64,000 nt of DNA from Lactiplantibacillus mudanjiangensis (lineage in GTDB: Bacteria > Bacillota > Bacilli > Lactobacillales > Lactobacillaceae). A model generated the notes under the pieces. It had not been told where the DNA came from. It was given only the letters and a program-made list of their open reading frames with translations, and did no database searches. The stretch's first letter is position 1, and each line of letters opens with the position of its first letter. Shown piece by piece: positions 1-64,000 of this stretch. Location of the stretch: positions 124,001-188,000 of the forward strand of contig NZ_BJDY01000003.1 of NCBI RefSeq assembly GCF_005405385.1, read 5' to 3'. A program made the translations under genes and the position numbers.

Positions 1-245
1 GACGTAAAGACTTGGCCAGCTACTGCAGCACTCAACATGCCTTGACCAACAAAACCAGCATGAGCCGGTTCATGACCACTACCGCCACCACTGACGATCC
101 CAACTTTGCCAACCATTGAGGCCGTATCACTACGGACCATCGCCAACGTATCGGGCACTTGTTTTAAATATTGTGGATACGCGCGGACGAGGCCATCGAC
201 CATTTCAGGAACCACATCTTGAGGAGCATTGATAATCTTTTTCAT
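1..245 (-). CDS. dhaK: Dihydroxyacetone kinase DhaK subunit, N-terminal part (cut by window edge)
   Basis: Only the first 81 codons are inside the window. They begin with an ATG at 245, preceded by an AAAGGAT-type ribosome site. The translation starts [19 protein letters not shown] and contains the [10 protein letters not shown] motif around residue 55, which is diagnostic of the DhaK substrate-binding subunit of PEP-dependent dihydroxyacetone kinase. In that system DhaK binds dihydroxyacetone and DhaL and DhaM pass phosphate from HPr. DhaL and DhaM would be expected beyond the left edge. The gene is divergent from dhaQ and shares the operator at 310-331. The rest of the protein cannot be judged. 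Confidence 0.92.
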
Positions 246-279
246 CTTGACTCACGATCCTTTCTGAATTTACTCTTTC

Positions 280-308
280 ATTGTATATGAATCCGCTTAC
301 AATTACGA
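280..308 (-). promoter_or_regulatory. dhaK promoter with overlapping cre site
   Basis: Read on the minus strand, a TACAAT -10 (280-285) has only a poor -35 (TCGTAA, 303-308) at 17-bp spacing. This is what one expects of an activator-dependent promoter, with the DhaS-type operator directly upstream. TGAATCCGCTTACA (288-301) matches the CcpA cre consensus at 13 of 14 positions and lies between the two hexamers, so repression by CcpA is likely. Confidence 0.6.
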
Positions 309-309
309 C

Positions 310-331
310 GGACAAAATCACTAAATTGTCC
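310..331. promoter_or_regulatory. DhaS-type operator (inverted repeat)
   Basis: The half sites GGACAAAA and AATTGTCC are separated by 6 bp. This matches the published Lactococcus lactis DhaS operator as I recall it (GGACACAT-N6-ATTTGTCC) in outer sequence and in spacing. It sits between dhaK and dhaQ, immediately upstream of the dhaK -35 region, as expected for activation of dhaK. The dhaS gene lies 1.4 kb away. Confidence 0.75.
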
Positions 332-401
332 GGTATTGCTTGGCAGGCTCTTAGATTAAGTGCGGTATAATAGCCGTAAACGCTTGAAAGCTGGTGTGCA
401 C

Positions 402-1394
402 ATGCAAATTATTAATGAACCGGACCAAGCCCTCGCCCAAGCAGTGCAAGGTATTCAGTGGACCTATCCTGAGCTAGCTTGGGTTCCCGACACGTACGGT
501 TGTTATGATCGTCATTTTGCTGACAACCAGATCCCACTATTGGCTGGTGGTGGTAGTGGACACGCCCCAGCTCATTGGGGCTATGTCGGCCACGGCATGT
601 TGACTGGCGCCGTCATGGGCACAATTTTCACGCCACCAACCGCTGAACAAATTGTTAAGGTTGCGCAGGCGATGACCCATCAACGACGACTCTTTTTGAT
701 CGTTAAAAACTTTCCCGCCGATGTTAAGGCCTTTAAGACTGCCCAAACAACCCTACAAGACCAAGGTTGGGACGTGGGTATGGCCCTCGTGGCTGACGAT
801 ATTTCCGTCGATAATGCCTCCTTAAAACAGCGACGTCGCGGCGTGGCCGGCACGGTTCTTATCCATAAGCTCTTAGGTGCGGCGGCCGCTAATGGGGCCA
901 CCATGGCCGAATTAACAACCCTCGCGCAACACGTCACCGCCGCCACCAAAACCATTGGGGTCGCGACTAGTGGTGCCCTGATTCCTGGTCAAGCCGACGC
1001 CTCATTCACCTTAAATCCTGGTGAAATTTATTATGGCATTGGAATTCACGGTGAGCCTGGCTATCGACAAGAACCATTCCAATCATCAGAACGACTTGCC
1101 CAAGAACTGATTAGTAAATTACGACTTAACTTTCAATGGCACGCCCACGATCATTACGCCGTCTTAGTCAATTCTTTGGGTGGCATTACCCCGTTGGAAC
1201 TAATGGTCTTTAATCACGATGTGCATGAATTACTACAACTCGACCAGTTAGCGCTCGACTTTCATCAAGCGGGAACCTTCCTAACATCAAATGGAATGCA
1301 TGGGCTTTCTTTAACATTGCTGCACCTCGAACAAACTGACTGGTTAGCTGCCCTGAACATGCCGGTTAAAACACCGGCATGGCCAAATCATTAA
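402..1394 (+). CDS. dhaQ: DhaQ, dihydroxyacetone-sensing DhaK paralogue
   Basis: This 330-residue protein is DhaK-like over its whole length: GGGSGHAPAH near residue 50, a retained Asp in NFPADVKAF, and GIGIHGEPG with the His (about 216) that binds dihydroxyacetone covalently in DhaK. In Lactococcus lactis a DhaK paralogue, DhaQ, carries ligand and turns the TetR-family protein DhaS into an activator. A dhaS-like gene and a matching operator here support the same role. I chose the ATG at 402 because upstream in-frame codons contain a TATAAT -10 (366-371). The ribosome site before 402 is weak. Since the catalytic-type residues are kept, residual kinase activity cannot be excluded. Confidence 0.8.
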   Translation: MQIINEPDQALAQAVQGIQWTYPELAWVPDTYGCYDRHFADNQIPLLAGGGSGHAPAHWGYVGHGMLTGAVMGTIFTPPTAEQIVKVAQAMTHQRRLFLIVKNFPADVKAFKTAQTTLQDQGWDVGMALVADDISVDNASLKQRRRGVAGTVLIHKLLGAAAANGATMAELTTLAQHVTAATKTIGVATSGALIPGQADASFTLNPGEIYYGIGIHGEPGYRQEPFQSSERLAQELISKLRLNFQWHAHDHYAVLVNSLGGITPLELMVFNHDVHELLQLDQLALDFHQAGTFLTSNGMHGLSLTLLHLEQTDWLAALNMPVKTPAWPNH

Positions 1395-1446
1395 GTTAGT
1401 ATCTAAAGGATAAAAATTGTTTTTTAGTGACAGGTACACGCTCAAC

Positions 1447-1662
1447 TTGCCACCTACCGTTCGCCCACGTTGAGCCGGAGCCAGTCAGTGATGGCGCCGG
1501 CCGTGAAGACAGCGTTAGTCCGGATGATTTTTCCGGGATTACGCTGTGGACGACTTTTGAGACTAGCGGTTTTGGCTAGGCTTTAAAGCGAGGTTGAAGC
1601 CCGCACTGTGGCTGAAACCGGTCCCCACAGCCGGTAGAATCACTGGCTGGCGTAGGTGGCAA
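1447..1662 (+). repeat. Structured 186-nt intergenic repeat, copy A (core 1475-1660)
   Basis: This fills most of the gap between dhaQ and dhaS, which converge here. The core is gaplessly alignable with copy B at 5053-5238 (186 nt each, about 19 differences by my count). The ends pair (GCCAGTCAGTGAT 1480-1492 with ATCACTGGCTGGC 1639-1651), and in this copy an extra outer arm pairs too (TTGCCACCTAC 1447-1457 with GTAGGTGGCAA 1652-1662). Inside are a long hairpin (1509-1547) and smaller stems. Wobble pairs are U.G only if the plus strand is the RNA. It could be a structured RNA or a small non-autonomous mobile element. It contains no ORF. Confidence 0.75.
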
Positions 1663-1715
1663 ATTTAGCATGACTGAAGTCAAAACTAGTCAAGTTGCTG
1701 CCGCATCTTTATCTT

Positions 1716-2243
1716 TCAACCTTTAGCTAGCATCTTTAAGGTCATTTGAATGGCCGTTACAGCGGCCGTCGCTAATTCTTCATAATCTCGCGGATGATTG
1801 GTGAGTAAATTATGAATCAAGGACTGCGCAATGCCTAAGCACAGTAACCAAATTAACGTTGCCGCCGAGGCCACCACATCAGTTGGGCTAAGATGGGTCA
1901 CTAATTCAGCTAAATGGTTGGCAATTAAAGCCGTCACGTCAATTTCGTGCTGTGTCTTGACGCTGGCGACATAAAATTGCCGATGCGCCTCTAGTTCATA
2001 GCAAACCAAGTTAATGATGGCCGGCCATTTTAAATAATTCAAATTATGCTCGACCGTTTCACTCAACGTGTCGTCAATAGACCAGGCCAGCAATTCATAT
2101 TTATCTTGAAAATAATCATAAAACGTTTGCCGACGTAACCCCGCCGTATCCATGATGGCCGTCACTGACGTATGGTCAATGCCTTTAGTTGTGACAAGTT
2201 GCTGTAACCCTTGCGCCATTTTGCGTTGTGTAATATACGCCAT
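1716..2243 (-). CDS. dhaS: DhaS, TetR-family activator of dihydroxyacetone kinase genes
   Basis: This 175-residue TetR-type regulator starts at an ATG preceded by GGAGGTGG. A longer in-frame extension lacks a ribosome site. The N-terminal helix-turn-helix includes TSVTAIMDTAGLRRQTFYDYF and KYELLAWSI, which resembles the lactococcal DhaS pattern (MRRQTFYNHF, DKYELL). The C-terminal part would contact DhaQ. It converges on dhaQ across copy A of the repeat. By analogy with L. lactis it should activate dhaK through the inverted repeat at 310-331 when DhaQ is loaded with dihydroxyacetone. The DhaS assignment rests on the HTH pattern plus context. A generic TetR repressor is the alternative. Confidence 0.8.
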   Translation of the reverse strand: MAYITQRKMAQGLQQLVTTKGIDHTSVTAIMDTAGLRRQTFYDYFQDKYELLAWSIDDTLSETVEHNLNYLKWPAIINLVCYELEAHRQFYVASVKTQHEIDVTALIANHLAELVTHLSPTDVVASAATLIWLLCLGIAQSLIHNLLTNHPRDYEELATAAVTAIQMTLKMLAKG

Positions 2244-2283
2244 TCGGCCACCTCCGTTCATCAGTATTGCTCCCAGTTTAATG

Positions 2284-2342
2284 CAAAACGTGTGGCGACA
2301 CCACTCTGAAGTTAAGTTCAGGTGATGCCGCCACACGTTTTT
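2284..2342 (-). terminator. Terminator after lipoprotein gene
   Basis: AAAACGTGTGGCG and CGCCACACGTTTT form a long perfect stem, with inner pairing of CACCTGAA and TTCAGAGTGGTG. It follows the stop of the minus-strand lipoprotein gene and precedes the dhaS ribosome site. A role as a regulatory palindrome for dhaS is also possible. Confidence 0.6.
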
Positions 2343-2353
2343 AGTTGTCATGA

Positions 2354-3139
2354 CTATTTAATCCAAACTTCGTTAACCAGATTGCCATCATAGGTATTGC
2401 CATCGGTTAACACCGAGTTGCCATCATAAGAGGTATACCCGTAATAAGTTTCATGCTCATTATCGCTATCCCAAACGACATCCACTTCAACGTTAGCATG
2501 AATTGTCTTCGTGTCATTGGTCCCCGTTGAAACATCGTAAGACAAAATGCCAGTCGCACTAGACGCCTTGATCGTGGCGGTGCCATAATAAGCTGAGCCA
2601 TCATTGTTGTTTTGGGTCACCGTTCCATCGGAAGCAATCGACAAATCTGACTGTGGCCGATCACTATCGTAGTTATAGAAAGTATAGTCCCCAACAAACT
2701 TACTGTAGCCATCAAACCTGTGATTCGTGGCTGGTGTGGTTGTCTTAGACGATGCCGCAGCCGTACCACTCTTAGTCGTGCTAGCCGTCTTGCTTTGCTT
2801 ATGCTTTTTCAGTAAGAATTTATCATTGCTCTTTTGTAACGCAAAGAATTCCGTTTTTAACGCGCCAAATCCCTTTTTACTCAAATCCGCTAAATCAATC
2901 GAACTCAACTGCTTATTAGACTGCTTATACTTGCCGTCCACATTCAATTGTTGCGCCTTTTTTAAGATTGCCTCATCCTTGGCTAACTTTGGATCAGTGC
3001 TGCTGGCGCTACTACTTGTCGCCATTTTTGTGGTTTTAGAACTCGTACTTGAGCTCGTTTGAGCTGCATTGCCACAACCGCTCAACATCCCCACGGCTAA
3101 TACCCCGACTAATGCAATGACCCACTGTCGTTTTTTCAT
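2354..3139 (-). CDS. Secreted lipoprotein of unknown function
   Basis: This 261-residue protein begins MKKRQWVIALVGVLAVGML and continues into the lipobox LSGC, so it should be lipid-anchored outside the membrane. A Ser/Thr/Ala-rich linker (about residues 28-50) precedes a Lys-rich helical segment (about 50-115), a second Ser/Thr linker, and an aromatic, Asp-rich C-terminal domain (FVGDYTFYNYDSD ... YYGYTSYDGN). The start was chosen at the Met-Lys-Lys, since GGAGGGG lies just before it and the upstream ATG overlaps that site. I do not recognise the C-terminal domain and assign no function. The gene is flanked by terminators and seems monocistronic. Confidence 0.8.
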   Translation of the reverse strand: MKKRQWVIALVGVLAVGMLSGCGNAAQTSSSTSSKTTKMATSSSASSTDPKLAKDEAILKKAQQLNVDGKYKQSNKQLSSIDLADLSKKGFGALKTEFFALQKSNDKFLLKKHKQSKTASTTKSGTAAASSKTTTPATNHRFDGYSKFVGDYTFYNYDSDRPQSDLSIASDGTVTQNNNDGSAYYGTATIKASSATGILSYDVSTGTNDTKTIHANVEVDVVWDSDNEHETYYGYTSYDGNSVLTDGNTYDGNLVNEVWIK

Positions 3140-3316
3140 CAAATACCCCTCCAATTTACTTGAAACTTGCCTTGATAAGTTTAAGCCAATCGACAGGAGA
3201 CTGCAATCGTTGTCATGACAGCTATTTAGCCAGTTATTTGTCCTTTAGTTTGAAATAGTTTCAAGTTCCCCCAAAATAATTGATTTTCAACCAATTAATC
3301 ATGGTTAATTGGGCGC

Positions 3317-3345
3317 AAAAAAGGCCAGAAAAATTTTCTGGCCTT
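3317..3345 (-). terminator. Terminator of the NADH oxidase-like gene
   Basis: On the minus strand, AAGGCCAGAAAA and TTTTCTGGCCTT form a hairpin followed by TTTTTT, a few bases after the stop codon at 3354. Confidence 0.85.
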
Positions 3346-3353
3346 CATTCTAC

Positions 3354-4748
3354 CTACTTTTTACCCCAATTGCCCATCGCGGTAATCCGTGGCTCGTCGT
3401 TACCCAATTGCCGTTCTTGTTCGACGGCTTGTTGGCCGACTAAATTCAAATAGTTAAATGGTTCATCAAAATTTGGTTGGAATAACATGTCCACATATGA
3501 CAAATCATCAATGGTATTGCCATTTTGAATCATGACCGATATCGTGTTCGCTGATTGCGACACATCATGTTCGCTCCAAAACTGTGCCCCTAAGATTTGG
3601 CGCGTTTCATAATCATAAACCAAATCAATAATGATTTCAGTTGGATTGGGCATATATTTAGGTCGATAGGGGCCATCATAGATCGCATGCCGAACTGGCA
3701 AGTGATCACGTTGGGCTGCGCTATACGTCAAACCAGAAGTCGCTAACGTATAGTCGAACAACTTCATCGCCGAAGTGGCTTGGGTGCCAACATACGGCTG
3801 GATATCACCAAAAACATTAATCCCCGCTAACGCCCCTTGCCGCAACGCGTTAGTCGCTAATGGCGTATAGGCCGGCTTACCGGTCGGATTAAAATTAACC
3901 ACACAAGAATCTCCAGCCGCATAAATATCTGGATTTGATGTTTGAACATAATCATTAATAATGATGGCGCCATGACGATCCATGTCCACTTGTCCGCGCA
4001 AAAGTTCTGTATTCGGCACAAAGCCAGTACAGACAATGGCTAGATCAACTTCATATTCTTGATCAGGCCCTTCAATGGATACCCGGTCATCTTCGGTATT
4101 TTCAAAACTCGTCACCCGTTGATTAAGGTGCACATGTACCCCATGATCCCGTAACAATTGAACGGCCCGATCGGATAATTCATTGCCGATATAGTTGTTT
4201 AAGATATGACCGTGCGACTGAAATAAGGACACTTCATGATTCGTTTCAGCGTAACTTTCGGCTAATTCTGTCCCCATATACCCGGCCCCGATCACCGCAA
4301 TATGATGATGATCCTTAGCCGTTTTATAAATTTCTTGAGCTTGCTGATAGTTCTTGCATAACAAGACATTGGCTTGATCGATCCCAATAATTGGCGGCAC
4401 CGCCACAGAAGAGCCGGTCGTCATAATCAACTTATCGTAATCATCTTCAAAAACCCGCCCCGTTTGCATGTCGGCAACTTGCATGGTTTTTTTGGCCGTA
4501 TCAATTCGTAAAACGTTATGTTGGGTTCGAACCGTCGCGCCCATTTCACGCAGATCGTCAGGCGAAGAATAAAACATATCTTCCAAGCGTTTAATTTTCC
4601 CCGTAAGATATAAATAAATCCCACTAGAGACAAACGAAATATTATCATGCCGTTCATAGACCGTCACATCAGTTTCTGGATGACGAATCAAAATTTGTTT
4701 TGCGGCGGCCGTCCCCGCATGCGTACTCCCCACAATGATGACTTTCAT
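3354..4748 (-). CDS. nox: NADH oxidase/peroxidase-family flavoprotein with Ser at position 42
   Basis: This 464-residue FAD/NAD(P)-disulfide reductase-fold protein has an FAD site at MKVIIVGSTHAGTAAA with His10, an NAD site at IAVIGAGYMGTELAESYAE (about 150-170), a second FAD motif at DIYAAGDSC, and a C-terminal dimerisation domain. Counted from this Met, His10 falls on the active-site His of enterococcal Npx/Nox, but residue 42 is Ser (NISFVSSGIYLYL) where those enzymes carry the redox-active Cys42. In that family, Cys42-to-Ser mutants of Nox make hydrogen peroxide instead of water. The start has a weak GGAAG ribosome site. An ATG seven codons upstream is possible. It seems monocistronic. 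Confidence 0.85.
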   Translation of the reverse strand: MKVIIVGSTHAGTAAAKQILIRHPETDVTVYERHDNISFVSSGIYLYLTGKIKRLEDMFYSSPDDLREMGATVRTQHNVLRIDTAKKTMQVADMQTGRVFEDDYDKLIMTTGSSVAVPPIIGIDQANVLLCKNYQQAQEIYKTAKDHHHIAVIGAGYMGTELAESYAETNHEVSLFQSHGHILNNYIGNELSDRAVQLLRDHGVHVHLNQRVTSFENTEDDRVSIEGPDQEYEVDLAIVCTGFVPNTELLRGQVDMDRHGAIIINDYVQTSNPDIYAAGDSCVVNFNPTGKPAYTPLATNALRQGALAGINVFGDIQPYVGTQATSAMKLFDYTLATSGLTYSAAQRDHLPVRHAIYDGPYRPKYMPNPTEIIIDLVYDYETRQILGAQFWSEHDVSQSANTISVMIQNGNTIDDLSYVDMLFQPNFDEPFNYLNLVGQQAVEQERQLGNDEPRITAMGNWGKK

Positions 4749-5052
4749 CTGATAACTTCCATTCATTTTTAATCTCACTGATCTCACTAACCAGTACCGT
4801 TCCCCTAATCTAATAAGTAAGGTTTATTCACTTAAACTTCATAGTTTCGTTTAGTTTAACATCTTTCCTATTCCAAAACTATCTTTAGTACAACTTAATT
4901 TTTTGTTATTTTAATTTAACTACTACTAATGACTAAGGCCGAAAGTTACTTTTTGAGTATCATCGTTGATATATTAGAGATTCACCAATCAAAAGTGGCT
5001 CAATGTGAGCTCTGGTTATAATAGCTTGAATGAATTAATGTCCATAAAATAA

Positions 5053-5238
5053 CCGAAGCCAGCCAGTGATGGCGCCGACCGTGAAAACATCGTAAGTCCG
5101 GATGATTTTTCCGGACTTACGATGTGGACGACTTTTGAGACTAGCGGTTTTGGCTAGGCTCAAAAGCGAGGTGGCAACCCGCACTTTGGCTGGAGCCGGT
5201 CCCCACAGCTGGCAGAATCACTGGCTGGCGTAGGTGGC
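5053..5238 (+). repeat. Structured 186-nt intergenic repeat, copy B
   Basis: This is the second copy of the element at 1475-1660, with the same length and no gaps. Closing stem GCCAGCCAGTGAT (5058-5070) with ATCACTGGCTGGC (5217-5229) is perfect. The internal hairpin (5087-5101 with 5111-5125) is a perfect 15-bp stem. TTTTGAG/CTCAAAA and CTAGC/GCTAG form a further stem around 5134-5166. The outer arm seen in copy A is absent. A TATAAT (5017-5022) lies about 30 bp upstream on the plus strand without a good -35. The rest of the gap between nox and galR (4749-5052) is AT-rich and would hold the nox promoter, but I see no clear hexamers. Confidence 0.75.
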
Positions 5239-5256
5239 TAATTTAATTACTCATCT

Positions 5257-5299
5257 AAAAAAGCGATGAAACTAACCACTAATTGGTCGTCTCATCGCT
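5257..5299 (-). terminator. galR terminator
   Basis: On the minus strand, AGCGATGA and TCATCGCT pair across a loop of about 22 nt and are followed by TTTTTT, just after the galR stop. Confidence 0.8.
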
Positions 5300-5313
5300 A
5301 CTAAGTAAATCAT

Positions 5314-6405
<1,092 letters not shown>

Positions 6406-7872
6406 TTAATCAGCATTTACGGTAGTTACAAAACGGTCAAATGCGGCTTCACCAGCATCATCCCACTTGAAGACCCCAGCATCGGCGAGCACCCGCGCAA
6501 AGACGTTGCCCACTTCACGCTGCACAATTTCGGTCACGTTATCAGCTGTAATCTTATTTTGAGCCTTGATTTCATCGGCCCAGGTTTGATGCATCGTAGC
6601 CATGTCATTAGCTTGGCCTAACAAATATTGTTCGACCTCATGCAATTCCGTCTTCAATCGTGCCGGTAAAATCGCACGACCCATCACTTCGATCAAACCA
6701 ATATTTTCCTTCTTGATGTGTTGCACATCTTGATGTGGATGGAAGATCCCATCAGGAAATTCAGCTGACGTTTGATTGTCACGCAAGACCAAATCAATCA
6801 CATATTGGTCGCCCACTTTGCGCGCAATCGGCGTCGTGGTGTGATGACGTTCGCCATCGGTATAAGCACGAACATCAACACTTTCATCAGAATAAGTCAT
6901 CCAAATATTGTGAATCTTCGTGGCGGCATCTAACAAAGCCACTTGATCAGTACTCGATAAACGAATCGTTGACATTGGCCATTTAACAATGCCCGCCTCA
7001 ACATTAGCGACACCCACATCAATCTTACGGGCAATCGGCGCTTTCATCATTGGGAAGTCGTGACGACCACCTTGATAATGTTCATGCGTTAACATCGAGC
7101 CACCGACAATTGGCAAGTCCGCATTACTACCGACAAAGTAATGTGGAAATTGTTTAACAATTTCTAATAAATTACTGAACGTTTGACGATTAATCACCAT
7201 TGGTCGATGAACTCGGTCTAAGAAGATCGAATGTTCATTGAAGTAAGCGTATGGGGAATATTGGAAGCCCCAAGTTTCACCACCTAAGGTTAAGCGAATA
7301 ATCCGGTGGTTACTCCGAGCGGGATAGCCCAAGCGGCCCAAGTAGCCTTCATTTTCCATACATAATTGGCACAATGGATACCCATCTTGCGGTTGATTCC
7401 GCGCCGCCGCAATCGCTTTTGGATCTTTTTCAGGTTTGGATAAGTTAATGGTGATTTCCAAATCACCAAAGTCCGTCTTTGCGGGGAACACAACATTTTT
7501 CGCAATCGCGCGCGTTTTGATATAATCGTTGGCTTTGCTCAATTGGAAGAAGTAATCGGTCGCCGTTTGAGGACTTGTTTGATACTTGTTCCAAAATGTT
7601 TGGTTCAACGTTGATGGCAATGGTGTCACCAGATCCATCAATTGATCGGCTAAAATTTCTTTATCCGATGGCGTGTCATCAATCTTGCCGTTGTTAATCG
7701 CTGTTTGGACCAACGCATCGTTTAAACTCGTTAATTGGTCATCGACAGCTTCAACAGGATTGTCGTCACCAACTAACCCTAAAATGCGGTTGTGCACATA
7801 ATATTCATCAAGTTCAGTATAAGGTGCGGCTGAGGCAATGACGGCCGCCGTAAATTGGTCGACACTCGTCAT
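6406..7872 (-). CDS. galT: Galactose-1-phosphate uridylyltransferase (class II)
   Basis: This 488-residue protein is of the Firmicute GalT type (about 490 residues), not the shorter enterobacterial type. It exchanges UMP between UDP-glucose and galactose-1-phosphate in the Leloir pathway. Recognisable segments include YPLCQLCMENEGYLGR, QYSPYAYFNEHSIFL and MLTHEHYQGGRHDFPM, with the His-rich stretch likely at the active site. Its ATG overlaps the galE stop by one base (TAATG), showing translational coupling in a galK-galE-galT operon. Confidence 0.95.
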   Translation of the reverse strand: MTSVDQFTAAVIASAAPYTELDEYYVHNRILGLVGDDNPVEAVDDQLTSLNDALVQTAINNGKIDDTPSDKEILADQLMDLVTPLPSTLNQTFWNKYQTSPQTATDYFFQLSKANDYIKTRAIAKNVVFPAKTDFGDLEITINLSKPEKDPKAIAAARNQPQDGYPLCQLCMENEGYLGRLGYPARSNHRIIRLTLGGETWGFQYSPYAYFNEHSIFLDRVHRPMVINRQTFSNLLEIVKQFPHYFVGSNADLPIVGGSMLTHEHYQGGRHDFPMMKAPIARKIDVGVANVEAGIVKWPMSTIRLSSTDQVALLDAATKIHNIWMTYSDESVDVRAYTDGERHHTTTPIARKVGDQYVIDLVLRDNQTSAEFPDGIFHPHQDVQHIKKENIGLIEVMGRAILPARLKTELHEVEQYLLGQANDMATMHQTWADEIKAQNKITADNVTEIVQREVGNVFARVLADAGVFKWDDAGEAAFDRFVTTVNAD

Positions 7873-8876
7873 TAGGCTTGGCCTCCCCGATCATCGTAAC
7901 CAGCTGGATGACTTTGTTTCCAGTTCCAAGCGGTCTTGATAATTTCTTTAACGTCATCATATTGTGGCGTCCAACCAAGAATGGTCCGAGCTTTATCACT
8001 AGCGGCGATTAAGGTGCTAGGATCACCAGCCCGACGTGGTGCCATGACGGCTGGAATTGGTTTACCGGTGACTTCACGAGCGGCGTCTAACATTTGCTTG
8101 TTAGAAAACCCGGTTGAAGACCCGAGATTAAAGGCATTACTATCATGACCTTGCTTCAAGTAGTCTAAGGCTAAGATATGCGCATCGGCTAAATCAACGA
8201 CGTGGACATAGTCACGAACGTTGGTACCATCCGGCGTTGGATAATCATCGCCAAAGATTGACAATTGATCGCGTTCACCCGCCGCCACTTGGAGAATAAT
8301 TGGGACCAAGTGGGTTTCAGGATGATGATCTTCACCGATACTGCCATCAGGCTTGGCACCAGCGACGTTAAAGTAACGTAGCGCCACAAATTTGATGCCA
8401 TAAGCGACATCTGACCAATGCATGATCTTTTCCATTGCGAGTTTGCTTTCACCATAAGGATTCGTTGGCACTTGCGGATCAGTTTCTTTGATTGGGACTT
8501 GCTTAGGTTCACCATAAGTGGCGGCCGTTGATGAGAAGACAATCCGTTTCACGTCATGTTTAGCCATTACTTCAAGCAACTTCACCATCCCGGCGGTGTT
8601 GTTATCAAAATACTTCAATGGGTCTTTCATGGATTCAGGTACCACTGAAAAGGCCGCAAAGTGAATGACCCCTTCAATATCTTCTTGATCAAAAACCTTG
8701 TTCATGAAGTCGACATCACGAACGTCCCCTTCATAAAAACGGGCTTGATCATTGACAGCGGCGCGATGCCCCGTTACCAAATTATCGACAACGGCCACAT
8801 CGTAACCTTTTGCAACTAACCGATCAACAGCGTGAGACCCAATATAACCAGCCCCACCTAAAACTAAAACTGCCAT
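7872..8876 (-). CDS. galE: UDP-glucose 4-epimerase
   Basis: This 334-residue short-chain dehydrogenase-fold epimerase interconverts UDP-galactose and UDP-glucose. The NAD-binding Rossmann motif GGAGYIGSH is at residues 7-15. The catalytic set is visible as [10 protein letters not shown] and YGESK (Tyr-x-x-x-Lys). The length is typical of GalE. The ATG at 8876 follows GGAGG. It lies 47 bp after galK and overlaps galT by one base, so the three Leloir genes form one operon from the galK promoter. Confidence 0.96.
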
Positions 8877-8922
8877 GCTAATTCCTCCAATTCAATTCTC
8901 AATCTTTGTTAACTGCCACTTT

Positions 8923-10089
8923 TTAAGCTAATTCTTTAGGACCATCAGCGATTTCAGCAATGTAGAAGTCCGCATCGTAACCGATCGTATCGCGATAAAC
9001 TTTACCAACATTTTGTTTGAAGTTATCCACTTCGTCGCTCTTAACTAAAGCAATCCCACAACCACCAAAACCAGCACCGGTCATCCGGGCACCTAAGACA
9101 CCTGGTTGAGCCCAAGCCGTTTCAGCTAACGTATCTAATTCTTTACCCGTCACTTCATAATCAAAGTGTAAGGACACGTGTGATGCTGTGACTAAGCTAC
9201 CAAAGGTGGTTAAATCATCTTTAGCTAAGGCTTTAGTGGCCCGAATAGCCCGTTGGTTTTCGAAGACAGCATGGCGAGCACGCTTGATTAACGTTTCATC
9301 GTTAATGAGGTAAGCGGCTTCGTCAAATTCGTCTTCCGTTAAGTCACCTAATGACTTGATGTCAAGTTTCGTTTGTAAACGACGTAAGGCTTCTTCACAT
9401 TCAGAGCGACGTTCATTATATTTAGAATCAGCTAATTCACGACGTTTGTTGGTGTTCATGATCACGATCACATAGTCGCCTAATTTAACTGGGGCGTATG
9501 AATAATCCATCGTGTTAGTGTCGAGTAAAATCGCTTGATCTTTTTTACCCATTCCAACAGCAAATTGATCCATGATCCCAGAATTAACGCCAACATAGTT
9601 GTTTTCACACTTTTGGCCAATCTTAACTAAGTCTAATTGGCTGATATCTAAATCAAACCCTGACTTCAACACAATCCCAGTTAATAATTCGATTGAGGCT
9701 GATGAAGATAAACCAGCGCCATCAGGCATATTCCCATGAATGTAAAGATCAAATCCATGGTCAAAACTGTAACCAGCTTTAACAAGTTCATCCATCATTC
9801 CTTTAGGATAGTTGGTCCAGCCAGCTTCCTTGCGATAAGTTAAATCATCCACGTCAAAGGTCACAATGCCTTGATCTGGAATATTAGCTGAATACATCCG
9901 CACCGTCTTATCGGTCCGCGCTTTGTAGACACCGTAAGTCCCAATCGTAATGGCACATGGGAAAACGTGACCACCATTGTAGTCGGTATGTTCACCAATT
10001 AAGTTAATCCGGCCAGGTGAGAAGAAGACACGTTCTGGTTCGCTTTCAAAGATGGCTTGGAATTCTTGTTTTAAATCGCTGGTTTTCAT
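8923..10089 (-). CDS. galK: Galactokinase
   Basis: This 388-residue GHMP-family kinase phosphorylates galactose at C1. The galactokinase signature GRINLIGEHTDYNGG is near residue 27. The ATP-binding GHMP motif PDGAGLSSSASIE is near residue 121, and GARMTGAGFGGC is near the C terminus. The ATG at 10089 follows GGAGGG. It is the first gene of galK-galE-galT(-galR), divergent from lacLM. Galactose released by LacLM and MelA would be the substrate after GalM makes the alpha anomer. Confidence 0.97.
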   Translation of the reverse strand: MKTSDLKQEFQAIFESEPERVFFSPGRINLIGEHTDYNGGHVFPCAITIGTYGVYKARTDKTVRMYSANIPDQGIVTFDVDDLTYRKEAGWTNYPKGMMDELVKAGYSFDHGFDLYIHGNMPDGAGLSSSASIELLTGIVLKSGFDLDISQLDLVKIGQKCENNYVGVNSGIMDQFAVGMGKKDQAILLDTNTMDYSYAPVKLGDYVIVIMNTNKRRELADSKYNERRSECEEALRRLQTKLDIKSLGDLTEDEFDEAAYLINDETLIKRARHAVFENQRAIRATKALAKDDLTTFGSLVTASHVSLHFDYEVTGKELDTLAETAWAQPGVLGARMTGAGFGGCGIALVKSDEVDNFKQNVGKVYRDTIGYDADFYIAEIADGPKELA

Positions 10090-10112
10090 AGGTAGACCCT
10101 CCGTTAGTTGTT

Positions 10113-10125
10113 TTACTAAAACTTT
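10113..10125. promoter_or_regulatory. Candidate GalR operator downstream of galK -10
   Basis: GTTTTACTAAAAC is a perfect 13-bp palindrome located between the galK -10 and its ribosome site, where a repressor would block transcription. Related sequences (TTTTAGTAAAAC, TTTTATTAAAAC) occur upstream of lacS. Assignment to GalR is inferred from this repeated occurrence in front of gal/lac genes. Confidence 0.6.
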
Positions 10126-10134
10126 ATTAATTTG

Positions 10135-10163
10135 AATATAAGCCTTTTAAGTTGGTTTGTCAA
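10135..10163 (-). promoter_or_regulatory. galK promoter
   Basis: On the minus strand there is a consensus TTGACA (10158-10163), a 17-bp spacer and TATATT (10135-10140). A cre-like sequence, TGAAAGCGGTTGAC on the minus strand (10159-10172, 11 of 14), overlaps the -35. Confidence 0.8.
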
Positions 10164-10283
10164 CCGCTTTCAAAATCCTGTTATTATCAGAATGGTAGCG
10201 GTTAACTTATTCTCATTTATAAAGCCTGATTTAATCCTATTATTGATTAGTTCGCTGGCGATTTCAGGAATAAAATTTTCATC

Positions 10284-10306
10284 ATTTAGTTAAACTTTAA
10301 CTAAAT
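10284..10306. promoter_or_regulatory. Perfect 23-bp palindrome upstream of lacLM (candidate GalR operator)
   Basis: ATTTAGTTAAA (10284-10294) and TTTAACTAAAT (10296-10306) are perfect inverted repeats around a central C. It lies just upstream of the likely lacL promoter in the galK-lacL divergent region and shares the TTTAGT/ACTAAA core with the other palindromes before gal/lac genes. Confidence 0.6.
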
Positions 10307-10310
10307 ATTA

Positions 10311-10359
10311 TATACAAGTACCATTTTTTGTTTTATGATAATAATTGAAAGCGTTTTAT
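10311..10359 (+). promoter_or_regulatory. Candidate lacLM promoter and cre site
   Basis: TATACA (10311-10316), a 17-bp spacer and TATGAT (10334-10339) are a plausible promoter. TGAAAGCGTTTTAT (10346-10359) matches cre at 12 of 14 positions just downstream, suggesting CcpA blockade of lacLM. Confidence 0.5.
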
Positions 10360-10390
10360 TTTTAGTGAACTTTGAAAGGAGCCGCAATCT

Positions 10391-12280
10391 ATGCAAGCAG
10401 CACTCAATTGGTTAGATGACCCCGAAGTGTTCCGCGTGAACCAACTTCCGGCCCACAGTGACCATCACTTTTATCAAACGACGACCGAACTAAAGCAACA
10501 ACAGAGCAGTCTCGTTCAATCTTTAAATGGGACATGGCGATTTAACTTTGCCAAAACCCCGGCAAAACGCCCTATTGACTTTTACCAACCAGACTTCGAT
10601 GCAACCGACTTTGACACGATTCAGGTGCCTGGTCACATTGAATTGGCAGGTTATGGCCAAATTAACTACATTAATACCTTATATCCTTGGGATGGCCAAA
10701 TCTATCGCCGCCCACCGTATACCTTAAATTCTGACAGTTTAGTCGACGGTCTCTTTAGTGATGCCGATGACAATACCGTTGGCTCTTACTTAAAAGACTT
10801 CGACTTACCTGACAGCTTCCAAAACAAACGGACGATTATTCAATTTCAAGGTGTCGAAGAAGCCCTCTACGTTTGGTTAAACGGCCATTTCGTCGGTTAC
10901 GCCGAAGATAGTTTCACCCCATCTGAATTCGACTTAACCCCTTACTTACAAGCGGGTACGAACCACTTAGCGGTCCGCGTTTACAATCGCTCAACCGCCG
11001 CTTTTATTGAAGATCAAGATATGTTCCGCTTCTCCGGGATTTTCCGCGATGTCAACTTACTGGCGCTCCCGGCAGCGCATGTCGATGATTTAGATATTCG
11101 TCCAGTCGTCACGAACAATTATCAAAGTGGCGTCTTAAACGTCTCGGCTAAACTATCCGGTGACGCCACCGATAGTGCTACCATTAAGTTAACGGTTACC
11201 GATGCCAATGGTCAAACCCTCGCCACCCAAACGCAAGCTGGCCAGGAAAACGTGACTTTCGATACGCTTCACTTTGACCAAGTTGCGTTATGGTCACCTA
11301 AGCAACCAACGTTGTATCACCTGACGATTGAAACGTTAGCCGCAGATGGGCAACTATTAGAAATCGTGCCTTATGAGTTTGGCTTCCGATCAGTGGAACT
11401 CCGCGATGACAAAGTGATCTACGTCAATAACGAACGCTTAGTTATCAATGGCGTTAACCGCCATGAATGGAATGCCAAGACCGGCCGGGCAATTACGATG
11501 GCCGACATGCAAGCCGATATTCAAACGATGCTTGATAACAACATCAACGCTGATCGAACTTGTCACTACCCTGACCAATTACCTTGGTATACTTTATGTG
11601 ATGAAGCTGGGATTTACTTAATGGCTGAAAACAACCTCGAATCTCACGGCTCATGGCAAAAGATGGGCGCCATTGAACCTTCTTACAATGTGCCTGGCGA
11701 CAATCCGCATTGGTTAGCGGCCGTCATTGATCGGGCACGGTCAAACTACGAATGGTTCAAAAATCACGTCTCAATTATCTTCTGGTCACTTGGCAATGAA
11801 TCTTACGCTGGCGAAGATATCGCTAAAATGCAAGAATTCTACAAAGAACATGATGACTCTCGGTTGGTCCACTACGAAGGCGTCGTGCACACCCCAGAAC
11901 TCAAAGATCGCATTTCAGATGTTGAAAGTCGGATGTACGAAAAGCCTGATCAAATCGCGGCTTACTTGGATGATCATCCAGCTAAGCCATTCTTGAATTG
12001 CGAATACATGCATGACATGGGCAATTCACTTGGTGGAATGTCTTCTTACAATGATTTAATTGACCGTTACCCAATGTATCAAGGCGGGTTCATTTGGGAC
12101 TTTATCGACCAAGCCCTCTGGGTTCACGATTCAATTACGGATCAAGACGTCTTACGTTATGGTGGCGACTTTGATGACCGTCATTCTGATTATGAATTCT
12201 CAGGTGATGGACTTATGTTTGCTGATCGGACACCAAAACCCGCAATGCAAGAGGTGAAATATTATTATGGCTTACACTAA
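10391..12280 (+). CDS. lacL: Beta-galactosidase large subunit LacL (GH2)
   Basis: This 629-residue protein is the catalytic subunit of the heterodimeric GH2 beta-galactosidase typical of lactobacilli. The sugar-binding and immunoglobulin-like GH2 domains (about 50-330) precede the barrel. The acid/base Glu470 lies in [12 protein letters not shown], and the nucleophile Glu538 in [13 protein letters not shown]. The ATG at 10391 follows AAAGGAG. The 3' end overlaps lacM by 14 bp, so the two subunits are translationally coupled. It is divergent from galK and shares the regulatory region. It hydrolyses lactose to glucose and galactose in the cytoplasm. Confidence 0.97.
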
Positions 12281-13235
12281 TGAAAAATTACATGTTGTCT
12301 TTGGCGATGGCACATTAGGCCTGCAAGGACCTAACTTCCATTACCTCTTTAGTTACGAACGCGGCGGTTTAGAATCACTCGTGGTTAATGACCGTGAATG
12401 GCTATACCGGACGCCAATACCAACTTTTTGGCGGGCGACAACCGATAATGATCACGGCAGTGGCTTCTCAGTAAAGTCGGCCCAATGGTTTGCTGCTGAT
12501 CAATTCACGACTTGCCAACAAGTCAGTGTTACCGTTGATGGGCAACAATTACCCGAATTGCCAGTCGCACCAGTTAACAATCGTTATAGCAATCAAGAAT
12601 TTGCTGATGAAGTCGCCTTAACGTTTACCTTCGCAACCAACACGGTGCCAAGTACGCCGGTAACGATGACTTACACCGTGAAGCCAAGTGGTCAAATCAC
12701 GATCAATGCCCACTACACCGGGCATACTGATTTACCAGAATTGCCAACTTTTGGCGTCCGTTTCACAATGCCAACGACGGCCACTGGCTTTGATTACACC
12801 GGTTTATCTGGTGAAACTTATCCTGATCGCTTGGCTGGCGGTGTACCTGGGACGTATCACGTTGATGGCATGCCCGTAACGCCATACTTGGTGCCACAAG
12901 AATGCGGCATGCACATGCAAACCAAACAAGTGACCGTGCATCGCAACACGACACAAAATAATGCTGATCAAGTGGCTAAGCCAATGGCCTTAACATTTAC
13001 CCAAGTTGACCAACCATTCGCATTCAGTTGCTTGCCATACACTGCAATTGAACTTGAAAGTGCCACCCATCTTGAAGAATTGCCGTTAGCTCGCCGCACT
13101 GTTTTAGGGATCTTCGGCGCTGTACGTGGGGTCGGTGGGATTGATAGTTGGGGAACAGATGTTGAAGCTCAGTACCACATTCCGGCCGATAAAGATATTG
13201 ATTTGAGCTTTACGATTGATGTACCAGAAAACTAA
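12267..13235 (+). CDS. lacM: Beta-galactosidase small subunit LacM (GH2)
   Basis: This 322-residue protein corresponds to the C-terminal beta-sandwich of single-chain LacZ (Bgal_small_N domain). Motifs include [29 protein letters not shown] and the C-terminal [17 protein letters not shown], which contribute to the active-site pocket. It has no catalytic Glu of its own and functions only with LacL. Its ATG at 12267 is inside lacL, and GAGGTGAAA before it is the ribosome site. A terminator follows the stop. Confidence 0.96.
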
Positions 13236-13253
13236 ATCGTATCAGAAATTAAG

Positions 13254-13285
13254 GGAGATTGCGCATTCATCGCAGTCTCCTTTTT
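13254..13285 (+). terminator. lacLM terminator
   Basis: GGAGATTGCG and CGCAGTCTCC form a 10-bp stem followed by TTTTT shortly after the lacM stop. Confidence 0.85.
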
Positions 13286-13301
13286 CGTATTGTTAACTAA
13301 G

Positions 13302-13340
13302 AAAGGTGCGATTAGCTCCAAAAGCCAATCGCACCTTTTT
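13302..13340. terminator. Second, bidirectional terminator between lacM and melA
   Basis: AAAGGTGCGATT and AATCGCACCTTT form a stem with TTTTT on the plus strand and TTTCTT on the minus strand. It separates the convergent lacLM and melA units. Confidence 0.75.
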
Positions 13341-13343
13341 CTG

Positions 13344-15569
13344 TTAATCTAACACTTTAAAATAATTAATCTGGGCCATAAAATCACTCGTTTGAACCGG
13401 TGTCGTATAAAGACCCACGTTCATTAACTCATCGCCACCATAAACTTGTTCACTACCCGTATCCAAGTACTGTGCTTGTGGCTTTAGCCCGGCTAATTTG
13501 GTAATGTGCGGTTCAGGCTGTACCATGCCCTGCACAACAAACCGATACAATAAGGCTTCGCTTTGATCAGGACTGACAAATAGCCAAGCTACAGTATTAG
13601 ACGTAAATGGACTTTCTAACCGATAAAAAGTGCCATATTGAATCAAATGCCGATGCTCTTTGTAAAACTTAATCTGGCCAATCACAGCCTGCTTATCTGC
13701 ATCGCTCAAGGCCGAAGCATCCAGTTCATAGCCCAACGTGCCACTCATCGCAACTGCACCACGCATATCCATGCTTGTTGATCGACCTAATAACTCATCA
13801 GGACTCGTACCCACATGCGCTGTAATTGATGAGATCGGATAAACTAATGACGTCCCATATTGAATTTTTAACCGTTCAATGGGGTCATTATTATCTGATG
13901 GCCAACTTTGTGGCATATAGTACAACAAACCGGCATCAAAACGACCGCCACCGCCTGAACAACCTTCAAATAGGATCTGTGGGTAACGTTTCGTCAACCG
14001 TTCCATCAAGTCATAAACACCTAAAATATAGCGATGACTGACTTCACCTTGTTGCGCGGGGGCTAACGCTGCCGAATAAACTTCTGTCAAGTTTCGATTC
14101 ATGTCCCATTTGATATAATCAACTGGCACTTCATCTAGTACCACCGTCATCTGTTCATACAAATTATCAACAACCAATGGATTACTAAAATCTAGCACAT
14201 ATTCATTGCGTGATAACGTCCGCCCACGGTTAGGAACGCCTAAGGCCCAATCAGGATGCTGTCTGAACAGATCCGAATCCTCAGAAATATTTTCCGGTTC
14301 AAACCACAAGCCAAAACGCATCTTCTTCGCATGCGTTTGAGCCGCAATTTGACTTAAACCACCAGGTAACTTATCTCGATTAACCACCCAATCCCCTAGC
14401 GAACTGTTGTCATCATTACGATGGCCAAACCAGCCATCATCTAACACGAACATTTCAATGCCTAAAGGTGCCGCCGCATCTAAAATCTGTTGAATCTTAC
14501 CCGCGTCAAAATCAAAGTAAGTCGCCTCCCAATTATTAATCAAAATGGGCCGATCAGCATTGCGATACTGACCGCGAGCGACACGCTCTCTTAATAGACT
14601 ATGATAACTTTGTGACATACCATTCAGGCCAGTATTCGAGTAAACCATTGCGACTTCTGGCGTTTGAAACGACTGTTCCGGAGCTAATTGCCAGTCAAAA
14701 TTGTATTCATTGATGCCAGCCATCACCCGTGTTTGCCCAATGGCGTCTTTTTCCAAACTTAGCTGATGATTTCCAGAATAAATCAATAGGACTCCAAGTG
14801 CCGCGCCACTGAACTCCGTTGTTTGTGGTGTGACTAAGGCCATGAAGGGATTCATATGATGCGAACTGCCACCGCGACGACTTTCGAATTGGGTCAAACC
14901 ACGAGGAATTGGTTGCCGCGTCAATTGACGTTCACGCGCATAACTACCAGGTAGTGAGATGACCTCTAAAGGTTCCGTTGGTAAATCTAATTGCATTGAC
15001 GCTAGCTTTTCAATATTAACCGCGGATTCGCCTCGATTAATCACACGGGCACTACGGGTAATTACCGGACGATCACGATAAATCGTATAGTTTAATTCTA
15101 ATTGTAAATTTAACGTTGCTTCGCTTAATAACACGGTTAAAGTCTGGGCTTCATTGTCAGCTTCAACATAAGTTTGTGGTAAGCCAGTTAGGTCTGGTTT
15201 ACCGTCACTAACTCGATAAGTTTGATACCGAAAGTCAACCGTCCGTGCACCATTCTCAGCGCGAATCACCGCCGCCGGTAACCGATAATCCCCAGTATTA
15301 TTGCCGGCATATTCTTGTGGGACATCATCCTTTGAATACGTCCGATCCAGCGACTGTGGCAAATTGCCAGAAAACCCCCGATCAATCCGGGGATACTGGC
15401 GTTCACCATGATATTGTTCAATCCGAGGGCCAAAGTACAAGTGCGCTAAGACGTCGCCGGTTTCGACGCCTAAAACATAGGATATGTCATTGTTTTGTAA
15501 GTGAAAGACCTGTTGGTGGTCGTCGACTTGAATCAAATCGGTTGTCTTTGTTAAATGTTGAAGTGCCAT
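13344..15569 (-). CDS. melA: Alpha-galactosidase (GH36)
   Basis: This 741-residue GH36 alpha-galactosidase hydrolyses melibiose, raffinose and stachyose. The N-terminal beta-sandwich is followed by the barrel, with MFVLDDGWFGHRNDD, the nucleophile Asp in DYIKWDMNRNLTE, and GCSGGGGRFDAG. The acid/base Asp lies in QSWPSDNNDPIERL. The length matches GH36 group I tetrameric enzymes. The ATG at 15569 follows AAAGGAG. It lies 86 bp downstream of lacS, with a terminator between, so it may rely on read-through. The product galactose feeds the galKET pathway. The symbol melA is used. The names agaA and rafA are also used for such genes. Confidence 0.95.
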   Translation of the reverse strand: MALQHLTKTTDLIQVDDHQQVFHLQNNDISYVLGVETGDVLAHLYFGPRIEQYHGERQYPRIDRGFSGNLPQSLDRTYSKDDVPQEYAGNNTGDYRLPAAVIRAENGARTVDFRYQTYRVSDGKPDLTGLPQTYVEADNEAQTLTVLLSEATLNLQLELNYTIYRDRPVITRSARVINRGESAVNIEKLASMQLDLPTEPLEVISLPGSYARERQLTRQPIPRGLTQFESRRGGSSHHMNPFMALVTPQTTEFSGAALGVLLIYSGNHQLSLEKDAIGQTRVMAGINEYNFDWQLAPEQSFQTPEVAMVYSNTGLNGMSQSYHSLLRERVARGQYRNADRPILINNWEATYFDFDAGKIQQILDAAAPLGIEMFVLDDGWFGHRNDDNSSLGDWVVNRDKLPGGLSQIAAQTHAKKMRFGLWFEPENISEDSDLFRQHPDWALGVPNRGRTLSRNEYVLDFSNPLVVDNLYEQMTVVLDEVPVDYIKWDMNRNLTEVYSAALAPAQQGEVSHRYILGVYDLMERLTKRYPQILFEGCSGGGGRFDAGLLYYMPQSWPSDNNDPIERLKIQYGTSLVYPISSITAHVGTSPDELLGRSTSMDMRGAVAMSGTLGYELDASALSDADKQAVIGQIKFYKEHRHLIQYGTFYRLESPFTSNTVAWLFVSPDQSEALLYRFVVQGMVQPEPHITKLAGLKPQAQYLDTGSEQVYGGDELMNVGLYTTPVQTSDFMAQINYFKVLD

Positions 15570-15602
15570 TTTTGTGAGCTCCTTTAGGTTGTTTTTGCAA
15601 AA

Positions 15603-15647
15603 AGAGAGGCCAAATCCCCCTACATTAGTGGACTTAGTCTCTCTTCA
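15603..15647 (-). terminator. Terminator between lacS and melA
   Basis: On the minus strand, AAGAGAG pairs with CTCTCTT and TAAGTCC with GGGGGATTT inside it, followed by TTTT. It lies directly after the lacS stop and before the melA ribosome site. Confidence 0.7.
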
Positions 15648-15654
15648 ACGCTTA

Positions 15655-17610
15655 TTACGCTTTTGACCCTGGATTTGAAAGTTGCAAAGCATCGTCACCA
15701 TGCGCGACATTGCCAGTTTCCTTCAAGAACTTAAAGTCATCGATATCTTTGTAGTTTGAAACAACAACCATCACGGTGTCATCCAAGCCAGCTTTCACAA
15801 TTGCTGGGTTCCAGAATTCAATCAATTCTTGACCTTGAGTGACATGATCACCCTTTTCAACGTATTGAACAAAACCAGTCCCACGCATATTAACAGTGCC
15901 AACCCCAATATGAATCAAGGTTAAAATACCATTGTCCGAACGTAACCCAATCGCATGACGTGATGGGAAGGTCGCTTCAACAACCCCATCAAATGGCGCA
16001 TAAACACCACCATCAGCTGGTTTGATCGCGAACCCTTTACCCATTGTCCCATTAGCAAAGTTGGCATCTGAAACATCAGCTAAACTGATCATCGTCCCAG
16101 TAACTGGCACTTGATAAGTCGTTGTCTTAGCAGCAACTTCAGCTTCAACTTGGGCCATTGGTTCGTCGGTATCCAAGTGTTCGTGCCAAGTCTTTTCAAG
16201 TTCATCAACGATTTCAGCATGCATCTTTTCATCCAATTTAACTTTCTTAAAGAAAATGAACGTCCCAATTAAGACCATGGCAGCTGGAATCCCAAACATC
16301 ATTAACTTGAAGATCATTTGGCCATGAGCGGTAATATCACCAGAGGTTGCCCCGGCAGTCATCCCAGCCCAAACGGCAGTTAAACCAACGATCCCGTTAG
16401 AAATGGCACCACCAAGTTTGTCCAAAAGTGGACGAACAGATAACGTCAATGATTCGTCACGGTGACCAAACTTCAATTGACCATATTCAACAGAATCACT
16501 CAAGACCATCAAGACAACTAAGAAAATAAGTGGTTGTGGAATGTAGAATAAAACGGCTGAAGTTAAGACCATTGGTAAAGAATCACCAGAGATGGCAAAT
16601 AAGATTAAAGCCACAATCATCACTGCAATGGCTAAGAAGAACACTTTCCGCCGGCTAAATTTCTTAGCTAATGGTGGGAAGGCCAAAACAGAGAAGATCC
16701 CGATAATGGCGTTCAAGGTTGCCAACAATGAGTATTGTGCGGCATTCCCCATAATATACGTAAAGTAGTAAAGTTCCAATGAGTTGGTGATCGCAATCCC
16801 GGCCGTGTAAATCCCGTAAGTTAACGATAACCACATTAATTGATCATTACGGCCCAATACTTTGAAGACATCTTTGAAAGTTGTCTTTTCAGCATTTTGA
16901 CGTAATTCAGAATCATTTTCTTTAGTCCCAAATCCAACGGCAACCGCTGAGATCCAAGAGATCAACGCAATGATTAGCCCGAAAGCAAACCACCCTTTGG
17001 TATCCCCTTGGCCACTATTAGCGTTCGTTGAGAAGTAAAGCACGATTGGCATAACAACAACCCCAACCAAGTTAGCCCCAATGTTAGAACCAACCCGGGC
17101 AAAAGTCGCCGTCTTTTCACGTTCTGCCGAATCAAATGAAATGGCAGGAATCATTGACCAAAAACCAACGTCTTTAAACGAATAGAAAATATCCATCGTG
17201 ATGTATAAAATAGCAAAAATAATTAAATATAGAATTGGGCTAGACGTATTTAAACCACCCATATTCGTGAATAAAATAGCTAAAACAATTGAACCGATCG
17301 TCCCACCGGCAAGAATCCATGGCTTGAAATGGCCCCAGCGAGAATTTGTATTATCAATCGCATTCCCAATTAGTGGATCGATTGCCAATTCAACGAACCG
17401 TAAAGCCGCGATGATTAATGTAATGTAAGCAATCATCTTGGCACCTTGACTCCCACTACTCTTATCAAACAAATGCGATGTCACAAACATAATAAAGTAG
17501 GTGGATAAGGTTGCATAAAACGCATCATGTCCAAAAGCACCAAATGAATACGCCAAACGAGATTTTACTTGTTGGCCTTTGGTTTCAGCAGCTGATTTTG
17601 TATCAGTCAT
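15655..17610 (-). CDS. lacS: LacS-type galactoside transporter with fused EIIA domain
   Basis: This 651-residue protein is of the GPH family. About 12 membrane segments occupy residues 20-470, followed by a linker and a PTS EIIA(Glc)-like domain (about 500-640) with the motif LTLIHIGVGTVNMRGTGF, whose His is the HPr phosphorylation site in LacS relatives. It would import lactose, galactose, melibiose or raffinose by symport or exchange. It is the first gene of a lacS-melA unit. The promoter at 17652-17680 has a perfect cre site, and GalR-like palindromes lie upstream. The start ATG at 17610 follows a GAGG ribosome site. The name rafP would also fit. Confidence 0.93.
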   Translation of the reverse strand: MTDTKSAAETKGQQVKSRLAYSFGAFGHDAFYATLSTYFIMFVTSHLFDKSSGSQGAKMIAYITLIIAALRFVELAIDPLIGNAIDNTNSRWGHFKPWILAGGTIGSIVLAILFTNMGGLNTSSPILYLIIFAILYITMDIFYSFKDVGFWSMIPAISFDSAEREKTATFARVGSNIGANLVGVVVMPIVLYFSTNANSGQGDTKGWFAFGLIIALISWISAVAVGFGTKENDSELRQNAEKTTFKDVFKVLGRNDQLMWLSLTYGIYTAGIAITNSLELYYFTYIMGNAAQYSLLATLNAIIGIFSVLAFPPLAKKFSRRKVFFLAIAVMIVALILFAISGDSLPMVLTSAVLFYIPQPLIFLVVLMVLSDSVEYGQLKFGHRDESLTLSVRPLLDKLGGAISNGIVGLTAVWAGMTAGATSGDITAHGQMIFKLMMFGIPAAMVLIGTFIFFKKVKLDEKMHAEIVDELEKTWHEHLDTDEPMAQVEAEVAAKTTTYQVPVTGTMISLADVSDANFANGTMGKGFAIKPADGGVYAPFDGVVEATFPSRHAIGLRSDNGILTLIHIGVGTVNMRGTGFVQYVEKGDHVTQGQELIEFWNPAIVKAGLDDTVMVVVSNYKDIDDFKFLKETGNVAHGDDALQLSNPGSKA

Positions 17611-17651
17611 AGTATCGCCTCACATCTTCCTTGTTGTAAATTACAGTTACT

Positions 17652-17680
17652 AATGTAATCGTTTTCAAGAAAGATGTCAA
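17652..17680 (-). promoter_or_regulatory. lacS promoter with perfect cre
   Basis: On the minus strand, TTGACA (17675-17680) and TACATT (17652-17657) are 17 bp apart. TGAAAACGATTACA (17654-17667) fits the cre consensus at all 14 positions and covers the -10, so CcpA should repress strongly. Confidence 0.85.
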
Positions 17681-17683
17681 CGC

Positions 17684-17720
17684 TTTTTAGTAAAACTTGC
17701 GTAATTATTTTATTAAAACA
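17684..17720. promoter_or_regulatory. Candidate GalR sites upstream of lacS
   Basis: TTTTTAGTAAAAC (17684-17696) and TTTTATTAAAACA (about 17708-17720) are near-palindromes of the same kind as that after the galK promoter. A third, GTTTTAGTAAATTAATAAAAC-like stretch, lies near 17856-17876. The remainder of the 410-bp lacS-galM gap is AT-rich, with no ORF and a plus-strand terminator at its right end. Confidence 0.5.
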
Positions 17721-17979
17721 TTGTTTTCTTCTCTACTTTTTCGAGGTTATACATTGATCTGTTTAATTACAGAATACGTGTTTATGTCAGCGATTACACG
17801 GCGTTGTCGTGTACGTTAATAACAAATTAATTTGCATAATAAATTTAATTTAATTGTTTTAGTAAATTAATAAAACATTACTGTTTTTACCCAGCATTTG
17901 ATGGCACACTATTTCGAGATTTACTTTTCAATCACACTTACGCTCATAGTATGTTATGATTAACTTGATTATTAGGTAC

Positions 17980-18016
17980 AGTAAGGGCCCCATCATCTGA
18001 TGGGGCCCTTACTTTT
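17980..18016 (+). terminator. Strong hairpin with plus-strand T-run, next to the galM stop
   Basis: AGTAAGGGCCCCATCA and TGATGGGGCCCTTACT pair perfectly over 16 bp, followed by TTTTTT on the plus strand. The neighbouring genes are both on the minus strand, and on that strand no T-run follows. It probably still ends galM transcripts, but its polarity suits a plus-strand RNA. Confidence 0.7.
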
Positions 18017-18020
18017 TTGG

Positions 18021-19049
18021 TTAGGCTAAATGTTCATATTGGTAACTAATCGTGTGGGTCACAGCTTGATCAGGTCGTAAAACAATATCTCCAAAGCCAT
18101 CATGGTTAATGGCATCAGGTAACGTTTGCGCCTCAGTCGCTAACGCATTATATTGATGAGCGGTTTCTTTAGCCGGATCAAACGGATTGGCCGTATAAAT
18201 AATCAAACTATTTCGATCTGAGTAAATCTTTACTTGACGATGACCGTCAGTATCACCGACAACAGCGATTGGTTCAGTGGTACTTGGCGTTACTTCGTAA
18301 GCATCATCGAATTCAATGCCATCACTTTCAACTTTCAATTGATCTAGTGCACTTTGAACAGGTTGTGGGTAGTTGAAATCATAGGCCGTATCTTTAACCG
18401 CTAGCCGCTTACCCGTTGGCACTTTTTCGCCATCAAATTCTAGTCGTTGATCACTATGAATTTGTAACGTTTGGTTGACTAACGAAGTGCGATCGTTCGT
18501 AACATTCCAATAAACATGGTTCGTTGGGTTAAAGAGGGTTGCGGCATCCGTATCACCTGTAAAGGCAATGCTGACACGATCTTGATTGTCCAGCGTGAAC
18601 TTAATTTGTACGTCTAAGTTACCAGGATAATCATCTTCAGTTGATTCAATATGGCGGCTCAACGTTACACTGGCGCTATCAGTTGTTTGACTAAAGTCAC
18701 CATCAAAGAGCAAAGTATTGAAGCCATGGGCACCACCATGCAAGGAATGAGTTTGTTCATTCATGTCGACGTTGTAAGTTTGACCATCGATATCGAATTT
18801 GGCACCACCAATCCGACCGGCTACCCGACCGATTGATTGACAAAGGCAATAGCCAACACGTTGGTAATCTGCCATGCTGTCGAGACCCCAGATGAGTGGC
18901 CGTTCCGTACCGTTTTCGTTAACGACAAACTCTTGCCAAGTTCCACCATAACTTAAGACTGAGATCCGAGTTTTACGGTCATTTACCAAAGTATACTTGA
19001 TGACATCTTGACCATCTAATTGACCAAATACTGATTTTTTAGTTTCCAA
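18021..19049 (-). CDS. galM: Aldose 1-epimerase (galactose mutarotase)
   Basis: This 342-residue mutarotase converts beta-D-galactose to the alpha anomer used by GalK. Catalytic His residues lie in HSLHGGAHGFNT and NPTNHVYWNV. The catalytic Glu is near the C terminus in ALATEAQTLPDA. The translation begins with a TTG codon at 19049 (MetGluThrLysLys), 7 bp after GGAGGTG. No better ATG exists nearby. It has its own promoter region with a cre-like site and is not cotranscribed with lacS. Confidence 0.93.
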   Translation of the reverse strand: METKKSVFGQLDGQDVIKYTLVNDRKTRISVLSYGGTWQEFVVNENGTERPLIWGLDSMADYQRVGYCLCQSIGRVAGRIGGAKFDIDGQTYNVDMNEQTHSLHGGAHGFNTLLFDGDFSQTTDSASVTLSRHIESTEDDYPGNLDVQIKFTLDNQDRVSIAFTGDTDAATLFNPTNHVYWNVTNDRTSLVNQTLQIHSDQRLEFDGEKVPTGKRLAVKDTAYDFNYPQPVQSALDQLKVESDGIEFDDAYEVTPSTTEPIAVVGDTDGHRQVKIYSDRNSLIIYTANPFDPAKETAHQYNALATEAQTLPDAINHDGFGDIVLRPDQAVTHTISYQYEHLA

Positions 19050-19068
19050 ATTAACGCACCTCCATGAT

Positions 19069-19082
19069 TTAAAACGCTTTCA
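19069..19082 (-). promoter_or_regulatory. cre-like site before galM
   Basis: TGAAAGCGTTTTAA on the minus strand fits cre at 13 of 14 positions. A TATAAT -10 lies just upstream (about 19087-19092), so the site covers the transcript start. A perfect palindrome GGTAAAATTTTACC (19114-19127) lies further upstream. Confidence 0.6.
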
Positions 19083-19143
19083 TGGATATTATAGCAAAAC
19101 TCACCTAATCATTGGTAAAATTTTACCTAAATTATTAGTATTT

Positions 19144-21291
19144 TCAATTCAGTTGATCGTAAAACACATAATTACCTGCATCATAAGCCTTTTCATCTTG
19201 ATGACCAAAAACAAATGGCACAGGGCTTGTTACATCAATACGATATTTTTTAGGCGAAATTTGTTTCCAATAAACTTCAATAGTCCCTGCAGCCACTTTT
19301 AACTTTGTTTCAACCCAAGTAAGCCGCTGATCAAATTCTGGCCTAATAGCAATTTTACTTAATCCCGGGTGATCATCTAGTACTCGAATTCCACCAACAT
19401 TTTCATACATCCAATCTGCCACTGCTCCATAAGCATAATGATTGTACGAATTCATATCCGGACTCCAGAATGACCCATCCTCTTTAATACCATCCCAGTG
19501 TTCCCAGATAGTTGTGGCACCTTTGCTAACTGGATATAACCATGAGGGATATGTTTTTTGCAATAACAAATCATAAGCAACTTGACTATATCCGGATTCA
19601 CTCAGGGCATGCAACAAATATGGCGTTCCAACAAACCCTGTTGTTAAATGATTATTGTTTTGCCGAATTAATTCAACTAATTTTTTAGCTGCAGAATCAC
19701 TGTCCGATACTAATTTGAAATGTAGCCCTAATGCTAATTCCGTTTGTGTTTTCAATTCGGAAAAACGTTGATTAAACGCTTGTTTTATCTCATGATACAA
19801 TTCAACATAACTAGCAACATCTTTATTTAATACTCGACCGGCTTTAATTAATAACCACGTTGAATGCGCATAAAATGCGGTTGCAATTAAATCTTCACGG
19901 CTACTGCCCTTATAAGAACCCTTTGGGGCATCCAACCCAAGCCAATCGCCTAAATGATCTGTACCCGTCCACAGCGCTGGTTCATCTGTTGTCTTTGTAA
20001 TATAATCTACCCACCGTTTCATACTATCAAATTGCCGTTTTAGCAACGGTAATTTGTTATAAAACAAGTAAATACGCCATGGAATAATCGTTGCGGCATC
20101 TCCCCACGCAGCACTGCTTAACCGATTACCACAATTAGGGATAATCTGTGGGACACCACCATTTTCATATTGATCAAGATTTAAGTCAGCTAACCATTTA
20201 TCAAAAAATTGACTGACATTATAGTTGTAACTAGCGGCGTTAATAAAGACCTGTGCATCTCCTGTCCAACCTGCTCGTTCATCACGTTGAGGACAATCAG
20301 TTGGTATATCTAAAAAGTTACTACGCTGTCCCCAAATAACATTGTCATACAATTGATTGACTTTATCATTAGAAGTTCGAAATGATCCAGTTCGTTGCAT
20401 CTTCGAGTAAACAACTTTTGCAACCAGACTTTGCATTAACTCGTTCGCTGAAGTTTCAGGATAATGATCCAATCGAATGTACCGAAACCCAAAAAACGTA
20501 AATTTAGGCTTTAACGTATGCACTTCAGCAGACGTAACATATGATAGTTGTGATTTGGCTCCTCGATAATTAGCATTGTAGAAATTGCCATCAACATCTA
20601 ATACCTCCGCATGTGAAATATCAATATGCTGTCCATCGACAAAATCACCATTAATTTCAACATATCCAGTTAAATTCTGACCAAAGTCAATCACACATTC
20701 ACCTTTAGGTGTTGTTATAATTTGTCGAGAAAATACAGTAATCATTTCAGTAACATCAGGACCAGTCTGAGGAACTAATTGATCATATGGAAACTTAATT
20801 TTTTCTGCATTACCTAATAACTGCACTGGCCGTGAATAATCTGTGACTTCACCACCATATAAATCTGCAACTTCCGTTTGACTGGTCGAAACTTGCCAAG
20901 TTTCATCACTCATCAACTGCACAACATGATCCGCATAATTCAAGCTCAAATCACAATACACCGATTCAGACAATTGCTCCTTTTCGAGCCAATGAATATC
21001 CATATCTAATTTAGTTAGCTGCCAACCACCACCAACTTCAATTACTAATTTATTAGCTCCTTTTACCAAAGCGTTTACAATATCAATTGTTTGATATTGT
21101 AAACGCTTTCTGAAAGATGTATACCCTGGCGTTAGTACCATATCTGTCACAGACTGGCCATTGACAGTAATCACATAATTACCGATTGAAGATATTTTAG
21201 CTATTGCAGTATTCGGCAAGCTTTCTAAAGTGAATGTTTTTTCAAATTGTAAAGGATGTCGTTGTTCCTGCTGCTTTGTAATCCAACTCAT
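19144..21291 (-). CDS. Alpha-L-rhamnosidase (GH78)
   Basis: This 715-residue GH78 enzyme begins with the small N-terminal domain (GNYVITVNGQ ... TPGYTSFRKRLQY ... VGGGW, residues 37-90), followed by the concanavalin-like domain. The (alpha/alpha)6 barrel then starts with the signature DIPTDCPQRDERAGWTGDAQ (residues 328-347). The second acidic motif is TTIWEHWDG. Both carry the Asp/Glu residues used in GH78 catalysis. It lacks a signal peptide, so it acts inside the cell on small rhamnosides. It follows two MFS genes in one direction. Its 5' coding region contains a perfect 19-bp inverted repeat with a cre-like sequence (21068-21109). Confidence 0.9.
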   Translation of the reverse strand: MSWITKQQEQRHPLQFEKTFTLESLPNTAIAKISSIGNYVITVNGQSVTDMVLTPGYTSFRKRLQYQTIDIVNALVKGANKLVIEVGGGWQLTKLDMDIHWLEKEQLSESVYCDLSLNYADHVVQLMSDETWQVSTSQTEVADLYGGEVTDYSRPVQLLGNAEKIKFPYDQLVPQTGPDVTEMITVFSRQIITTPKGECVIDFGQNLTGYVEINGDFVDGQHIDISHAEVLDVDGNFYNANYRGAKSQLSYVTSAEVHTLKPKFTFFGFRYIRLDHYPETSANELMQSLVAKVVYSKMQRTGSFRTSNDKVNQLYDNVIWGQRSNFLDIPTDCPQRDERAGWTGDAQVFINAASYNYNVSQFFDKWLADLNLDQYENGGVPQIIPNCGNRLSSAAWGDAATIIPWRIYLFYNKLPLLKRQFDSMKRWVDYITKTTDEPALWTGTDHLGDWLGLDAPKGSYKGSSREDLIATAFYAHSTWLLIKAGRVLNKDVASYVELYHEIKQAFNQRFSELKTQTELALGLHFKLVSDSDSAAKKLVELIRQNNNHLTTGFVGTPYLLHALSESGYSQVAYDLLLQKTYPSWLYPVSKGATTIWEHWDGIKEDGSFWSPDMNSYNHYAYGAVADWMYENVGGIRVLDDHPGLSKIAIRPEFDQRLTWVETKLKVAAGTIEVYWKQISPKKYRIDVTSPVPFVFGHQDEKAYDAGNYVFYDQLN
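21068..21109. repeat. Perfect 19-bp inverted repeat inside GH78 coding region
   Basis: AAAGCGTTTACAATATCAA (21068-21086) and its exact complement (21091-21109) flank a 4-base loop. It encodes residues about 61-75 of the rhamnosidase. The right arm includes TGTAAACGCTTTCT (21098-21111), which fits cre at 13 of 14 positions. The mRNA would form a very stable hairpin. Confidence 0.9.
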
Positions 21292-21312
21292 TTTTAATTT
21301 CCTCCAAATGTC

Positions 21313-22563
21313 CTAATTTTGTTTTTCCTGGTAAACTTCAGCTGAAATTTCAGTTAAATCTTTGCCACGCGTCTTTGGTGTCCAGATTGTACCAACAACC
21401 AATGAAATCGTTAAGAAAAAGATCATCATATAACCGGCAAACTGAAACCCAATTGATGCAATGATGATCGGAAAAGCGATTGACATCACACCACTACTGG
21501 CACGCACTAAGAAAAACATTAAACCTTGCGCGGCCCCACGATATCGCGTTTGAAAGAGCTCAGTCGACCACAAAGCATAAAAAGCTTGTGGTCCAAAAGC
21601 ACCGCAGCCATTCCAAAGAATAACGTAGGTCCACAAACCTAATTGATTAAAGCCAAAGAATGTCAAACTAATCCAAGAAATAACCGATCCAATCGCACTA
21701 ATAAAAAACATTAAGCGATGGCTCGTTTTGTCAACAAACATTGTAAAAATAAAGTAGGCTGCCAGTGCATTGACAATTCCAGCGATAGCTGAAATAACTT
21801 GTGTATAGCTATATGAAATATGCCCAACTGAGCTGTATACAAACGGCATAAAGAAACCCGATGAGCTCGCGACTAAATTCCAAAATAGATAAACCGAAAC
21901 CAAGAACAGTATGTTTTTTAAATTGATTTTATTGGTTAAGAGTTCTCGATAACTATCATGTTTAATCGCCTGGCCTTTATTATCATCTTGCCACGCTTGT
22001 GACTCCTGTAATTGTCGCTGCAATAGCCAAGCAACAAAAGCGACAATCAGCAACATTAAGAAGACAATCCTGTTTCCTAGTAGTCCCAGTGGCGACGTTA
22101 TCGTTGCAACAATGAATACAAATGTTGGCCCCAACGCCCAGAACAGTTGTGACAGCCCAATGTTACTACCTCGATTTTTAGAATCAGAGGTTTCTGAAAT
22201 ATAGCTCCAACTCGCTGGAACCCCAGCTCCGACTGAGATACCTAAAGTAATAAATCCAATGAAAAGCATTATCGGATTAAATGCTAGTATCACGATCAAG
22301 CACCCTAACATATAGAGCAACATATTGTAGGTGTAAATCAACTTTCGGCCAAATCGGTCTGTTAAATAACCACCAATTAGTGCCCCAATTGCTGCCCCAA
22401 CTGCGTTGGCACTCAGCGCACCAAGTAATCCGACTAAAAAACTACTCATGTGAAAAGCTTTAGCCCAAAGTGCTAACCCGCTTGCTCCAGCTACAATGCA
22501 ACCAGAATCCAAAAAATTATTTAATGAAACCGCTATTACTTTTTTGATTTTTTTTGAGGCCAT
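21313..22563 (-). CDS. MFS sugar transporter (paralogue of rhaP)
   Basis: This 416-residue, 12-segment major facilitator of the sugar-porter type contains ALIGGYLTDRFGRKLIYTYN (the loop 2-3 signature) and GVPASWSYISETSDSKNRG. It is clearly related to the rhamnose-module transporter at 48026-49339 (shared GSxVAGASGL..W.KA...SSF.VGLLGALSANA). It should import rhamnose or a rhamnoside for the adjacent GH78 enzyme. The ATG at 22563 follows AAGGAG. A GTG three codons earlier overlaps that site. It lies in an operon between the other MFS gene and GH78. Confidence 0.88.
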   Translation of the reverse strand: MASKKIKKVIAVSLNNFLDSGCIVAGASGLALWAKAFHMSSFLVGLLGALSANAVGAAIGALIGGYLTDRFGRKLIYTYNMLLYMLGCLIVILAFNPIMLFIGFITLGISVGAGVPASWSYISETSDSKNRGSNIGLSQLFWALGPTFVFIVATITSPLGLLGNRIVFLMLLIVAFVAWLLQRQLQESQAWQDDNKGQAIKHDSYRELLTNKINLKNILFLVSVYLFWNLVASSSGFFMPFVYSSVGHISYSYTQVISAIAGIVNALAAYFIFTMFVDKTSHRLMFFISAIGSVISWISLTFFGFNQLGLWTYVILWNGCGAFGPQAFYALWSTELFQTRYRGAAQGLMFFLVRASSGVMSIAFPIIIASIGFQFAGYMMIFFLTISLVVGTIWTPKTRGKDLTEISAEVYQEKQN

Positions 22564-22588
22564 AATGGTCACTCCTTCAAGCTAGGAT

Positions 22589-23911
22589 TTACTGATTAGC
22601 CGATACAGTTGAGCCTTCGTTTGCTTCAGACTTTGCCGTAACTTGATGATATTTATGTTGCAGATGCATCATTGTTGTACCAGCAATAATAACGACCACA
22701 ACAATTCCAGAAAAACCAAACATCGACATTTTAATATGGGATGGCATTACTAAGAATGGGGTAACTAACGCAAACAAACCACAAACCATCCGCGATGATC
22801 CATTAATAATCCCTTGCAGAGAAGCCCTAGCTTGCATCGGAAATGATTCTTGTGTCCAGACTTTATAGATTGATTCTCCTGCTAGTGGACTTCCAACATT
22901 ATATAGTCCAATCGTAATTGCTAATGGCATAAAGCCAGCACTACCACCAATAAATGCCATACCAACTAACGCACCTAATTGAATAAATGCACCTACAAAG
23001 AAAGCCACATTACGCCATTTACCACCTGCTACGGAAGCAAATGCAATAGTTGTTAGTAAAGCAACTAAATTTAAGATAATGCCTAATCCTGTTGCCTGCG
23101 TTTGACTGGCCCCAGCATTAGTTAATGCGTATGTTTGAAACTGTCCCCAAGTATTCGCAATTAAATTCCAAAAAACGTAAAACGTTAAAATAGCAACAAA
23201 GTACTTTAGATATTTACGACCATTTGTACCATCGAATAACTCCCTCAGTGAAATCTTTTGTGCAGAAGCTGTGGTAGTCTTGGCAGCTTGACGAGCTGCA
23301 TCATCTTCATGAAATTGCCGAAATTGTTTTGAAAGCGTCCGCCATAACCACGTAATAATAGCAAATACTAATAAAATACCAAATACTAATCTAGCACCCA
23401 AAACACCCTTCACACCTGATAATAGGAATGAACAAATATAAGAAATGAAAACTCCAATCATCCAAAAAATTTGAGTTGACGAGATCAATTCAGCTGAAGT
23501 TGCCTCATCTGGTGCATCGTGTGAAACAACCGTTAAACTAATCGGCAAATCACAGCCTGAAGCCAGTCCAATAACGATCACGCCGACAAACAAAGCAATA
23601 AAATTAGTTGCCGCAATACATAATCCAGCACCTACTGCATAAATAAGATTTAGCCAGTTAAAAGCTCGAATCAACCCAAACCATTTTGTAATTTGACCAG
23701 CCAGTAATGAACCAAAAGCAATCGCAAAGGTTAACGATCCTGAAATTATGCCGATTTCAGCAACCGATAAATTTAAACCAGCTTTCCAAACAGGTAACGT
23801 AGCTGAAAGTCCGATAATACACCCAGACCCCAACATTGAACCAATTCCTGCTGCAGTCGCCAATGGTGAATACTTTTTAACTAAACTTCCCTTACCATTT
23901 TTACTACTCAC
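22589..23911 (-). CDS. MFS transporter (paralogue of the one at 60515)
   Basis: This 440-residue major facilitator begins with GTG at 23911 after AAAGGATG. It shares long segments with the transporter at 60515-61792, for example VKKYxPLAxAAGIGSxLGSG, GSLFAGQITK-type loop 2-3 and DLPISLTVVSHDAPD. It is the first gene of the MFS-MFS-GH78 operon, divergent from an AraC-family gene. Two different MFS carriers in one operon suggest two substrates or import plus exchange. The substrate is inferred as a rhamnoside from the neighbour. Confidence 0.87.
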   Translation of the reverse strand: MSSKNGKGSLVKKYSPLATAAGIGSMLGSGCIIGLSATLPVWKAGLNLSVAEIGIISGSLTFAIAFGSLLAGQITKWFGLIRAFNWLNLIYAVGAGLCIAATNFIALFVGVIVIGLASGCDLPISLTVVSHDAPDEATSAELISSTQIFWMIGVFISYICSFLLSGVKGVLGARLVFGILLVFAIITWLWRTLSKQFRQFHEDDAARQAAKTTTASAQKISLRELFDGTNGRKYLKYFVAILTFYVFWNLIANTWGQFQTYALTNAGASQTQATGLGIILNLVALLTTIAFASVAGGKWRNVAFFVGAFIQLGALVGMAFIGGSAGFMPLAITIGLYNVGSPLAGESIYKVWTQESFPMQARASLQGIINGSSRMVCGLFALVTPFLVMPSHIKMSMFGFSGIVVVVIIAGTTMMHLQHKYHQVTAKSEANEGSTVSANQ

Positions 23912-23951
23912 ATCACTCGCATCCTTTCTTATCCAACCTCTACGTTCTAAA

Positions 23952-23965
23952 TTTAACCGCTTTCA
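23952..23965 (-). promoter_or_regulatory. cre-like site before MFS-MFS-GH78 operon
   Basis: TGAAAGCGGTTAAA on the minus strand fits cre at 13 of 14 positions, about 40 bp before the GTG start of the first MFS gene. Confidence 0.6.
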
Positions 23966-24101
23966 TATCTTTTAACAATAACCTCAATACATACATTAAC
24001 TATTTAAATTACATATTTTTTTAAAGATAGTCCTATTACTATAGATTTGATTTACAATAAAGATATCAGTCTTACAGTTCATCCAAATTGGGAGGCATAT
24101 T

Positions 24102-25073
24102 ATGTTTTCGTTAGATCAAAAGTTACATCAGATTGATACAATCGAACATCAACAGTTAAAAAACGGACAGGATTTCAATGAATTAAATATTAACTATACT
24201 CAATCAAATACTCCTAAGCTCCCTGAAGCTCAATTTTTCTCCGAAGGTAATATCTATATTCTGAAACATCATCGGTTCGCTTACACAGCCGCACATACTC
24301 ATAACTTTATTGAACTAAACTATATGTATTCTGGTCAGTGCCAACAAAATATTAACGGCCAACACATCACCTTACAAGAGCACCAATTATTAATGATGGA
24401 CCAAGGTGTTACCCATAGTTTGGACTACACTAATGAACAAGATATTTTAATTAATATCTTAATTCAGGACAGTTCCATTATGGCTGATATTCTGACAAAC
24501 CTATCTCACTCTAACGACTTAATTACCAATTTTATTATGACGGCATCAAAAAAAGCCGCTACGCACAACGACTTCATCATTTTCGATATTAGTCAAAATA
24601 CGATTGCACGTAATCTGATCAATAGTTTAATTGAAAAAAATTATCAGCATACCAAATTTAAAGGACGCTCCATGAATCTAATACTATCGGCGTTCTTGAC
24701 AGAATTATCTAACTCTAAAAAGATTCAAGCATCTGGCCTACCAAAAAAGAAAAACGATTTTCTAAAAGTACTACAATACATCGATGAACATTATACAAAT
24801 ACCAACTTAACCACGGTTGCTAAGTATTTTGGCTACAATAGCAATTATCTCAGTAATAAAATAAAGCTTGAAACTGGACATACTTTTCAAGCTTTAATTG
24901 AACAAAAACGACTAGTTGAATCACAAAAATTGCTTATCGAATCCACCCAAACTATTACAACCATCGCAAATCAAATGGGCTATCAAAATGCAGCGCCCCT
25001 TTTTAGAATTTATAAAAAGCATTTACAACTCACACCTGAGATGTATCGACAAAAGTATACCGACAAGGCCTAA
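24102..25073 (+). CDS. AraC-family regulator (type A) of the rhamnosidase operon
   Basis: This 323-residue protein has a cupin-type sensor with HTHNFIELNYMYSGQ (about residue 65), followed by an AraC double HTH at the C terminus (VLQYIDEHYTNTNLTTVAKYF ... SNYLSNKIKLETG ... IANQMGYQNAAPLFRIYKKHL). It is closely related to the regulator at 61915, which sits beside a similar transporter, and more distantly to those at 49469 and 62926. It is divergent from the MFS-MFS-GH78 operon and probably activates it. The ATG follows GGGAGG. A terminator shared with the next gene follows the stop. Confidence 0.9.
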   Translation: MFSLDQKLHQIDTIEHQQLKNGQDFNELNINYTQSNTPKLPEAQFFSEGNIYILKHHRFAYTAAHTHNFIELNYMYSGQCQQNINGQHITLQEHQLLMMDQGVTHSLDYTNEQDILINILIQDSSIMADILTNLSHSNDLITNFIMTASKKAATHNDFIIFDISQNTIARNLINSLIEKNYQHTKFKGRSMNLILSAFLTELSNSKKIQASGLPKKKNDFLKVLQYIDEHYTNTNLTTVAKYFGYNSNYLSNKIKLETGHTFQALIEQKRLVESQKLLIESTQTITTIANQMGYQNAAPLFRIYKKHLQLTPEMYRQKYTDKA

Positions 25074-25123
25074 AAAGAGACCATAACGACGATTTCAATA
25101 AATCAACGTTATGGTCTCTTTTT
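25072..25123. terminator. Bidirectional terminator
   Basis: AAAAAGAGACCATAACG and CGTTATGGTCTCTTTTT form a perfect stem with a T-run on both strands, between the convergent AraC and PucR-like genes. Confidence 0.9.
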
Positions 25124-25129
25124 AGCTGT

Positions 25130-25978
25130 TCACGTTAGCAACAAATGACAAAACACCAAGTCATCCATTTCTTTCAAATTAAATCCCACTTCTCGATTAA
25201 ATTTATCTAACCGATATAACAACGTATTGCGATGAATATAGAGATGTTCAGCCGTTGACTTTAAATTACCTTGTTGTTGATAAAGCATTAATATCATTTC
25301 AACATTTTGTTGATTATCTTTAATCTGAGCTTTCAATGCAACAAAAACCGGTTGTTGCCGAACTTTCTTAGTAAACAAATACTCAAAAATTGTATTCGTA
25401 ATATGATTAACCTTTTGTGGCGGATTGCTTTTAAACAGCCGTCGCTCATCCTTAAAGATAACCGGCAACATAGAATCAACAGTCCAAACATGTCCTATAA
25501 ATACCGTCGTATCAGTAAAAAAATCAGCATCAACCGTGTGCAACATAGCCATCAAATCATCGTCGCTCACTAAATCAGACTGATTAGGCTCAATTAAGAT
25601 AAACATCGTTGCATTAAGCCAAAACCCTTCAACTGACTGTGCAAACATGCTCAGTAGTGCCGCTTGCCACGCATCAGGCGTACTCTCAAAATCAGTAAAA
25701 TGCACATTAAATTGTAACAGTCTAACAGGTGAGTCATAATCAATAAGATCACCTTGCTCAAATAGAAATGAATACCAACGATTGTTTGGTTTAATCATTT
25801 CTTTCGGTTGACTCATCAAGTCTAGCAAGACTAATTCCCGTTGATTGAATGATGTTTTTTCTAAGCTGCACCACGTCTGCGATGCAATTTTAAATTCAAC
25901 TAAGCTTGAGTCAAGTCGTGGCGCATGACTAAAATTAGCCTCTGGAAAAATTTGCTTAATTTCTGCCGGCGTAATCAT
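25130..25978 (-). CDS. PucR/CdaR-type transcriptional regulator
   Basis: This 282-residue protein ends with the PucR-family C-terminal HTH (LYQQQGNLKSTAEHLYIHRNTLLYRLDKF), the motif of CdaR and PucR regulators. The N-terminal 200 residues have no domain I recognise. The start was set at the ATG at 25978 following ACGAGGTGAGTGGG. An upstream GTG overlaps that site. It is the last gene of the oligosaccharide operon, 13-22 bp after the esterase. Such proteins are usually activators that respond to small carboxylic metabolites. A second regulator beside the LacI protein is unusual. Confidence 0.8.
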   Translation of the reverse strand: MITPAEIKQIFPEANFSHAPRLDSSLVEFKIASQTWCSLEKTSFNQRELVLLDLMSQPKEMIKPNNRWYSFLFEQGDLIDYDSPVRLLQFNVHFTDFESTPDAWQAALLSMFAQSVEGFWLNATMFILIEPNQSDLVSDDDLMAMLHTVDADFFTDTTVFIGHVWTVDSMLPVIFKDERRLFKSNPPQKVNHITNTIFEYLFTKKVRQQPVFVALKAQIKDNQQNVEMILMLYQQQGNLKSTAEHLYIHRNTLLYRLDKFNREVGFNLKEMDDLVFCHLLLT

Positions 25979-26000
25979 CCCACTCACCTCGTTTCAACCA

Positions 26001-26747
26001 TTACTTAAATAACTGATTGTCTAAAAACGCCATCGCTGAATCTAAGGATCGATTCCAAACAGACCAGGTATGTGCTCCAGGCAGTGTTAAATAAGTTGTC
26101 TGGAATTGATGTAAGATCAATTGTTTATGAAATTCTGCATTCATCTTATTAAACGGATCAGATTGACCACAGAATTGCCAAACAATCGGTTTTCGTTTAT
26201 TTTGCGGCCAATTAGCAGCCAATCCTGATAAATCATCTATCGTTTCCAACATCTTAGCTTGTGTACCATACATACTTTTAAACCAGTCATCACGATCTGG
26301 ATTCAATTGCCACTGCTTGATTAAATCTGTGACACCAGAAAAGCTCAGTACACCAGCGAAATCATCTGGCTTATTTAGGGCCACTTTTAAGGCACCAAAC
26401 CCCCCCATAGAAACCCCACCGACAAAAGTTTGACTTGCTAAAGACGACAATGAAAACACTTGTCGGCATCGCCCTAGCAACTCTTGACTAACAAATTTAA
26501 AGTAGCCTGACGCCACAGTATCAGTATAATAGCTACGATCTACTCGGGGCATAATAACCGCTAATTGTCGCTCACCAATGACAGCTGTTAACCTGGTCTG
26601 TTCAAGCCAGGTATTTTCATCATCCCCTAAGCCATGTAGTAATAGTAAAATGGGCAAATTAGGTTGCGGATAATCTGGTAACAAAACATTAACACTCGTT
26701 TGCATCCCTAAAGCCCGCGAACCCATTCGCATGTGATTTATAATCAT
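26001..26747 (-). CDS. Alpha/beta-hydrolase esterase (esterase D / EstA type)
   Basis: This 248-residue protein has the nucleophile motif GGVSMGGFGALK (Ser in G-x-S-x-G), the oxyanion region LLLHGLGDDENTW, an Asp in FCGQSDPFN and a His in PGAHTWSVW. It lacks a signal peptide. Related proteins deacylate short esters, including acetylated sugars and tributyrin. It begins 1 bp after the LacI-family stop codon (26749) with GGAGTG inside that gene, so it is cotranscribed. In this locus it could remove acyl groups from imported oligosaccharides. This is an inference from context. Confidence 0.82.
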   Translation of the reverse strand: MIINHMRMGSRALGMQTSVNVLLPDYPQPNLPILLLLHGLGDDENTWLEQTRLTAVIGERQLAVIMPRVDRSYYTDTVASGYFKFVSQELLGRCRQVFSLSSLASQTFVGGVSMGGFGALKVALNKPDDFAGVLSFSGVTDLIKQWQLNPDRDDWFKSMYGTQAKMLETIDDLSGLAANWPQNKRKPIVWQFCGQSDPFNKMNAEFHKQLILHQFQTTYLTLPGAHTWSVWNRSLDSAMAFLDNQLFK

Positions 26748-26748
26748 C

Positions 26749-27726
26749 TCAACACTCCGTTTCACCAAGTGAACCACGATGAATAACTTTAGTCTTAAGA
26801 ACCTGATTTTTGACCGTTTGTTTTCCTTCAATCATATTGATTAATGTTTTAGCCGTTAATTCACCCCAGCCATGTTTCGAATAATCAATAGTCGTTAACG
26901 CTGGCGTTAAATATGGACCTAAAGAATCATTATCAAACCCAACAATTTTGACATCAACACCGGGTTTCAAACCTAATTCTGGTAAACGCTCGTACAACCC
27001 AATAGCCATCTCATCATTCAAGGCAAACACCCCCACGTTTCTATGACCCATTTTAGCAATCATATCCGCGGCATGATGACCACTATCAACAGTGAAATCT
27101 CCATGAATAACAAGTACTGGTTTGTCAGAACATTGATCCATTCTCGTTAACCCGGCCTGCAGGCGCAATTGGGAATCATTTGAATCTGACGGACCGGTAA
27201 TAAAGACAACGGCATCCGGATTAGCAGTTAACAACGTGTCAACTGCTTGAATAGCCCCCGCCTGGTTTCCCAATAGTACTTGTCGAACATTTGGAACTTT
27301 AATTTCACGGTCCATCACGACAATTTGATTACCTGCATTGGCATAACGTTCAATCAAACTCGTTGGAAAATCCGAATCTAAAACAATCGCACCATCTACT
27401 AAGTGTTGCGGAATAAACTCACGTGAATGACTTCCGCCGGAACCAATAATCAATTCATAGTTGTTCTCTCGCAAGACCTGCGCAACACCATCAATCATGT
27501 GGTGATAAAAATAACCACCAAAACTTGCAATATACATCCCAATCATATTGGTTTTTTGCTTTTTTAACATTCGACCCGCTAAATTAGGGGTATAGTGCAA
27601 TTTATCTGCAATTTCTAAAATGCGTTTTTTCGTTTCAGCGGTCACTTTATCACTATCGTTTAAAGCATAAGAAACCGTCGAAATGGAAACACCAGCTTTA
27701 TCAGCTATATCACGTATTCCTACCAA
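26749..27726 (-). CDS. LacI-family regulator of the oligosaccharide locus
   Basis: This 325-residue protein has the N-terminal HTH VGIRDIADKAGVSISTVSYA, hinge LHYTPNLAGRMLKK, and a ribose-binding-like sensor domain (to GFDNDSLGPYLTPALTTI). The start is a TTG at 27726, 7 bp after AGGAGG. No ATG fits the HTH. It follows GH35 by 140 bp, where a TATAAT (minus strand, near 27827) may give it its own promoter. The TCGAAACGTTT motif before the ABC operon, the GH3-GH94 operon and the ATPase gene is its likely operator. Confidence 0.87.
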   Translation of the reverse strand: MVGIRDIADKAGVSISTVSYALNDSDKVTAETKKRILEIADKLHYTPNLAGRMLKKQKTNMIGMYIASFGGYFYHHMIDGVAQVLRENNYELIIGSGGSHSREFIPQHLVDGAIVLDSDFPTSLIERYANAGNQIVVMDREIKVPNVRQVLLGNQAGAIQAVDTLLTANPDAVVFITGPSDSNDSQLRLQAGLTRMDQCSDKPVLVIHGDFTVDSGHHAADMIAKMGHRNVGVFALNDEMAIGLYERLPELGLKPGVDVKIVGFDNDSLGPYLTPALTTIDYSKHGWGELTAKTLINMIEGKQTVKNQVLKTKVIHRGSLGETEC

Positions 27727-27866
27727 TTTAGTTCCTCCTTGTCGTTATCGGTCGACTACTAACAGAATACTAATCGCAGCGAATAATAACTAAGTTCTTC
27801 TATTATTGATAATACGCCATTATATCTGAAAAAGTCCTGCCTTATATTCAAGTTAAATTAAATTTT

Positions 27867-30278
27867 TTAGTTACTATATACGATTTGACCTTGCCGTTCA
27901 ACGACCAATCGACCGACTGCTTTAGGATGTATACTCATCGTTTCACCTTTAATTTCAGCCCATGCTGCCTGACTGGGTAAAAACTGTCCATCAGTTATCG
28001 TTAACTGGATAACACTATCCACATGATGCACATCAAATACTAATTGCTGTTTATCAATGGCACTCAACTCTACTGTCGCAAAATCCAACTGCCAGTCAAA
28101 ATACTGTACATCTGTTGGCAATATCAAACCATCCTTGGCTGGCACATGAATCCACTGATCGTTAAATAAGCTTCCAGTCAGATCACTAATTTTAAATTGT
28201 GTTTCGCTATTATCCGTATTCAAAATATGAATAAAATTACCAAAACACCCGCCAGTTGCTAATACCAATATTTGTGATTGCCGTGGCAATAACTCAAATT
28301 GTGGTTTAATACCAAAATGCGCCAACAATTTAAGATAAAACATAGGTTCAAATCGCCAATCAGCTCCTAAGATCGCAGCTTCACCATGATCTCGCCTGAT
28401 AAATGCACCTACTGGTTGTCGGGTCATTAACTCACGCCAGAAAACCGTACCATTAGTTACGGCAAAGGATTGCAAAAAGGTTACTCGCACCTCCGGAACA
28501 CCTTCTAGAAAATTTTCACCAATAATGGTTGGAAAGTAGTCCCATCGTTCCGTCTTAACTGGTTCTGGTCGTACGCCCAAATAGTCAATTAATTGTGTTG
28601 CCGGTTGACCGACTAGATTTTGGATAGGCAACTCACCAGTAAGGATTAAACGTCCCCCAGCTTTAACATAAGCAACCAACTTTTTTTGACACAATTCATG
28701 CATTGCCTTACCCGTCGCCATAATTAACACCGGTACCTTATTTATGTCCAACGACTGACTTTGAATATCATAGGCATCATAATTCAGTTTAGTTGCCAAC
28801 AACGCGCGCAATAAACTATTCCAAGGACGCTGTGCACGATTAATAGCCTGATTATCGGCCTGTGCTTGGGCCAACTGACTATTTGGATAAACCGATTCCG
28901 TCATAAATAGATCTGGATAAAAGCCAACTTTAATTGGCAAGTTGTCTGCTCTTAAGTCACCCATTAAAGTCTGCAAATGATTTAGCTTTTGCGTCACATC
29001 CTTAATTGTCGGTAATGATGATGCTGGTACACCTTCAGGGTTTAACAATGAGCCAAAACCGTGGCGCCAACCGTGGATTCCAACTCTTGAATTGCCGTCA
29101 TTAACAGGAACCGCTAGTTTACGGTTATAACCACCTCGAAATAGATAGTTATTAATAACTTTCGTTCCTTGTGCAACTTGCAACCGTGTTTTCAGCGCCA
29201 GTGCCGAGGCGTCTGTTTCTAATGGCACATGGTCCGTGTTGTTACCTGAACTTGCATTAAATTCTAATGTACTCAATGGCCAATGACCATCAACCGCTTG
29301 CATAAATCGATTCAACGTATACAGATGCGTTGCACTCATCATGGTAAAATCGCCAAAATAGATGTCTGTACCAATCAATACATCCTTCAATTGAAATAAG
29401 TCGTATAGCTGACTAATCCCTATCGGAAAAGTTTCGCCACGTTCTTGATCTGTACCATGAACATTAATAAAATATGGCACGTCGCTGAGACCAGCAGATT
29501 TAGCCGCATCTATTAAATTGTTAATATAATCTTTAAATCGAATTCGGTTAAAGTAACCCAGATCGTACTCTAATTGCAACACGTAATCGTCCGTTGGTTT
29601 AGCCATCAAACCTAGTGCCTGAATTGGGTCTACAATAGCTTTCGGATATACCATTGGAAGTTGATCACCATAGTTATTCACCAACCAATTAGCAAATAGT
29701 CGACTAGTCGTGGGCGTTATATCAGGTGAATTACTGACCCAACTCAACATGCCAACTTCATTATCTAATTGCACCCCAATAATTGGCCCACCATTAGGCT
29801 GTAAGTATGGCTTCAGTACACCACTAACTTTTTGAAACCAGTGCCGGGTTTCCTGTTGAAAACCGGGATGGCTATAATCAAGTGTCCCAGTCATAACCGA
29901 TTGTGCATTCCACGTACGACTTATTGCCTCTGGATATTTTTCTCTGACCCAATAAGGAATGCCTTCGTTCTTTAATTCGGCCATCACAAATGGTCCTGGG
30001 CGTGCAATCAGATACAGGTCCATCGCCTGTACTAACTCAATAAATGAAATTAGATCATTTTCCGCATGTTGTTTACCGGAAAAATCATATTGACCTTCAA
30101 TTTCTTCATGAATCAACCATGGAATATACGTCGATACGGTATTCATCCCAGTCGCTTTGAGTGCTTCTAAGGTCGGACGCCAAGCATGTTTAGGTAATCT
30201 AAAATAATGTACTTCTCCTGACAAGATCGTTATCGGCCGACCATCGATCAAGAAATTACTATCTGTTAATGAAATCAT
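27867..30278 (-). CDS. GH35 beta-galactosidase with extra C-terminal domains
   Basis: This 803-residue GH35 enzyme has the N-terminal barrel with GEVHYFRLPKHAWRPTLEALK and RPGPFVMAELKNEG. The acid/base Glu174 is in GPIIGVQLDNEVG and the nucleophile Glu339 in LSTLEFNASSG. After about residue 430, a domain with PVLIMATGKAMHE and AYVKAGGRLILTGELP resembles the class I glutaminase-like (trimerisation) fold of beta-galactosidases. Beta-strand-rich sequence follows. There is no signal peptide, so it acts on imported oligosaccharides. It lies between the ABC permeases and the LacI gene. Whether it is a beta-galactosidase or another exo-beta-glycosidase cannot be told from sequence. Confidence 0.85.
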   Translation of the reverse strand: MISLTDSNFLIDGRPITILSGEVHYFRLPKHAWRPTLEALKATGMNTVSTYIPWLIHEEIEGQYDFSGKQHAENDLISFIELVQAMDLYLIARPGPFVMAELKNEGIPYWVREKYPEAISRTWNAQSVMTGTLDYSHPGFQQETRHWFQKVSGVLKPYLQPNGGPIIGVQLDNEVGMLSWVSNSPDITPTTSRLFANWLVNNYGDQLPMVYPKAIVDPIQALGLMAKPTDDYVLQLEYDLGYFNRIRFKDYINNLIDAAKSAGLSDVPYFINVHGTDQERGETFPIGISQLYDLFQLKDVLIGTDIYFGDFTMMSATHLYTLNRFMQAVDGHWPLSTLEFNASSGNNTDHVPLETDASALALKTRLQVAQGTKVINNYLFRGGYNRKLAVPVNDGNSRVGIHGWRHGFGSLLNPEGVPASSLPTIKDVTQKLNHLQTLMGDLRADNLPIKVGFYPDLFMTESVYPNSQLAQAQADNQAINRAQRPWNSLLRALLATKLNYDAYDIQSQSLDINKVPVLIMATGKAMHELCQKKLVAYVKAGGRLILTGELPIQNLVGQPATQLIDYLGVRPEPVKTERWDYFPTIIGENFLEGVPEVRVTFLQSFAVTNGTVFWRELMTRQPVGAFIRRDHGEAAILGADWRFEPMFYLKLLAHFGIKPQFELLPRQSQILVLATGGCFGNFIHILNTDNSETQFKISDLTGSLFNDQWIHVPAKDGLILPTDVQYFDWQLDFATVELSAIDKQQLVFDVHHVDSVIQLTITDGQFLPSQAAWAEIKGETMSIHPKAVGRLVVERQGQIVYSN

Positions 30279-30321
30279 CTTTAATCCTCATCATCTAAGT
30301 TAATTAGACTAGTCATCGACT

Positions 30322-31158
30322 TTACTTTTCGGCCTGGACACTAAATCCTTGCAAAATATATTTTTGGAAAACCAGGAAGATAATAATAATTGGAATAACC
30401 ATGAAGGACGATCCGGCCATCTGCAACCCATAATCAGTCGTATGCTGACCCTGAAGCAATTGCAAACCAACTGACAACGTATAATACTTTTGGTCGTTAG
30501 CAATGATCAATGGCCATAAGAATGAATTCCAACCACCAATGAAAGTTAGAATTCCTTGAACGGCTAAAACTGGTCCTGACATTGGAATAATTAAATGCCA
30601 AAAAATATACCATTCACCAGCACCATCCAGCCGTGCCGCTTCGATAATTGAATCGGAAATATTCGACATAAACTGACGAAATAGAAAAATCGCAAAGGCA
30701 CCAACCAAGCTCGGCAAAATAATTCCCAACAACGTATTCGTTAAATGCATCTTATATAAGATCAAGTATACTGGGATCATCGTGACTTGGCCTGGGATCA
30801 TCATCGTTGATAGAACTGCGATGAATAACACACCACGACCTTTAAAATGGAACTTAGCAAAACCATAGCCTGCCATTGCATTCAGAAACATACCGATGAA
30901 TGTAAATGCCGTAATAATCAACGTATTTTTCAAATAAACGCCGAAGTTACCATCAATAAATAAATTCCGATAATTATCTAACGTCCAATGTTGTGGCCAA
31001 AATGATTGTGTCATTTGTGAAATCTCGATATTGGTTTTAAATGACGTTAAGAACATCCAGACAAATGGTAATACGGTTACAAAACCCCACAAAGCCAGAA
31101 TCAGTCCAGAAGTAAGCTTGCCAGTTTTACTGGCACTATGAATTCCTTGTGTATCCAT
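30322..31158 (-). CDS. ABC sugar importer permease (MalG type)
   Basis: This 278-residue inner-membrane permease of the CUT1 family has six segments and the EAA loop EAARLDGAGEWYIFWHLIIPMSGPVLA that docks on the ATPase. It is 11 bp downstream of the MalF-type permease and 43 bp before GH35. It pairs with the binding protein at 32125 and probably with the ATPase at 39082. No ATPase gene lies in this operon. Confidence 0.93.
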   Translation of the reverse strand: MDTQGIHSASKTGKLTSGLILALWGFVTVLPFVWMFLTSFKTNIEISQMTQSFWPQHWTLDNYRNLFIDGNFGVYLKNTLIITAFTFIGMFLNAMAGYGFAKFHFKGRGVLFIAVLSTMMIPGQVTMIPVYLILYKMHLTNTLLGIILPSLVGAFAIFLFRQFMSNISDSIIEAARLDGAGEWYIFWHLIIPMSGPVLAVQGILTFIGGWNSFLWPLIIANDQKYYTLSVGLQLLQGQHTTDYGLQMAGSSFMVIPIIIIFLVFQKYILQGFSVQAEK

Positions 31159-31169
31159 ATTGTCTCCCC

Positions 31170-32060
31170 CTATCTACCTTGTTGCTTTTTTTGTAGCCTA
31201 AATTGAATTAAGGTTGCAATGATAATGGCCGCAAACATGATGAAAGAACCGGCCGCAGCATAACCAAAGTTACTGTTTTGGAAACCATTTTGGTAAACAA
31301 ACAGGGCGACTGAGTTCGTACTGTTCAATGGTCCACCTTTAGTCATCACAAATGGTTCATCAAAGAATTGGAACCAACCGATTAAGGTCGTTACTGTAAC
31401 AAAGAAAATTGAAAAACGTACTGATGGCAACGTGATGTACCAAGTTTGTTGCCACCAATTAGCGCCATCTAATTCAGCTGCTTCATATAGTGAGCGTGGA
31501 ATACCTTGTAAGGCGGCCAAAAAGATCAACATATTCAACCCAATGGCTTTCCAAACCGCTAGAATTATCAGCGCGTACTTTGCAACATTAGGATCCGTTA
31601 ACCAGCCAATTTCACTAATTCCTAACTTACCTAAAAAATTATTAATCATGCCCATGCTTGGGTTATACATATAAGTCCAAACAACCGCAACTGCAACCGT
31701 ATTCGTAATTGAGGGTGTGTAGAAAATTAATCGCATAAATTTGAAGAATCGATTTTGCCCCGAATTAATCAGAATAGCTACCGTCAACGATAGAATAACA
31801 ACCAATGGCACCCCAATAATGACATAGAAGCCTGTATTAAAAATTGATTGTAAGAAAGTAGGATCTTTAAATAATTGAGTATAATTCTGAAAACCAATAA
31901 ATTTAACTTGTGATAAATCGCCAAGCCCCGTAATATCCATACCAGTAAAACTAATCACTAACGCAATTACAATTGGTATTAATGAAAACAATGCTAATAA
32001 GATCAGTGCCGGTAATACAAATGTATATGGTATCAGTTTTTCACGAAATGATTTTCCCAT
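31170..32060 (-). CDS. ABC sugar importer permease (MalF type)
   Basis: This 296-residue CUT1 permease has six segments and the EAA loop YEAAELDGANWWQQTWYITLP. Start is the ATG at 32060 after GAGAGGGGC. A TTG extension overlaps that site. It lies between the binding-protein gene and the MalG-type permease. A short hairpin precedes it and probably lowers permease expression relative to the binding protein. Confidence 0.92.
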   Translation of the reverse strand: MGKSFREKLIPYTFVLPALILLALFSLIPIVIALVISFTGMDITGLGDLSQVKFIGFQNYTQLFKDPTFLQSIFNTGFYVIIGVPLVVILSLTVAILINSGQNRFFKFMRLIFYTPSITNTVAVAVVWTYMYNPSMGMINNFLGKLGISEIGWLTDPNVAKYALIILAVWKAIGLNMLIFLAALQGIPRSLYEAAELDGANWWQQTWYITLPSVRFSIFFVTVTTLIGWFQFFDEPFVMTKGGPLNSTNSVALFVYQNGFQNSNFGYAAAGSFIMFAAIIIATLIQFRLQKKQQGR

Positions 32061-32083
32061 TAGTACAGCCCCTCTCAATTAGC

Positions 32084-32119
32084 AAAAATGAGTTCCATTG
32101 TTTCACCAACAGAACTCAT
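32084..32119 (-). terminator. Attenuator hairpin between binding protein and permeases
   Basis: On the minus strand, ATGAGTTC and GAACTCAT pair across a 16-nt loop and are followed by TTTTT. It sits directly after the binding-protein stop, inside the operon, as in many ABC sugar operons where the binding protein is overproduced. Confidence 0.6.
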
Positions 32120-32124
32120 CAATG

Positions 32125-33372
32125 CTACTTATTCAATAATTGCTCAGTTTGTTGATTAAATGTATCCATCGTTTTTTGTACGCTAGCATTATTTAGAGCA
32201 ATTTGTTCCCAAGCTTTAAGATAGTTTTGACCAATTTGATCCCATTGCTTAATCAATGGCATTGGTTGAGAACTATTTAATTGTTTCCGGAAGACTTGAA
32301 TATTTGTATCACTCAAAGCCTTATCTTGCCAAGCAGCTTTTAAAGTTGGCATTGAAGTACTGGTCTTATAATATTTCAGTTGATTTTCTTTATTAGACAT
32401 AAACTTCAATAACTTCATCGCATTCTTCTTGTTCTTGGTATAACGGAAGATTGATAAGTTACCGCCACCAGTATTAGACATGTTGTTTGCTTTACCTTTT
32501 GGTAGTTCAGCGACACCCCATTGACTAGATTTCAAACCGGCATCAGTTTTAACAGATTGCATCATCCATGGCCCTGAGATAAACATTGGTACACGACCAT
32601 TGCCACCAAATGATTGACCAATTGACAATTTTAGATCTTGTTTTGGTGAAGCCCCATTTTGAACAAACTTGTTAAGATATTTCAGCGCACCAACCATTGG
32701 CGCTTGATTGAATTGTGTTTTTTTACCACTAAGCAAGGTTGCCCCATTTTGACGAGCAAACATGAACCCAAATGTTGGTTCAGCAGCATCCACATTGAAC
32801 CCGTACATGTCCTTACCACGTTTTGAAAGCTTAGTAGCAGCGTCATATAATTGCGCCCAAGTCTTAGGCGCATGGTTGTAACCAACCTTCTTTAATAAAT
32901 CTTTTCGGTAATACAAGACTCGAGTTTCAACATACCAAGGAACCGCATAATACTTGCCATTAAACTTAGTTGTGGCTTCCGATCCTGCAAAGAACTTATT
33001 TGGATTCAATGCCTGATCACTTTTAACCGTTGATGTAATATCCATCAGTGATTTAGAGGCTACTGAATTTGGCATAGTTGTTGTTCCTGTTACCATCAAA
33101 TCTGGACCAGACTTAGATGCTGTAGCCGTCAATGTTTTATCGATATATTGGCTCCAAGGAATACTTTGAACTTTAACTTTAATCCCGGTCTTCTTAGTAA
33201 ACGCTTTAATAATTGGCTTAACTGCTGTATCAGCATCCCCGCCATACCAAAAACTTAACGTTTCACTATTGCCTGAACTGGAACTCTTAGTTGAACTATT
33301 ACCACATCCTGCAAGTAATAAGACACTTGCCGCAGCAACCATTCCGTACCCCATTGCCTTTTTTAACTTCAT
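32125..33372 (-). CDS. ABC sugar-binding lipoprotein
   Basis: This 415-residue extracellular solute-binding protein of family 1 has the signal peptide MKLKKAMGYGMVAAASVLLL and lipobox LAGC. Typical features are LSFWYGGDADTAVKPIIKAF near the N terminus and GPWMMQSV followed by GVAELPKG. It would capture an oligosaccharide outside the cell for the permeases. The locus resembles the Listeria sophorooligosaccharide cluster, whose binding protein is of this family, so beta-1,2-glucooligosaccharides are the leading candidate ligand. It is the first gene of the operon running to the PucR-like gene. Confidence 0.92.
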   Translation of the reverse strand: MKLKKAMGYGMVAAASVLLLAGCGNSSTKSSSSGNSETLSFWYGGDADTAVKPIIKAFTKKTGIKVKVQSIPWSQYIDKTLTATASKSGPDLMVTGTTTMPNSVASKSLMDITSTVKSDQALNPNKFFAGSEATTKFNGKYYAVPWYVETRVLYYRKDLLKKVGYNHAPKTWAQLYDAATKLSKRGKDMYGFNVDAAEPTFGFMFARQNGATLLSGKKTQFNQAPMVGALKYLNKFVQNGASPKQDLKLSIGQSFGGNGRVPMFISGPWMMQSVKTDAGLKSSQWGVAELPKGKANNMSNTGGGNLSIFRYTKNKKNAMKLLKFMSNKENQLKYYKTSTSMPTLKAAWQDKALSDTNIQVFRKQLNSSQPMPLIKQWDQIGQNYLKAWEQIALNNASVQKTMDTFNQQTEQLLNK

Positions 33373-33405
33373 TTGTAGCCCCTCCTAAAATGTTAAAAAG
33401 TTTAA

Positions 33406-33419
33406 TCGAAACGTTTTCA
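33406..33419. promoter_or_regulatory. Candidate LacI-family operator before ABC operon
   Basis: TCGAAACGTTTTCA lies just downstream of the -10 of the binding-protein promoter. The same core (TCGAAACGTTT) occurs at 38848 and 38964. It is distinct from the perfect cre site next to it. Confidence 0.65.
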
Positions 33420-33424
33420 TTGCT

Positions 33425-33453
33425 ATTATATCTCATTTGAAACCGATTACAAT
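33425..33453 (-). promoter_or_regulatory. ABC operon promoter with perfect cre
   Basis: On the minus strand, TATAAT (about 33425-33430) is preceded by TTGTAA at about 16-bp spacing. TGAAACCGATTACA (33438-33451, plus strand) fits cre at all 14 positions and lies between the hexamers. Confidence 0.75.
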
Positions 33454-33517
33454 ACTTTTTTAGTTTTATTTCCACTTTCTAATTTTTACAAAAATTAGTT
33501 AAAATACTGTAAAACAG

Positions 33518-36500
33518 CTATTTGTCTAGTCCAATACGAATATTTAATTCTGGATCAAAATCAACTTGACAAGTTTTTCTTCCATGGTTAAACGTTTCTT
33601 TTTGTAGCTGTAAAATATCATTCAATAAAGTTCCAGTATAAATACCTGGCCCACTACTGTACAACCGCCAACCACCTTTGACCTTGACCTGCTGCGTCCG
33701 TAACAAATCAAACTGTTGCTGGGCTTGGTAACGATTATCAAAACCGCCATCTGAACTTGAAAAATAAGTATTTGCTTGCCGCAAATCAGCGTTTTTAACT
33801 CGATCGGACAATTTGATTGGGTTTACTAGTTGTAGCAGTTTCCATGCTTGCTGATAGTCGCCCGTCGTTGCCATTGCAGCCGCATAGCGAATATGGGCAT
33901 GAACATACAGCAGTCCAATTTCGCGTCCAAAGTTAGCCGACTGCTCAGCACGCTTAAAGATGACACTGACCCCGCCATGATAAGTCGATGGTTGATCCAT
34001 TAACCGAACACCATCTGGGAATAATAGTTGCTCTTTAATCACCTTCAGAGCTTGTGGAACCTCTTGATCCACCAATATGTGACTCAGCACGCCTTGAGAT
34101 AAAGGTAACAGTCGATAATTAACTTTGGTAATCGGATCTCCTGGATAAATCAGTGGTGTGACCTTATGATGAGTATCCATCCTAATAAACCCTGGCAGAA
34201 CTTCCCCTTGCATGAAGTACTTCCTAAAATCAGCCATCATCGCAGTGGCTAACTTCTCAAATTGACTAGCCAGTGCTGGTATTGATTCAAAAGCTCGAGC
34301 CGCGGTTCTGAAAGTTTCAATGGTTAATTCTTCAGTCCAAGTACTGGCCATTTGTTTTTTCTGCAACGGGTCTGCCGGCTGTAAAGTATCATCCCAATCA
34401 CCATCACCGTATGCAGATACAGCCGTATCATAAAGAAAATGAGTTTCAATATAGGCAATTTCACGTTGAACATGTTCAGCAAGTGTTTCTTGTTCAATCG
34501 TTAATGCCTTAGTCTCAAATGACATATACGGCAACATTTCTGTCAAAATACTCGTATCATGACTGGCAACTAAATAGTCTGACAATGCCTTTAACGGCCA
34601 AACAACGACATCACCATGTGATTCATCAGCGAAATTATCCGCATATTCGTCAAACATAAACCATTGTGCCCAATTGCCATTTTCAATAAATTGATGCGAA
34701 AATAATTGTACTAAAATTGCACGAACTGCCTGATATTGATGGGTTGCCAAGAAGAATTCAGTTGGTCCTTGAGATACGTCACGAGTTCCCCAGGCCGCAC
34801 CACCATACTGTTCCAAGCCATGTGGTGACATCAAATGCACCATGGCATCATGGGTATACCAGCGTAAGATCAAATTTGTCTGCTCAACAAGGTCCTGTTT
34901 AATCGGATTGGTCGTTGACAGTTCAAAACCTTGTAACAAGTTTTCAATATGTTGCTGGTGGGCCATTCGAATTGTCGCTACTTCAAAATCAGCAACCTTT
35001 TCTGTTGCTAATCCAGTTAAAATACTGAATTGAGTTGTCTCGGCATACATAGCAACTAGTTGATTTGTTGGTCTTGCAATATTAGCTCCAAATAAAATTT
35101 TTTCAGTACCAAGCGTTCGCAATTGACCATCATAATGTCGATAATCTAACACATAGCCTAAGCTTGGATTGCGCAGTCCCATCAGTGTATTTTTTTCAGG
35201 TGAAACGACAATCTGACGTGCGTCAAACTGTAGATCAGGATTCAACCCAAGCGAATCCGTTTGCAACTGTGTGGTCACTAAAATATCGTAAACTCGATGC
35301 TTTTCTGATTGAAAACTAAGCTTCAAGCTTTGCGCGGTTGCACCGGCATCACTGGTAATATGAATAACATCATCAGCTAGTTGATAGTACCAGTCAGCAC
35401 CATCATATGCCATTACAAACGCACTCGGCATTCCTAGCAAGTGATATTTAGACCCCCGCTTAATATAAATTCTAGTTCCGTTAACTTTAAAATAGTTCAA
35501 CGCATCCCGTGTAAAACTAGACAGGACATTCATATTTGTATTGCCATAAACCATGTGTGCCTGAAAGACACCTGGCATAAATTGAGTCGCCGCCATTAGT
35601 TTAGTTCCCGGAACGCTCTCAGTCGTTGCCAAAACGATATTTCCAGTTTGACGCGTTTGTTGTCGTTCTTTCACAGGTAAAACAACATGATCACCATTTT
35701 CGGTAAAAAACGACAGCGTTTCACCATTTCGTTTTTCAACTTGTCTCGTTTTTGGGAATCGATTTCGAAGTTCATTATCATCCCATGTTTGACCCGCTAA
35801 GACATTGCCAATTTGAACCGCCGGTTTTAATAAATTGAACGATGCCTCTTTAAATACATCAATCTCTGCTAGCAAAGACTGAATCGTTGTTTCCGAAATT
35901 AGAACTCGTTGATTTCCGTGAGGTTGATTGGCTACAAAACTACCATAAAAAACAACTTCTTGTGACTTGGCTCCGATAACAATTTCTGATGTCCTCAACC
36001 CCGTCAACGCGCATTCATATTGTAAATTCTTATTTTCCAGATCAGCCGATAATAATCCAACCGGAATTTGGGTTTGTTTAAACATTGAACCAAAGAATTG
36101 AAAGCCATCCGTCGAAAAACTTTTAATGGGACTTAATGACCCTTCTTGCATATATGGATACTGCCCATTCTGAGCTTGATTTTGACGTGAGGCAATCACG
36201 ATTTGCTGGTTTTTCTGCTCAACATAATGGTCTAAGTATTGGCAAGCAAATGCCTCATTCGATTGAACAAATTCCGGCATACCCAAACCCAAATCTTGAG
36301 TGTACGTAATATCGGCCTTAATATCCGTTTCAGAGTCAACGTTTACCGTCCAAAACCAAGTCGTGTCATTCAATAATAATCGTAACCGATATCGTATGGT
36401 TTTAAAGCGCCCCGACCAACTAACACTACGTTCACTATAGTTAACCTTGCTGGTACTATGCGGTCCCATCAAAGGCTGACTAAAGTACTGATCATCTTCT

Positions 36501-36646
36501 TTTATCCGTAAATAAATATTACTCATACTACCATCTAGGTTATTACCTACAACCTGATTAATCATTACGCCGTCAGCTAAGATTTGGCCAATAGCCCCAT
36601 TATCAAGTAATTCGAACCGCAAATGTTCGTTTTGAATAACCGGCAT
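33518..36646 (-). CDS. GH94 phosphorylase, probably 1,2-beta-oligoglucan phosphorylase
   Basis: This 1042-residue protein has the architecture of GH94: a long beta-sandwich half (1-540) and an (alpha/alpha)6 barrel. The catalytic-acid motif AYGDGDWDDTLQPADP is around residue 748. It resembles the large GH94 class (about 1,050-1,100 residues) that includes Listeria innocua 1,2-beta-oligoglucan phosphorylase rather than the roughly 800-residue cellobiose phosphorylases. Such enzymes split beta-1,2-glucooligosaccharides with phosphate to glucose-1-phosphate. Its ATG overlaps the GH3 stop by one base. The pairing with GH3 and an ABC importer is as in Listeria. Substrate remains an inference. Confidence 0.8.
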   Translation of the reverse strand: MPVIQNEHLRFELLDNGAIGQILADGVMINQVVGNNLDGSMSNIYLRIKEDDQYFSQPLMGPHSTSKVNYSERSVSWSGRFKTIRYRLRLLLNDTTWFWTVNVDSETDIKADITYTQDLGLGMPEFVQSNEAFACQYLDHYVEQKNQQIVIASRQNQAQNGQYPYMQEGSLSPIKSFSTDGFQFFGSMFKQTQIPVGLLSADLENKNLQYECALTGLRTSEIVIGAKSQEVVFYGSFVANQPHGNQRVLISETTIQSLLAEIDVFKEASFNLLKPAVQIGNVLAGQTWDDNELRNRFPKTRQVEKRNGETLSFFTENGDHVVLPVKERQQTRQTGNIVLATTESVPGTKLMAATQFMPGVFQAHMVYGNTNMNVLSSFTRDALNYFKVNGTRIYIKRGSKYHLLGMPSAFVMAYDGADWYYQLADDVIHITSDAGATAQSLKLSFQSEKHRVYDILVTTQLQTDSLGLNPDLQFDARQIVVSPEKNTLMGLRNPSLGYVLDYRHYDGQLRTLGTEKILFGANIARPTNQLVAMYAETTQFSILTGLATEKVADFEVATIRMAHQQHIENLLQGFELSTTNPIKQDLVEQTNLILRWYTHDAMVHLMSPHGLEQYGGAAWGTRDVSQGPTEFFLATHQYQAVRAILVQLFSHQFIENGNWAQWFMFDEYADNFADESHGDVVVWPLKALSDYLVASHDTSILTEMLPYMSFETKALTIEQETLAEHVQREIAYIETHFLYDTAVSAYGDGDWDDTLQPADPLQKKQMASTWTEELTIETFRTAARAFESIPALASQFEKLATAMMADFRKYFMQGEVLPGFIRMDTHHKVTPLIYPGDPITKVNYRLLPLSQGVLSHILVDQEVPQALKVIKEQLLFPDGVRLMDQPSTYHGGVSVIFKRAEQSANFGREIGLLYVHAHIRYAAAMATTGDYQQAWKLLQLVNPIKLSDRVKNADLRQANTYFSSSDGGFDNRYQAQQQFDLLRTQQVKVKGGWRLYSSGPGIYTGTLLNDILQLQKETFNHGRKTCQVDFDPELNIRIGLDK

Positions 36647-38823
36647 TATTCTTGCCCCCTTTTATTATTAGCCCGTATTTCAAACGGTTGTTGTAACACA
36701 TTGTCCGAGTCAAGGCCTACCATCACTGTATAATCACCATCTTCAACCTGCCATTGCAAATTCGATTGCATGCTTCTAAACGTCGTAAGCGGCAACGTTA
36801 CTAAAATATCTCGTGTTTCTAACGGTGCCAATGATAGTCGTTCAAAGTATTTTAATTCTTTAACCGGACGAACCGTCTGACCAACCAATTGGTGACTATA
36901 AACTTGCATTACCGTTGTCGCGCTGATTGTCGAATGATTAGTTATCGTGACCTCTACTTGCAGGTTCTGACTATCATTCACTATTGGGTTCAACACCTTT
37001 AGCTGCTCAACAGCCAAATCCGCATAACTCAATCCATAGCCGAAAGGATATAACGGTTCACTCTTCGCATCGACATATTTTGATAAATACTTATTTTCAT
37101 CGTCATCAGCAGTCTGACTAATAGGTCTACCTGTATTGTAGTGATTGTAATAAATCGGTACTTGTCCGACATGACGCGGAAAACTCATCGGTAACTTACC
37201 ACTAGGATTAACCTCACCAGTCAAAATATTGGTTAGCGCTGCAGCACCTCGACTACCCGGGTACCAGGCTAATACTATCGCTGAAGAAACAGCTGCTACT
37301 GCTGTTAAATCAAGTGGTCTCCCGGTTAAAACAACCGTAATCAATGGTTTGTTTAAAGCTGCCAATTGCTTCAACAAAGTTAATTGTTCAGTTGGCAATG
37401 TCAATTGAGTTAGACTTGTTGCTTCCCCGGTTTCGCTACTTGGCAACCCAACAACGGCAACAATTACATCACTGTCTCGACCAATCATTACCGCCTGATC
37501 CAGTTCCTGGTAGTTAAGCGCATGAAACCCACACCCTTTAGCATACTCAACCGATTTGAATCGTGATTTAAACTCATCATAAATACTAGATGTTTTTTGA
37601 GGATCACCTTGCCAAGACCAACTACCTAGCAAGTCACCCGTATGAGCACCTGGTCCCACTAAGGCCACCTTCGCATCTGTCGCCAAAGGTAACACTGATT
37701 CATTTTTTAGTAATACCATCGACTTTTCAGCCGCTTGTTCCGCAACATGTAAATTGTCTGACGATAAGATCGTCGTGGCCTCTCGTTCAACACTTAAACC
37801 ACGATAGGGATCTTCAAATAGCCCTAACGCAACTTTTAAGTCCAAAATACGTACTACCGCTTCATCAATTAACAATTTGGTGTGTTCGTCTAAATTGGCC
37901 GCTTTTTCAAGATATTTAGCATAAGCAAACGACATCATATCAATATCGACACCGGCCTTAAGACTCAAATCAGCCGCTGCTTCAAGGTTACCAGCTACAC
38001 CATGAGCAATAGTTTCACCAATAGCATCCCAGTCTGAAATTAGGACACCTTTAAAATCTAATTCTTGTCGCAGAATATCTCGCATTAATTTTTGATTGGC
38101 TGTTGCCGGAATCCCAAAAAGTGTATTGAAAGAGGTCATCACTAATAATGATTCAGCCTCAATTGCCGCTGCATATGCAGGTAAATACTGTTCGCGAAAA
38201 CGCCATTCAGATATATCGACAGTATTATACTCACGACCTGCTTCCGGCGCACCATAGGCTGCAAAGTGTTTCACACAAGCAGCAATATGATTGGCATCCA
38301 ATGGCAGCTTCCCCTGAAACCCATTAACCGCCGCTTTAGCCATTACAGAATTCAAATATGGATCTTCACCCGTTGATTCCATAACACGACCCCAACGTGG
38401 ATCTCTCACTAGGTCAACCATTGGTGCAAAGGTCACATGAACACCGCCAGCAGCGGATTCTTTAGCCGCGACTGCTGCCGTATCATGCATGGTCTGCGGA
38501 TCAAAAGTAGCGCCCAACGCTAGCGGGATTGGAAAAATAGTTTGATAGCCATGTACAACATCGGCCATAAATAATAGTGGAATCTTCAATCGACTGTGCT
38601 TCAAGAAATCAGTTTGAACTTGCCGAACGCGTTCAGCTCCTGATATTCCAAGCACTGAGCCAGCTGTATAGATAGTTTCCAGTGAAAGGTGGTGTTCCTT
38701 TAGCGGTCCGGTAATTGCTGCCGTACCATTTTGAAAAAAATCACCACTCAGTTGAATTAATTGACCGATTTTTTCTTGAATCGTCATTTCCTCTAAGATT
38801 GTTTTTGCTGTTTGCGATGCCAT
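36646..38823 (-). CDS. GH3 beta-glucosidase (probably sophorose-active)
   Basis: This 725-residue GH3 enzyme has the N-terminal barrel with KHFAAYGAPEAGREYN and the nucleophile Asp264 in GVLISDWDAIGET. The second alpha/beta sandwich (VALVGPGAHTGDLLG) and the C-terminal fibronectin-III-like domain (NHSTISATTVMQVYSHQLVG) follow. There is no signal peptide. The length and the GH94 partner match the Listeria innocua intracellular GH3 that hydrolyses sophorose to glucose. It would complete the breakdown begun by the phosphorylase. It starts the GH3-GH94 operon, with an operator at 38848-38861 before it. Confidence 0.88.
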   Translation of the reverse strand: MASQTAKTILEEMTIQEKIGQLIQLSGDFFQNGTAAITGPLKEHHLSLETIYTAGSVLGISGAERVRQVQTDFLKHSRLKIPLLFMADVVHGYQTIFPIPLALGATFDPQTMHDTAAVAAKESAAGGVHVTFAPMVDLVRDPRWGRVMESTGEDPYLNSVMAKAAVNGFQGKLPLDANHIAACVKHFAAYGAPEAGREYNTVDISEWRFREQYLPAYAAAIEAESLLVMTSFNTLFGIPATANQKLMRDILRQELDFKGVLISDWDAIGETIAHGVAGNLEAAADLSLKAGVDIDMMSFAYAKYLEKAANLDEHTKLLIDEAVVRILDLKVALGLFEDPYRGLSVEREATTILSSDNLHVAEQAAEKSMVLLKNESVLPLATDAKVALVGPGAHTGDLLGSWSWQGDPQKTSSIYDEFKSRFKSVEYAKGCGFHALNYQELDQAVMIGRDSDVIVAVVGLPSSETGEATSLTQLTLPTEQLTLLKQLAALNKPLITVVLTGRPLDLTAVAAVSSAIVLAWYPGSRGAAALTNILTGEVNPSGKLPMSFPRHVGQVPIYYNHYNTGRPISQTADDDENKYLSKYVDAKSEPLYPFGYGLSYADLAVEQLKVLNPIVNDSQNLQVEVTITNHSTISATTVMQVYSHQLVGQTVRPVKELKYFERLSLAPLETRDILVTLPLTTFRSMQSNLQWQVEDGDYTVMVGLDSDNVLQQPFEIRANNKRGQE

Positions 38824-38847
38824 TAATTAAGCCTCCTGTTCTCCTTT

Positions 38848-38883
38848 TCGAAACGTTTCAATGAAATTATATAGCGCTTTCAT
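38848..38883 (-). promoter_or_regulatory. GH3-GH94 promoter: operator, -10 and cre-like site
   Basis: TCGAAACGTTTCAA (38848-38861) is the candidate LacI-family operator. On the minus strand a TATAAT lies just upstream (about 38866-38871). A cre-like TGAAAGCGCTATAT (38870-38883, 12 of 14) overlaps it. Confidence 0.6.
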
Positions 38884-38963
38884 ATCTAAATCAATCTCTT
38901 TTTTATGTCTTTACACTTTTTAATAGTGGTTTTTACTTATTCCACAATTCTTACAATCGTTAA

Positions 38964-39042
38964 TCGAAACGTTTTTGTAAAAACAACCAAATATTCAATA
39001 CTTTTCTTGGACATTCGTCCATGGTTATATAAAGCGCTATCA
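38964..39042 (+). promoter_or_regulatory. ATPase gene promoter region with operator and cre-like site
   Basis: TCGAAACGTTTTTG (38964-38977) is the third copy of the operator core. TTGGAC (39007-39012) and TATAAA (39028-39033) are a possible promoter with a short spacer. ATAAAGCGCTATCA (39029-39042) fits cre at 12 of 14 positions. Confidence 0.5.
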
Positions 39043-39081
39043 TTTACACTTTACTTATTAAATCACCCGGGGGTTAGTAAT

Positions 39082-40230
39082 ATGGTTGAAATTGACTTAG
39101 AACATTTATACAAAAAGTATCCCAACGCAACTGATTATTCAGTCAAGGACTTTGATTTACACATTAAAGATAAAGAGTTCATTGTTTTTGTTGGCCCTTC
39201 TGGCTGTGGTAAGACAACGACCTTAAGAATGATTGCTGGATTAGATGACATCACTAAAGGTGACCTAAAAATTGATGGCGAAGTCATGAATAACGTTGCT
39301 CCAAAAGAACGTGATATTGCAATGGTCTTCCAAAACTATGCCTTATATCCACATCTCAGTGTCTTTAAAAATATGGCCTTTGGGCTCAAACTACGTAAAT
39401 ATGAAGCTGCCGATATCAAAAAGCGAGTTAACTACGCTGCTGAAATTTTAGGATTATCAGACTTTCTCAATCGCAAGCCAGCCGATCTATCCGGTGGTCA
39501 ACGCCAACGAGTCGCCTTAGGCCGAGCAATTGTTCGAGATGCCCCTATCTTTTTAATGGACGAGCCCTTATCAAACCTAGATGCCAAGTTGCGGGTATCA
39601 ATGCGCGCCGAAATTGCCAAGTTACACCAACGTTTAAATACAACGACCATCTATGTCACACATGATCAAACCGAAGCCATGACTATGGCAGATCGTGTTG
39701 TCGTTATGTCAGTTGGTCAAGTTCAGCAGATTGGATCACCAGCCGAAATCTATGATCATCCTCGCAACCAATTCGTTGCTGGTTTCATTGGATCCCCGGC
39801 CATGAACTTCTTTGATGTGACCTATAAAGATGGGTTCATTTCTGATCATCAAGGTATTCAGATTAAAATACCAACTGGTCGCGCTCAAATTCTCAATGAC
39901 CGTGGCTACAATGGCAAAGAACTTGTCTTCGGCATTCGACCCGAAGATATTCATACCGAAAATGTCTTCCTCGAGACTTGGCCTGACTCAGTCGTTACCG
40001 CTAAAATCGTAGTTTCCGAATTACTTGGTGCTACAAGTCAACTCTATAGCCAAGTCGATGATACCGAGTTTGTCGCAACCGTTGACTCTCGTGATTTCCA
40101 TAACCCTGGTGATACCGTTAAAATGGGCTTTGACATTAACAAAGCTCACTTCTTTGATAAAGACACCACCGAATCCATTGTCACTAAAGAGGCCGAAGCT
40201 GCTATGAATAAGGAACAGGCAGAGGCTTAA
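39082..40230 (+). CDS. msmK: Sugar ABC transporter ATPase (MsmK/UgpC type)
   Basis: This 382-residue ATPase has Walker A GPSGCGKTTTLR, signature LSGGQRQRVALGRAIVR, Walker B PIFLMDEPLSNLDAKLR and a C-terminal OB-fold (TOBE) regulatory domain (GIRPEDIH). The start was set at the ATG at 39082 after GGGGG. The upstream in-frame region contains promoter elements. It is divergent from GH3 and probably powers the CUT1 permeases at 30322-32060, which lack their own ATPase. MsmK-type ATPases often serve several importers. Confidence 0.92.
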   Translation: MVEIDLEHLYKKYPNATDYSVKDFDLHIKDKEFIVFVGPSGCGKTTTLRMIAGLDDITKGDLKIDGEVMNNVAPKERDIAMVFQNYALYPHLSVFKNMAFGLKLRKYEAADIKKRVNYAAEILGLSDFLNRKPADLSGGQRQRVALGRAIVRDAPIFLMDEPLSNLDAKLRVSMRAEIAKLHQRLNTTTIYVTHDQTEAMTMADRVVVMSVGQVQQIGSPAEIYDHPRNQFVAGFIGSPAMNFFDVTYKDGFISDHQGIQIKIPTGRAQILNDRGYNGKELVFGIRPEDIHTENVFLETWPDSVVTAKIVVSELLGATSQLYSQVDDTEFVATVDSRDFHNPGDTVKMGFDINKAHFFDKDTTESIVTKEAEAAMNKEQAEA

Positions 40231-40256
40231 TATCTCATCCATCCCACTTGAGGTAC

Positions 40257-40285
40257 TAAAAAAGAGGAGCTAAGCTCCTCTTTTT
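40257..40285. terminator. Bidirectional terminator
   Basis: AAAAAGAGGAGCT and AGCTCCTCTTTTT form a perfect stem with T-runs both ways between the convergent ATPase and IclR genes. Confidence 0.9.
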
Positions 40286-40298
40286 ATGTTGCTCAATG

Positions 40299-41048
40299 TT
40301 AGAGCAACTGATTAACAGTTTGTCCAAAATCAATAATACTCTGACGAATATTATCCCAACCACGAACTTTTAATCGTGAAGTTGGTCCAGATACACTAGC
40401 TGCCGCAATAATTTTGCCATCATGATACAGCGGTACAGCCATACAAGACAGTCCGTATTCATATTCCTCATTATCATAGGCCAATTTTGTTTCAGCCGCT
40501 TGAGTAACTGCTGCTTTCAATTCCGTTACACTAGTAATCGTATTAATCGTTCGTTGTCGTAACTCGACATGTTTTAAATAATCATCTAATTGTGTTGATG
40601 TAAAATCACTCAAAAAAATCTTACCAGAACTACTACAATAGAGTGGCGCTACTGGTAAAAGATTTACCTGAAGGCTAAACTTCTCACCTTGTTCAGCATG
40701 TAAATATAATACTTGATTATCATATAGCACGCCTAAATTGATATTCTCTTTTGTCTCTTTGGTAAAGTCCTGCATGTATGGCAGAGCAACGTTTACCAGT
40801 GTATTCTGATGTTCGGCTGCTTTACCATAAGCAATAATCTTAGACCCGATTCGATACTGTTGATAAGTATCTTTATTGATTGCACCAATCTGTTCAAGCG
40901 TATTTAACAACCTAAAAACTGTGGTTTTCGGTAACGCGGTTTGGTGGGCTAACTCACTAACGCCAATTGGACTATCGGTTGCCGCAATCATATCTAGAAT
41001 TTTAAAAACATGCAATACAGTTTTATTTAACTTACCATCATCTGTCAT
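40299..41048 (-). CDS. IclR-family regulator
   Basis: This 249-residue protein has the IclR winged HTH (TDSPIGVSELAHQTALPKTTVFRLLNTL, about residues 24-52) and a C-terminal effector domain with YCSSSGKIFLSDF and YGLSCMAVPLY. The ATG follows AAGGAG. It is 68 bp downstream of the dehydrogenase in the same direction, so it may be cotranscribed or have its own promoter. It probably acts on the perfect inverted repeat at 43197-43225. The effector is unknown, most likely a small organic acid. Confidence 0.88.
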   Translation of the reverse strand: MTDDGKLNKTVLHVFKILDMIAATDSPIGVSELAHQTALPKTTVFRLLNTLEQIGAINKDTYQQYRIGSKIIAYGKAAEHQNTLVNVALPYMQDFTKETKENINLGVLYDNQVLYLHAEQGEKFSLQVNLLPVAPLYCSSSGKIFLSDFTSTQLDDYLKHVELRQRTINTITSVTELKAAVTQAAETKLAYDNEEYEYGLSCMAVPLYHDGKIIAAASVSGPTSRLKVRGWDNIRQSIIDFGQTVNQLL

Positions 41049-41116
41049 AGATACCAGTCTCCTTAATCGGTAGTATAACGGAATCTCAAGCCAAATAAAA
41101 GCATCGGCCGGCTCAG

Positions 41117-42100
41117 TTAATTAACCGCATTTCTACTCTTACCACCAGTAATGATCATTTTCGCATCATTTAATGCAATTTCCATGCTGTTCTTAATCGC
41201 TAACTTTGTAAAGAAAGCAACATGTGGCGTTACTAATACATTAGGCATCTGACTCAATCGTTGGTAATCAGCTGGTAATTTCGTTACTTGGTCTTGACCG
41301 TAAAATTCAAATTCATCTGCCAAAGTATCCAAGCCAGCACCCGCAATCTCATGATTTTCAAGTGCTGTAATCAATGCCTCGGTATCCACTAATTCTCCTC
41401 GAGCCATATTAATCAAAATACTACTACGCTTCATTTTCTTTAAGGACGATGCACTAATAATCCCCTTAGTCGTTGGTAGTAATGGTGTGTGTAATGAAAC
41501 AATATCTGCTTGTTCTAAAACAGTATCCAGATCAGCATATGTTGTAAAAGGTTCCAGTGAAGCATCATAAAATGGATCATACGTTAACACTTTTGCACCT
41601 AAGGCACTATAAATTTGTGCAGTGGCGCCACCGATATGACCCGCACCAACTAAGCCAACTGTACAATTAAAGATTTCCGTACTAATCGTTTTTTCATCGA
41701 AAGTAAAATCACCATGAGCCATCCGATCTTGATAAATACCAACTTTTCGTAACAAATACATCGCTTGCGTGACGCCCATTTCTGCGATAGCTCGTGGTGA
41801 ATACGCGGCTACATTAGTTAACGTAATACCGTGAGCACTTGCAGCAGCGACATCTTGATTGTCAAAACCAACCTGTCGAATCGCTAACTGCTTAATTCCG
41901 TATTGTTCAAAAGCTGCGTAGACGCGTTCATCTACTGGGGTAATTCCTTCTGACGAAACGCCATCAAAACCGGCTGCCAAATCTGCATTAGTCGCGCTCA
42001 ATTCTTCGCGAATTAATTTGACTTCAACATCATTCTTATTAGCCCAATCTTTGATGTATGGTACTTCTAATGGCAATACCGCGTAACAAATAATTTTCAT
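41117..42100 (-). CDS. D-2-hydroxyacid dehydrogenase (D-lactate dehydrogenase type)
   Basis: This 327-residue NAD-dependent enzyme has the Rossmann motif VGLVGAGHIGGATAQ, substrate-binding Arg in INMARGELVDTEAL, Glu in TLADEFEFYG, and catalytic His in NVLVTPHVAFFTKLA. It reduces 2-keto acids to D-2-hydroxy acids. The ATG at 42100 follows GGAGG. It is just downstream of the EIIC-like membrane protein and likely coexpressed. It may be a paralogue of the housekeeping D-lactate dehydrogenase. Broad 2-keto acid specificity (hydroxyisocaproate type) cannot be excluded. Confidence 0.88.
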   Translation of the reverse strand: MKIICYAVLPLEVPYIKDWANKNDVEVKLIREELSATNADLAAGFDGVSSEGITPVDERVYAAFEQYGIKQLAIRQVGFDNQDVAAASAHGITLTNVAAYSPRAIAEMGVTQAMYLLRKVGIYQDRMAHGDFTFDEKTISTEIFNCTVGLVGAGHIGGATAQIYSALGAKVLTYDPFYDASLEPFTTYADLDTVLEQADIVSLHTPLLPTTKGIISASSLKKMKRSSILINMARGELVDTEALITALENHEIAGAGLDTLADEFEFYGQDQVTKLPADYQRLSQMPNVLVTPHVAFFTKLAIKNSMEIALNDAKMIITGGKSRNAVN

Positions 42101-42117
42101 TTTAAGTTCCTCCAAAG

Positions 42118-43170
42118 TTATTTACTTAGATCAATTTTCCAATCGTTCTCATCATATAATTTAGGCATCTTTCTAAAGATGACATAAGCAATCAGTGAGT
42201 AAATAATTGGTAAGATAAAGTAAATTAATGCTAAAACAATAACATTTACTATCGTTGAACCACTCATATACGTAAATGAATTAATCGGACCCACTGGTTG
42301 ACCAAATCCAGCATAAGCAGCCCCTGCTTTAATACCCAAGAAAGCATCCGTAAAGCCGGTCATAGCGCCAACAATTGCAATCGGCAATAACATTCGTGGG
42401 TGTTTAACAAAGTTAGCCAACATCATTTTTACAGAACCCCAAAACATTGCAAAAGCCACGCCTTTACCATTCACTTTATACGTTGCAACCGCTACCATCA
42501 TAAAGCAGGCTGTTGCACCAACTGAGGCTGCGCCACCAGCAATTCCACTAATCCCAATCGCATAAGCTAAGCCGACTGTTGATAGTGGCGTTGCAATAAT
42601 TACTGCAAACGACATGGCGATCAATGTACATAATAAGATTGGTTGTAGTGTCGTAAAAGCATTTAAAATATTGCCGACACCCATTGAAATCATGTGTACA
42701 TATTGATATGACCACATGCCGAACGCACCGATAACTGAACCACATAGGATTGGTTCCCAAATAATTGAAAAACTTCCCACATAGGGCCGTACAAGAAAAA
42801 TCGTTACAATTGCAATTGCAATAACTAAAATCGTATTGATCAAGTCACCCATACCAACTAATGTCCATGTATTATGCGCATAAACTACTGCACCACTACC
42901 CGCAATAGCAGCTAAAGAGACACTTGCCTTTTCGATCATTGTAAAGCCAAATTGATCCGCTGCTAAAACTCCCGCCGCTACTGGAACAATGTAAATTCCC
43001 ATATTAGTCGCGGTATTGATTGCAGCCCAAAAGGCACTGCTCTTAGCCAATCCGCCAATGAATGGTGAGATAATCGCACCTGGTGTTACTGCTACAACAA
43101 TTGCCATCGCAATTCCAGACAGCAATTTGTTCCAAAATTCACCAACTTTATATTGCCTTAATTCTTGCAT
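42118..43170 (-). CDS. Orphan EIIC_2-type membrane protein
   Basis: This 350-residue protein has about 8-10 hydrophobic segments and resembles the PTS_EIIC_2 membrane family (segments GIAMAIVVAVTPGAIISPFIG and GAAYAGFGQPVGPIN). No EIIA, EIIB or phosphorylatable domain lies beside it, so it may not be a true PTS. It is followed directly by the D-2-hydroxyacid dehydrogenase, and both are probably under the IclR regulator. A role in transport of a 2-hydroxy or 2-keto acid is possible but unproven. The ATG follows AGGCGG. Confidence 0.75.
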   Translation of the reverse strand: MQELRQYKVGEFWNKLLSGIAMAIVVAVTPGAIISPFIGGLAKSSAFWAAINTATNMGIYIVPVAAGVLAADQFGFTMIEKASVSLAAIAGSGAVVYAHNTWTLVGMGDLINTILVIAIAIVTIFLVRPYVGSFSIIWEPILCGSVIGAFGMWSYQYVHMISMGVGNILNAFTTLQPILLCTLIAMSFAVIIATPLSTVGLAYAIGISGIAGGAASVGATACFMMVAVATYKVNGKGVAFAMFWGSVKMMLANFVKHPRMLLPIAIVGAMTGFTDAFLGIKAGAAYAGFGQPVGPINSFTYMSGSTIVNVIVLALIYFILPIIYSLIAYVIFRKMPKLYDENDWKIDLSK

Positions 43171-43196
43171 TAAACTAGCCGCCTAACTCTTTTTTA

Positions 43197-43225
43197 TTTG
43201 AAATGGAACGGTGTTCCATTTCAAA
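43197..43225. promoter_or_regulatory. Perfect inverted repeat, candidate IclR-family operator
   Basis: TTTGAAATGGAAC and GTTCCATTTCAAA flank GGT with 13-bp perfect arms. The core TGGAAC-N3-GTTCCA is IclR-family-like. It lies 26 bp before the start of the EIIC-like gene, where it would control the EIIC-dehydrogenase unit. Confidence 0.7.
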
Positions 43226-43298
43226 AGATATCATAATCCTTTGTGATTATTTTTTCAATGTTTTTTTGATTAATAATTTAGTCACTATTTTTTACAGC

Positions 43299-43339
43299 AA
43301 AAAAGACCTCAAACCTAAACTAAGATTTGAGACCTTTTT
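43299..43339 (-). terminator. Terminator after the rhamnose operon
   Basis: CTCAAA pairs with TTTGAG and AAAAAG with CTTTTT around a small internal loop, followed by a T-run on the minus strand, just after the YczE-like gene. Confidence 0.6.
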
Positions 43340-43347
43340 CAATACTG

Positions 43348-44043
43348 CTAATGTTCAGTTATGCTTTTAGATCGGATACCATAATGCTTCAAATTCCGAA
43401 AAGCATATCGATCAAAGAATCCAATAAACGTGCCCTGAAAGAACAAACAAATCAAAGTGCCAATATTAACTGCCCATAATTGTCCGCTAACCAGATATGT
43501 GCCCACCATGATAATGACCGGCGGAATATAATGCACCATTTGTGCAATTGTCGCATTACCATGAACGTATCTAAATCGAATAATCTGCATAAGGTCATCA
43601 TTTGGATGCAAAATCAGATTTGCACGTTGATAAATCGATGTTGCTAACGCTACACACAGAATCCCTAATATATCAATCAGGATTCGCCAACCAAGTGACA
43701 ACATCTCAATTCCGGTTATCTGAATCAAGGCTGTAAAACATTGAATCAAATAGCTAAATGGCAGTGTTAATAATAGATTACCAATAATTCTGGACCAGTT
43801 AACTTGGCGAATTAACACGGTATTCATGATGACCACGACCACGCCGCAACTAAACAACGTGGTCCGCAAATCCAGTGGCCATAGATGATACAAGTTAACT
43901 GCCGAAGCGGTCCAAACCGCGCTACCAAGATTCATCACAACCGTCAACGCATGACCAGTTGCATTAATTAGGAGTGATAAGCCTAGATAAGCCCAACGTT
44001 TTAGCCAATCTTGACTAAGCGGTAAATGATGATCTTGTAGCAT
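43348..44043 (-). CDS. YczE/YitT-like membrane protein in the rhamnose operon
   Basis: This 231-residue protein has about five hydrophobic segments. It resembles the YczE/YyaS/YitT membrane family, with NLGSAVWTASAVNLYHL after the first segment and NLILHPNDDLMQIIRF in the middle. Function in this family is not established. It is 22 bp downstream of rhaD and ends the operon, so a part in rhamnose export, import or lactaldehyde/propanediol handling can be guessed but not shown. Confidence 0.7.
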   Translation of the reverse strand: MLQDHHLPLSQDWLKRWAYLGLSLLINATGHALTVVMNLGSAVWTASAVNLYHLWPLDLRTTLFSCGVVVVIMNTVLIRQVNWSRIIGNLLLTLPFSYLIQCFTALIQITGIEMLSLGWRILIDILGILCVALATSIYQRANLILHPNDDLMQIIRFRYVHGNATIAQMVHYIPPVIIMVGTYLVSGQLWAVNIGTLICLFFQGTFIGFFDRYAFRNLKHYGIRSKSITEH

Positions 44044-44065
44044 GGTAACCCTCTTTTCAACTAAC

Positions 44066-44908
44066 CTATTTGGCAGTTATCGTTTCACCATCATTTAAAA
44101 AATCCGCATTAGGGGTTAAATCAAACCGTTCACACAAATCATGTAAGTCTTTATCAGTGATCGACTGTAAGATCTTACCACCTTGAGCTTGGATGGTTGT
44201 GTAAATCAAAGCCGATTTTTCAACGGTTTCAACTAAGCCATAGGTTTCATCTAAAGAATCACCGGCAGCGAAGACGCCATGATGTGGCCATAAAACAACA
44301 CGATAATCTTGCATCTTATTAGCTGTCTTTTCGCCAATCGCATTAGTCCCTGGACACATGTAAGGAATCACACCAACACCTTCTGGGAAGACGACTATTG
44401 ATTCAGGATGCATCTGCCATAATGTCCGACTAAACACTTTAGATTCAAGTGGTAAGGTAAAGCTCATGGCAACTAAATTCGTTGGATGGCAATGCATGAT
44501 CACCCGTTGATCAGGATCTTTCTTTAGTCGTTCGATATGACTCATCAAATGCGCTGGAAATTCACTGGTTGGTTCGCCACCATCGTTGAAGCCCCACATG
44601 AGGTCAACACTATTACCAGCTTCGCTAATCCGTACCAAGCCCATATCACGTTCTGGATATTCCACCATGTTCTTAAAATACCGACCCGTTCCAGTAACGA
44701 GGTAGTATTTACCAGCCAATTCACTAGCATCAAATTTGATTGTAATTTGACGTAAGACTTTGTCAGTCCCAGCGTAAGCTGCCACTTCGTCTTTGGTTAA
44801 ACGAAGACTAACATTACCACCATTACGTTCATCCCAACCATGCCGATATAAGTTTTCTGTCGTTTTCGCCATATTTTTAACATATGGTGAGTCAATAAAG
44901 TCTGTCAT
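44066..44908 (-). CDS. rhaD: Rhamnulose-1-phosphate aldolase
   Basis: This 280-residue class II aldolase cleaves L-rhamnulose-1-phosphate to dihydroxyacetone phosphate and L-lactaldehyde. The zinc ligands appear in [13 protein letters not shown] (His-x-His) and [12 protein letters not shown]. The catalytic Glu lies in TSEFPAHLM. The length matches RhaD (about 275) rather than the shorter FucA/AraD (about 215-230). It follows rhaA by 47 bp. The ATG at 44908 follows AGAGG. Confidence 0.95.
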
Positions 44909-44955
44909 AATTTGCCAACCTCTTTTAAATTTTTTGTTATCACAACCTGAATGCG

Positions 44956-46227
44956 TTATTTAGCGTCACGTGGGAATTGAACCGTTTGTTCATAATTGTG
45001 AATTTCGTCCAACCAGTCAGTCCCAACTGGAGTATTATTCTTCAAACAGAATTCATCCCAAACTGCGCCAAATGGATATGATTTCAATTCTTCAGTTACG
45101 GCTAAACACTTCGTAAAGTCATAATTTAATTCAGCTTGCTTCAAGTCATCGATTGGGGCCAACATTGCTTGTAACAACGCTTTTTGGGTGGCACGAGCAC
45201 CAACAACCCAAGCAGCAACCCGATTAATCGTGGCATCGAAGAAGTCTAAGCCAATATTAGTCCGACTTAATTCATTATCACGAACCAATGAACGGGTAAT
45301 CCGTTGCAAGGCTTCGTCGAAGATAACCACGTGATCACTATCCCAACGAACTGGACGTGAGACGTGTAACATCAAGCCTTTGCCAAACGGCATAAATGCT
45401 GAAAACTTATCCGAGACATCTTCAGTTGGGTGCCAATGACCAGCATCAATCGTCCATAACTTGCCACGACTGATCGCGTAATTGTTGTAAAATAAGTGCG
45501 AACCAACGGTATATGATTCAATCCCAGTCCCAAACAATTTTCCTTCAACAGCTTCAATCGTATTCTTTTCGTCATATTGCTTAGCAAAGACTTCATCCAG
45601 TGATTCGATCAAGCGTGTCCGAGGAGTTTGCTTGTCAATTGGGTTATCTTTGAAACCATCTGGAATCCAGAAATTGTTAACTGATTGTTGCCCTAGTTCT
45701 TGACCAAAATAATTGGCAATTTCACGTGATTTCTTACCGACTTCAATCCAGTAATCACGCACTGATTTTTCTGGACTAGCCAGCGTAAAGTTATGTTTAA
45801 CCATAGGATGTGAGAAGAACGTTGGATTCATATCCAATCCGATTTTTTCTTGTTTAGCCCAATCGACCCAATACTTGAAGTCTTCAGGACCCACTTCATT
45901 GAAGTCCTTCTTCTTATCTGTAACCGCATACAATGTATGTAATTGCACTTTATGACTCCCAGGAATCAACGATAAAGCCTCATGTAAATCACCGGTCAAT
46001 TGATCAGGTGTCCGCGCAATCCCAGGATAGTCCCCAGAAACGCCAATCCCACCAGTTAATTCAGCATCGGGATTTAAGAACCCATGAATATCGTCACCTT
46101 GCCAGCAATGAATCGACAATTTAACTTGTTTGAGTTGTTCCATGACCTTTTCTGTATCCACACCAAGTTCAGCGTAACGTTCTTTAGCGACTTGATAAGC
46201 TTTTTCGACTTCGTCAGTTTTAACCAT
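44956..46227 (-). CDS. rhaA: L-rhamnose isomerase
   Basis: This 423-residue isomerase converts L-rhamnose to L-rhamnulose. Typical segments are [16 protein letters not shown] near the N terminus, [35 protein letters not shown] and [15 protein letters not shown], which supply the metal-binding Glu/Asp/His residues. The length fits RhaA. The ATG follows GGAGG. It lies 16 bp after rhaM. Confidence 0.96.
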
Positions 46228-46243
46228 TAGTAATTCCTCCTAA

Positions 46244-46558
46244 TTAATCTAAATGAAAGACTTCTGTAAGATCCGTCGTAACCGGACTGTTATCTTCGTT
46301 CGTATCCATTAGTGGTTCCATATATGCCCACCATTTTTTGCAAATATCGGTATCCGCAATCTTGTTATAGGTCGCTTCGTCCGGCACTTCGAGGTAAGCG
46401 AATGTTTGACCCGTCAATTTATTCAAAAAAATTGAATAATTAGTGGCACCATATTCCTTCAATGCTTGTTGCATTTCTGGCCATAATGCGGCATGCCGTT
46501 TTTGATATTCATCAAAAGCATCTTTATGCAAATACATCACTTGTCCCAATCTAACCAT
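46244..46558 (-). CDS. rhaM: L-rhamnose mutarotase
   Basis: This 104-residue protein interconverts rhamnose anomers before the isomerase. MYLHKDAFDEYQKRHAALWPEM carries the catalytic His and YxxxH pattern of the family, and CKKWWAYMEPLM is the conserved C-terminal part. The ATG at 46558 abuts the rhaB stop. The length is typical. Confidence 0.95.
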   Translation of the reverse strand: MVRLGQVMYLHKDAFDEYQKRHAALWPEMQQALKEYGATNYSIFLNKLTGQTFAYLEVPDEATYNKIADTDICKKWWAYMEPLMDTNEDNSPVTTDLTEVFHLD

Positions 46559-48025
46559 TTAAACCATCTCCTTAATTTGTTTACTTAGAAAGGCTTGATA
46601 CTGACTTAAAACTTCACCATATTGACTAGCTTCAGGATGATAACGTTTCAAATCGAATGAATCCGCAATCAATTGCCGGCCAGCATCAAGGTTGTTAACT
46701 TCCGTTGCGGCCACCATTTGTACCATGATATTCCCAACAGCTGTCGCTTCACTTGGCCCAGCAATCACGTCAACTTGGGCTAACGTACTGGTTAACTGGT
46801 TCATTAAACCAACGTTACTACCACCACCGACGATATTTAGCGTGTCGATGTGATAACCCAAAATTTCATCTAGCTTCGACAACTCGTTGGCATAAAATAA
46901 TGACAAATTTGAGTAGATTGCTTGGAATAATTCACCCGGAGTTTCAGGAACTTGCTGGCCATTTTCCCGACAGTAATCCTGGAGTTCTTTAATCATATTG
47001 TCAGGGTTAGTAAAGCGATCATCATTAATATCAATAAATTGTGCAAACGGCTTTACTTCAGTAGCAAGTTTAGCTAACTCGCCAAAACTATATTTATCAT
47101 TCAATTCATGACGGACGCATTGGGCAATCCACAACCCCATGATATTTTTCAAGAAACGATAGGTCCCATAAGCACCCCATTCATTGGTGTAGTTTTCATG
47201 GAAAGCTTGCAACCCATTCTCAGGCACGTTGAGTTCAGTACCTAACAATGACCAAGTACCGGAACTCAGAAACGCCCAACGGTCACCTTGACCTGGCGTC
47301 CCAACCACAGCCGAAGCCGTATCGTGAGTGGCTACGGTGATCACTTCTACCTCTGGTAAATCATATTTTTCGTGCCATTTATGGCTAACATTGCCTAGAA
47401 TCGTTCCGGCTTCAACTAATCGTGGGAACTGATCTTGCGACACATTGACTTTACCAAGTAAATCTTTATCGAAGAGACCAACTCGTAAATTCAACATTTG
47501 CGTTGTCGACGCATTAGTGATTTCAGTGACTGCATTTCCCGTCAGGACATACCCCAGATAATCCGGCATCATCATGATCTTGTCAGCTTGTGACAACAAT
47601 TGCCGGTTTTCTTTATATAACTGATAAAGCGTATTAAAATCTTGGAATTGAATCCCAGTCTTTTCGTAGATATATTCGCGTGGCAAATCGCTCGTTAATT
47701 CTTCAATCGCATTATGTGTGCGCTTATCACGATAACTAATCGGGTCTTCGAGCTTTTGACCATCATTACCCACTAAAACATAATCAACGGCCCAAGTATC
47801 AATCCCTAATTTCACAGCGTTGATCCCCATCTTCTTAACTTTTTCCAAACCTAAAAAGATTTCATGGACGAGATGGTCAACATCCCAACGATCATGTCCA
47901 TCCGCCATGGCAAAACCATTTGAGAATCGATGGACTTCTTGCAACGTTAGTTTTCCTTGTTGAACTTGGCCCAACATTAGACGCCCACTAGAGGCCCCAA
48001 TATCAACTGCAATATATGACTTCAT
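46559..48025 (-). CDS. rhaB: Rhamnulokinase
   Basis: This 488-residue FGGY-type kinase phosphorylates L-rhamnulose at C1. The phosphate-binding motif AVDIGASSGRLMLG is at residues 5-18. Other landmarks are TWAVDYVLVG, VATHDTASAVVGTPG and LNIVGGGSNVGLMNQLTS. The length matches RhaB. Its ATG abuts the rhaP stop (TAG-ATG), showing coupling in rhaP-B-M-A-D. Confidence 0.96.
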   Translation of the reverse strand: MKSYIAVDIGASSGRLMLGQVQQGKLTLQEVHRFSNGFAMADGHDRWDVDHLVHEIFLGLEKVKKMGINAVKLGIDTWAVDYVLVGNDGQKLEDPISYRDKRTHNAIEELTSDLPREYIYEKTGIQFQDFNTLYQLYKENRQLLSQADKIMMMPDYLGYVLTGNAVTEITNASTTQMLNLRVGLFDKDLLGKVNVSQDQFPRLVEAGTILGNVSHKWHEKYDLPEVEVITVATHDTASAVVGTPGQGDRWAFLSSGTWSLLGTELNVPENGLQAFHENYTNEWGAYGTYRFLKNIMGLWIAQCVRHELNDKYSFGELAKLATEVKPFAQFIDINDDRFTNPDNMIKELQDYCRENGQQVPETPGELFQAIYSNLSLFYANELSKLDEILGYHIDTLNIVGGGSNVGLMNQLTSTLAQVDVIAGPSEATAVGNIMVQMVAATEVNNLDAGRQLIADSFDLKRYHPEASQYGEVLSQYQAFLSKQIKEMV

Positions 48026-49339
48026 CTATTTCACACTCCCATTGGCTGAGGTGTCAGTATGAGTCATTTCCGCTGAATCATCCTTGCCATAACGTTCATC
48101 GGTGATTTGTTCTAGTGACTTTCCACGTGTTTGTGGTGTCCAGATTGTCCCAATAACTAACGAAATAACCAATAAGGCAATCATAAACGTCCCAGCAGCT
48201 TTGAAGCCCATGGTGCTAAGGATGGTTGGGAAGATAATTGACCAAATCCCCGCGGAACCCCGAACAACGAAGAACATCACACCTTGGGAACCAGCCCGGT
48301 ACTTCGTTGGAAACAGTTCTGTCGCCCATAAGGCATACCATGCTTGCGCACCAATCCCGGCGGAAATGCCCCAAACCGTGACGAAAATCCAAAGACTCGT
48401 CCAGTTCATGCCGGCATATGATAAAACGACCCATGAAACAACGGCCATTGCCGCACCGACAAAGAAGAAAATCCGATGATTGGCTTTGTCACCATACTTG
48501 GCAAATCCAAAGTAAGTCGCAGCAGCAGTAAAGATCCAAAGAACAGCTTGCAATAGATTCGCTTGCATATTCGTCAAACCACCAGCCGTTTCATAAACAA
48601 ATGGCATGAAGAAGCCCATGGCCCCAGCAACTAAGTTCCAGAACATATAAACCCCAATCAAGAACAACAACGTCTTAATATTGACCACGTTTGAGAATAA
48701 ATCCCGGTATGGATGTGGTTTTTCGCCAGTCGCTTTTTCAAGTTGTTTTTGTTCAACCCAGACTGGTGATTCATCCAACTTACTTTGTAGCCGCCAAGCG
48801 ATGAAGGCGACAATTGTTAAGAAGATGAATAAGAGTCGATTACCCATTAATCCGATTGGTGCTAACAAAGTCCCAGCAATAAAGATAATTGCTGGTCCTA
48901 ATGACCAGGCGAATTGAGAGATCCCAATATTTTTGGCCCGATCATCCGATTGCGAAGTTTCTGAAATATAGGTCCATGAAGCCGGTACCCCAGCTCCAAC
49001 GGCGATCCCTGTAATTAAGAACCCAGCCAATAGCATCGGAAAGTTAACTGATAAAGCAACAATTGCAGTTCCTAACATGTAAACCACCATGTCATACGTA
49101 TAAATCACTTTCCGGCCATATTTATCTGATAAATGTCCACCAATCAAAGCCCCAATCGCTGAACCAAACGCATTGGCACTCAAAGCTCCCAATAAACCGA
49201 CTTGAAAACTTGATAAACCTAGTGCTTTAGTCCATAGAGTCAGTCCACTAGCACCGGCAACGATTGAGCCTGAATCTAAAAAGTTTGTGATGGATACGGC
49301 AATCGTCGAACCGACTGATTCTTTCTTTTCTTTACTCAT
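48026..49339 (-). CDS. rhaP: MFS rhamnose transporter
   Basis: This 437-residue, 12-segment major facilitator of the sugar-porter type has loop 2-3 GGHLSDKYGRKVIYTYD and GVPASWTYISETSQSDDRA. It is the first gene of the rhamnose operon and so the likely L-rhamnose importer. It is a paralogue of the MFS at 21313-22563. The ATG at 49339 follows a GAGAGGG site. The cre-like site at 49362-49375 lies just before it. The symbol is by position. The name rhaY is also used for such genes. Confidence 0.9.
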   Translation of the reverse strand: MSKEKKESVGSTIAVSITNFLDSGSIVAGASGLTLWTKALGLSSFQVGLLGALSANAFGSAIGALIGGHLSDKYGRKVIYTYDMVVYMLGTAIVALSVNFPMLLAGFLITGIAVGAGVPASWTYISETSQSDDRAKNIGISQFAWSLGPAIIFIAGTLLAPIGLMGNRLLFIFLTIVAFIAWRLQSKLDESPVWVEQKQLEKATGEKPHPYRDLFSNVVNIKTLLFLIGVYMFWNLVAGAMGFFMPFVYETAGGLTNMQANLLQAVLWIFTAAATYFGFAKYGDKANHRIFFFVGAAMAVVSWVVLSYAGMNWTSLWIFVTVWGISAGIGAQAWYALWATELFPTKYRAGSQGVMFFVVRGSAGIWSIIFPTILSTMGFKAAGTFMIALLVISLVIGTIWTPQTRGKSLEQITDERYGKDDSAEMTHTDTSANGSVK

Positions 49340-49361
49340 TTCAACACCCTCTCTTTTTATT

Positions 49362-49375
49362 AGTAAGCGGTTTCA
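49362..49375 (-). promoter_or_regulatory. cre-like site before rhaP
   Basis: AGTAAGCGGTTTCA on the plus strand fits cre at 13 of 14 positions, 23 bp upstream of the rhaP start. Confidence 0.65.
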
Positions 49376-49388
49376 TTTATTTACAAGC

Positions 49389-49438
49389 ACATTGTAACTA
49401 TCGATTAGGCTGTGCTACAATGTCACTTACGGATTAGG
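49389..49438. promoter_or_regulatory. Candidate AraC-family binding sites between rhaP and its regulator
   Basis: ACATTGTA (49389-49396) and TACAATGT (49416-49423) are inverted repeats 19 bp apart. GATTAGG is also repeated directly (49403-49409 and 49432-49438). AraC-family proteins often bind such arrays in divergent regions. Confidence 0.5.
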
Positions 49439-49468
49439 TGTGTACCATATTTACAGGAGGGATTGTGA

Positions 49469-50443
49469 ATGAAAGCACGTATTTTGGACCTTTTAGAACA
49501 GCCGACCTTAATTGAAAAAGATCAGAAAAAGTTGCAACACTTTGTCGAAGACCTGCCTCCTTATGCTATTAATAAAGAGCTTTCACAGGCAGAACATGCG
49601 CGCGTGCTCAGCAACTACTTTTTCCGCAGCAAAGACATTTACATTAGTCGTCATAATCGTTACGCTGACTATCCCACCCATACGCATACTTTTATTGAAC
49701 TCAATTACATGCTTCGTGGTACTGCGCATGAAGTTGTTGATGGTCGGCCCATAATACTAAATACTGGTGACTTACTGCTACTTGACAGTGGCTCGACTCA
49801 TTCCATTGATGCACTTGGTGATGATGATCTACTAATTAACGTTTTGTTTCGCAGTAAAAATATCAGTATCAACTTACTGAATGATTTACGACGTAGTAAT
49901 AGTATTTTCTATGATTTTTTGCTAAATCGAGTAGTGGGCGAAAATGCAAAGAAACAAGATTATTTACTTTTTCAAAAACGTAAAAGTAATGAAATTCAAG
50001 ACACACTCGATCGCATTATCGAGGAATACTATTTAAAAAATGATTTTTCTAACACCATTATCAAGTCCTATCTGTCAATATTGCTTGTCCAATTGGTTCG
50101 CGAATATCCATTAACTGGCCCTCACCATGCCAATAAGAGTCGACTACTAGTCATTAAGATTCTAAAGGACATCGCAACTGAATATCGAACTGTCAGCTTA
50201 AGTGAGCTAGCCGATCGTTATAATTACAACAAAAATTATCTAAGTAACTTATTTAAAACCGAAGTCGGAACCACGTTCAGTGAAGCGCTGACCCGTCAAC
50301 GCCTAATTCAAGCACGTACGCTAGTAACATCAACATCGCTATCGATTGCCGCTATCATGGATCAAGTTGGAATTTCCAATAAAAGTTTCTTTTATCAAAA
50401 ATATAAGTCCTACTATCATTCGACCCCCAGCATCGATCGGTAA
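49469..50443 (+). CDS. AraC-family regulator (type B) of the rhamnose operon
   Basis: This 324-residue protein has a cupin sensor (SRHNRYADYPTHTHTFIELNY, about residues 59-79) and a C-terminal AraC double HTH (SLSELADRYNYNKNYLSNLFKTEVGTTF ... IMDQVGISNKSFFYQKYKSYY). It is divergent from rhaP and probably the rhamnose-responsive activator. It is closely related to the regulator at 62926. The ATG at 49469 follows AGGAGG. Confidence 0.9.
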   Translation: MKARILDLLEQPTLIEKDQKKLQHFVEDLPPYAINKELSQAEHARVLSNYFFRSKDIYISRHNRYADYPTHTHTFIELNYMLRGTAHEVVDGRPIILNTGDLLLLDSGSTHSIDALGDDDLLINVLFRSKNISINLLNDLRRSNSIFYDFLLNRVVGENAKKQDYLLFQKRKSNEIQDTLDRIIEEYYLKNDFSNTIIKSYLSILLVQLVREYPLTGPHHANKSRLLVIKILKDIATEYRTVSLSELADRYNYNKNYLSNLFKTEVGTTFSEALTRQRLIQARTLVTSTSLSIAAIMDQVGISNKSFFYQKYKSYYHSTPSIDR

Positions 50444-50495
50444 GTCTGATTTACAAGTTCGTTAATTTTTGATATAGCACTGCTTAAGTAAGCGA

Positions 50496-50516
50496 TTTCA
50501 CCACAATGAGGTGAAA
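50496..50516 (+). promoter_or_regulatory. Hairpin covering the ribosome site of the yueI-like gene
   Basis: TTTCACC (50496-50502) and GGTGAAA (50510-50516) flank a 7-nt loop, and the GAGGTG ribosome site is in the 3' arm, 2 bases before the ATG. Translation may depend on opening of this structure. Confidence 0.5.
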
Positions 50517-50518
50517 CT

Positions 50519-50983
50519 ATGGATTTTCATAATGCACCACTTGATCCCCGTCTACAAAATGCACTATTTGGCCTACCTTTATTGCGACCAGACGAACAGC
50601 ATCGTTATCTAGGAACTTTTCGTGAACGCGTTGATGTTTGTATCTCGTTTACTCAAGCTTGGCAACGCGATTTCGTCACTGAACTTCAGATAGAATTAGC
50701 CAAAGTTCCTAATGCGCAATTACTGTTACATGGTAAATTGGATGCTGATTTGCTGAGCCACTATCTCCATTTCGCACAGCAACAGCAGCTGCCGTTCAGT
50801 ATTAAAACAGACCTTTATTACCATCACGAGCATGACGATGCTGCAATTATTTTATGTGCAGATTGTCCATTAAATTATGCTGACATTAATATCGTGACCC
50901 GCTTTCCAGAACCAATAGAACAGATCCAACGGCAATCAACAAAGTCTTGGTTACCCAATTTATTCAATCGAAAAAAATCTTAA
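50519..50983 (+). CDS. YueI-family protein (DUF1694)
   Basis: This 154-residue soluble protein shows the YueI pattern: LRPDEQHRYLGTFRERVDVCISFTQ and LLLHGKLDADLLSHYL. The function of this family is unknown. It lies 75 bp after the type B AraC gene in the same direction and is followed by a long perfect terminator, so it may be weakly cotranscribed with it. Confidence 0.85.
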   Translation: MDFHNAPLDPRLQNALFGLPLLRPDEQHRYLGTFRERVDVCISFTQAWQRDFVTELQIELAKVPNAQLLLHGKLDADLLSHYLHFAQQQQLPFSIKTDLYYHHEHDDAAIILCADCPLNYADINIVTRFPEPIEQIQRQSTKSWLPNLFNRKKS

Positions 50984-51035
50984 AAGAACAACTAACCGGT
51001 CTAAGCAATTGCTTAGACCGGTTAGTTGTTCTTTT
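50982..51035. terminator. Bidirectional terminator (perfect 54-bp palindrome)
   Basis: The two halves (50982-51008 and 51009-51035) are exact complements, with AAAA at one end and TTTT at the other, between the convergent yueI-like and deoR-like genes. Confidence 0.9.
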
Positions 51036-51037
51036 AG

Positions 51038-51814
51038 TTATGCTTGCGGATAGAGCACTTTCACACCCATTTGTCGCATACCGTATAAAAACGGATCGGC
51101 AGGACGACGATCCGTAACAATCGTTGACCAAGCTGGAAACTTCGCCAACTGAATATAATCTGAATTATCAACTTGAAACTTCGTATGATCAGCTAACAAA
51201 ATGCTTTCCCTCGCATTGGCCATCATTTGCCGTTTGACATTAGCCTGTTCGATATCGGCAATGTAAGCACCTGATTGATCTAACGTGCTACACGACATAA
51301 TGGCTAATTGCGGTCGAAACAAGGTAATATCTTGAATCGTATGACTGCCTAAAATCGAATCTGAATTCGGGCGTAGTGATCCGCCTGTTAAAAAAACATT
51401 TAAGTTCGTCATCTGATTGGCCGCTACTGCAAACTGCAAATTATCCGTAATCACTTTTAAATTGAGTCGCTCCGCTAAATAACTCGGCAAATAGGCTGCA
51501 GTTGTACTTGGATCAATGAACATCGCCTGATTATCTTTAATAATCTTGCGTGCTAACAATTGACAAATGAGCTTTTTTTCCGTTACCCGTTCGCGATAAC
51601 GATAAGGCGATGCAAATTCAACATTTGTATCTGCAAGTAACGATACCATGCCAAAGGTACGCTTTACCCGCCCAGATTGCTCCAAAATAATTAGATCCCG
51701 ACGCATTGTAGAAATACTTTCACCAGTTAATTCAATTAACCGTTTCACACTGATTCGTGGATGTTTATCCAATACTTTCAGTATGTGTAATACTCGATCG
51801 TCCCGATTAGTCAT
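51038..51814 (-). CDS. DeoR-family regulator of the PTS-aldolase operon
   Basis: This 258-residue DeoR-family protein has the N-terminal HTH ISVKRLIELTGESISTMRRDLIILEQSG and an SIS-like sugar-phosphate domain (MFIDPSTTAAYLPSYL, SILLADHTKF). The ATG at 51814 follows GGAGG. A longer frame upstream lacks a site. It is divergent from the PTS genes and likely their repressor, induced by the phosphorylated substrate. Confidence 0.88.
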   Translation of the reverse strand: MTNRDDRVLHILKVLDKHPRISVKRLIELTGESISTMRRDLIILEQSGRVKRTFGMVSLLADTNVEFASPYRYRERVTEKKLICQLLARKIIKDNQAMFIDPSTTAAYLPSYLAERLNLKVITDNLQFAVAANQMTNLNVFLTGGSLRPNSDSILGSHTIQDITLFRPQLAIMSCSTLDQSGAYIADIEQANVKRQMMANARESILLADHTKFQVDNSDYIQLAKFPAWSTIVTDRRPADPFLYGMRQMGVKVLYPQA

Positions 51815-51856
51815 AAATACCCTCCAGATGAATATTTCTGAACTTTTTCCGCTCAA

Positions 51857-52112
51857 TTTGAACATTTGATGAGAAAAAATTTGAATGAGTTTCAGCTTAT
51901 GTCGAATTGGTTATTAATCAACATAACGCCAGCATATACTGCATGTTGAAGGGCGATAGGTCATGATCATGTGAATAAGGTTCAAACTATTTTAATTAAT
52001 TACTAACATATTATCACATCGGTTCCGCCAATGAATATTTTTCATGACGGTCGTAATTTTTAGCAATATATCTTCTTGAATCTTGTTTTACACGAAAATG
52101 AATGCGCTTTCA
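51857..52112 (+). promoter_or_regulatory. PTS operon regulatory region: TTTGAA repeats and cre-like site
   Basis: The 320-bp gap between deoR-like and EIIA genes has TTTGAA/T repeats at 51857-51862, 51865-51870 and 51880-51885 and the complement TTCAAA at 51981-51986, which are candidate DeoR-type sites. TGAATGCGCTTTCA (52099-52112) fits cre at 13 of 14 positions, 23 bp before the EIIA start. I see no clear -35/-10 pair. Confidence 0.4.
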
Positions 52113-52135
52113 ATAATTTTATAGGAGGGTTCACT

Positions 52136-52597
52136 ATGAACTATGAAAACATGCTAAAACCCGATTTGGTTTTTCTCAATGTTAATGCTGAGAATCGGAC
52201 TGATCTATATCAGCAAGTGGCTGCTAAACTCTTGGCTTTAGGTTACGTCAAAGACACGTACGAAACTGCCTTAAACAAGCGCGAAGACGAGTTTCCAACT
52301 GGCGTTGTCAGTGATTACATCTCGATTGCGCTACCTCATGCTGATCCTGAAAATATTCATCAACCATTTGTTTGTGTCGTCACCACTCAGAAACCAATTC
52401 AAATGCTACAGATGGGTTATAACACCGAAGAAAAAGCCAAGACATTCTTCTTTCTCGGTATTACCCACTCAGATGATCAATTAGTACTCTTACAAAAGTT
52501 CATGTCCTTGATTCAAGATAAAGATTTCGTTACGCAATTTGAGCAAATCACTGATACCAATGAAATGTTCAATTACTTACTTAAAAAGTTCAAATAA
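52136..52597 (+). CDS. PTS EIIA component (galactitol/fructose type)
   Basis: This 153-residue EIIA has the phosphorylatable His in YISIALPHADPENIHQPF (about residue 66) and the GatA-like fold. The start is the ATG at 52136 after AGGAGGG. The upstream frame lacks a site. It receives phosphate from HPr and passes it to EIIB at 52622. First gene of a PTS-aldolase operon. Confidence 0.92.
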   Translation: MNYENMLKPDLVFLNVNAENRTDLYQQVAAKLLALGYVKDTYETALNKREDEFPTGVVSDYISIALPHADPENIHQPFVCVVTTQKPIQMLQMGYNTEEKAKTFFFLGITHSDDQLVLLQKFMSLIQDKDFVTQFEQITDTNEMFNYLLKKFK

Positions 52598-52621
52598 CCA
52601 ACTAAAAAGGAGTGTTTTATT

Positions 52622-52933
52622 ATGGCAAAAATTATTGTGGCTTGTGGTAGTGGTGTCGCATCTAGTGAGTTAGTCGTTAAACATATCGTTGATTTCTTTG
52701 ATGATCATCACATCACGGGCGTTGAGGTTGAAGCAACTGATTTCAAAAAATTACCAGATATTTTAGCTAATTACGATGTTTACGTCTGGATTGCCCGTCC
52801 TAATGAAGAAATTCAACAAATCGTTGATCAACATCGCATTGCTTCCGTCAACGGATTACCCATTTTCACTGGTCAGAACCCGGAGATCGCCTATATGGAA
52901 ATCATTACGGCCCTTAAGAAAATGCAAGCTTAG
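52622..52933 (+). CDS. PTS EIIB component (GatB type)
   Basis: This 103-residue EIIB has the phosphocysteine loop IIVACGSGVASSELV near the N terminus, typical of galactitol-family EIIB. It is 24 bp after EIIA and 41 bp before EIIC. The length fits GatB (about 95). Confidence 0.92.
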   Translation: MAKIIVACGSGVASSELVVKHIVDFFDDHHITGVEVEATDFKKLPDILANYDVYVWIARPNEEIQQIVDQHRIASVNGLPIFTGQNPEIAYMEIITALKKMQA

Positions 52934-52974
52934 TTGTGATTATTAATTCGTTGATTACTTAGGAGGAACTAATC

Positions 52975-54522
52975 ATGGACGTCTTAAAAACTATCGTTAA
53001 TTATGTTCTAAACCTTGGTGCGCCTGTTTTCGTACCTTTAATCATGTTTATTATTGCAACTATTGCTGGCCTAAAGCTCAAGAAGTCCGTCATGGCTGCC
53101 TTAACGTTGGGGGTCGCCTTTAGTGGGATGACCTTAGTTGTTAATTATATGATGGATTCAATCTCACCAGCCGCTAAAGCGATGTCAAAGATTTTCCATT
53201 TAAGTCTTAATGCCATTGATGCTGGCTGGACCGGAGTTGCCGCTATTACTTGGTCATATAAATCAGCATTCCTATTCTTCCCGTTATTATTAGCCATTAA
53301 TTTCGTCATGTTAAGTTTCAATTGGACTAAAACATTAAACGTTGATATGTGGAATGTTTGGAACAAGATTTTCACTTATGTCGTTGTACTGTATTTTACG
53401 CATAATGCCTTTTATGGCTTTCTCGTTGCTGGGATTCAAATTGTCCTCGAACTAAAAGCCGGTGATATGTGGCAACGGCATATTGAGGATCTTACTGGAA
53501 TGCCTGGTGTCACGGTTCCACATTTCATCACCCTTTTTGCGGTGCTACTACAACCACTGAACAAGTTACTGGACTTCATTCCTGCCATGAATCGTCCCTT
53601 TGACTCTGCCGCTTTACAGAAAAAGATCGGGATCTTTGGTGACAATACTGTCATGGGTGCCATTATTGGGGTTCTACTTGGATTCGGTGCCGGTTATTCG
53701 GTCTCCAAATCATTAAATCTGGCTGTCCAGGCGGCAACAGCAATGACTTTATTCCCAATGATTTCAAAATTATTTATGCAAGCACTTTCGCCAATTGCTG
53801 ATGCGATGAGCGATTTTATGAAGAAACATTTCAATGGTCGTGAAGTCTATATTGGCTTGGATTGGCCAATTTTAGCCGGTCGTAATGAACTTTGGGTAAC
53901 TGTAGTTATCTTAGTCCCAATCATGCTTATTTTTGCCATGATTTTACCAGGAAATACGGTGTTACCATTTGCCGGCATTATTAACTTATCCTTTGTTGTG
54001 GCTGCACTATTACTTACTGGTGCTAACCTACTCCGGATGCTCGTCTTAGGTATCATTACGACACCGATCTTTCTCTATGGTGCGACTTACTTTGCACCGA
54101 TTATCACGAATCTTGCCAAAACAACTGGCACAGTTAAGGTTCGTGCTGGACAACAACTTTCTTGGTCGACTTTCGAAGGTCCCGATTTCCGGCTATTCTT
54201 CGCCAAAGCTTTCACTGGTGAATGGTGGGCAATTGGATTATCAGTACTCTGGTTATTAGGTTTCGTTTGGTTATATCTCGATCAGAACAAAGCCAAATTA
54301 CCAAGCCAGCGATACACCGCCAGCAATGCCACTATCGCTGCAACGCCTGCAACCAAACAGCCACAACCAACTACTGATACGACCACTGACACCTCACTTG
54401 ATGATCTAGACGGTCTTGATTTTGGGCAAACAACTAAAGACAAGGTTTCAACGAAAAACACTACTAACATCGATGCACTTGATGGCATGGACTTTGGCCA
54501 AGTTTCGAAAAATAAAAAGTAG
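52975..54522 (+). CDS. PTS EIIC component (GatC type) with repeat-bearing C-terminal tail
   Basis: This 515-residue permease of the galactitol EIIC family has about 10 hydrophobic segments up to residue 440. Key parts are GAPVFVPLIMFIIATIAGLK at the N terminus and VYIGLDWPILAGRNELWV in the middle. Beyond the family's usual length (about 450) there is a hydrophilic Thr/Gln-rich tail ending with two similar motifs, LDGLDFGQ and LDGMDFGQ, each followed by a basic stretch. The tail's role is unknown. The ATG follows AGGAGG. Confidence 0.9.
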   Translation: MDVLKTIVNYVLNLGAPVFVPLIMFIIATIAGLKLKKSVMAALTLGVAFSGMTLVVNYMMDSISPAAKAMSKIFHLSLNAIDAGWTGVAAITWSYKSAFLFFPLLLAINFVMLSFNWTKTLNVDMWNVWNKIFTYVVVLYFTHNAFYGFLVAGIQIVLELKAGDMWQRHIEDLTGMPGVTVPHFITLFAVLLQPLNKLLDFIPAMNRPFDSAALQKKIGIFGDNTVMGAIIGVLLGFGAGYSVSKSLNLAVQAATAMTLFPMISKLFMQALSPIADAMSDFMKKHFNGREVYIGLDWPILAGRNELWVTVVILVPIMLIFAMILPGNTVLPFAGIINLSFVVAALLLTGANLLRMLVLGIITTPIFLYGATYFAPIITNLAKTTGTVKVRAGQQLSWSTFEGPDFRLFFAKAFTGEWWAIGLSVLWLLGFVWLYLDQNKAKLPSQRYTASNATIAATPATKQPQPTTDTTTDTSLDDLDGLDFGQTTKDKVSTKNTTNIDALDGMDFGQVSKNKK

Positions 54523-54532
54523 GTGATCTTTG

Positions 54533-54787
54533 ATGAAATTTACTAAGCGGCAACATCGACAAAAACTATTTTGGTCCCTACTTCTTTTCGTTGATGTTCT
54601 CCTCTTTGTTGAAGCACTGAGTACTAATAGTGTTTGGGCTTGTATCGTGGTTATGATTCTCAGCGAGATCATTTACTTCAAAGGCAACCACGCTTTATTT
54701 GGCACCTATGATACTAAACGTAAAGCTCGTTGGGCCGCGCGACAACAAGCCTATCTTAAAAGAAAAACTTTAAAAACCAATAAATAA
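54533..54787 (+). CDS. Small membrane protein (84 residues) in the PTS operon
   Basis: This small protein has two hydrophobic segments (WSLLLFVDVLLFVEAL and WACIVVMILSEIIYF) and a very basic C terminus (KRKARWAARQQAYLKRKTL). The ATG follows AGGTG. It sits between EIIC and the aldolase with 10 bp and 15 bp gaps, so it is part of the operon. I do not recognise its family. Confidence 0.75.
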   Translation: MKFTKRQHRQKLFWSLLLFVDVLLFVEALSTNSVWACIVVMILSEIIYFKGNHALFGTYDTKRKARWAARQQAYLKRKTLKTNK

Positions 54788-54802
54788 TTGGAGCGATTAA
54801 TA

Positions 54803-55525
54803 ATGACAGAAGCATATGTATTTGAACCTGAACGACGCGATCTCGCAATGGTTGCGCGCGAAATGTTTAATCGAAAGAACACGAATGTCGCCGGTGGTAA
54901 TATTTCCGTTAAAATCACGGCACCTGAGACCATCGATTTTGGTAACGTTCATATAAAAAAAGGCCATGATTATATCATCATGACACCAACCTTTATGTCT
55001 GAAGCTTGGTATGGCAAGTTATCCGGCGCGCAAATTCTCGTTGTCGATCTGGCTACAGGTGAACAAATAGATGGCGTTGGTCGCTTAACACGTGAAATTA
55101 ACATGCATATCGAAGCTTATGAAGCCAATCCTGGCATTAAAGTGGTTTATCATTCACATGCCGAGGAATCAATGTTTTGGGCAACAATTGGGCAAGATAT
55201 GCCTAACGTCACTGAAATTACCGCGGTCAATCAGGACTTAGGTAAGATCAAATGTCTCCCTTACCGCGAAGCCTGTTCAAAAGAACTTGCAGACCAAGTT
55301 CACAGCAGTTTAAGTGCGCTTGGTAACCAAGCGCTAACTAATATCTTTTTACTGAACAGTCATGGTGTTTTGATTACTTGTACTGACCTGCATGAAGCCA
55401 CTCGAATTCTAGAAACAGTTGAATGGAATGCTAAAATTGCTTACCAAGAAACCATCTTTAAATCACTAGGATTGATTAAAGACTATCAATCCTGTGGTAC
55501 ATCAACGACGGCCTTTCTGGATTAA
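54803..55525 (+). CDS. Class II sugar-phosphate aldolase (FucA/AraD family)
   Basis: This 240-residue aldolase has zinc His-x-His in VVYHSHAEESMFW, a third His in LLNSHGVLI and the catalytic Glu in LTREINMHIEAYEANPG. Family members cleave ketose-1-phosphates to dihydroxyacetone phosphate and an aldehyde or epimerise pentulose-5-phosphates. It is the last gene of the PTS operon, which has no dehydrogenase, isomerase or kinase. This suggests the PTS delivers a ketose-1-phosphate that it cleaves directly. The ATG at 54803 follows GGAG. Confidence 0.88.
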   Translation: MTEAYVFEPERRDLAMVAREMFNRKNTNVAGGNISVKITAPETIDFGNVHIKKGHDYIIMTPTFMSEAWYGKLSGAQILVVDLATGEQIDGVGRLTREINMHIEAYEANPGIKVVYHSHAEESMFWATIGQDMPNVTEITAVNQDLGKIKCLPYREACSKELADQVHSSLSALGNQALTNIFLLNSHGVLITCTDLHEATRILETVEWNAKIAYQETIFKSLGLIKDYQSCGTSTTAFLD

Positions 55526-55530
55526 ACTCA

Positions 55531-55567
55531 AAATAACCGATTCCGTAAATTGCGGAATCGGTTATTT
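55531..55567. terminator. Bidirectional terminator
   Basis: AAATAACCGATTCCG and CGGAATCGGTTATTT form a stem with T-runs on both strands, between the convergent aldolase and GH78 genes. Confidence 0.88.
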
Positions 55568-55584
55568 TTATTTAAACCACTAGT

Positions 55585-57543
55585 CTATGCATCGACTACA
55601 ACCGTTTCACCAGCTGGTAAAACTTGTCGTTGTCCGGCAACGATCACATTACCACCATCACGAGAAGCCGTTAACGATAGTCTACCATCTTTTTTATCAA
55701 AGGTTACTGTGCCACCTTTGACCGGCATTACTGCATGTAAATCATCGAAAGCTGCTAAGTGTGGCGTCACTTCAAACGTTTCATAACCTGGCTTAGTTGG
55801 CCGTAAACCTAAGAAGTGCCGACCCAACAAGTAAATTGGGCTAGCTCCCCAAGCGTGACAGAGACTCTTGCCATAACGATCACCATACATCGCGTACATC
55901 TCTTTGCCATGTTGCTTAGGATCAAACTCTTCCCAGAAAGTAACGGCTCCTCTATCTAACATACCACCCCAATAGTCCAGTAAAACTTGATAAACACGCT
56001 GTTGTTGTCCTAATTTACACAACGCATCTTGTTCGAAGAATTTGAAGTATGGCGTTGTTAATTGAGTGATCTCATCATTCAACAAAACGTTATTGAGAAT
56101 TAATTGTTGCTTATCCGCATCAACCACGTCAAATAAAATCGCAAAGATATTGGCATGACGCGTGACATGCCGTCTGCCTGATTCATAACTATCAATAAAG
56201 GCCCCTTTGCCATCATCCCAGAAATACTTCATGACATTCGTTAACAATTGGTCATACTTGGCTTGATACGTGTCCACCGTCTTATCTAAGACCCGACCAC
56301 ATGCCAAAATAGTCTTGTAGGTTTCCAATAGAAGCAATTGTTCGGCCGCAACGGTTCCTTCCTTGTCTATTTCTGACCAATCAACAAAGATCCAATCATT
56401 TTCACGACCATAGATAAATCCCAATTCATTGGTCTGAGCAATAAAGTATTGCACCATACTTTCAAGTTTAGGATAGATAATCTCGAGAAATTCCTTATCC
56501 CCAGTCATTTGATAATGATTCAGCACCCCAATAACCCATAGCATGGAGTAATCCACGATGGTATCAATATGTTGCTTAATATCATTTTGACCACGCAGTG
56601 CCAGCAAAGTCCGTTTATCAAGATCTTCATTGAAAAACGAGTACTGATTCATAAAGTTGGCCTGGTAAGCATCACCCGCCCAGATCCAACGATCACGCTT
56701 AATCCCATCAATAAAGAATAAATCACTGCATAAGTTCAATGTTTCGGTTGAAACATTCCAGATTTGATTAATTAATTTATTATTTGACTGGAATACCGAA
56801 ATATTATCTTTCGGTAAATACTCATGCATCGCTGTAATTTCAACGTCGCCAACTTGACTATCAGGTACAAAGATATACCGGAAAGCTCGCTTACGAACTG
56901 TCGTTGTCGCTGTGACACCATCTTGCTTGTAGTAGCACATTTCCACATCTTTAGCTTCGGTTTCTGACTCACCATAACAAAGTGTAATAGGATGATTGCA
57001 ATTGAAGTTCAAGACCACTGAACCATTAACTGCTCGGCCGAAATCAAACAGTATCCCATCATTTAATGCCTTCACGGTTTTAGCGGTAATTGGCAGCTTA
57101 TGATAAACAATCACATTTGGGTTTTGATGCTTGTCGGTAAACAATTGATCATGACCAGCTGGTAAGCTGGTCACAAAATTACTGGCTAACCAACCTTGAT
57201 CAGATTGAATCACATCGCCTTCAATATAAATTGCCGGTAGGGCTGTTGTATTACCAACAAAGACTTGGATCGTCACGTCGCCAGCAGCACAAGCGATTGG
57301 CTGATTTAACCGATACTTCGTCCCATTGACATCAACATAACCGGTGCCTTGCGCATAAACCGTAAAGCTTGTGGGTGTTGTTAATGTGTAACTTCTCTTA
57401 AAATTAACATTCCGATGGCAATCATCAATATACCAATAGGCTGGCCATCCCATACCACGTTCCTCACGTTGAAAGTTTTGCAACATGCCCTGATGAATTT
57501 CAAAATCACCAGGATACCATAACCACACTGCTTGTTTTGTCAT
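55585..57543 (-). CDS. Alpha-L-rhamnosidase-like enzyme (GH78, 652 residues)
   Basis: This 652-residue protein has a short beta-sandwich N-terminal half (to about 260). The (alpha/alpha)6 barrel then opens with DLFFIDGIKRDRWIWAGDAYQ, the GH78 equivalent of the acidic catalytic motif. TFWEEFDPKQHG carries the second acidic group. There is no signal peptide. Known L. plantarum rhamnosidases come as a pair of short GH78 enzymes next to transporters, and this one and that at 58906 fit that pattern. It is the last gene of the operon with MFS and GH78 genes upstream. Confidence 0.87.
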   Translation of the reverse strand: MTKQAVWLWYPGDFEIHQGMLQNFQREERGMGWPAYWYIDDCHRNVNFKRSYTLTTPTSFTVYAQGTGYVDVNGTKYRLNQPIACAAGDVTIQVFVGNTTALPAIYIEGDVIQSDQGWLASNFVTSLPAGHDQLFTDKHQNPNVIVYHKLPITAKTVKALNDGILFDFGRAVNGSVVLNFNCNHPITLCYGESETEAKDVEMCYYKQDGVTATTTVRKRAFRYIFVPDSQVGDVEITAMHEYLPKDNISVFQSNNKLINQIWNVSTETLNLCSDLFFIDGIKRDRWIWAGDAYQANFMNQYSFFNEDLDKRTLLALRGQNDIKQHIDTIVDYSMLWVIGVLNHYQMTGDKEFLEIIYPKLESMVQYFIAQTNELGFIYGRENDWIFVDWSEIDKEGTVAAEQLLLLETYKTILACGRVLDKTVDTYQAKYDQLLTNVMKYFWDDGKGAFIDSYESGRRHVTRHANIFAILFDVVDADKQQLILNNVLLNDEITQLTTPYFKFFEQDALCKLGQQQRVYQVLLDYWGGMLDRGAVTFWEEFDPKQHGKEMYAMYGDRYGKSLCHAWGASPIYLLGRHFLGLRPTKPGYETFEVTPHLAAFDDLHAVMPVKGGTVTFDKKDGRLSLTASRDGGNVIVAGQRQVLPAGETVVVDA

Positions 57544-57618
57544 ATCAATTTCCTTTCTGATTGTGTTTAAATAAGTCAGACATCATTAGCCTGACTTACT
57601 TAGACACACACTCTTAAA

Positions 57619-58890
57619 TTAAGCATTCATCGTTGGATCTTTTAAGCCCCACTTCTTGATCAGAGCCACAATAATCAAGGCACATGACCCGAACAAGACG
57701 GTACAGCCAACCATAATCCAGAGTAATAGTTTTGGTGAGAACGCCATCAACGTTGGTGTAACCAATGAGAATACCGCGGTGAAGACACGAACCAATCCAT
57801 ACGAAAAACCAGTCATGGTTGCGCGAGCTTCTACTGGATAAAAGGTCTGGCTCCAAATCTTATACAGCGCTTCTCCACATAGAACCGTGCTACCTGAGTA
57901 ACAAATGTAGGCTACTGTGAAGACTTGCCATTGATCACTGAAACTGCCAGCAGCAACAAAAGCAATTAATGCAACAGCAATCCCAAGATACATTGCCTTA
58001 TACCGGTATTTTGTATCGGACACTTTAAGGTAAACCACATTTACTAGCAAACAAACAATATTGGCAACCAAGGCAATCACTGTTGAGAAAGATTGCGTTT
58101 GACCATCAATCGTTACTAAAAAGTAATTCACGAATGAACCCCATGTATTAGCTGGCAAGTTCCAAAAAAGATAGAACACGGTCAGTAAAACTAATGGGCC
58201 TAAAAATGTTCCCGTCTTTAGCAGCTGACCTAGCCGAAGCTTTTTAGCCGGTTTATCAGTACTGGAATCGATTACATTATCAGGCACCACTGAATCTTCT
58301 TCAATGGCTTTAAACCGTTTGGAGAAGACGCGGACAAACCAATTAAGCAAGGCAACTAACCCGATCCAACCAAATAATGCCGTTGGACTGCCCATCCCAG
58401 CATTAGCCGTAATAAATCCAATGAACTGAGAAAGTAAAATGCCAATTGTCCAAAATATTTGTGTCGTTGCAATAGCTCGACCATACACTTTATTCGACAT
58501 CCGTTCCGAAATAACGGCTAATGAAGTCGGCAAATCCGCACCAGACGCCAGTCCAGCAATTACAACACCAATAATTAGCAACGTTAAATTACGAGACATC
58601 GCAATAATGGCTGATCCTAAGAAAACGAAGAAAATATCAGCATTGAACACTCGAACTCGACCGAATTTATCTGATAACCAACCACCAATAAATGACCCAA
58701 CTGCAACGGCGACCGTCAATAACGTACTGATTAATCCAACCATCCAACTATTCAAACTTAAATATTTAGTCCAAATCGGTAGAGCAACACCGAGACTAAC
58801 TAGTAATGCTGCATCCATATACGACGCTAAACCGGCCACAACGATCAGTAAAATATTGGCGCGACTGAGCTTAACTTTTTCGCTTGACAT
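57619..58890 (-). CDS. MFS transporter between the two GH78 genes
   Basis: This 423-residue major facilitator has loop 2-3 GGWLSDKFGRVRVFNAD and ASGADLPTSLAVISERMSNK. It belongs to the same broad group as the transporters at 22589 and 60515 but is less close to them. Position suggests import of a rhamnoside. The ATG at 58890 follows GGAGGAA. It is 15 bp after the 525-residue GH78 gene. Confidence 0.87.
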   Translation of the reverse strand: MSSEKVKLSRANILLIVVAGLASYMDAALLVSLGVALPIWTKYLSLNSWMVGLISTLLTVAVAVGSFIGGWLSDKFGRVRVFNADIFFVFLGSAIIAMSRNLTLLIIGVVIAGLASGADLPTSLAVISERMSNKVYGRAIATTQIFWTIGILLSQFIGFITANAGMGSPTALFGWIGLVALLNWFVRVFSKRFKAIEEDSVVPDNVIDSSTDKPAKKLRLGQLLKTGTFLGPLVLLTVFYLFWNLPANTWGSFVNYFLVTIDGQTQSFSTVIALVANIVCLLVNVVYLKVSDTKYRYKAMYLGIAVALIAFVAAGSFSDQWQVFTVAYICYSGSTVLCGEALYKIWSQTFYPVEARATMTGFSYGLVRVFTAVFSLVTPTLMAFSPKLLLWIMVGCTVLFGSCALIIVALIKKWGLKDPTMNA

Positions 58891-58905
58891 CCCAATTCCT
58901 CCTCT

Positions 58906-60483
58906 TTAAACGAGGTACTTTTCAATTAAGTAAACTGGTGTACAACTCCAGGCATGGCAGTAACTATTCAAAATTGGACTGCCATATGGCGAATAATCAG
59001 GCTTGTCTGGATCAAACGCTTCCCAGTACGTATCGGCACCAAGGTCAATCATCTTGCCCCAATATGCTTTCATTAGCTTAACCGCTTCATCAGTTAAACC
59101 AGCCTCAAATAGAGCTTCAGTGACATGATGATACATATATGGTGTCGCAATCCCTTTAATTGGGAATAATTGTTGGACTGTTTTTGTCATTAACTCACGT
59201 GTTGCTGACGAGTCTAGTACATGCGCTAGCGTCATCCATACTTGGCTGGCAACATTTATTTCACGATCAGGTCCTGAAACAAATAAGCCAGCTTCTGGAT
59301 CAAATAAGGTCGTTTTGGCAAAGTCTTCTAACTTCGCTAATTGCGCTTTATATTGTTCAATTTCGGTATCATGAGTCATTTTAGCTAAGGTTATAAATTG
59401 CTTAAGAGTATAGATTAAAATGGCTTGTCCAGCAGTTGCCTTGTCAAAATCATTAGACCAATCAACAAAGACTGGGTAGTCCTCATCTAATTGCAACGCC
59501 CCACGATCATCGACTTTAGTTAACGCCAAATCCATTTGTCGCTTAGCAATTGCATATAGATCATCTAAAACCATCTGATCTGTGTTGAAGGCCTCATAAT
59601 CGGCTAAGATTGAAACAAAGAATAAACTATAGTCAAACAAGAAAGTGTCATCTGGTGTTTCAGTTGGCTGCGTAAAGACATTAGCTGGAATACGGCCATC
59701 ATCTGCGGGCATGGCCCCGAATAGATAAAGACAACGCTTGATCAAATCAGTATTTTTGAAAGTGGCATAATCCGCCAAAGCTTGTAAACGCAAATCACCA
59801 ATCCACAATCGGCGATCACGCTTAGGCCCATCTTCAAAGACATCCTGCATGCAATCTTCTAGCGTTTTTAAACCAACCTGATAAATCTTGGTTAACTGCT
59901 GATCTTCTAGCTTAGGCACCGCAACTGTTGCTAAATCAGCAGAGCTATCGGTTATGACCGTTGGATTAGTAAAAACGGCCTGCCATTTAGGTGAAGTATC
60001 AATTACCGTAATTTCTACATACCGGAAACTATAACGCCGTGGTAGTGATAACTTAGCAGGTAACGTATCCAAATGGACATATTCTTCTTGAATCCAAGAT
60101 CGACTTAACCAACCAGTATAATCTTCGCTCTTCCGTGCCAATTCGGCCGGCATCTCAGCAAACTTCAATTTGACATAGAGCGGCGCATCCATTGGTGACC
60201 CAACTGACGCAATATCCATACTAAAACGACCAACTTGATGATTTCCAAAATCCAAGATTAACTTTTCATCACGCTTAAGTTGATAGTTGGACAAATCACT
60301 AATCGGTGCTAATTGCTTAACACCCCACCCCTCAAGGCCATGCGCATCTTTTACCAGTTCAACTAGTCGCGTTGGGGTTAGCGTTTGGTGGTGTAATTGT
60401 GGCCGATTAGCAGTTGATTTTGCGAGTAACTGTTGATTATGTTCAAAATGAACATCGTCGTTAATTTGAAAAGTAAATCCCAT
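58906..60483 (-). CDS. Alpha-L-rhamnosidase-like enzyme (GH78, 525 residues)
   Basis: This short 525-residue protein contains the barrel with CMQDVFEDGPKRDRRLWIGDLRLQ as acidic motif 1 and GADTYWEAFDPDKPD as acidic motif 2, so key acidic residues seem kept. It lacks much of the N-terminal domain of larger GH78 enzymes. Together with the 652-residue enzyme it would hydrolyse small rhamnosides (for example rutinose or plant glycosides) inside the cell. It lies between two MFS genes. Confidence 0.86.
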   Translation of the reverse strand: MGFTFQINDDVHFEHNQQLLAKSTANRPQLHHQTLTPTRLVELVKDAHGLEGWGVKQLAPISDLSNYQLKRDEKLILDFGNHQVGRFSMDIASVGSPMDAPLYVKLKFAEMPAELARKSEDYTGWLSRSWIQEEYVHLDTLPAKLSLPRRYSFRYVEITVIDTSPKWQAVFTNPTVITDSSADLATVAVPKLEDQQLTKIYQVGLKTLEDCMQDVFEDGPKRDRRLWIGDLRLQALADYATFKNTDLIKRCLYLFGAMPADDGRIPANVFTQPTETPDDTFLFDYSLFFVSILADYEAFNTDQMVLDDLYAIAKRQMDLALTKVDDRGALQLDEDYPVFVDWSNDFDKATAGQAILIYTLKQFITLAKMTHDTEIEQYKAQLAKLEDFAKTTLFDPEAGLFVSGPDREINVASQVWMTLAHVLDSSATRELMTKTVQQLFPIKGIATPYMYHHVTEALFEAGLTDEAVKLMKAYWGKMIDLGADTYWEAFDPDKPDYSPYGSPILNSYCHAWSCTPVYLIEKYLV

Positions 60484-60514
60484 TTTTGCTCACTTCCTGT
60501 TTTGACTTATCGTT

Positions 60515-61792
60515 CTAAAAATCGTTAACATGATGTTTCTTTTCTAACCGCATCATGATGACCCCAGCAACGAAGCTGATGAATACAATGGCAGCAAACC
60601 CAAACATCGTGTTCCGAATCGCTGATGGTACTACCAAGGCTGGAGTGATTAGGGCAAACAATCCACAGCAAACTCGAGAAAATCCATTAATAAAGCCTTG
60701 TACAGATGCCCGTACTTCGACTGGGAAAGCTTCTTGTGTCCAAACCTTATACATCGCTTCACCAGCAATATTATTCCCAATATTGTAGCAACCGATCGTA
60801 ATCACAATTGGCCATAATGAATGACTGCTCATCGCTAAACCTAACATCGCTAAGAATTGAACCGTAATCCCAACTAAAAAGAATCTATTCCGATATTTCC
60901 CACCAGCAACCGAAGCGAATGCCATCGTTGCTAACAATGAAATGAAGTTCAAGACGATCCCAGCACCAGTCGCAAAACTTTGACTAGCATGTGCTTGAAC
61001 TAAAGTAAAGGTTTGGAACTGGCCGAACGTATTGGCTAACAAATTCCAACAAACATAGAAAATTAGAATACTGAAGAAGAAACTCATGAACCGACCTTTA
61101 TTACTACCTGCAAACACCGTTTTAATTGAAACCTTTTCAGTTTGTTGACTAGCCGCTTCGTTAGCCAAACGACGTCGTTCGCCTGCTTCATGGAAAGTCT
61201 TGAATTGAGTTGAAAATGTTCGCCATGCCCAAGTAATTAACGCAAAAATAGCAAGAATCGTGAAGACAATCCGCGCACCAGAAGCACCGGCCATCTTCGA
61301 AACAATAAAGGCACAAACGTATGACATAAAGACCCCAATTTGCCAAAAGATCTGAGTTGAAGAAACTAAACTCGCTGATGTTTTATCATCTGGCGCATCA
61401 TGAGAAACCACCGTTAAACTAATTGGTAAATCCGCGCCAGAGGCTAGACCAGTGATGATTACACCAACTAAGAGAACTACATAGCTTTGTGAGAAAACAC
61501 AAATTAACGCACCTACTGCATAAATCAAGTTCAACCAATTGAACGATTTAATCAGCCCAAATGACTTTGTAATTTGTCCAGCGAATAATGAGCCAATCGC
61601 GATTGCAAAAGTTAAGGCCCCTGAAATGATGCCGACCTGACTATTGGTTAATCCTAATCCATTTTGCCAGACCGTAATTGTTGCTGATAAGCCGACAATG
61701 ATACCCGATCCCAAAATCGACCCAATACCAGCTGCAACCGCTAAAGGACGATACTTTTTCACCATCGATTCAGATGTATTCCCGTTATCCAT
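60515..61792 (-). CDS. MFS transporter (first gene of the rhamnosidase operon)
   Basis: This 425-residue major facilitator starts at the ATG at 61792 after AAAGGAGG. Upstream in-frame codons overlap the promoter. It is a close paralogue of 22589-23911 (shared VKKY.PLA.AAGIGS, DLPISLTVVSHDAPD and VWTQE.FP). It is divergent from the type A AraC gene at 61915, mirroring the arrangement at 22.6-25 kb. Substrate inferred as a rhamnoside. Confidence 0.88.
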   Translation of the reverse strand: MDNGNTSESMVKKYRPLAVAAGIGSILGSGIIVGLSATITVWQNGLGLTNSQVGIISGALTFAIAIGSLFAGQITKSFGLIKSFNWLNLIYAVGALICVFSQSYVVLLVGVIITGLASGADLPISLTVVSHDAPDDKTSASLVSSTQIFWQIGVFMSYVCAFIVSKMAGASGARIVFTILAIFALITWAWRTFSTQFKTFHEAGERRRLANEAASQQTEKVSIKTVFAGSNKGRFMSFFFSILIFYVCWNLLANTFGQFQTFTLVQAHASQSFATGAGIVLNFISLLATMAFASVAGGKYRNRFFLVGITVQFLAMLGLAMSSHSLWPIVITIGCYNIGNNIAGEAMYKVWTQEAFPVEVRASVQGFINGFSRVCCGLFALITPALVVPSAIRNTMFGFAAIVFISFVAGVIMMRLEKKHHVNDF

Positions 61793-61823
61793 TTGAATAA
61801 CCTCCTTTAATTTATAAATCAAT

Positions 61824-61837
61824 TGTAAACGGTTGCT
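61824..61837 (-). promoter_or_regulatory. cre-like site and -10 before the rhamnosidase operon
   Basis: TGTAAACGGTTGCT (plus strand) fits cre at 12 of 14 positions. On the minus strand a TACAAT -10 (about 61822-61827) overlaps it, with no good -35, as expected of an AraC-activated promoter. Confidence 0.5.
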
Positions 61838-61914
61838 GAAAGGGGTACCATATCTGTATCACATAGATTATCATGCAAAATCACAGTTTTGCTAATTAAA
61901 CGAGGTGTCTTTTA

Positions 61915-62892
61915 ATGGCAGCGCCCTTTTTGAACGAAATATTGGCAAAAATAAATCCAGTTGAACAAGTTCAACTGGATACCAAGCGAAATTATAACTA
62001 TACCAATTTCGATTATTTAAATGATCCAATCCCACAAATGCCACAATCTGATTTCTTTAAAAATGGTGATGTGGCCATCACTAAGAATAATCGTTTCTCT
62101 TATGTCCCTGCCCATACTCACAGTTTTATTGAAATTAACTATATGTACTCTGGTAGTTGTACCCAATATATTAACGGGGAAAAGATTGTCCTTCATCAAC
62201 ACAATTTAATTTTAATGGACAAAGATATCGTGCAACAAATTGACTACACTGACAAAAATGATCTATTAGTCAACATTTTAATTAAAGACGATTCTGCTAT
62301 GGACCAATTATTTGACTACATTCCAATTGAAGAAAATAAAATCACACAATTTTTATATAATGCCTCACGGGTTAACACAATGCATAACAATTTCATTCTG
62401 TTCAATCTTAACAATCATGACGTTGCCATCAATGCCGTTGAAAGTTTAATTATCAAGGGCTTAACTGATGATCGACAGCGTAATCGCTCAATGGGACTCC
62501 TACTATCTACACTGATTATTGAATTATCACAATCAATCGAACAAGAATATACCAATTTTTCCAATGCGACTGATGATCGAATGCTGGCGATTACCCAATA
62601 TATTAACACCAATTTCAATCATACTTCACTTGCTGAGGTTAGTGAGAAATTCTCCTACAACCCCAATTACTTAGGTAATAAAATTAAAGAGTCAACTGGC
62701 CATACGTTCAAGGAATTATTAGACCATCGCCGACTCTCAGTAGCACAGAATTTCATGATCAAAACAAACTGTACTTTAAGTCAAATTTGCGAAAATATTG
62801 GCTATGAAAACACGTCGTCATTATTTCGATTATTCAAGAAATACTTACAGACTACCCCTTCTGCTTATAAGAAAAAGGTTAGTGGTCGTTAG
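61915..62892 (+). CDS. AraC-family regulator (type A)
   Basis: This 325-residue protein has a cupin sensor (VPAHTHSFIEINYMYSGS, about residue 62) and a C-terminal AraC double HTH (SLAEVSEKFSYNPNYLGNKIKESTG ... ICENIGYENTSSLFRLFKKYL). It is closely related to 24102-25073. It is divergent from the MFS-GH78-MFS-GH78 operon and likely activates it. The ATG follows CGAGGTG. A second AraC gene of type B follows 33 bp later, probably cotranscribed. Confidence 0.9.
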   Translation: MAAPFLNEILAKINPVEQVQLDTKRNYNYTNFDYLNDPIPQMPQSDFFKNGDVAITKNNRFSYVPAHTHSFIEINYMYSGSCTQYINGEKIVLHQHNLILMDKDIVQQIDYTDKNDLLVNILIKDDSAMDQLFDYIPIEENKITQFLYNASRVNTMHNNFILFNLNNHDVAINAVESLIIKGLTDDRQRNRSMGLLLSTLIIELSQSIEQEYTNFSNATDDRMLAITQYINTNFNHTSLAEVSEKFSYNPNYLGNKIKESTGHTFKELLDHRRLSVAQNFMIKTNCTLSQICENIGYENTSSLFRLFKKYLQTTPSAYKKKVSGR

Positions 62893-62925
62893 TTATTAAT
62901 TCCCACTTAATCTCGGAGGTCTCTT

Positions 62926-63888
62926 ATGGAAAGAAAGCTTTTAGAACAACTGAGTCAACTAACACCAATCGAACATCGGCAACAACAAACTCATCAATTT
63001 ATTGAGGATCTAGATGCCGCTGCTATCGATCAGCAGGCCCAATTACGAACGCTAACTGATTACTTTTTCAATAGTCAAGATATCTACATCAGTCGCCATA
63101 ACCGCTATGCTGACTACCCTGAACACACGCATACTTTTTTAGAAATCAACTATGTTCTCAAAGGTATTGCTCATGAAGTTGTCGACCAACAATCGGTTAC
63201 GCTACACACTGGCGATCTTATTTTATTGGATAGTGGCTCAACACATTCAATTCAAGCCCTAGGTGACCACGACCTCCTAATTAATATCTTATTTCGAACC
63301 AAAAACATTAGTTTGGAATTATTAAATGATCTTCGCCATAGCGATAACATCTTATATGATTTTTTAGTCAGCCATATCACGGGTGATCAATCGCATCCAC
63401 AAAACTATTTGGTATTTAATCAGCATCCAAACCATCAAGTACAGACGACTTTAAATCGAATTATTGAAGAATATTACCAACACCATGAATTTGCTAACAG
63501 TATTATTAAAGCCTACCTCTCAGCTTTAATCGTTCAACTGATTCGAGAATATCCACTTAATCGGGTGTCCCAAGCGAACAAACCACAACAACTCGCCATG
63601 CAATTATTAACAGATATTACGACCAACTATCGAACGATTAATTTGACTCAATTGGCGCATAAATATAACTATAATAGAAACTATCTAAGTAATCTATTCA
63701 AAACAGAAGTCGGTAAAACATTTAGTACCGTTGTCACCCAACAGCGCTTAATTCAAGCCCATCTCCTACTGGCTTCAACATCTTTACCAATCAGTCAAAT
63801 CATGCGTCGAGTGGGCCTAACTAACAAAACTTTCTTCTATCAAAAATATCAAGCTTATTATCACACGACCCCACAAAAAGACCGTTAA
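62926..63888 (+). CDS. AraC-family regulator (type B)
   Basis: This 320-residue protein is closely related to the rhamnose-operon regulator at 49469 (shared SRHNRYADYP.HTHTF.E.NY, LDSGSTHSI.ALG and NYLSNLFKTEVG.TF). It follows the type A regulator by 33 bp with GGAGG before the ATG. It may respond to rhamnose and cross-regulate the rha operon, or be specific to rhamnosides. Confidence 0.9.
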   Translation: MERKLLEQLSQLTPIEHRQQQTHQFIEDLDAAAIDQQAQLRTLTDYFFNSQDIYISRHNRYADYPEHTHTFLEINYVLKGIAHEVVDQQSVTLHTGDLILLDSGSTHSIQALGDHDLLINILFRTKNISLELLNDLRHSDNILYDFLVSHITGDQSHPQNYLVFNQHPNHQVQTTLNRIIEEYYQHHEFANSIIKAYLSALIVQLIREYPLNRVSQANKPQQLAMQLLTDITTNYRTINLTQLAHKYNYNRNYLSNLFKTEVGKTFSTVVTQQRLIQAHLLLASTSLPISQIMRRVGLTNKTFFYQKYQAYYHTTPQKDR

Positions 63889-63927
63889 AAAAAGCTCAGC
63901 ATCGCCAAAATGGCAGTGTTGAGCTTT
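63887..63927. terminator. Bidirectional terminator
   Basis: AAAGCTCAGCA and TGTTGAGCTTT pair around the middle sequence (with one wobble) between the AraC gene and the partial minus-strand gene at 63931, with TTTTTTT on the minus strand. Confidence 0.75.
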
Positions 63928-63930
63928 CGC

Positions 63931-64000
63931 TTAATCTAAGTTTAATGCCGTTAAATCAAGCTTAGGCTTATCCTCTTTTGATTTCTTTGGTTCTAACCCA
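63931..64000 (-). CDS. C-terminal end of an unidentified gene (cut by window edge)
   Basis: Only the last 22 codons are inside the window. The frame reads LEPKKSKEDKPKLDLTAL and ends NLD-stop, just before a minus-strand terminator, which supports it being a real gene end. The Lys/Asp-rich tail does not identify a family. Confidence 0.5.
   Translation of the reverse strand, partial: GLEPKKSKEDKPKLDLTALNLD

Follow-up and report, generated by a model that had tools for sequence, protein, structure and literature searches.

A MITE-like repeat of Lactiplantibacillus mudanjiangensis that probably carries a conserved, structured RNA domain in two outward-facing copies

What kind of genetic object is a 186-nt sequence that occurs twice, in diverged form, in a 64,000-nt stretch of the Lactiplantibacillus mudanjiangensis genome (hereafter the window: positions 124,001 to 188,000 of contig NZ_BJDY01000003.1, assembly GCF_005405385.1)? 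A first-pass annotation had aligned positions 1475-1660 (copy A) and 5053-5238 (copy B) without gaps and proposed a structured RNA or, alternatively, a small mobile element. The gap-free alignment was reproduced with exactly 19 differences, and the base-pair changes named in it proved accurate, namely G-C in copy A against T-A in copy B at 1512/1544, A-T against G-C at 1617/1635 and G-C against G-T at 1620/1632. Compared over 1475-1667 and 5053-5245 the copies are 90% identical, and a model of the repeated module (R1) matched both of them and no third place in the window. Elsewhere in the window, two diverged direct repeats (49616-49740/63061-63185 and 50354-50427/63799-63872, 74% identical) share a spacing of 13445 bases, which suggests a paralogous gene pair.

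The 186-nt repeat is a real unit, yet it covers roughly half of an element of ~540 bp. In a search of the own assembly, the best 40 of 211 candidates were all long matches with 86-100% identity, and in the 30 of these 40 that were read the conserved sequence extends well beyond 186 nt. Full copies span from CTAAAGGTTGAAAG to CTTTCAACCTTTAG and are composed, in this order, of a left end, a module on the minus strand (M1), a linker, a module on the plus strand (M2) and a right end. M1 and M2 are related structured modules that lie on opposite strands and both face outward; read on its own strand, M1 resembles M2 (74% over 78 positions), as also seen in a profile search. Among 53 elements with two recognisable ends, 35 measure 500-556 bp and the others 193-492 bp, the shorter class including many internal deletions. 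The terminal inverted repeat CTAAAGGTTGAAAG occurs with at most two mismatches at 207 genome sites (103 forward, 104 reverse), against 29 (7 and 22) for the reversed pattern used as control, and the best 150 of 797 first-look candidates in the genome all matched the module model, well beyond chance. The copy number is above 100 and, taking at least 150 modules and the mean length of 470 bp of the 53 elements, the family is estimated to occupy ~2% of the genome. As own-genome copies were chosen by similarity to copy A, model score and terminal repeats, decayed copies are under-sampled.

Both window copies are reduced forms of this architecture. Copy A is an internally deleted element of 324 bp (1403-1726, plus strand) in which almost all of M1 and the linker has been lost, with the left end CTAAAGGATAAAAATTG at 1403 and the right end CTTTCAACCTTTAG at 1726. 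Comparison with full-length copies identified positions 1449-1474 (plus strand) as the left inner arm (GCCACCTACCG...) plus a remnant of M1, fused directly to M2, the structured RNA domain at 1475-1660 (plus strand; R1 match 1480-1649, 146.5 bits, E 2.5e-43). Copy B is truncated (4933-5247, plus strand, its end being approximate): M1 is almost wholly deleted, the right end is lost and the left end is degenerate (CTAAGGCCGAAAG), with M2 at 5053-5238 (plus strand; R1 match 5058-5227, 139.4 bits, E 4.4e-41). The E-values of the module models are to be taken as rough.

Evidence that the element has moved comes from its flanks. Exact target duplications border 27 of the 53 two-ended elements (7 bp in 12, 8 bp in 11 and 9 bp in 4), another 12 have a 7-8 bp duplication with one mismatch and 14 have neither, whereas mispaired flanks yielded exact duplications of at least 7 bp in only 4 of 2756 combinations. 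Copy A is counted among the 14 because its two target copies, TTAGTAT at 1396-1402 and CTAGCAT at 1727-1733, differ at two of seven bases. The comparison with empty sites that had been advised was informative in this regard: L. daowaiensis, a different species with ~75% DNA identity over this region, has the same neighbour genes without copy A and a single target TTAGCAT, from which each of the two target copies departs by one base. The region of copy B is also absent there, with an unaligned spacer of 65 nt as compared with 403 nt in the window, the edges of copy B being too degraded to show a target duplication. Regarding insertion context, 20 of 44 distinct own-genome loci lie between convergent genes, 21 between tandem and 2 between divergent ones, with 1 unclassed (orientation taken from reading frames of at least 100 codons, the counts standing without a background rate). 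One copy of 193 bp (L254:2412-2604) is devoid of both modules and still flanked by an exact 8-bp duplication, TAACATAT; this may reflect a later deletion, or may be a sign that transposition needs no modules.

Within the 53 elements, a set found by searching at element lengths of 180-620 bp, the reading frames reach 119 codons at most (median 61). Terminal inverted repeats, target duplication with an empty site and the lack of a transposase gene of its own are features of a miniature inverted-repeat transposable element (MITE). No transposase or autonomous partner was found at 20 further terminal-repeat sites, taken from among 100 of the 207: 16 are element copies or remnants, and at the four that do not align (L247, L250, L260 and L265) none of the reading frames is transposase-like, the terminal repeat lying within a reading frame or at its end in L250, L260 and L265 and standing alone in intergenic DNA in L247. 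Seven loose pairs of terminal repeats (up to three mismatches) were seen 620-4000 bp apart, that of L265 being located in a reading frame. A 3.7-kb pair at L048, considered as an autonomous element, turned out to be two separate elements with host genes between them. The plasmid and phage search returned no match for the module or for a whole element (L049).

The structural half of the original proposal was assessed on 32 modules, drawn from seven genomes within the genus and aligned without reference to structure. The resulting fold has P1-P2 as its outer stem and, in addition, the hairpins P3, P4 and P5. RNAalifold recovered 27 pairs, 24 of them changed on both sides, and in a 43-pair version 86.4% of the cells are paired and 38 pairs are changed on both sides. 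The recommended covariation statistics gave a score of 0.477, which none of 500 shuffles reached (0.170 ± 0.009) and which sliding the structure along the alignment reduced to 0.131 or less. Covariation also exceeded what kinship produces, since none of 300 structure-free simulations on a tree attained the observed value, a result to be read jointly with the slid control because the null of the simulation starts from no paired ancestor. In 124 model-fitted modules 42 of the 43 pairs are changed on both sides, bearing in mind that alignments A2 and A3 lean toward their model. The fold has non-canonical features as well, an A opposite G within P4 being kept in ~97% of the 124 modules and a C.A mismatch in P2 occurring in 13 of the 32. 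A pseudoknot between GACC in the P5 loop and a downstream GGTC was rejected, as its inner pairs hold in 18, 21 and 25 of the 32 modules without compensation. The module fold is therefore strongly supported, and it is conserved by compensatory change across genera. Mobility and structure are thus both supported at once: the non-autonomous element stood up through its terminal repeats, target duplications and empty site, while its role as a rival to the RNA did not, and the first-pass annotation's view that empty sites would speak against an RNA does not follow.

Which strand is constrained is a subtler matter. The plus strand, previously preferred as the RNA strand, is favoured for copies A and B, but in the full element the other strand bears a module as well. 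In the plus-strand consensus fold copies A and B show 8 and 6 G.U pairs, respectively, and no A.C among 60 pairs, which by itself weighs little because that fold was built to suit the plus strand. Folding energy cannot choose the strand either, since both fold unusually well: for positions 1447-1670 the plus strand reaches -106.8 kcal/mol against -76.9 ± 5.1 in shuffles (z -5.9), and the minus strand is equally unusual against its shuffles (z -7.3). A test was made on own-genome copies, each module being read outward and pairs being picked irrespective of strand. G.U exceeded A.C in M2 (137 against 32 cells; 64 copies, 56 pairs) and in M1 (104 against 37; 53 copies, 51 pairs), whereas in unpaired columns the corresponding changes were reversed (157 against 210 for M2 and 29 against 101 for M1). 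A replication bias should not account for the excess in both modules, given that each element has M1 on one strand and M2 on the other. Counted as distinct changes, the difference is not significant (M2, 32 against 20, p 0.13; M1, 27 against 23, p 0.67), and a sign test at the level of pairs reaches significance in M2 (28 against 8, p 0.0012) but not in M1 (19 against 12, p 0.28).

The excess is a property of variants shared between copies (G.U 39, A.C 15) and is absent from singletons (20 and 28; Fisher p 0.0025). Within the genome, shared variants tolerate G.U over A.C on the outward-reading strand, which suggests that selection acts at the level of multiplying lineages, single copies being left to decay neutrally. 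The overall share of G.U is nonetheless low for an RNA, 181 of 4460 standard pairs in alignment A2, so that a DNA-level constraint may contribute.

The module occurs in most genomes of the genus and also in other Lactobacillaceae. Model R1 matches 19 of 21 genomes of the genus, own genome included, the searches having scored the best 150, 139, 73 or 7 matches per genome. A scan of named genomes, covering the genomes of 19 out of 26 loci with at most the best 150 places scored in each, found the module in 14 of the 19: at least 150 matches each in fabifermentans, pingfangensis and daoliensis, at least 148 in dongliensis, at least 147 in songbeiensis and at least 138 in nangangensis, 90 in herbarum, 28 in daowaiensis and 12 in modestisalitolerans. 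The plantarum strain EGD-AQ4 has 66 matches, the best with an E-value of only 1.7e-14. Beyond the genus there are 125 matches in Secundilactobacillus odoratitofui, 99 in S. similis, 4 in Companilactobacillus versmoldensis and 1 in Liquorilactobacillus sucicola, and R1 matched no genome of Pediococcus (two), Loigolactobacillus (two) or Oenococcus (one). In L. daoliensis and also in two species of Secundilactobacillus, galK is preceded at ~200-300 bases by a module of its own orientation (L138:9531-9701, L144:9638-9816 and L143:9607-9774); the window has no module at that place. On a larger scale, model R2 matches 76 of 395 genomes of the order, from 13 of 80 genera. In a sample of the phylum it matches 2 of 398, both belonging to the order: the own genome and one of a genus (g4) in which a dedicated sample gave matches in 29 of 40 genomes, with 1-10 copies each (9 of 40 with R1). 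Its flanking genes and its Rfam matches, discussed below, indicate that this genus is probably Streptococcus.

The Streptococcus copies mostly occupy fixed sites, such as purD-purE. The neighbours of 50 loci were read (the best-scoring matches, with gene names assigned from translations). At 28 of them the module follows purD and precedes purE or purK in the sense direction, and at 15 it lies between infB and rbfA, antisense to the operon; three more are found between rmlC and rmlB, one between grpE and dnaK and one before rsfS, in sense, with the remaining two elsewhere. The purD-purE modules comprise at least three subtypes, at times in tandem. In model-fitted alignments the share of paired cells is 87.8% for 31 of them, 26 of the 43 pairs being changed on both sides, and 92.0% for 14 infB-rbfA modules, in which 2 of 43 pairs are changed. 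One purD-purE interval (L186) has a further inverted repeat upstream of the module, which resembles a BOX-type repeat.

These copies also provide the one link to a described RNA. At a relaxed threshold the Rfam model SSRC8_2 (RF02616) matches all six Streptococcus loci scanned, on the sense strand of the module, with E-values from 2e-11 to 1e-4 and scores of 28.6-49.8 bits, all below the gathering score of 72. Model positions ~138-242 align with the P4-P5 core of the module, and the 281-position model has parts that are absent from it. SSRC8 is an S. pyogenes sRNA that was detected on Northern blots and mapped with circular RACE, whose listed homologs elsewhere align only within ~142-250 (Table 4 of PMC3675131), and it is not treated as a mobile repeat in the accessible part of that paper. 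As SSRC8_2 found no match in positions 1340-5400 of the window, even at E up to 10, nor in four other Lactiplantibacillus loci, the link to SSRC8 runs through the Streptococcus copies. At the gathering threshold Rfam matched nothing in the window or in seven loci, SSRC8_2 included, and gave a single match in 14 loci, a 23S-methyl RNA motif beside and not within an element (RF01065, 73.6 bits, L244:2796-2894, minus strand, genome G025, ~110 bases from the module). The remaining weak matches of the relaxed scans were taken for chance.

Apart from SSRC8, nothing recognised as this RNA or repeat was found in the literature searched. The motifs lacto-1, lacto-2 and coccus-1 of 2007 may be earlier sightings, so that a prior description is conceivable. 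Their names were not found in the literature searched, which did not include the 2007 source paper. Further motifs (Lacto-int, ScRE and sanguinis-hairpin) are listed in Table 1 of PMC2864571, as far as that paper was available. Among repeats, BOX and RUP of Streptococcus pneumoniae are like the element in having more than 100 copies each (BOX 125, RUP 110), terminal repeats, target duplications and predicted folded transcripts, as described in PMC3049150; going by that description, the element differs in its ~540 bp, its pair of outward modules and the conservation of its fold between genera. Similarly, the MITEs ERIC, Correia, QMITE and Chunjie, in the sections of PMC10969869 devoted to them, have terminal repeats and short target duplications (7-9 bp in QMITE2), AT-rich intergenic targets and stable predicted transcript folds. 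The element is longer than those MITEs, which reach ~400 bp in these sections, and is unlike them in bearing two copies of a complex RNA domain that is under covariation.

Taken together, the data are best accounted for, with a probability of about 0.62, by a non-autonomous (MITE-like) transposon that carries a transcribed, conserved structured RNA domain in two diverged, back-to-back outward copies. Its DNA would be moved in trans by a transposase acting on the inverted repeats. A conserved linker promoter was not found (TATAAT in 14 of 60 linkers), and scanning copies A and B for promoters and terminators gave numbers near those of shuffled sequence; as no internal promoter is conserved, read-through transcription is favoured. 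With one module per strand, read-through from either side would produce one sense module, near the exit end of the element. The module RNA would then fold alone and act in cis on the transcript, for instance by shielding or processing a 3' or intercistronic region, which would render insertions in transcribed intergenic DNA tolerable and favour the lineages in which the fold is maintained. Streptococcus has retained twin-less modules at a small number of intercistronic positions, and the SSRC8 Rfam model contains the module core.

The same observations have to be weighed against other explanations. The fold might be needed as DNA, the module being a long transposon end that a recombinase recognises as a folded single strand or cruciform, in the manner known for integron attC sites and IS200/IS605 ends. 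The modules at both ends form, in effect, an imperfect long inverted repeat, G.U is rare overall, the constraint is seen in shared variants only and no promoter is conserved; moreover, a folded single DNA strand also prefers G.T over A.C, meaning that the strand test does not exclude this explanation. We nevertheless consider it rather unlikely, because the combination of inverted repeats and duplications of 7-9 bp suggests a transposase that works on double strands, unpaired bases are conserved, twin-less modules are retained at Streptococcus sites and there is a relative with transcription of the same strand, as reported in the accessible part of PMC3675131. Alternatively, compensatory changes could be mutational and unselected. 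Template switching between hairpin arms, or quasi-palindrome correction, restores complementarity, and both the low G.U share and the strong, long hairpins are compatible with such a process. However, it would hardly spare the A opposite G of P4 or leave C.A in P2 so common, and the strand-specific bias at the level of cells, present in shared variants and missing from singletons, makes a mutational origin highly improbable.

An ordinary host regulatory RNA, either a riboswitch or a trans-acting sRNA, that happens to be repeated would suit the Streptococcus modules found ahead of purE, rmlB, dnaK and rsfS in conserved positions, as well as the sRNA status of SSRC8 in the available text of PMC3675131. 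It is poorly reconciled with target duplications and more than 100 copies, and only 2 of the 44 own-genome loci lie between divergent genes, a count without a background rate. For Lactiplantibacillus this explanation is contradicted by the empty site, a contradiction that is not extended to Streptococcus, and we judge it very unlikely on the whole.

The outward domain could itself be a working part of the element's mobility, e.g., a self-processing RNA or a scaffold that brings a protein, encoded by the host or in trans, to the adjoining transcript or DNA. Enforcement of the structure on shared variants and not on singletons favours this possibility, which we regard as unlikely. If true, the family would be a bacterial counterpart of RNA-dependent SINEs, spread across the Lactobacillales and domesticated in Streptococcus operons. 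Irrespective of this, the module family is abundant, yet the sole clear hint of it in Rfam is the below-threshold SSRC8_2 match of its Streptococcus relatives. A published S. pyogenes sRNA tied to a mobile repeat would alter the reading of its homologs. With hundreds of natural variants of a single RNA fold, a number of them in conserved places within operons, the function of this domain is directly testable.
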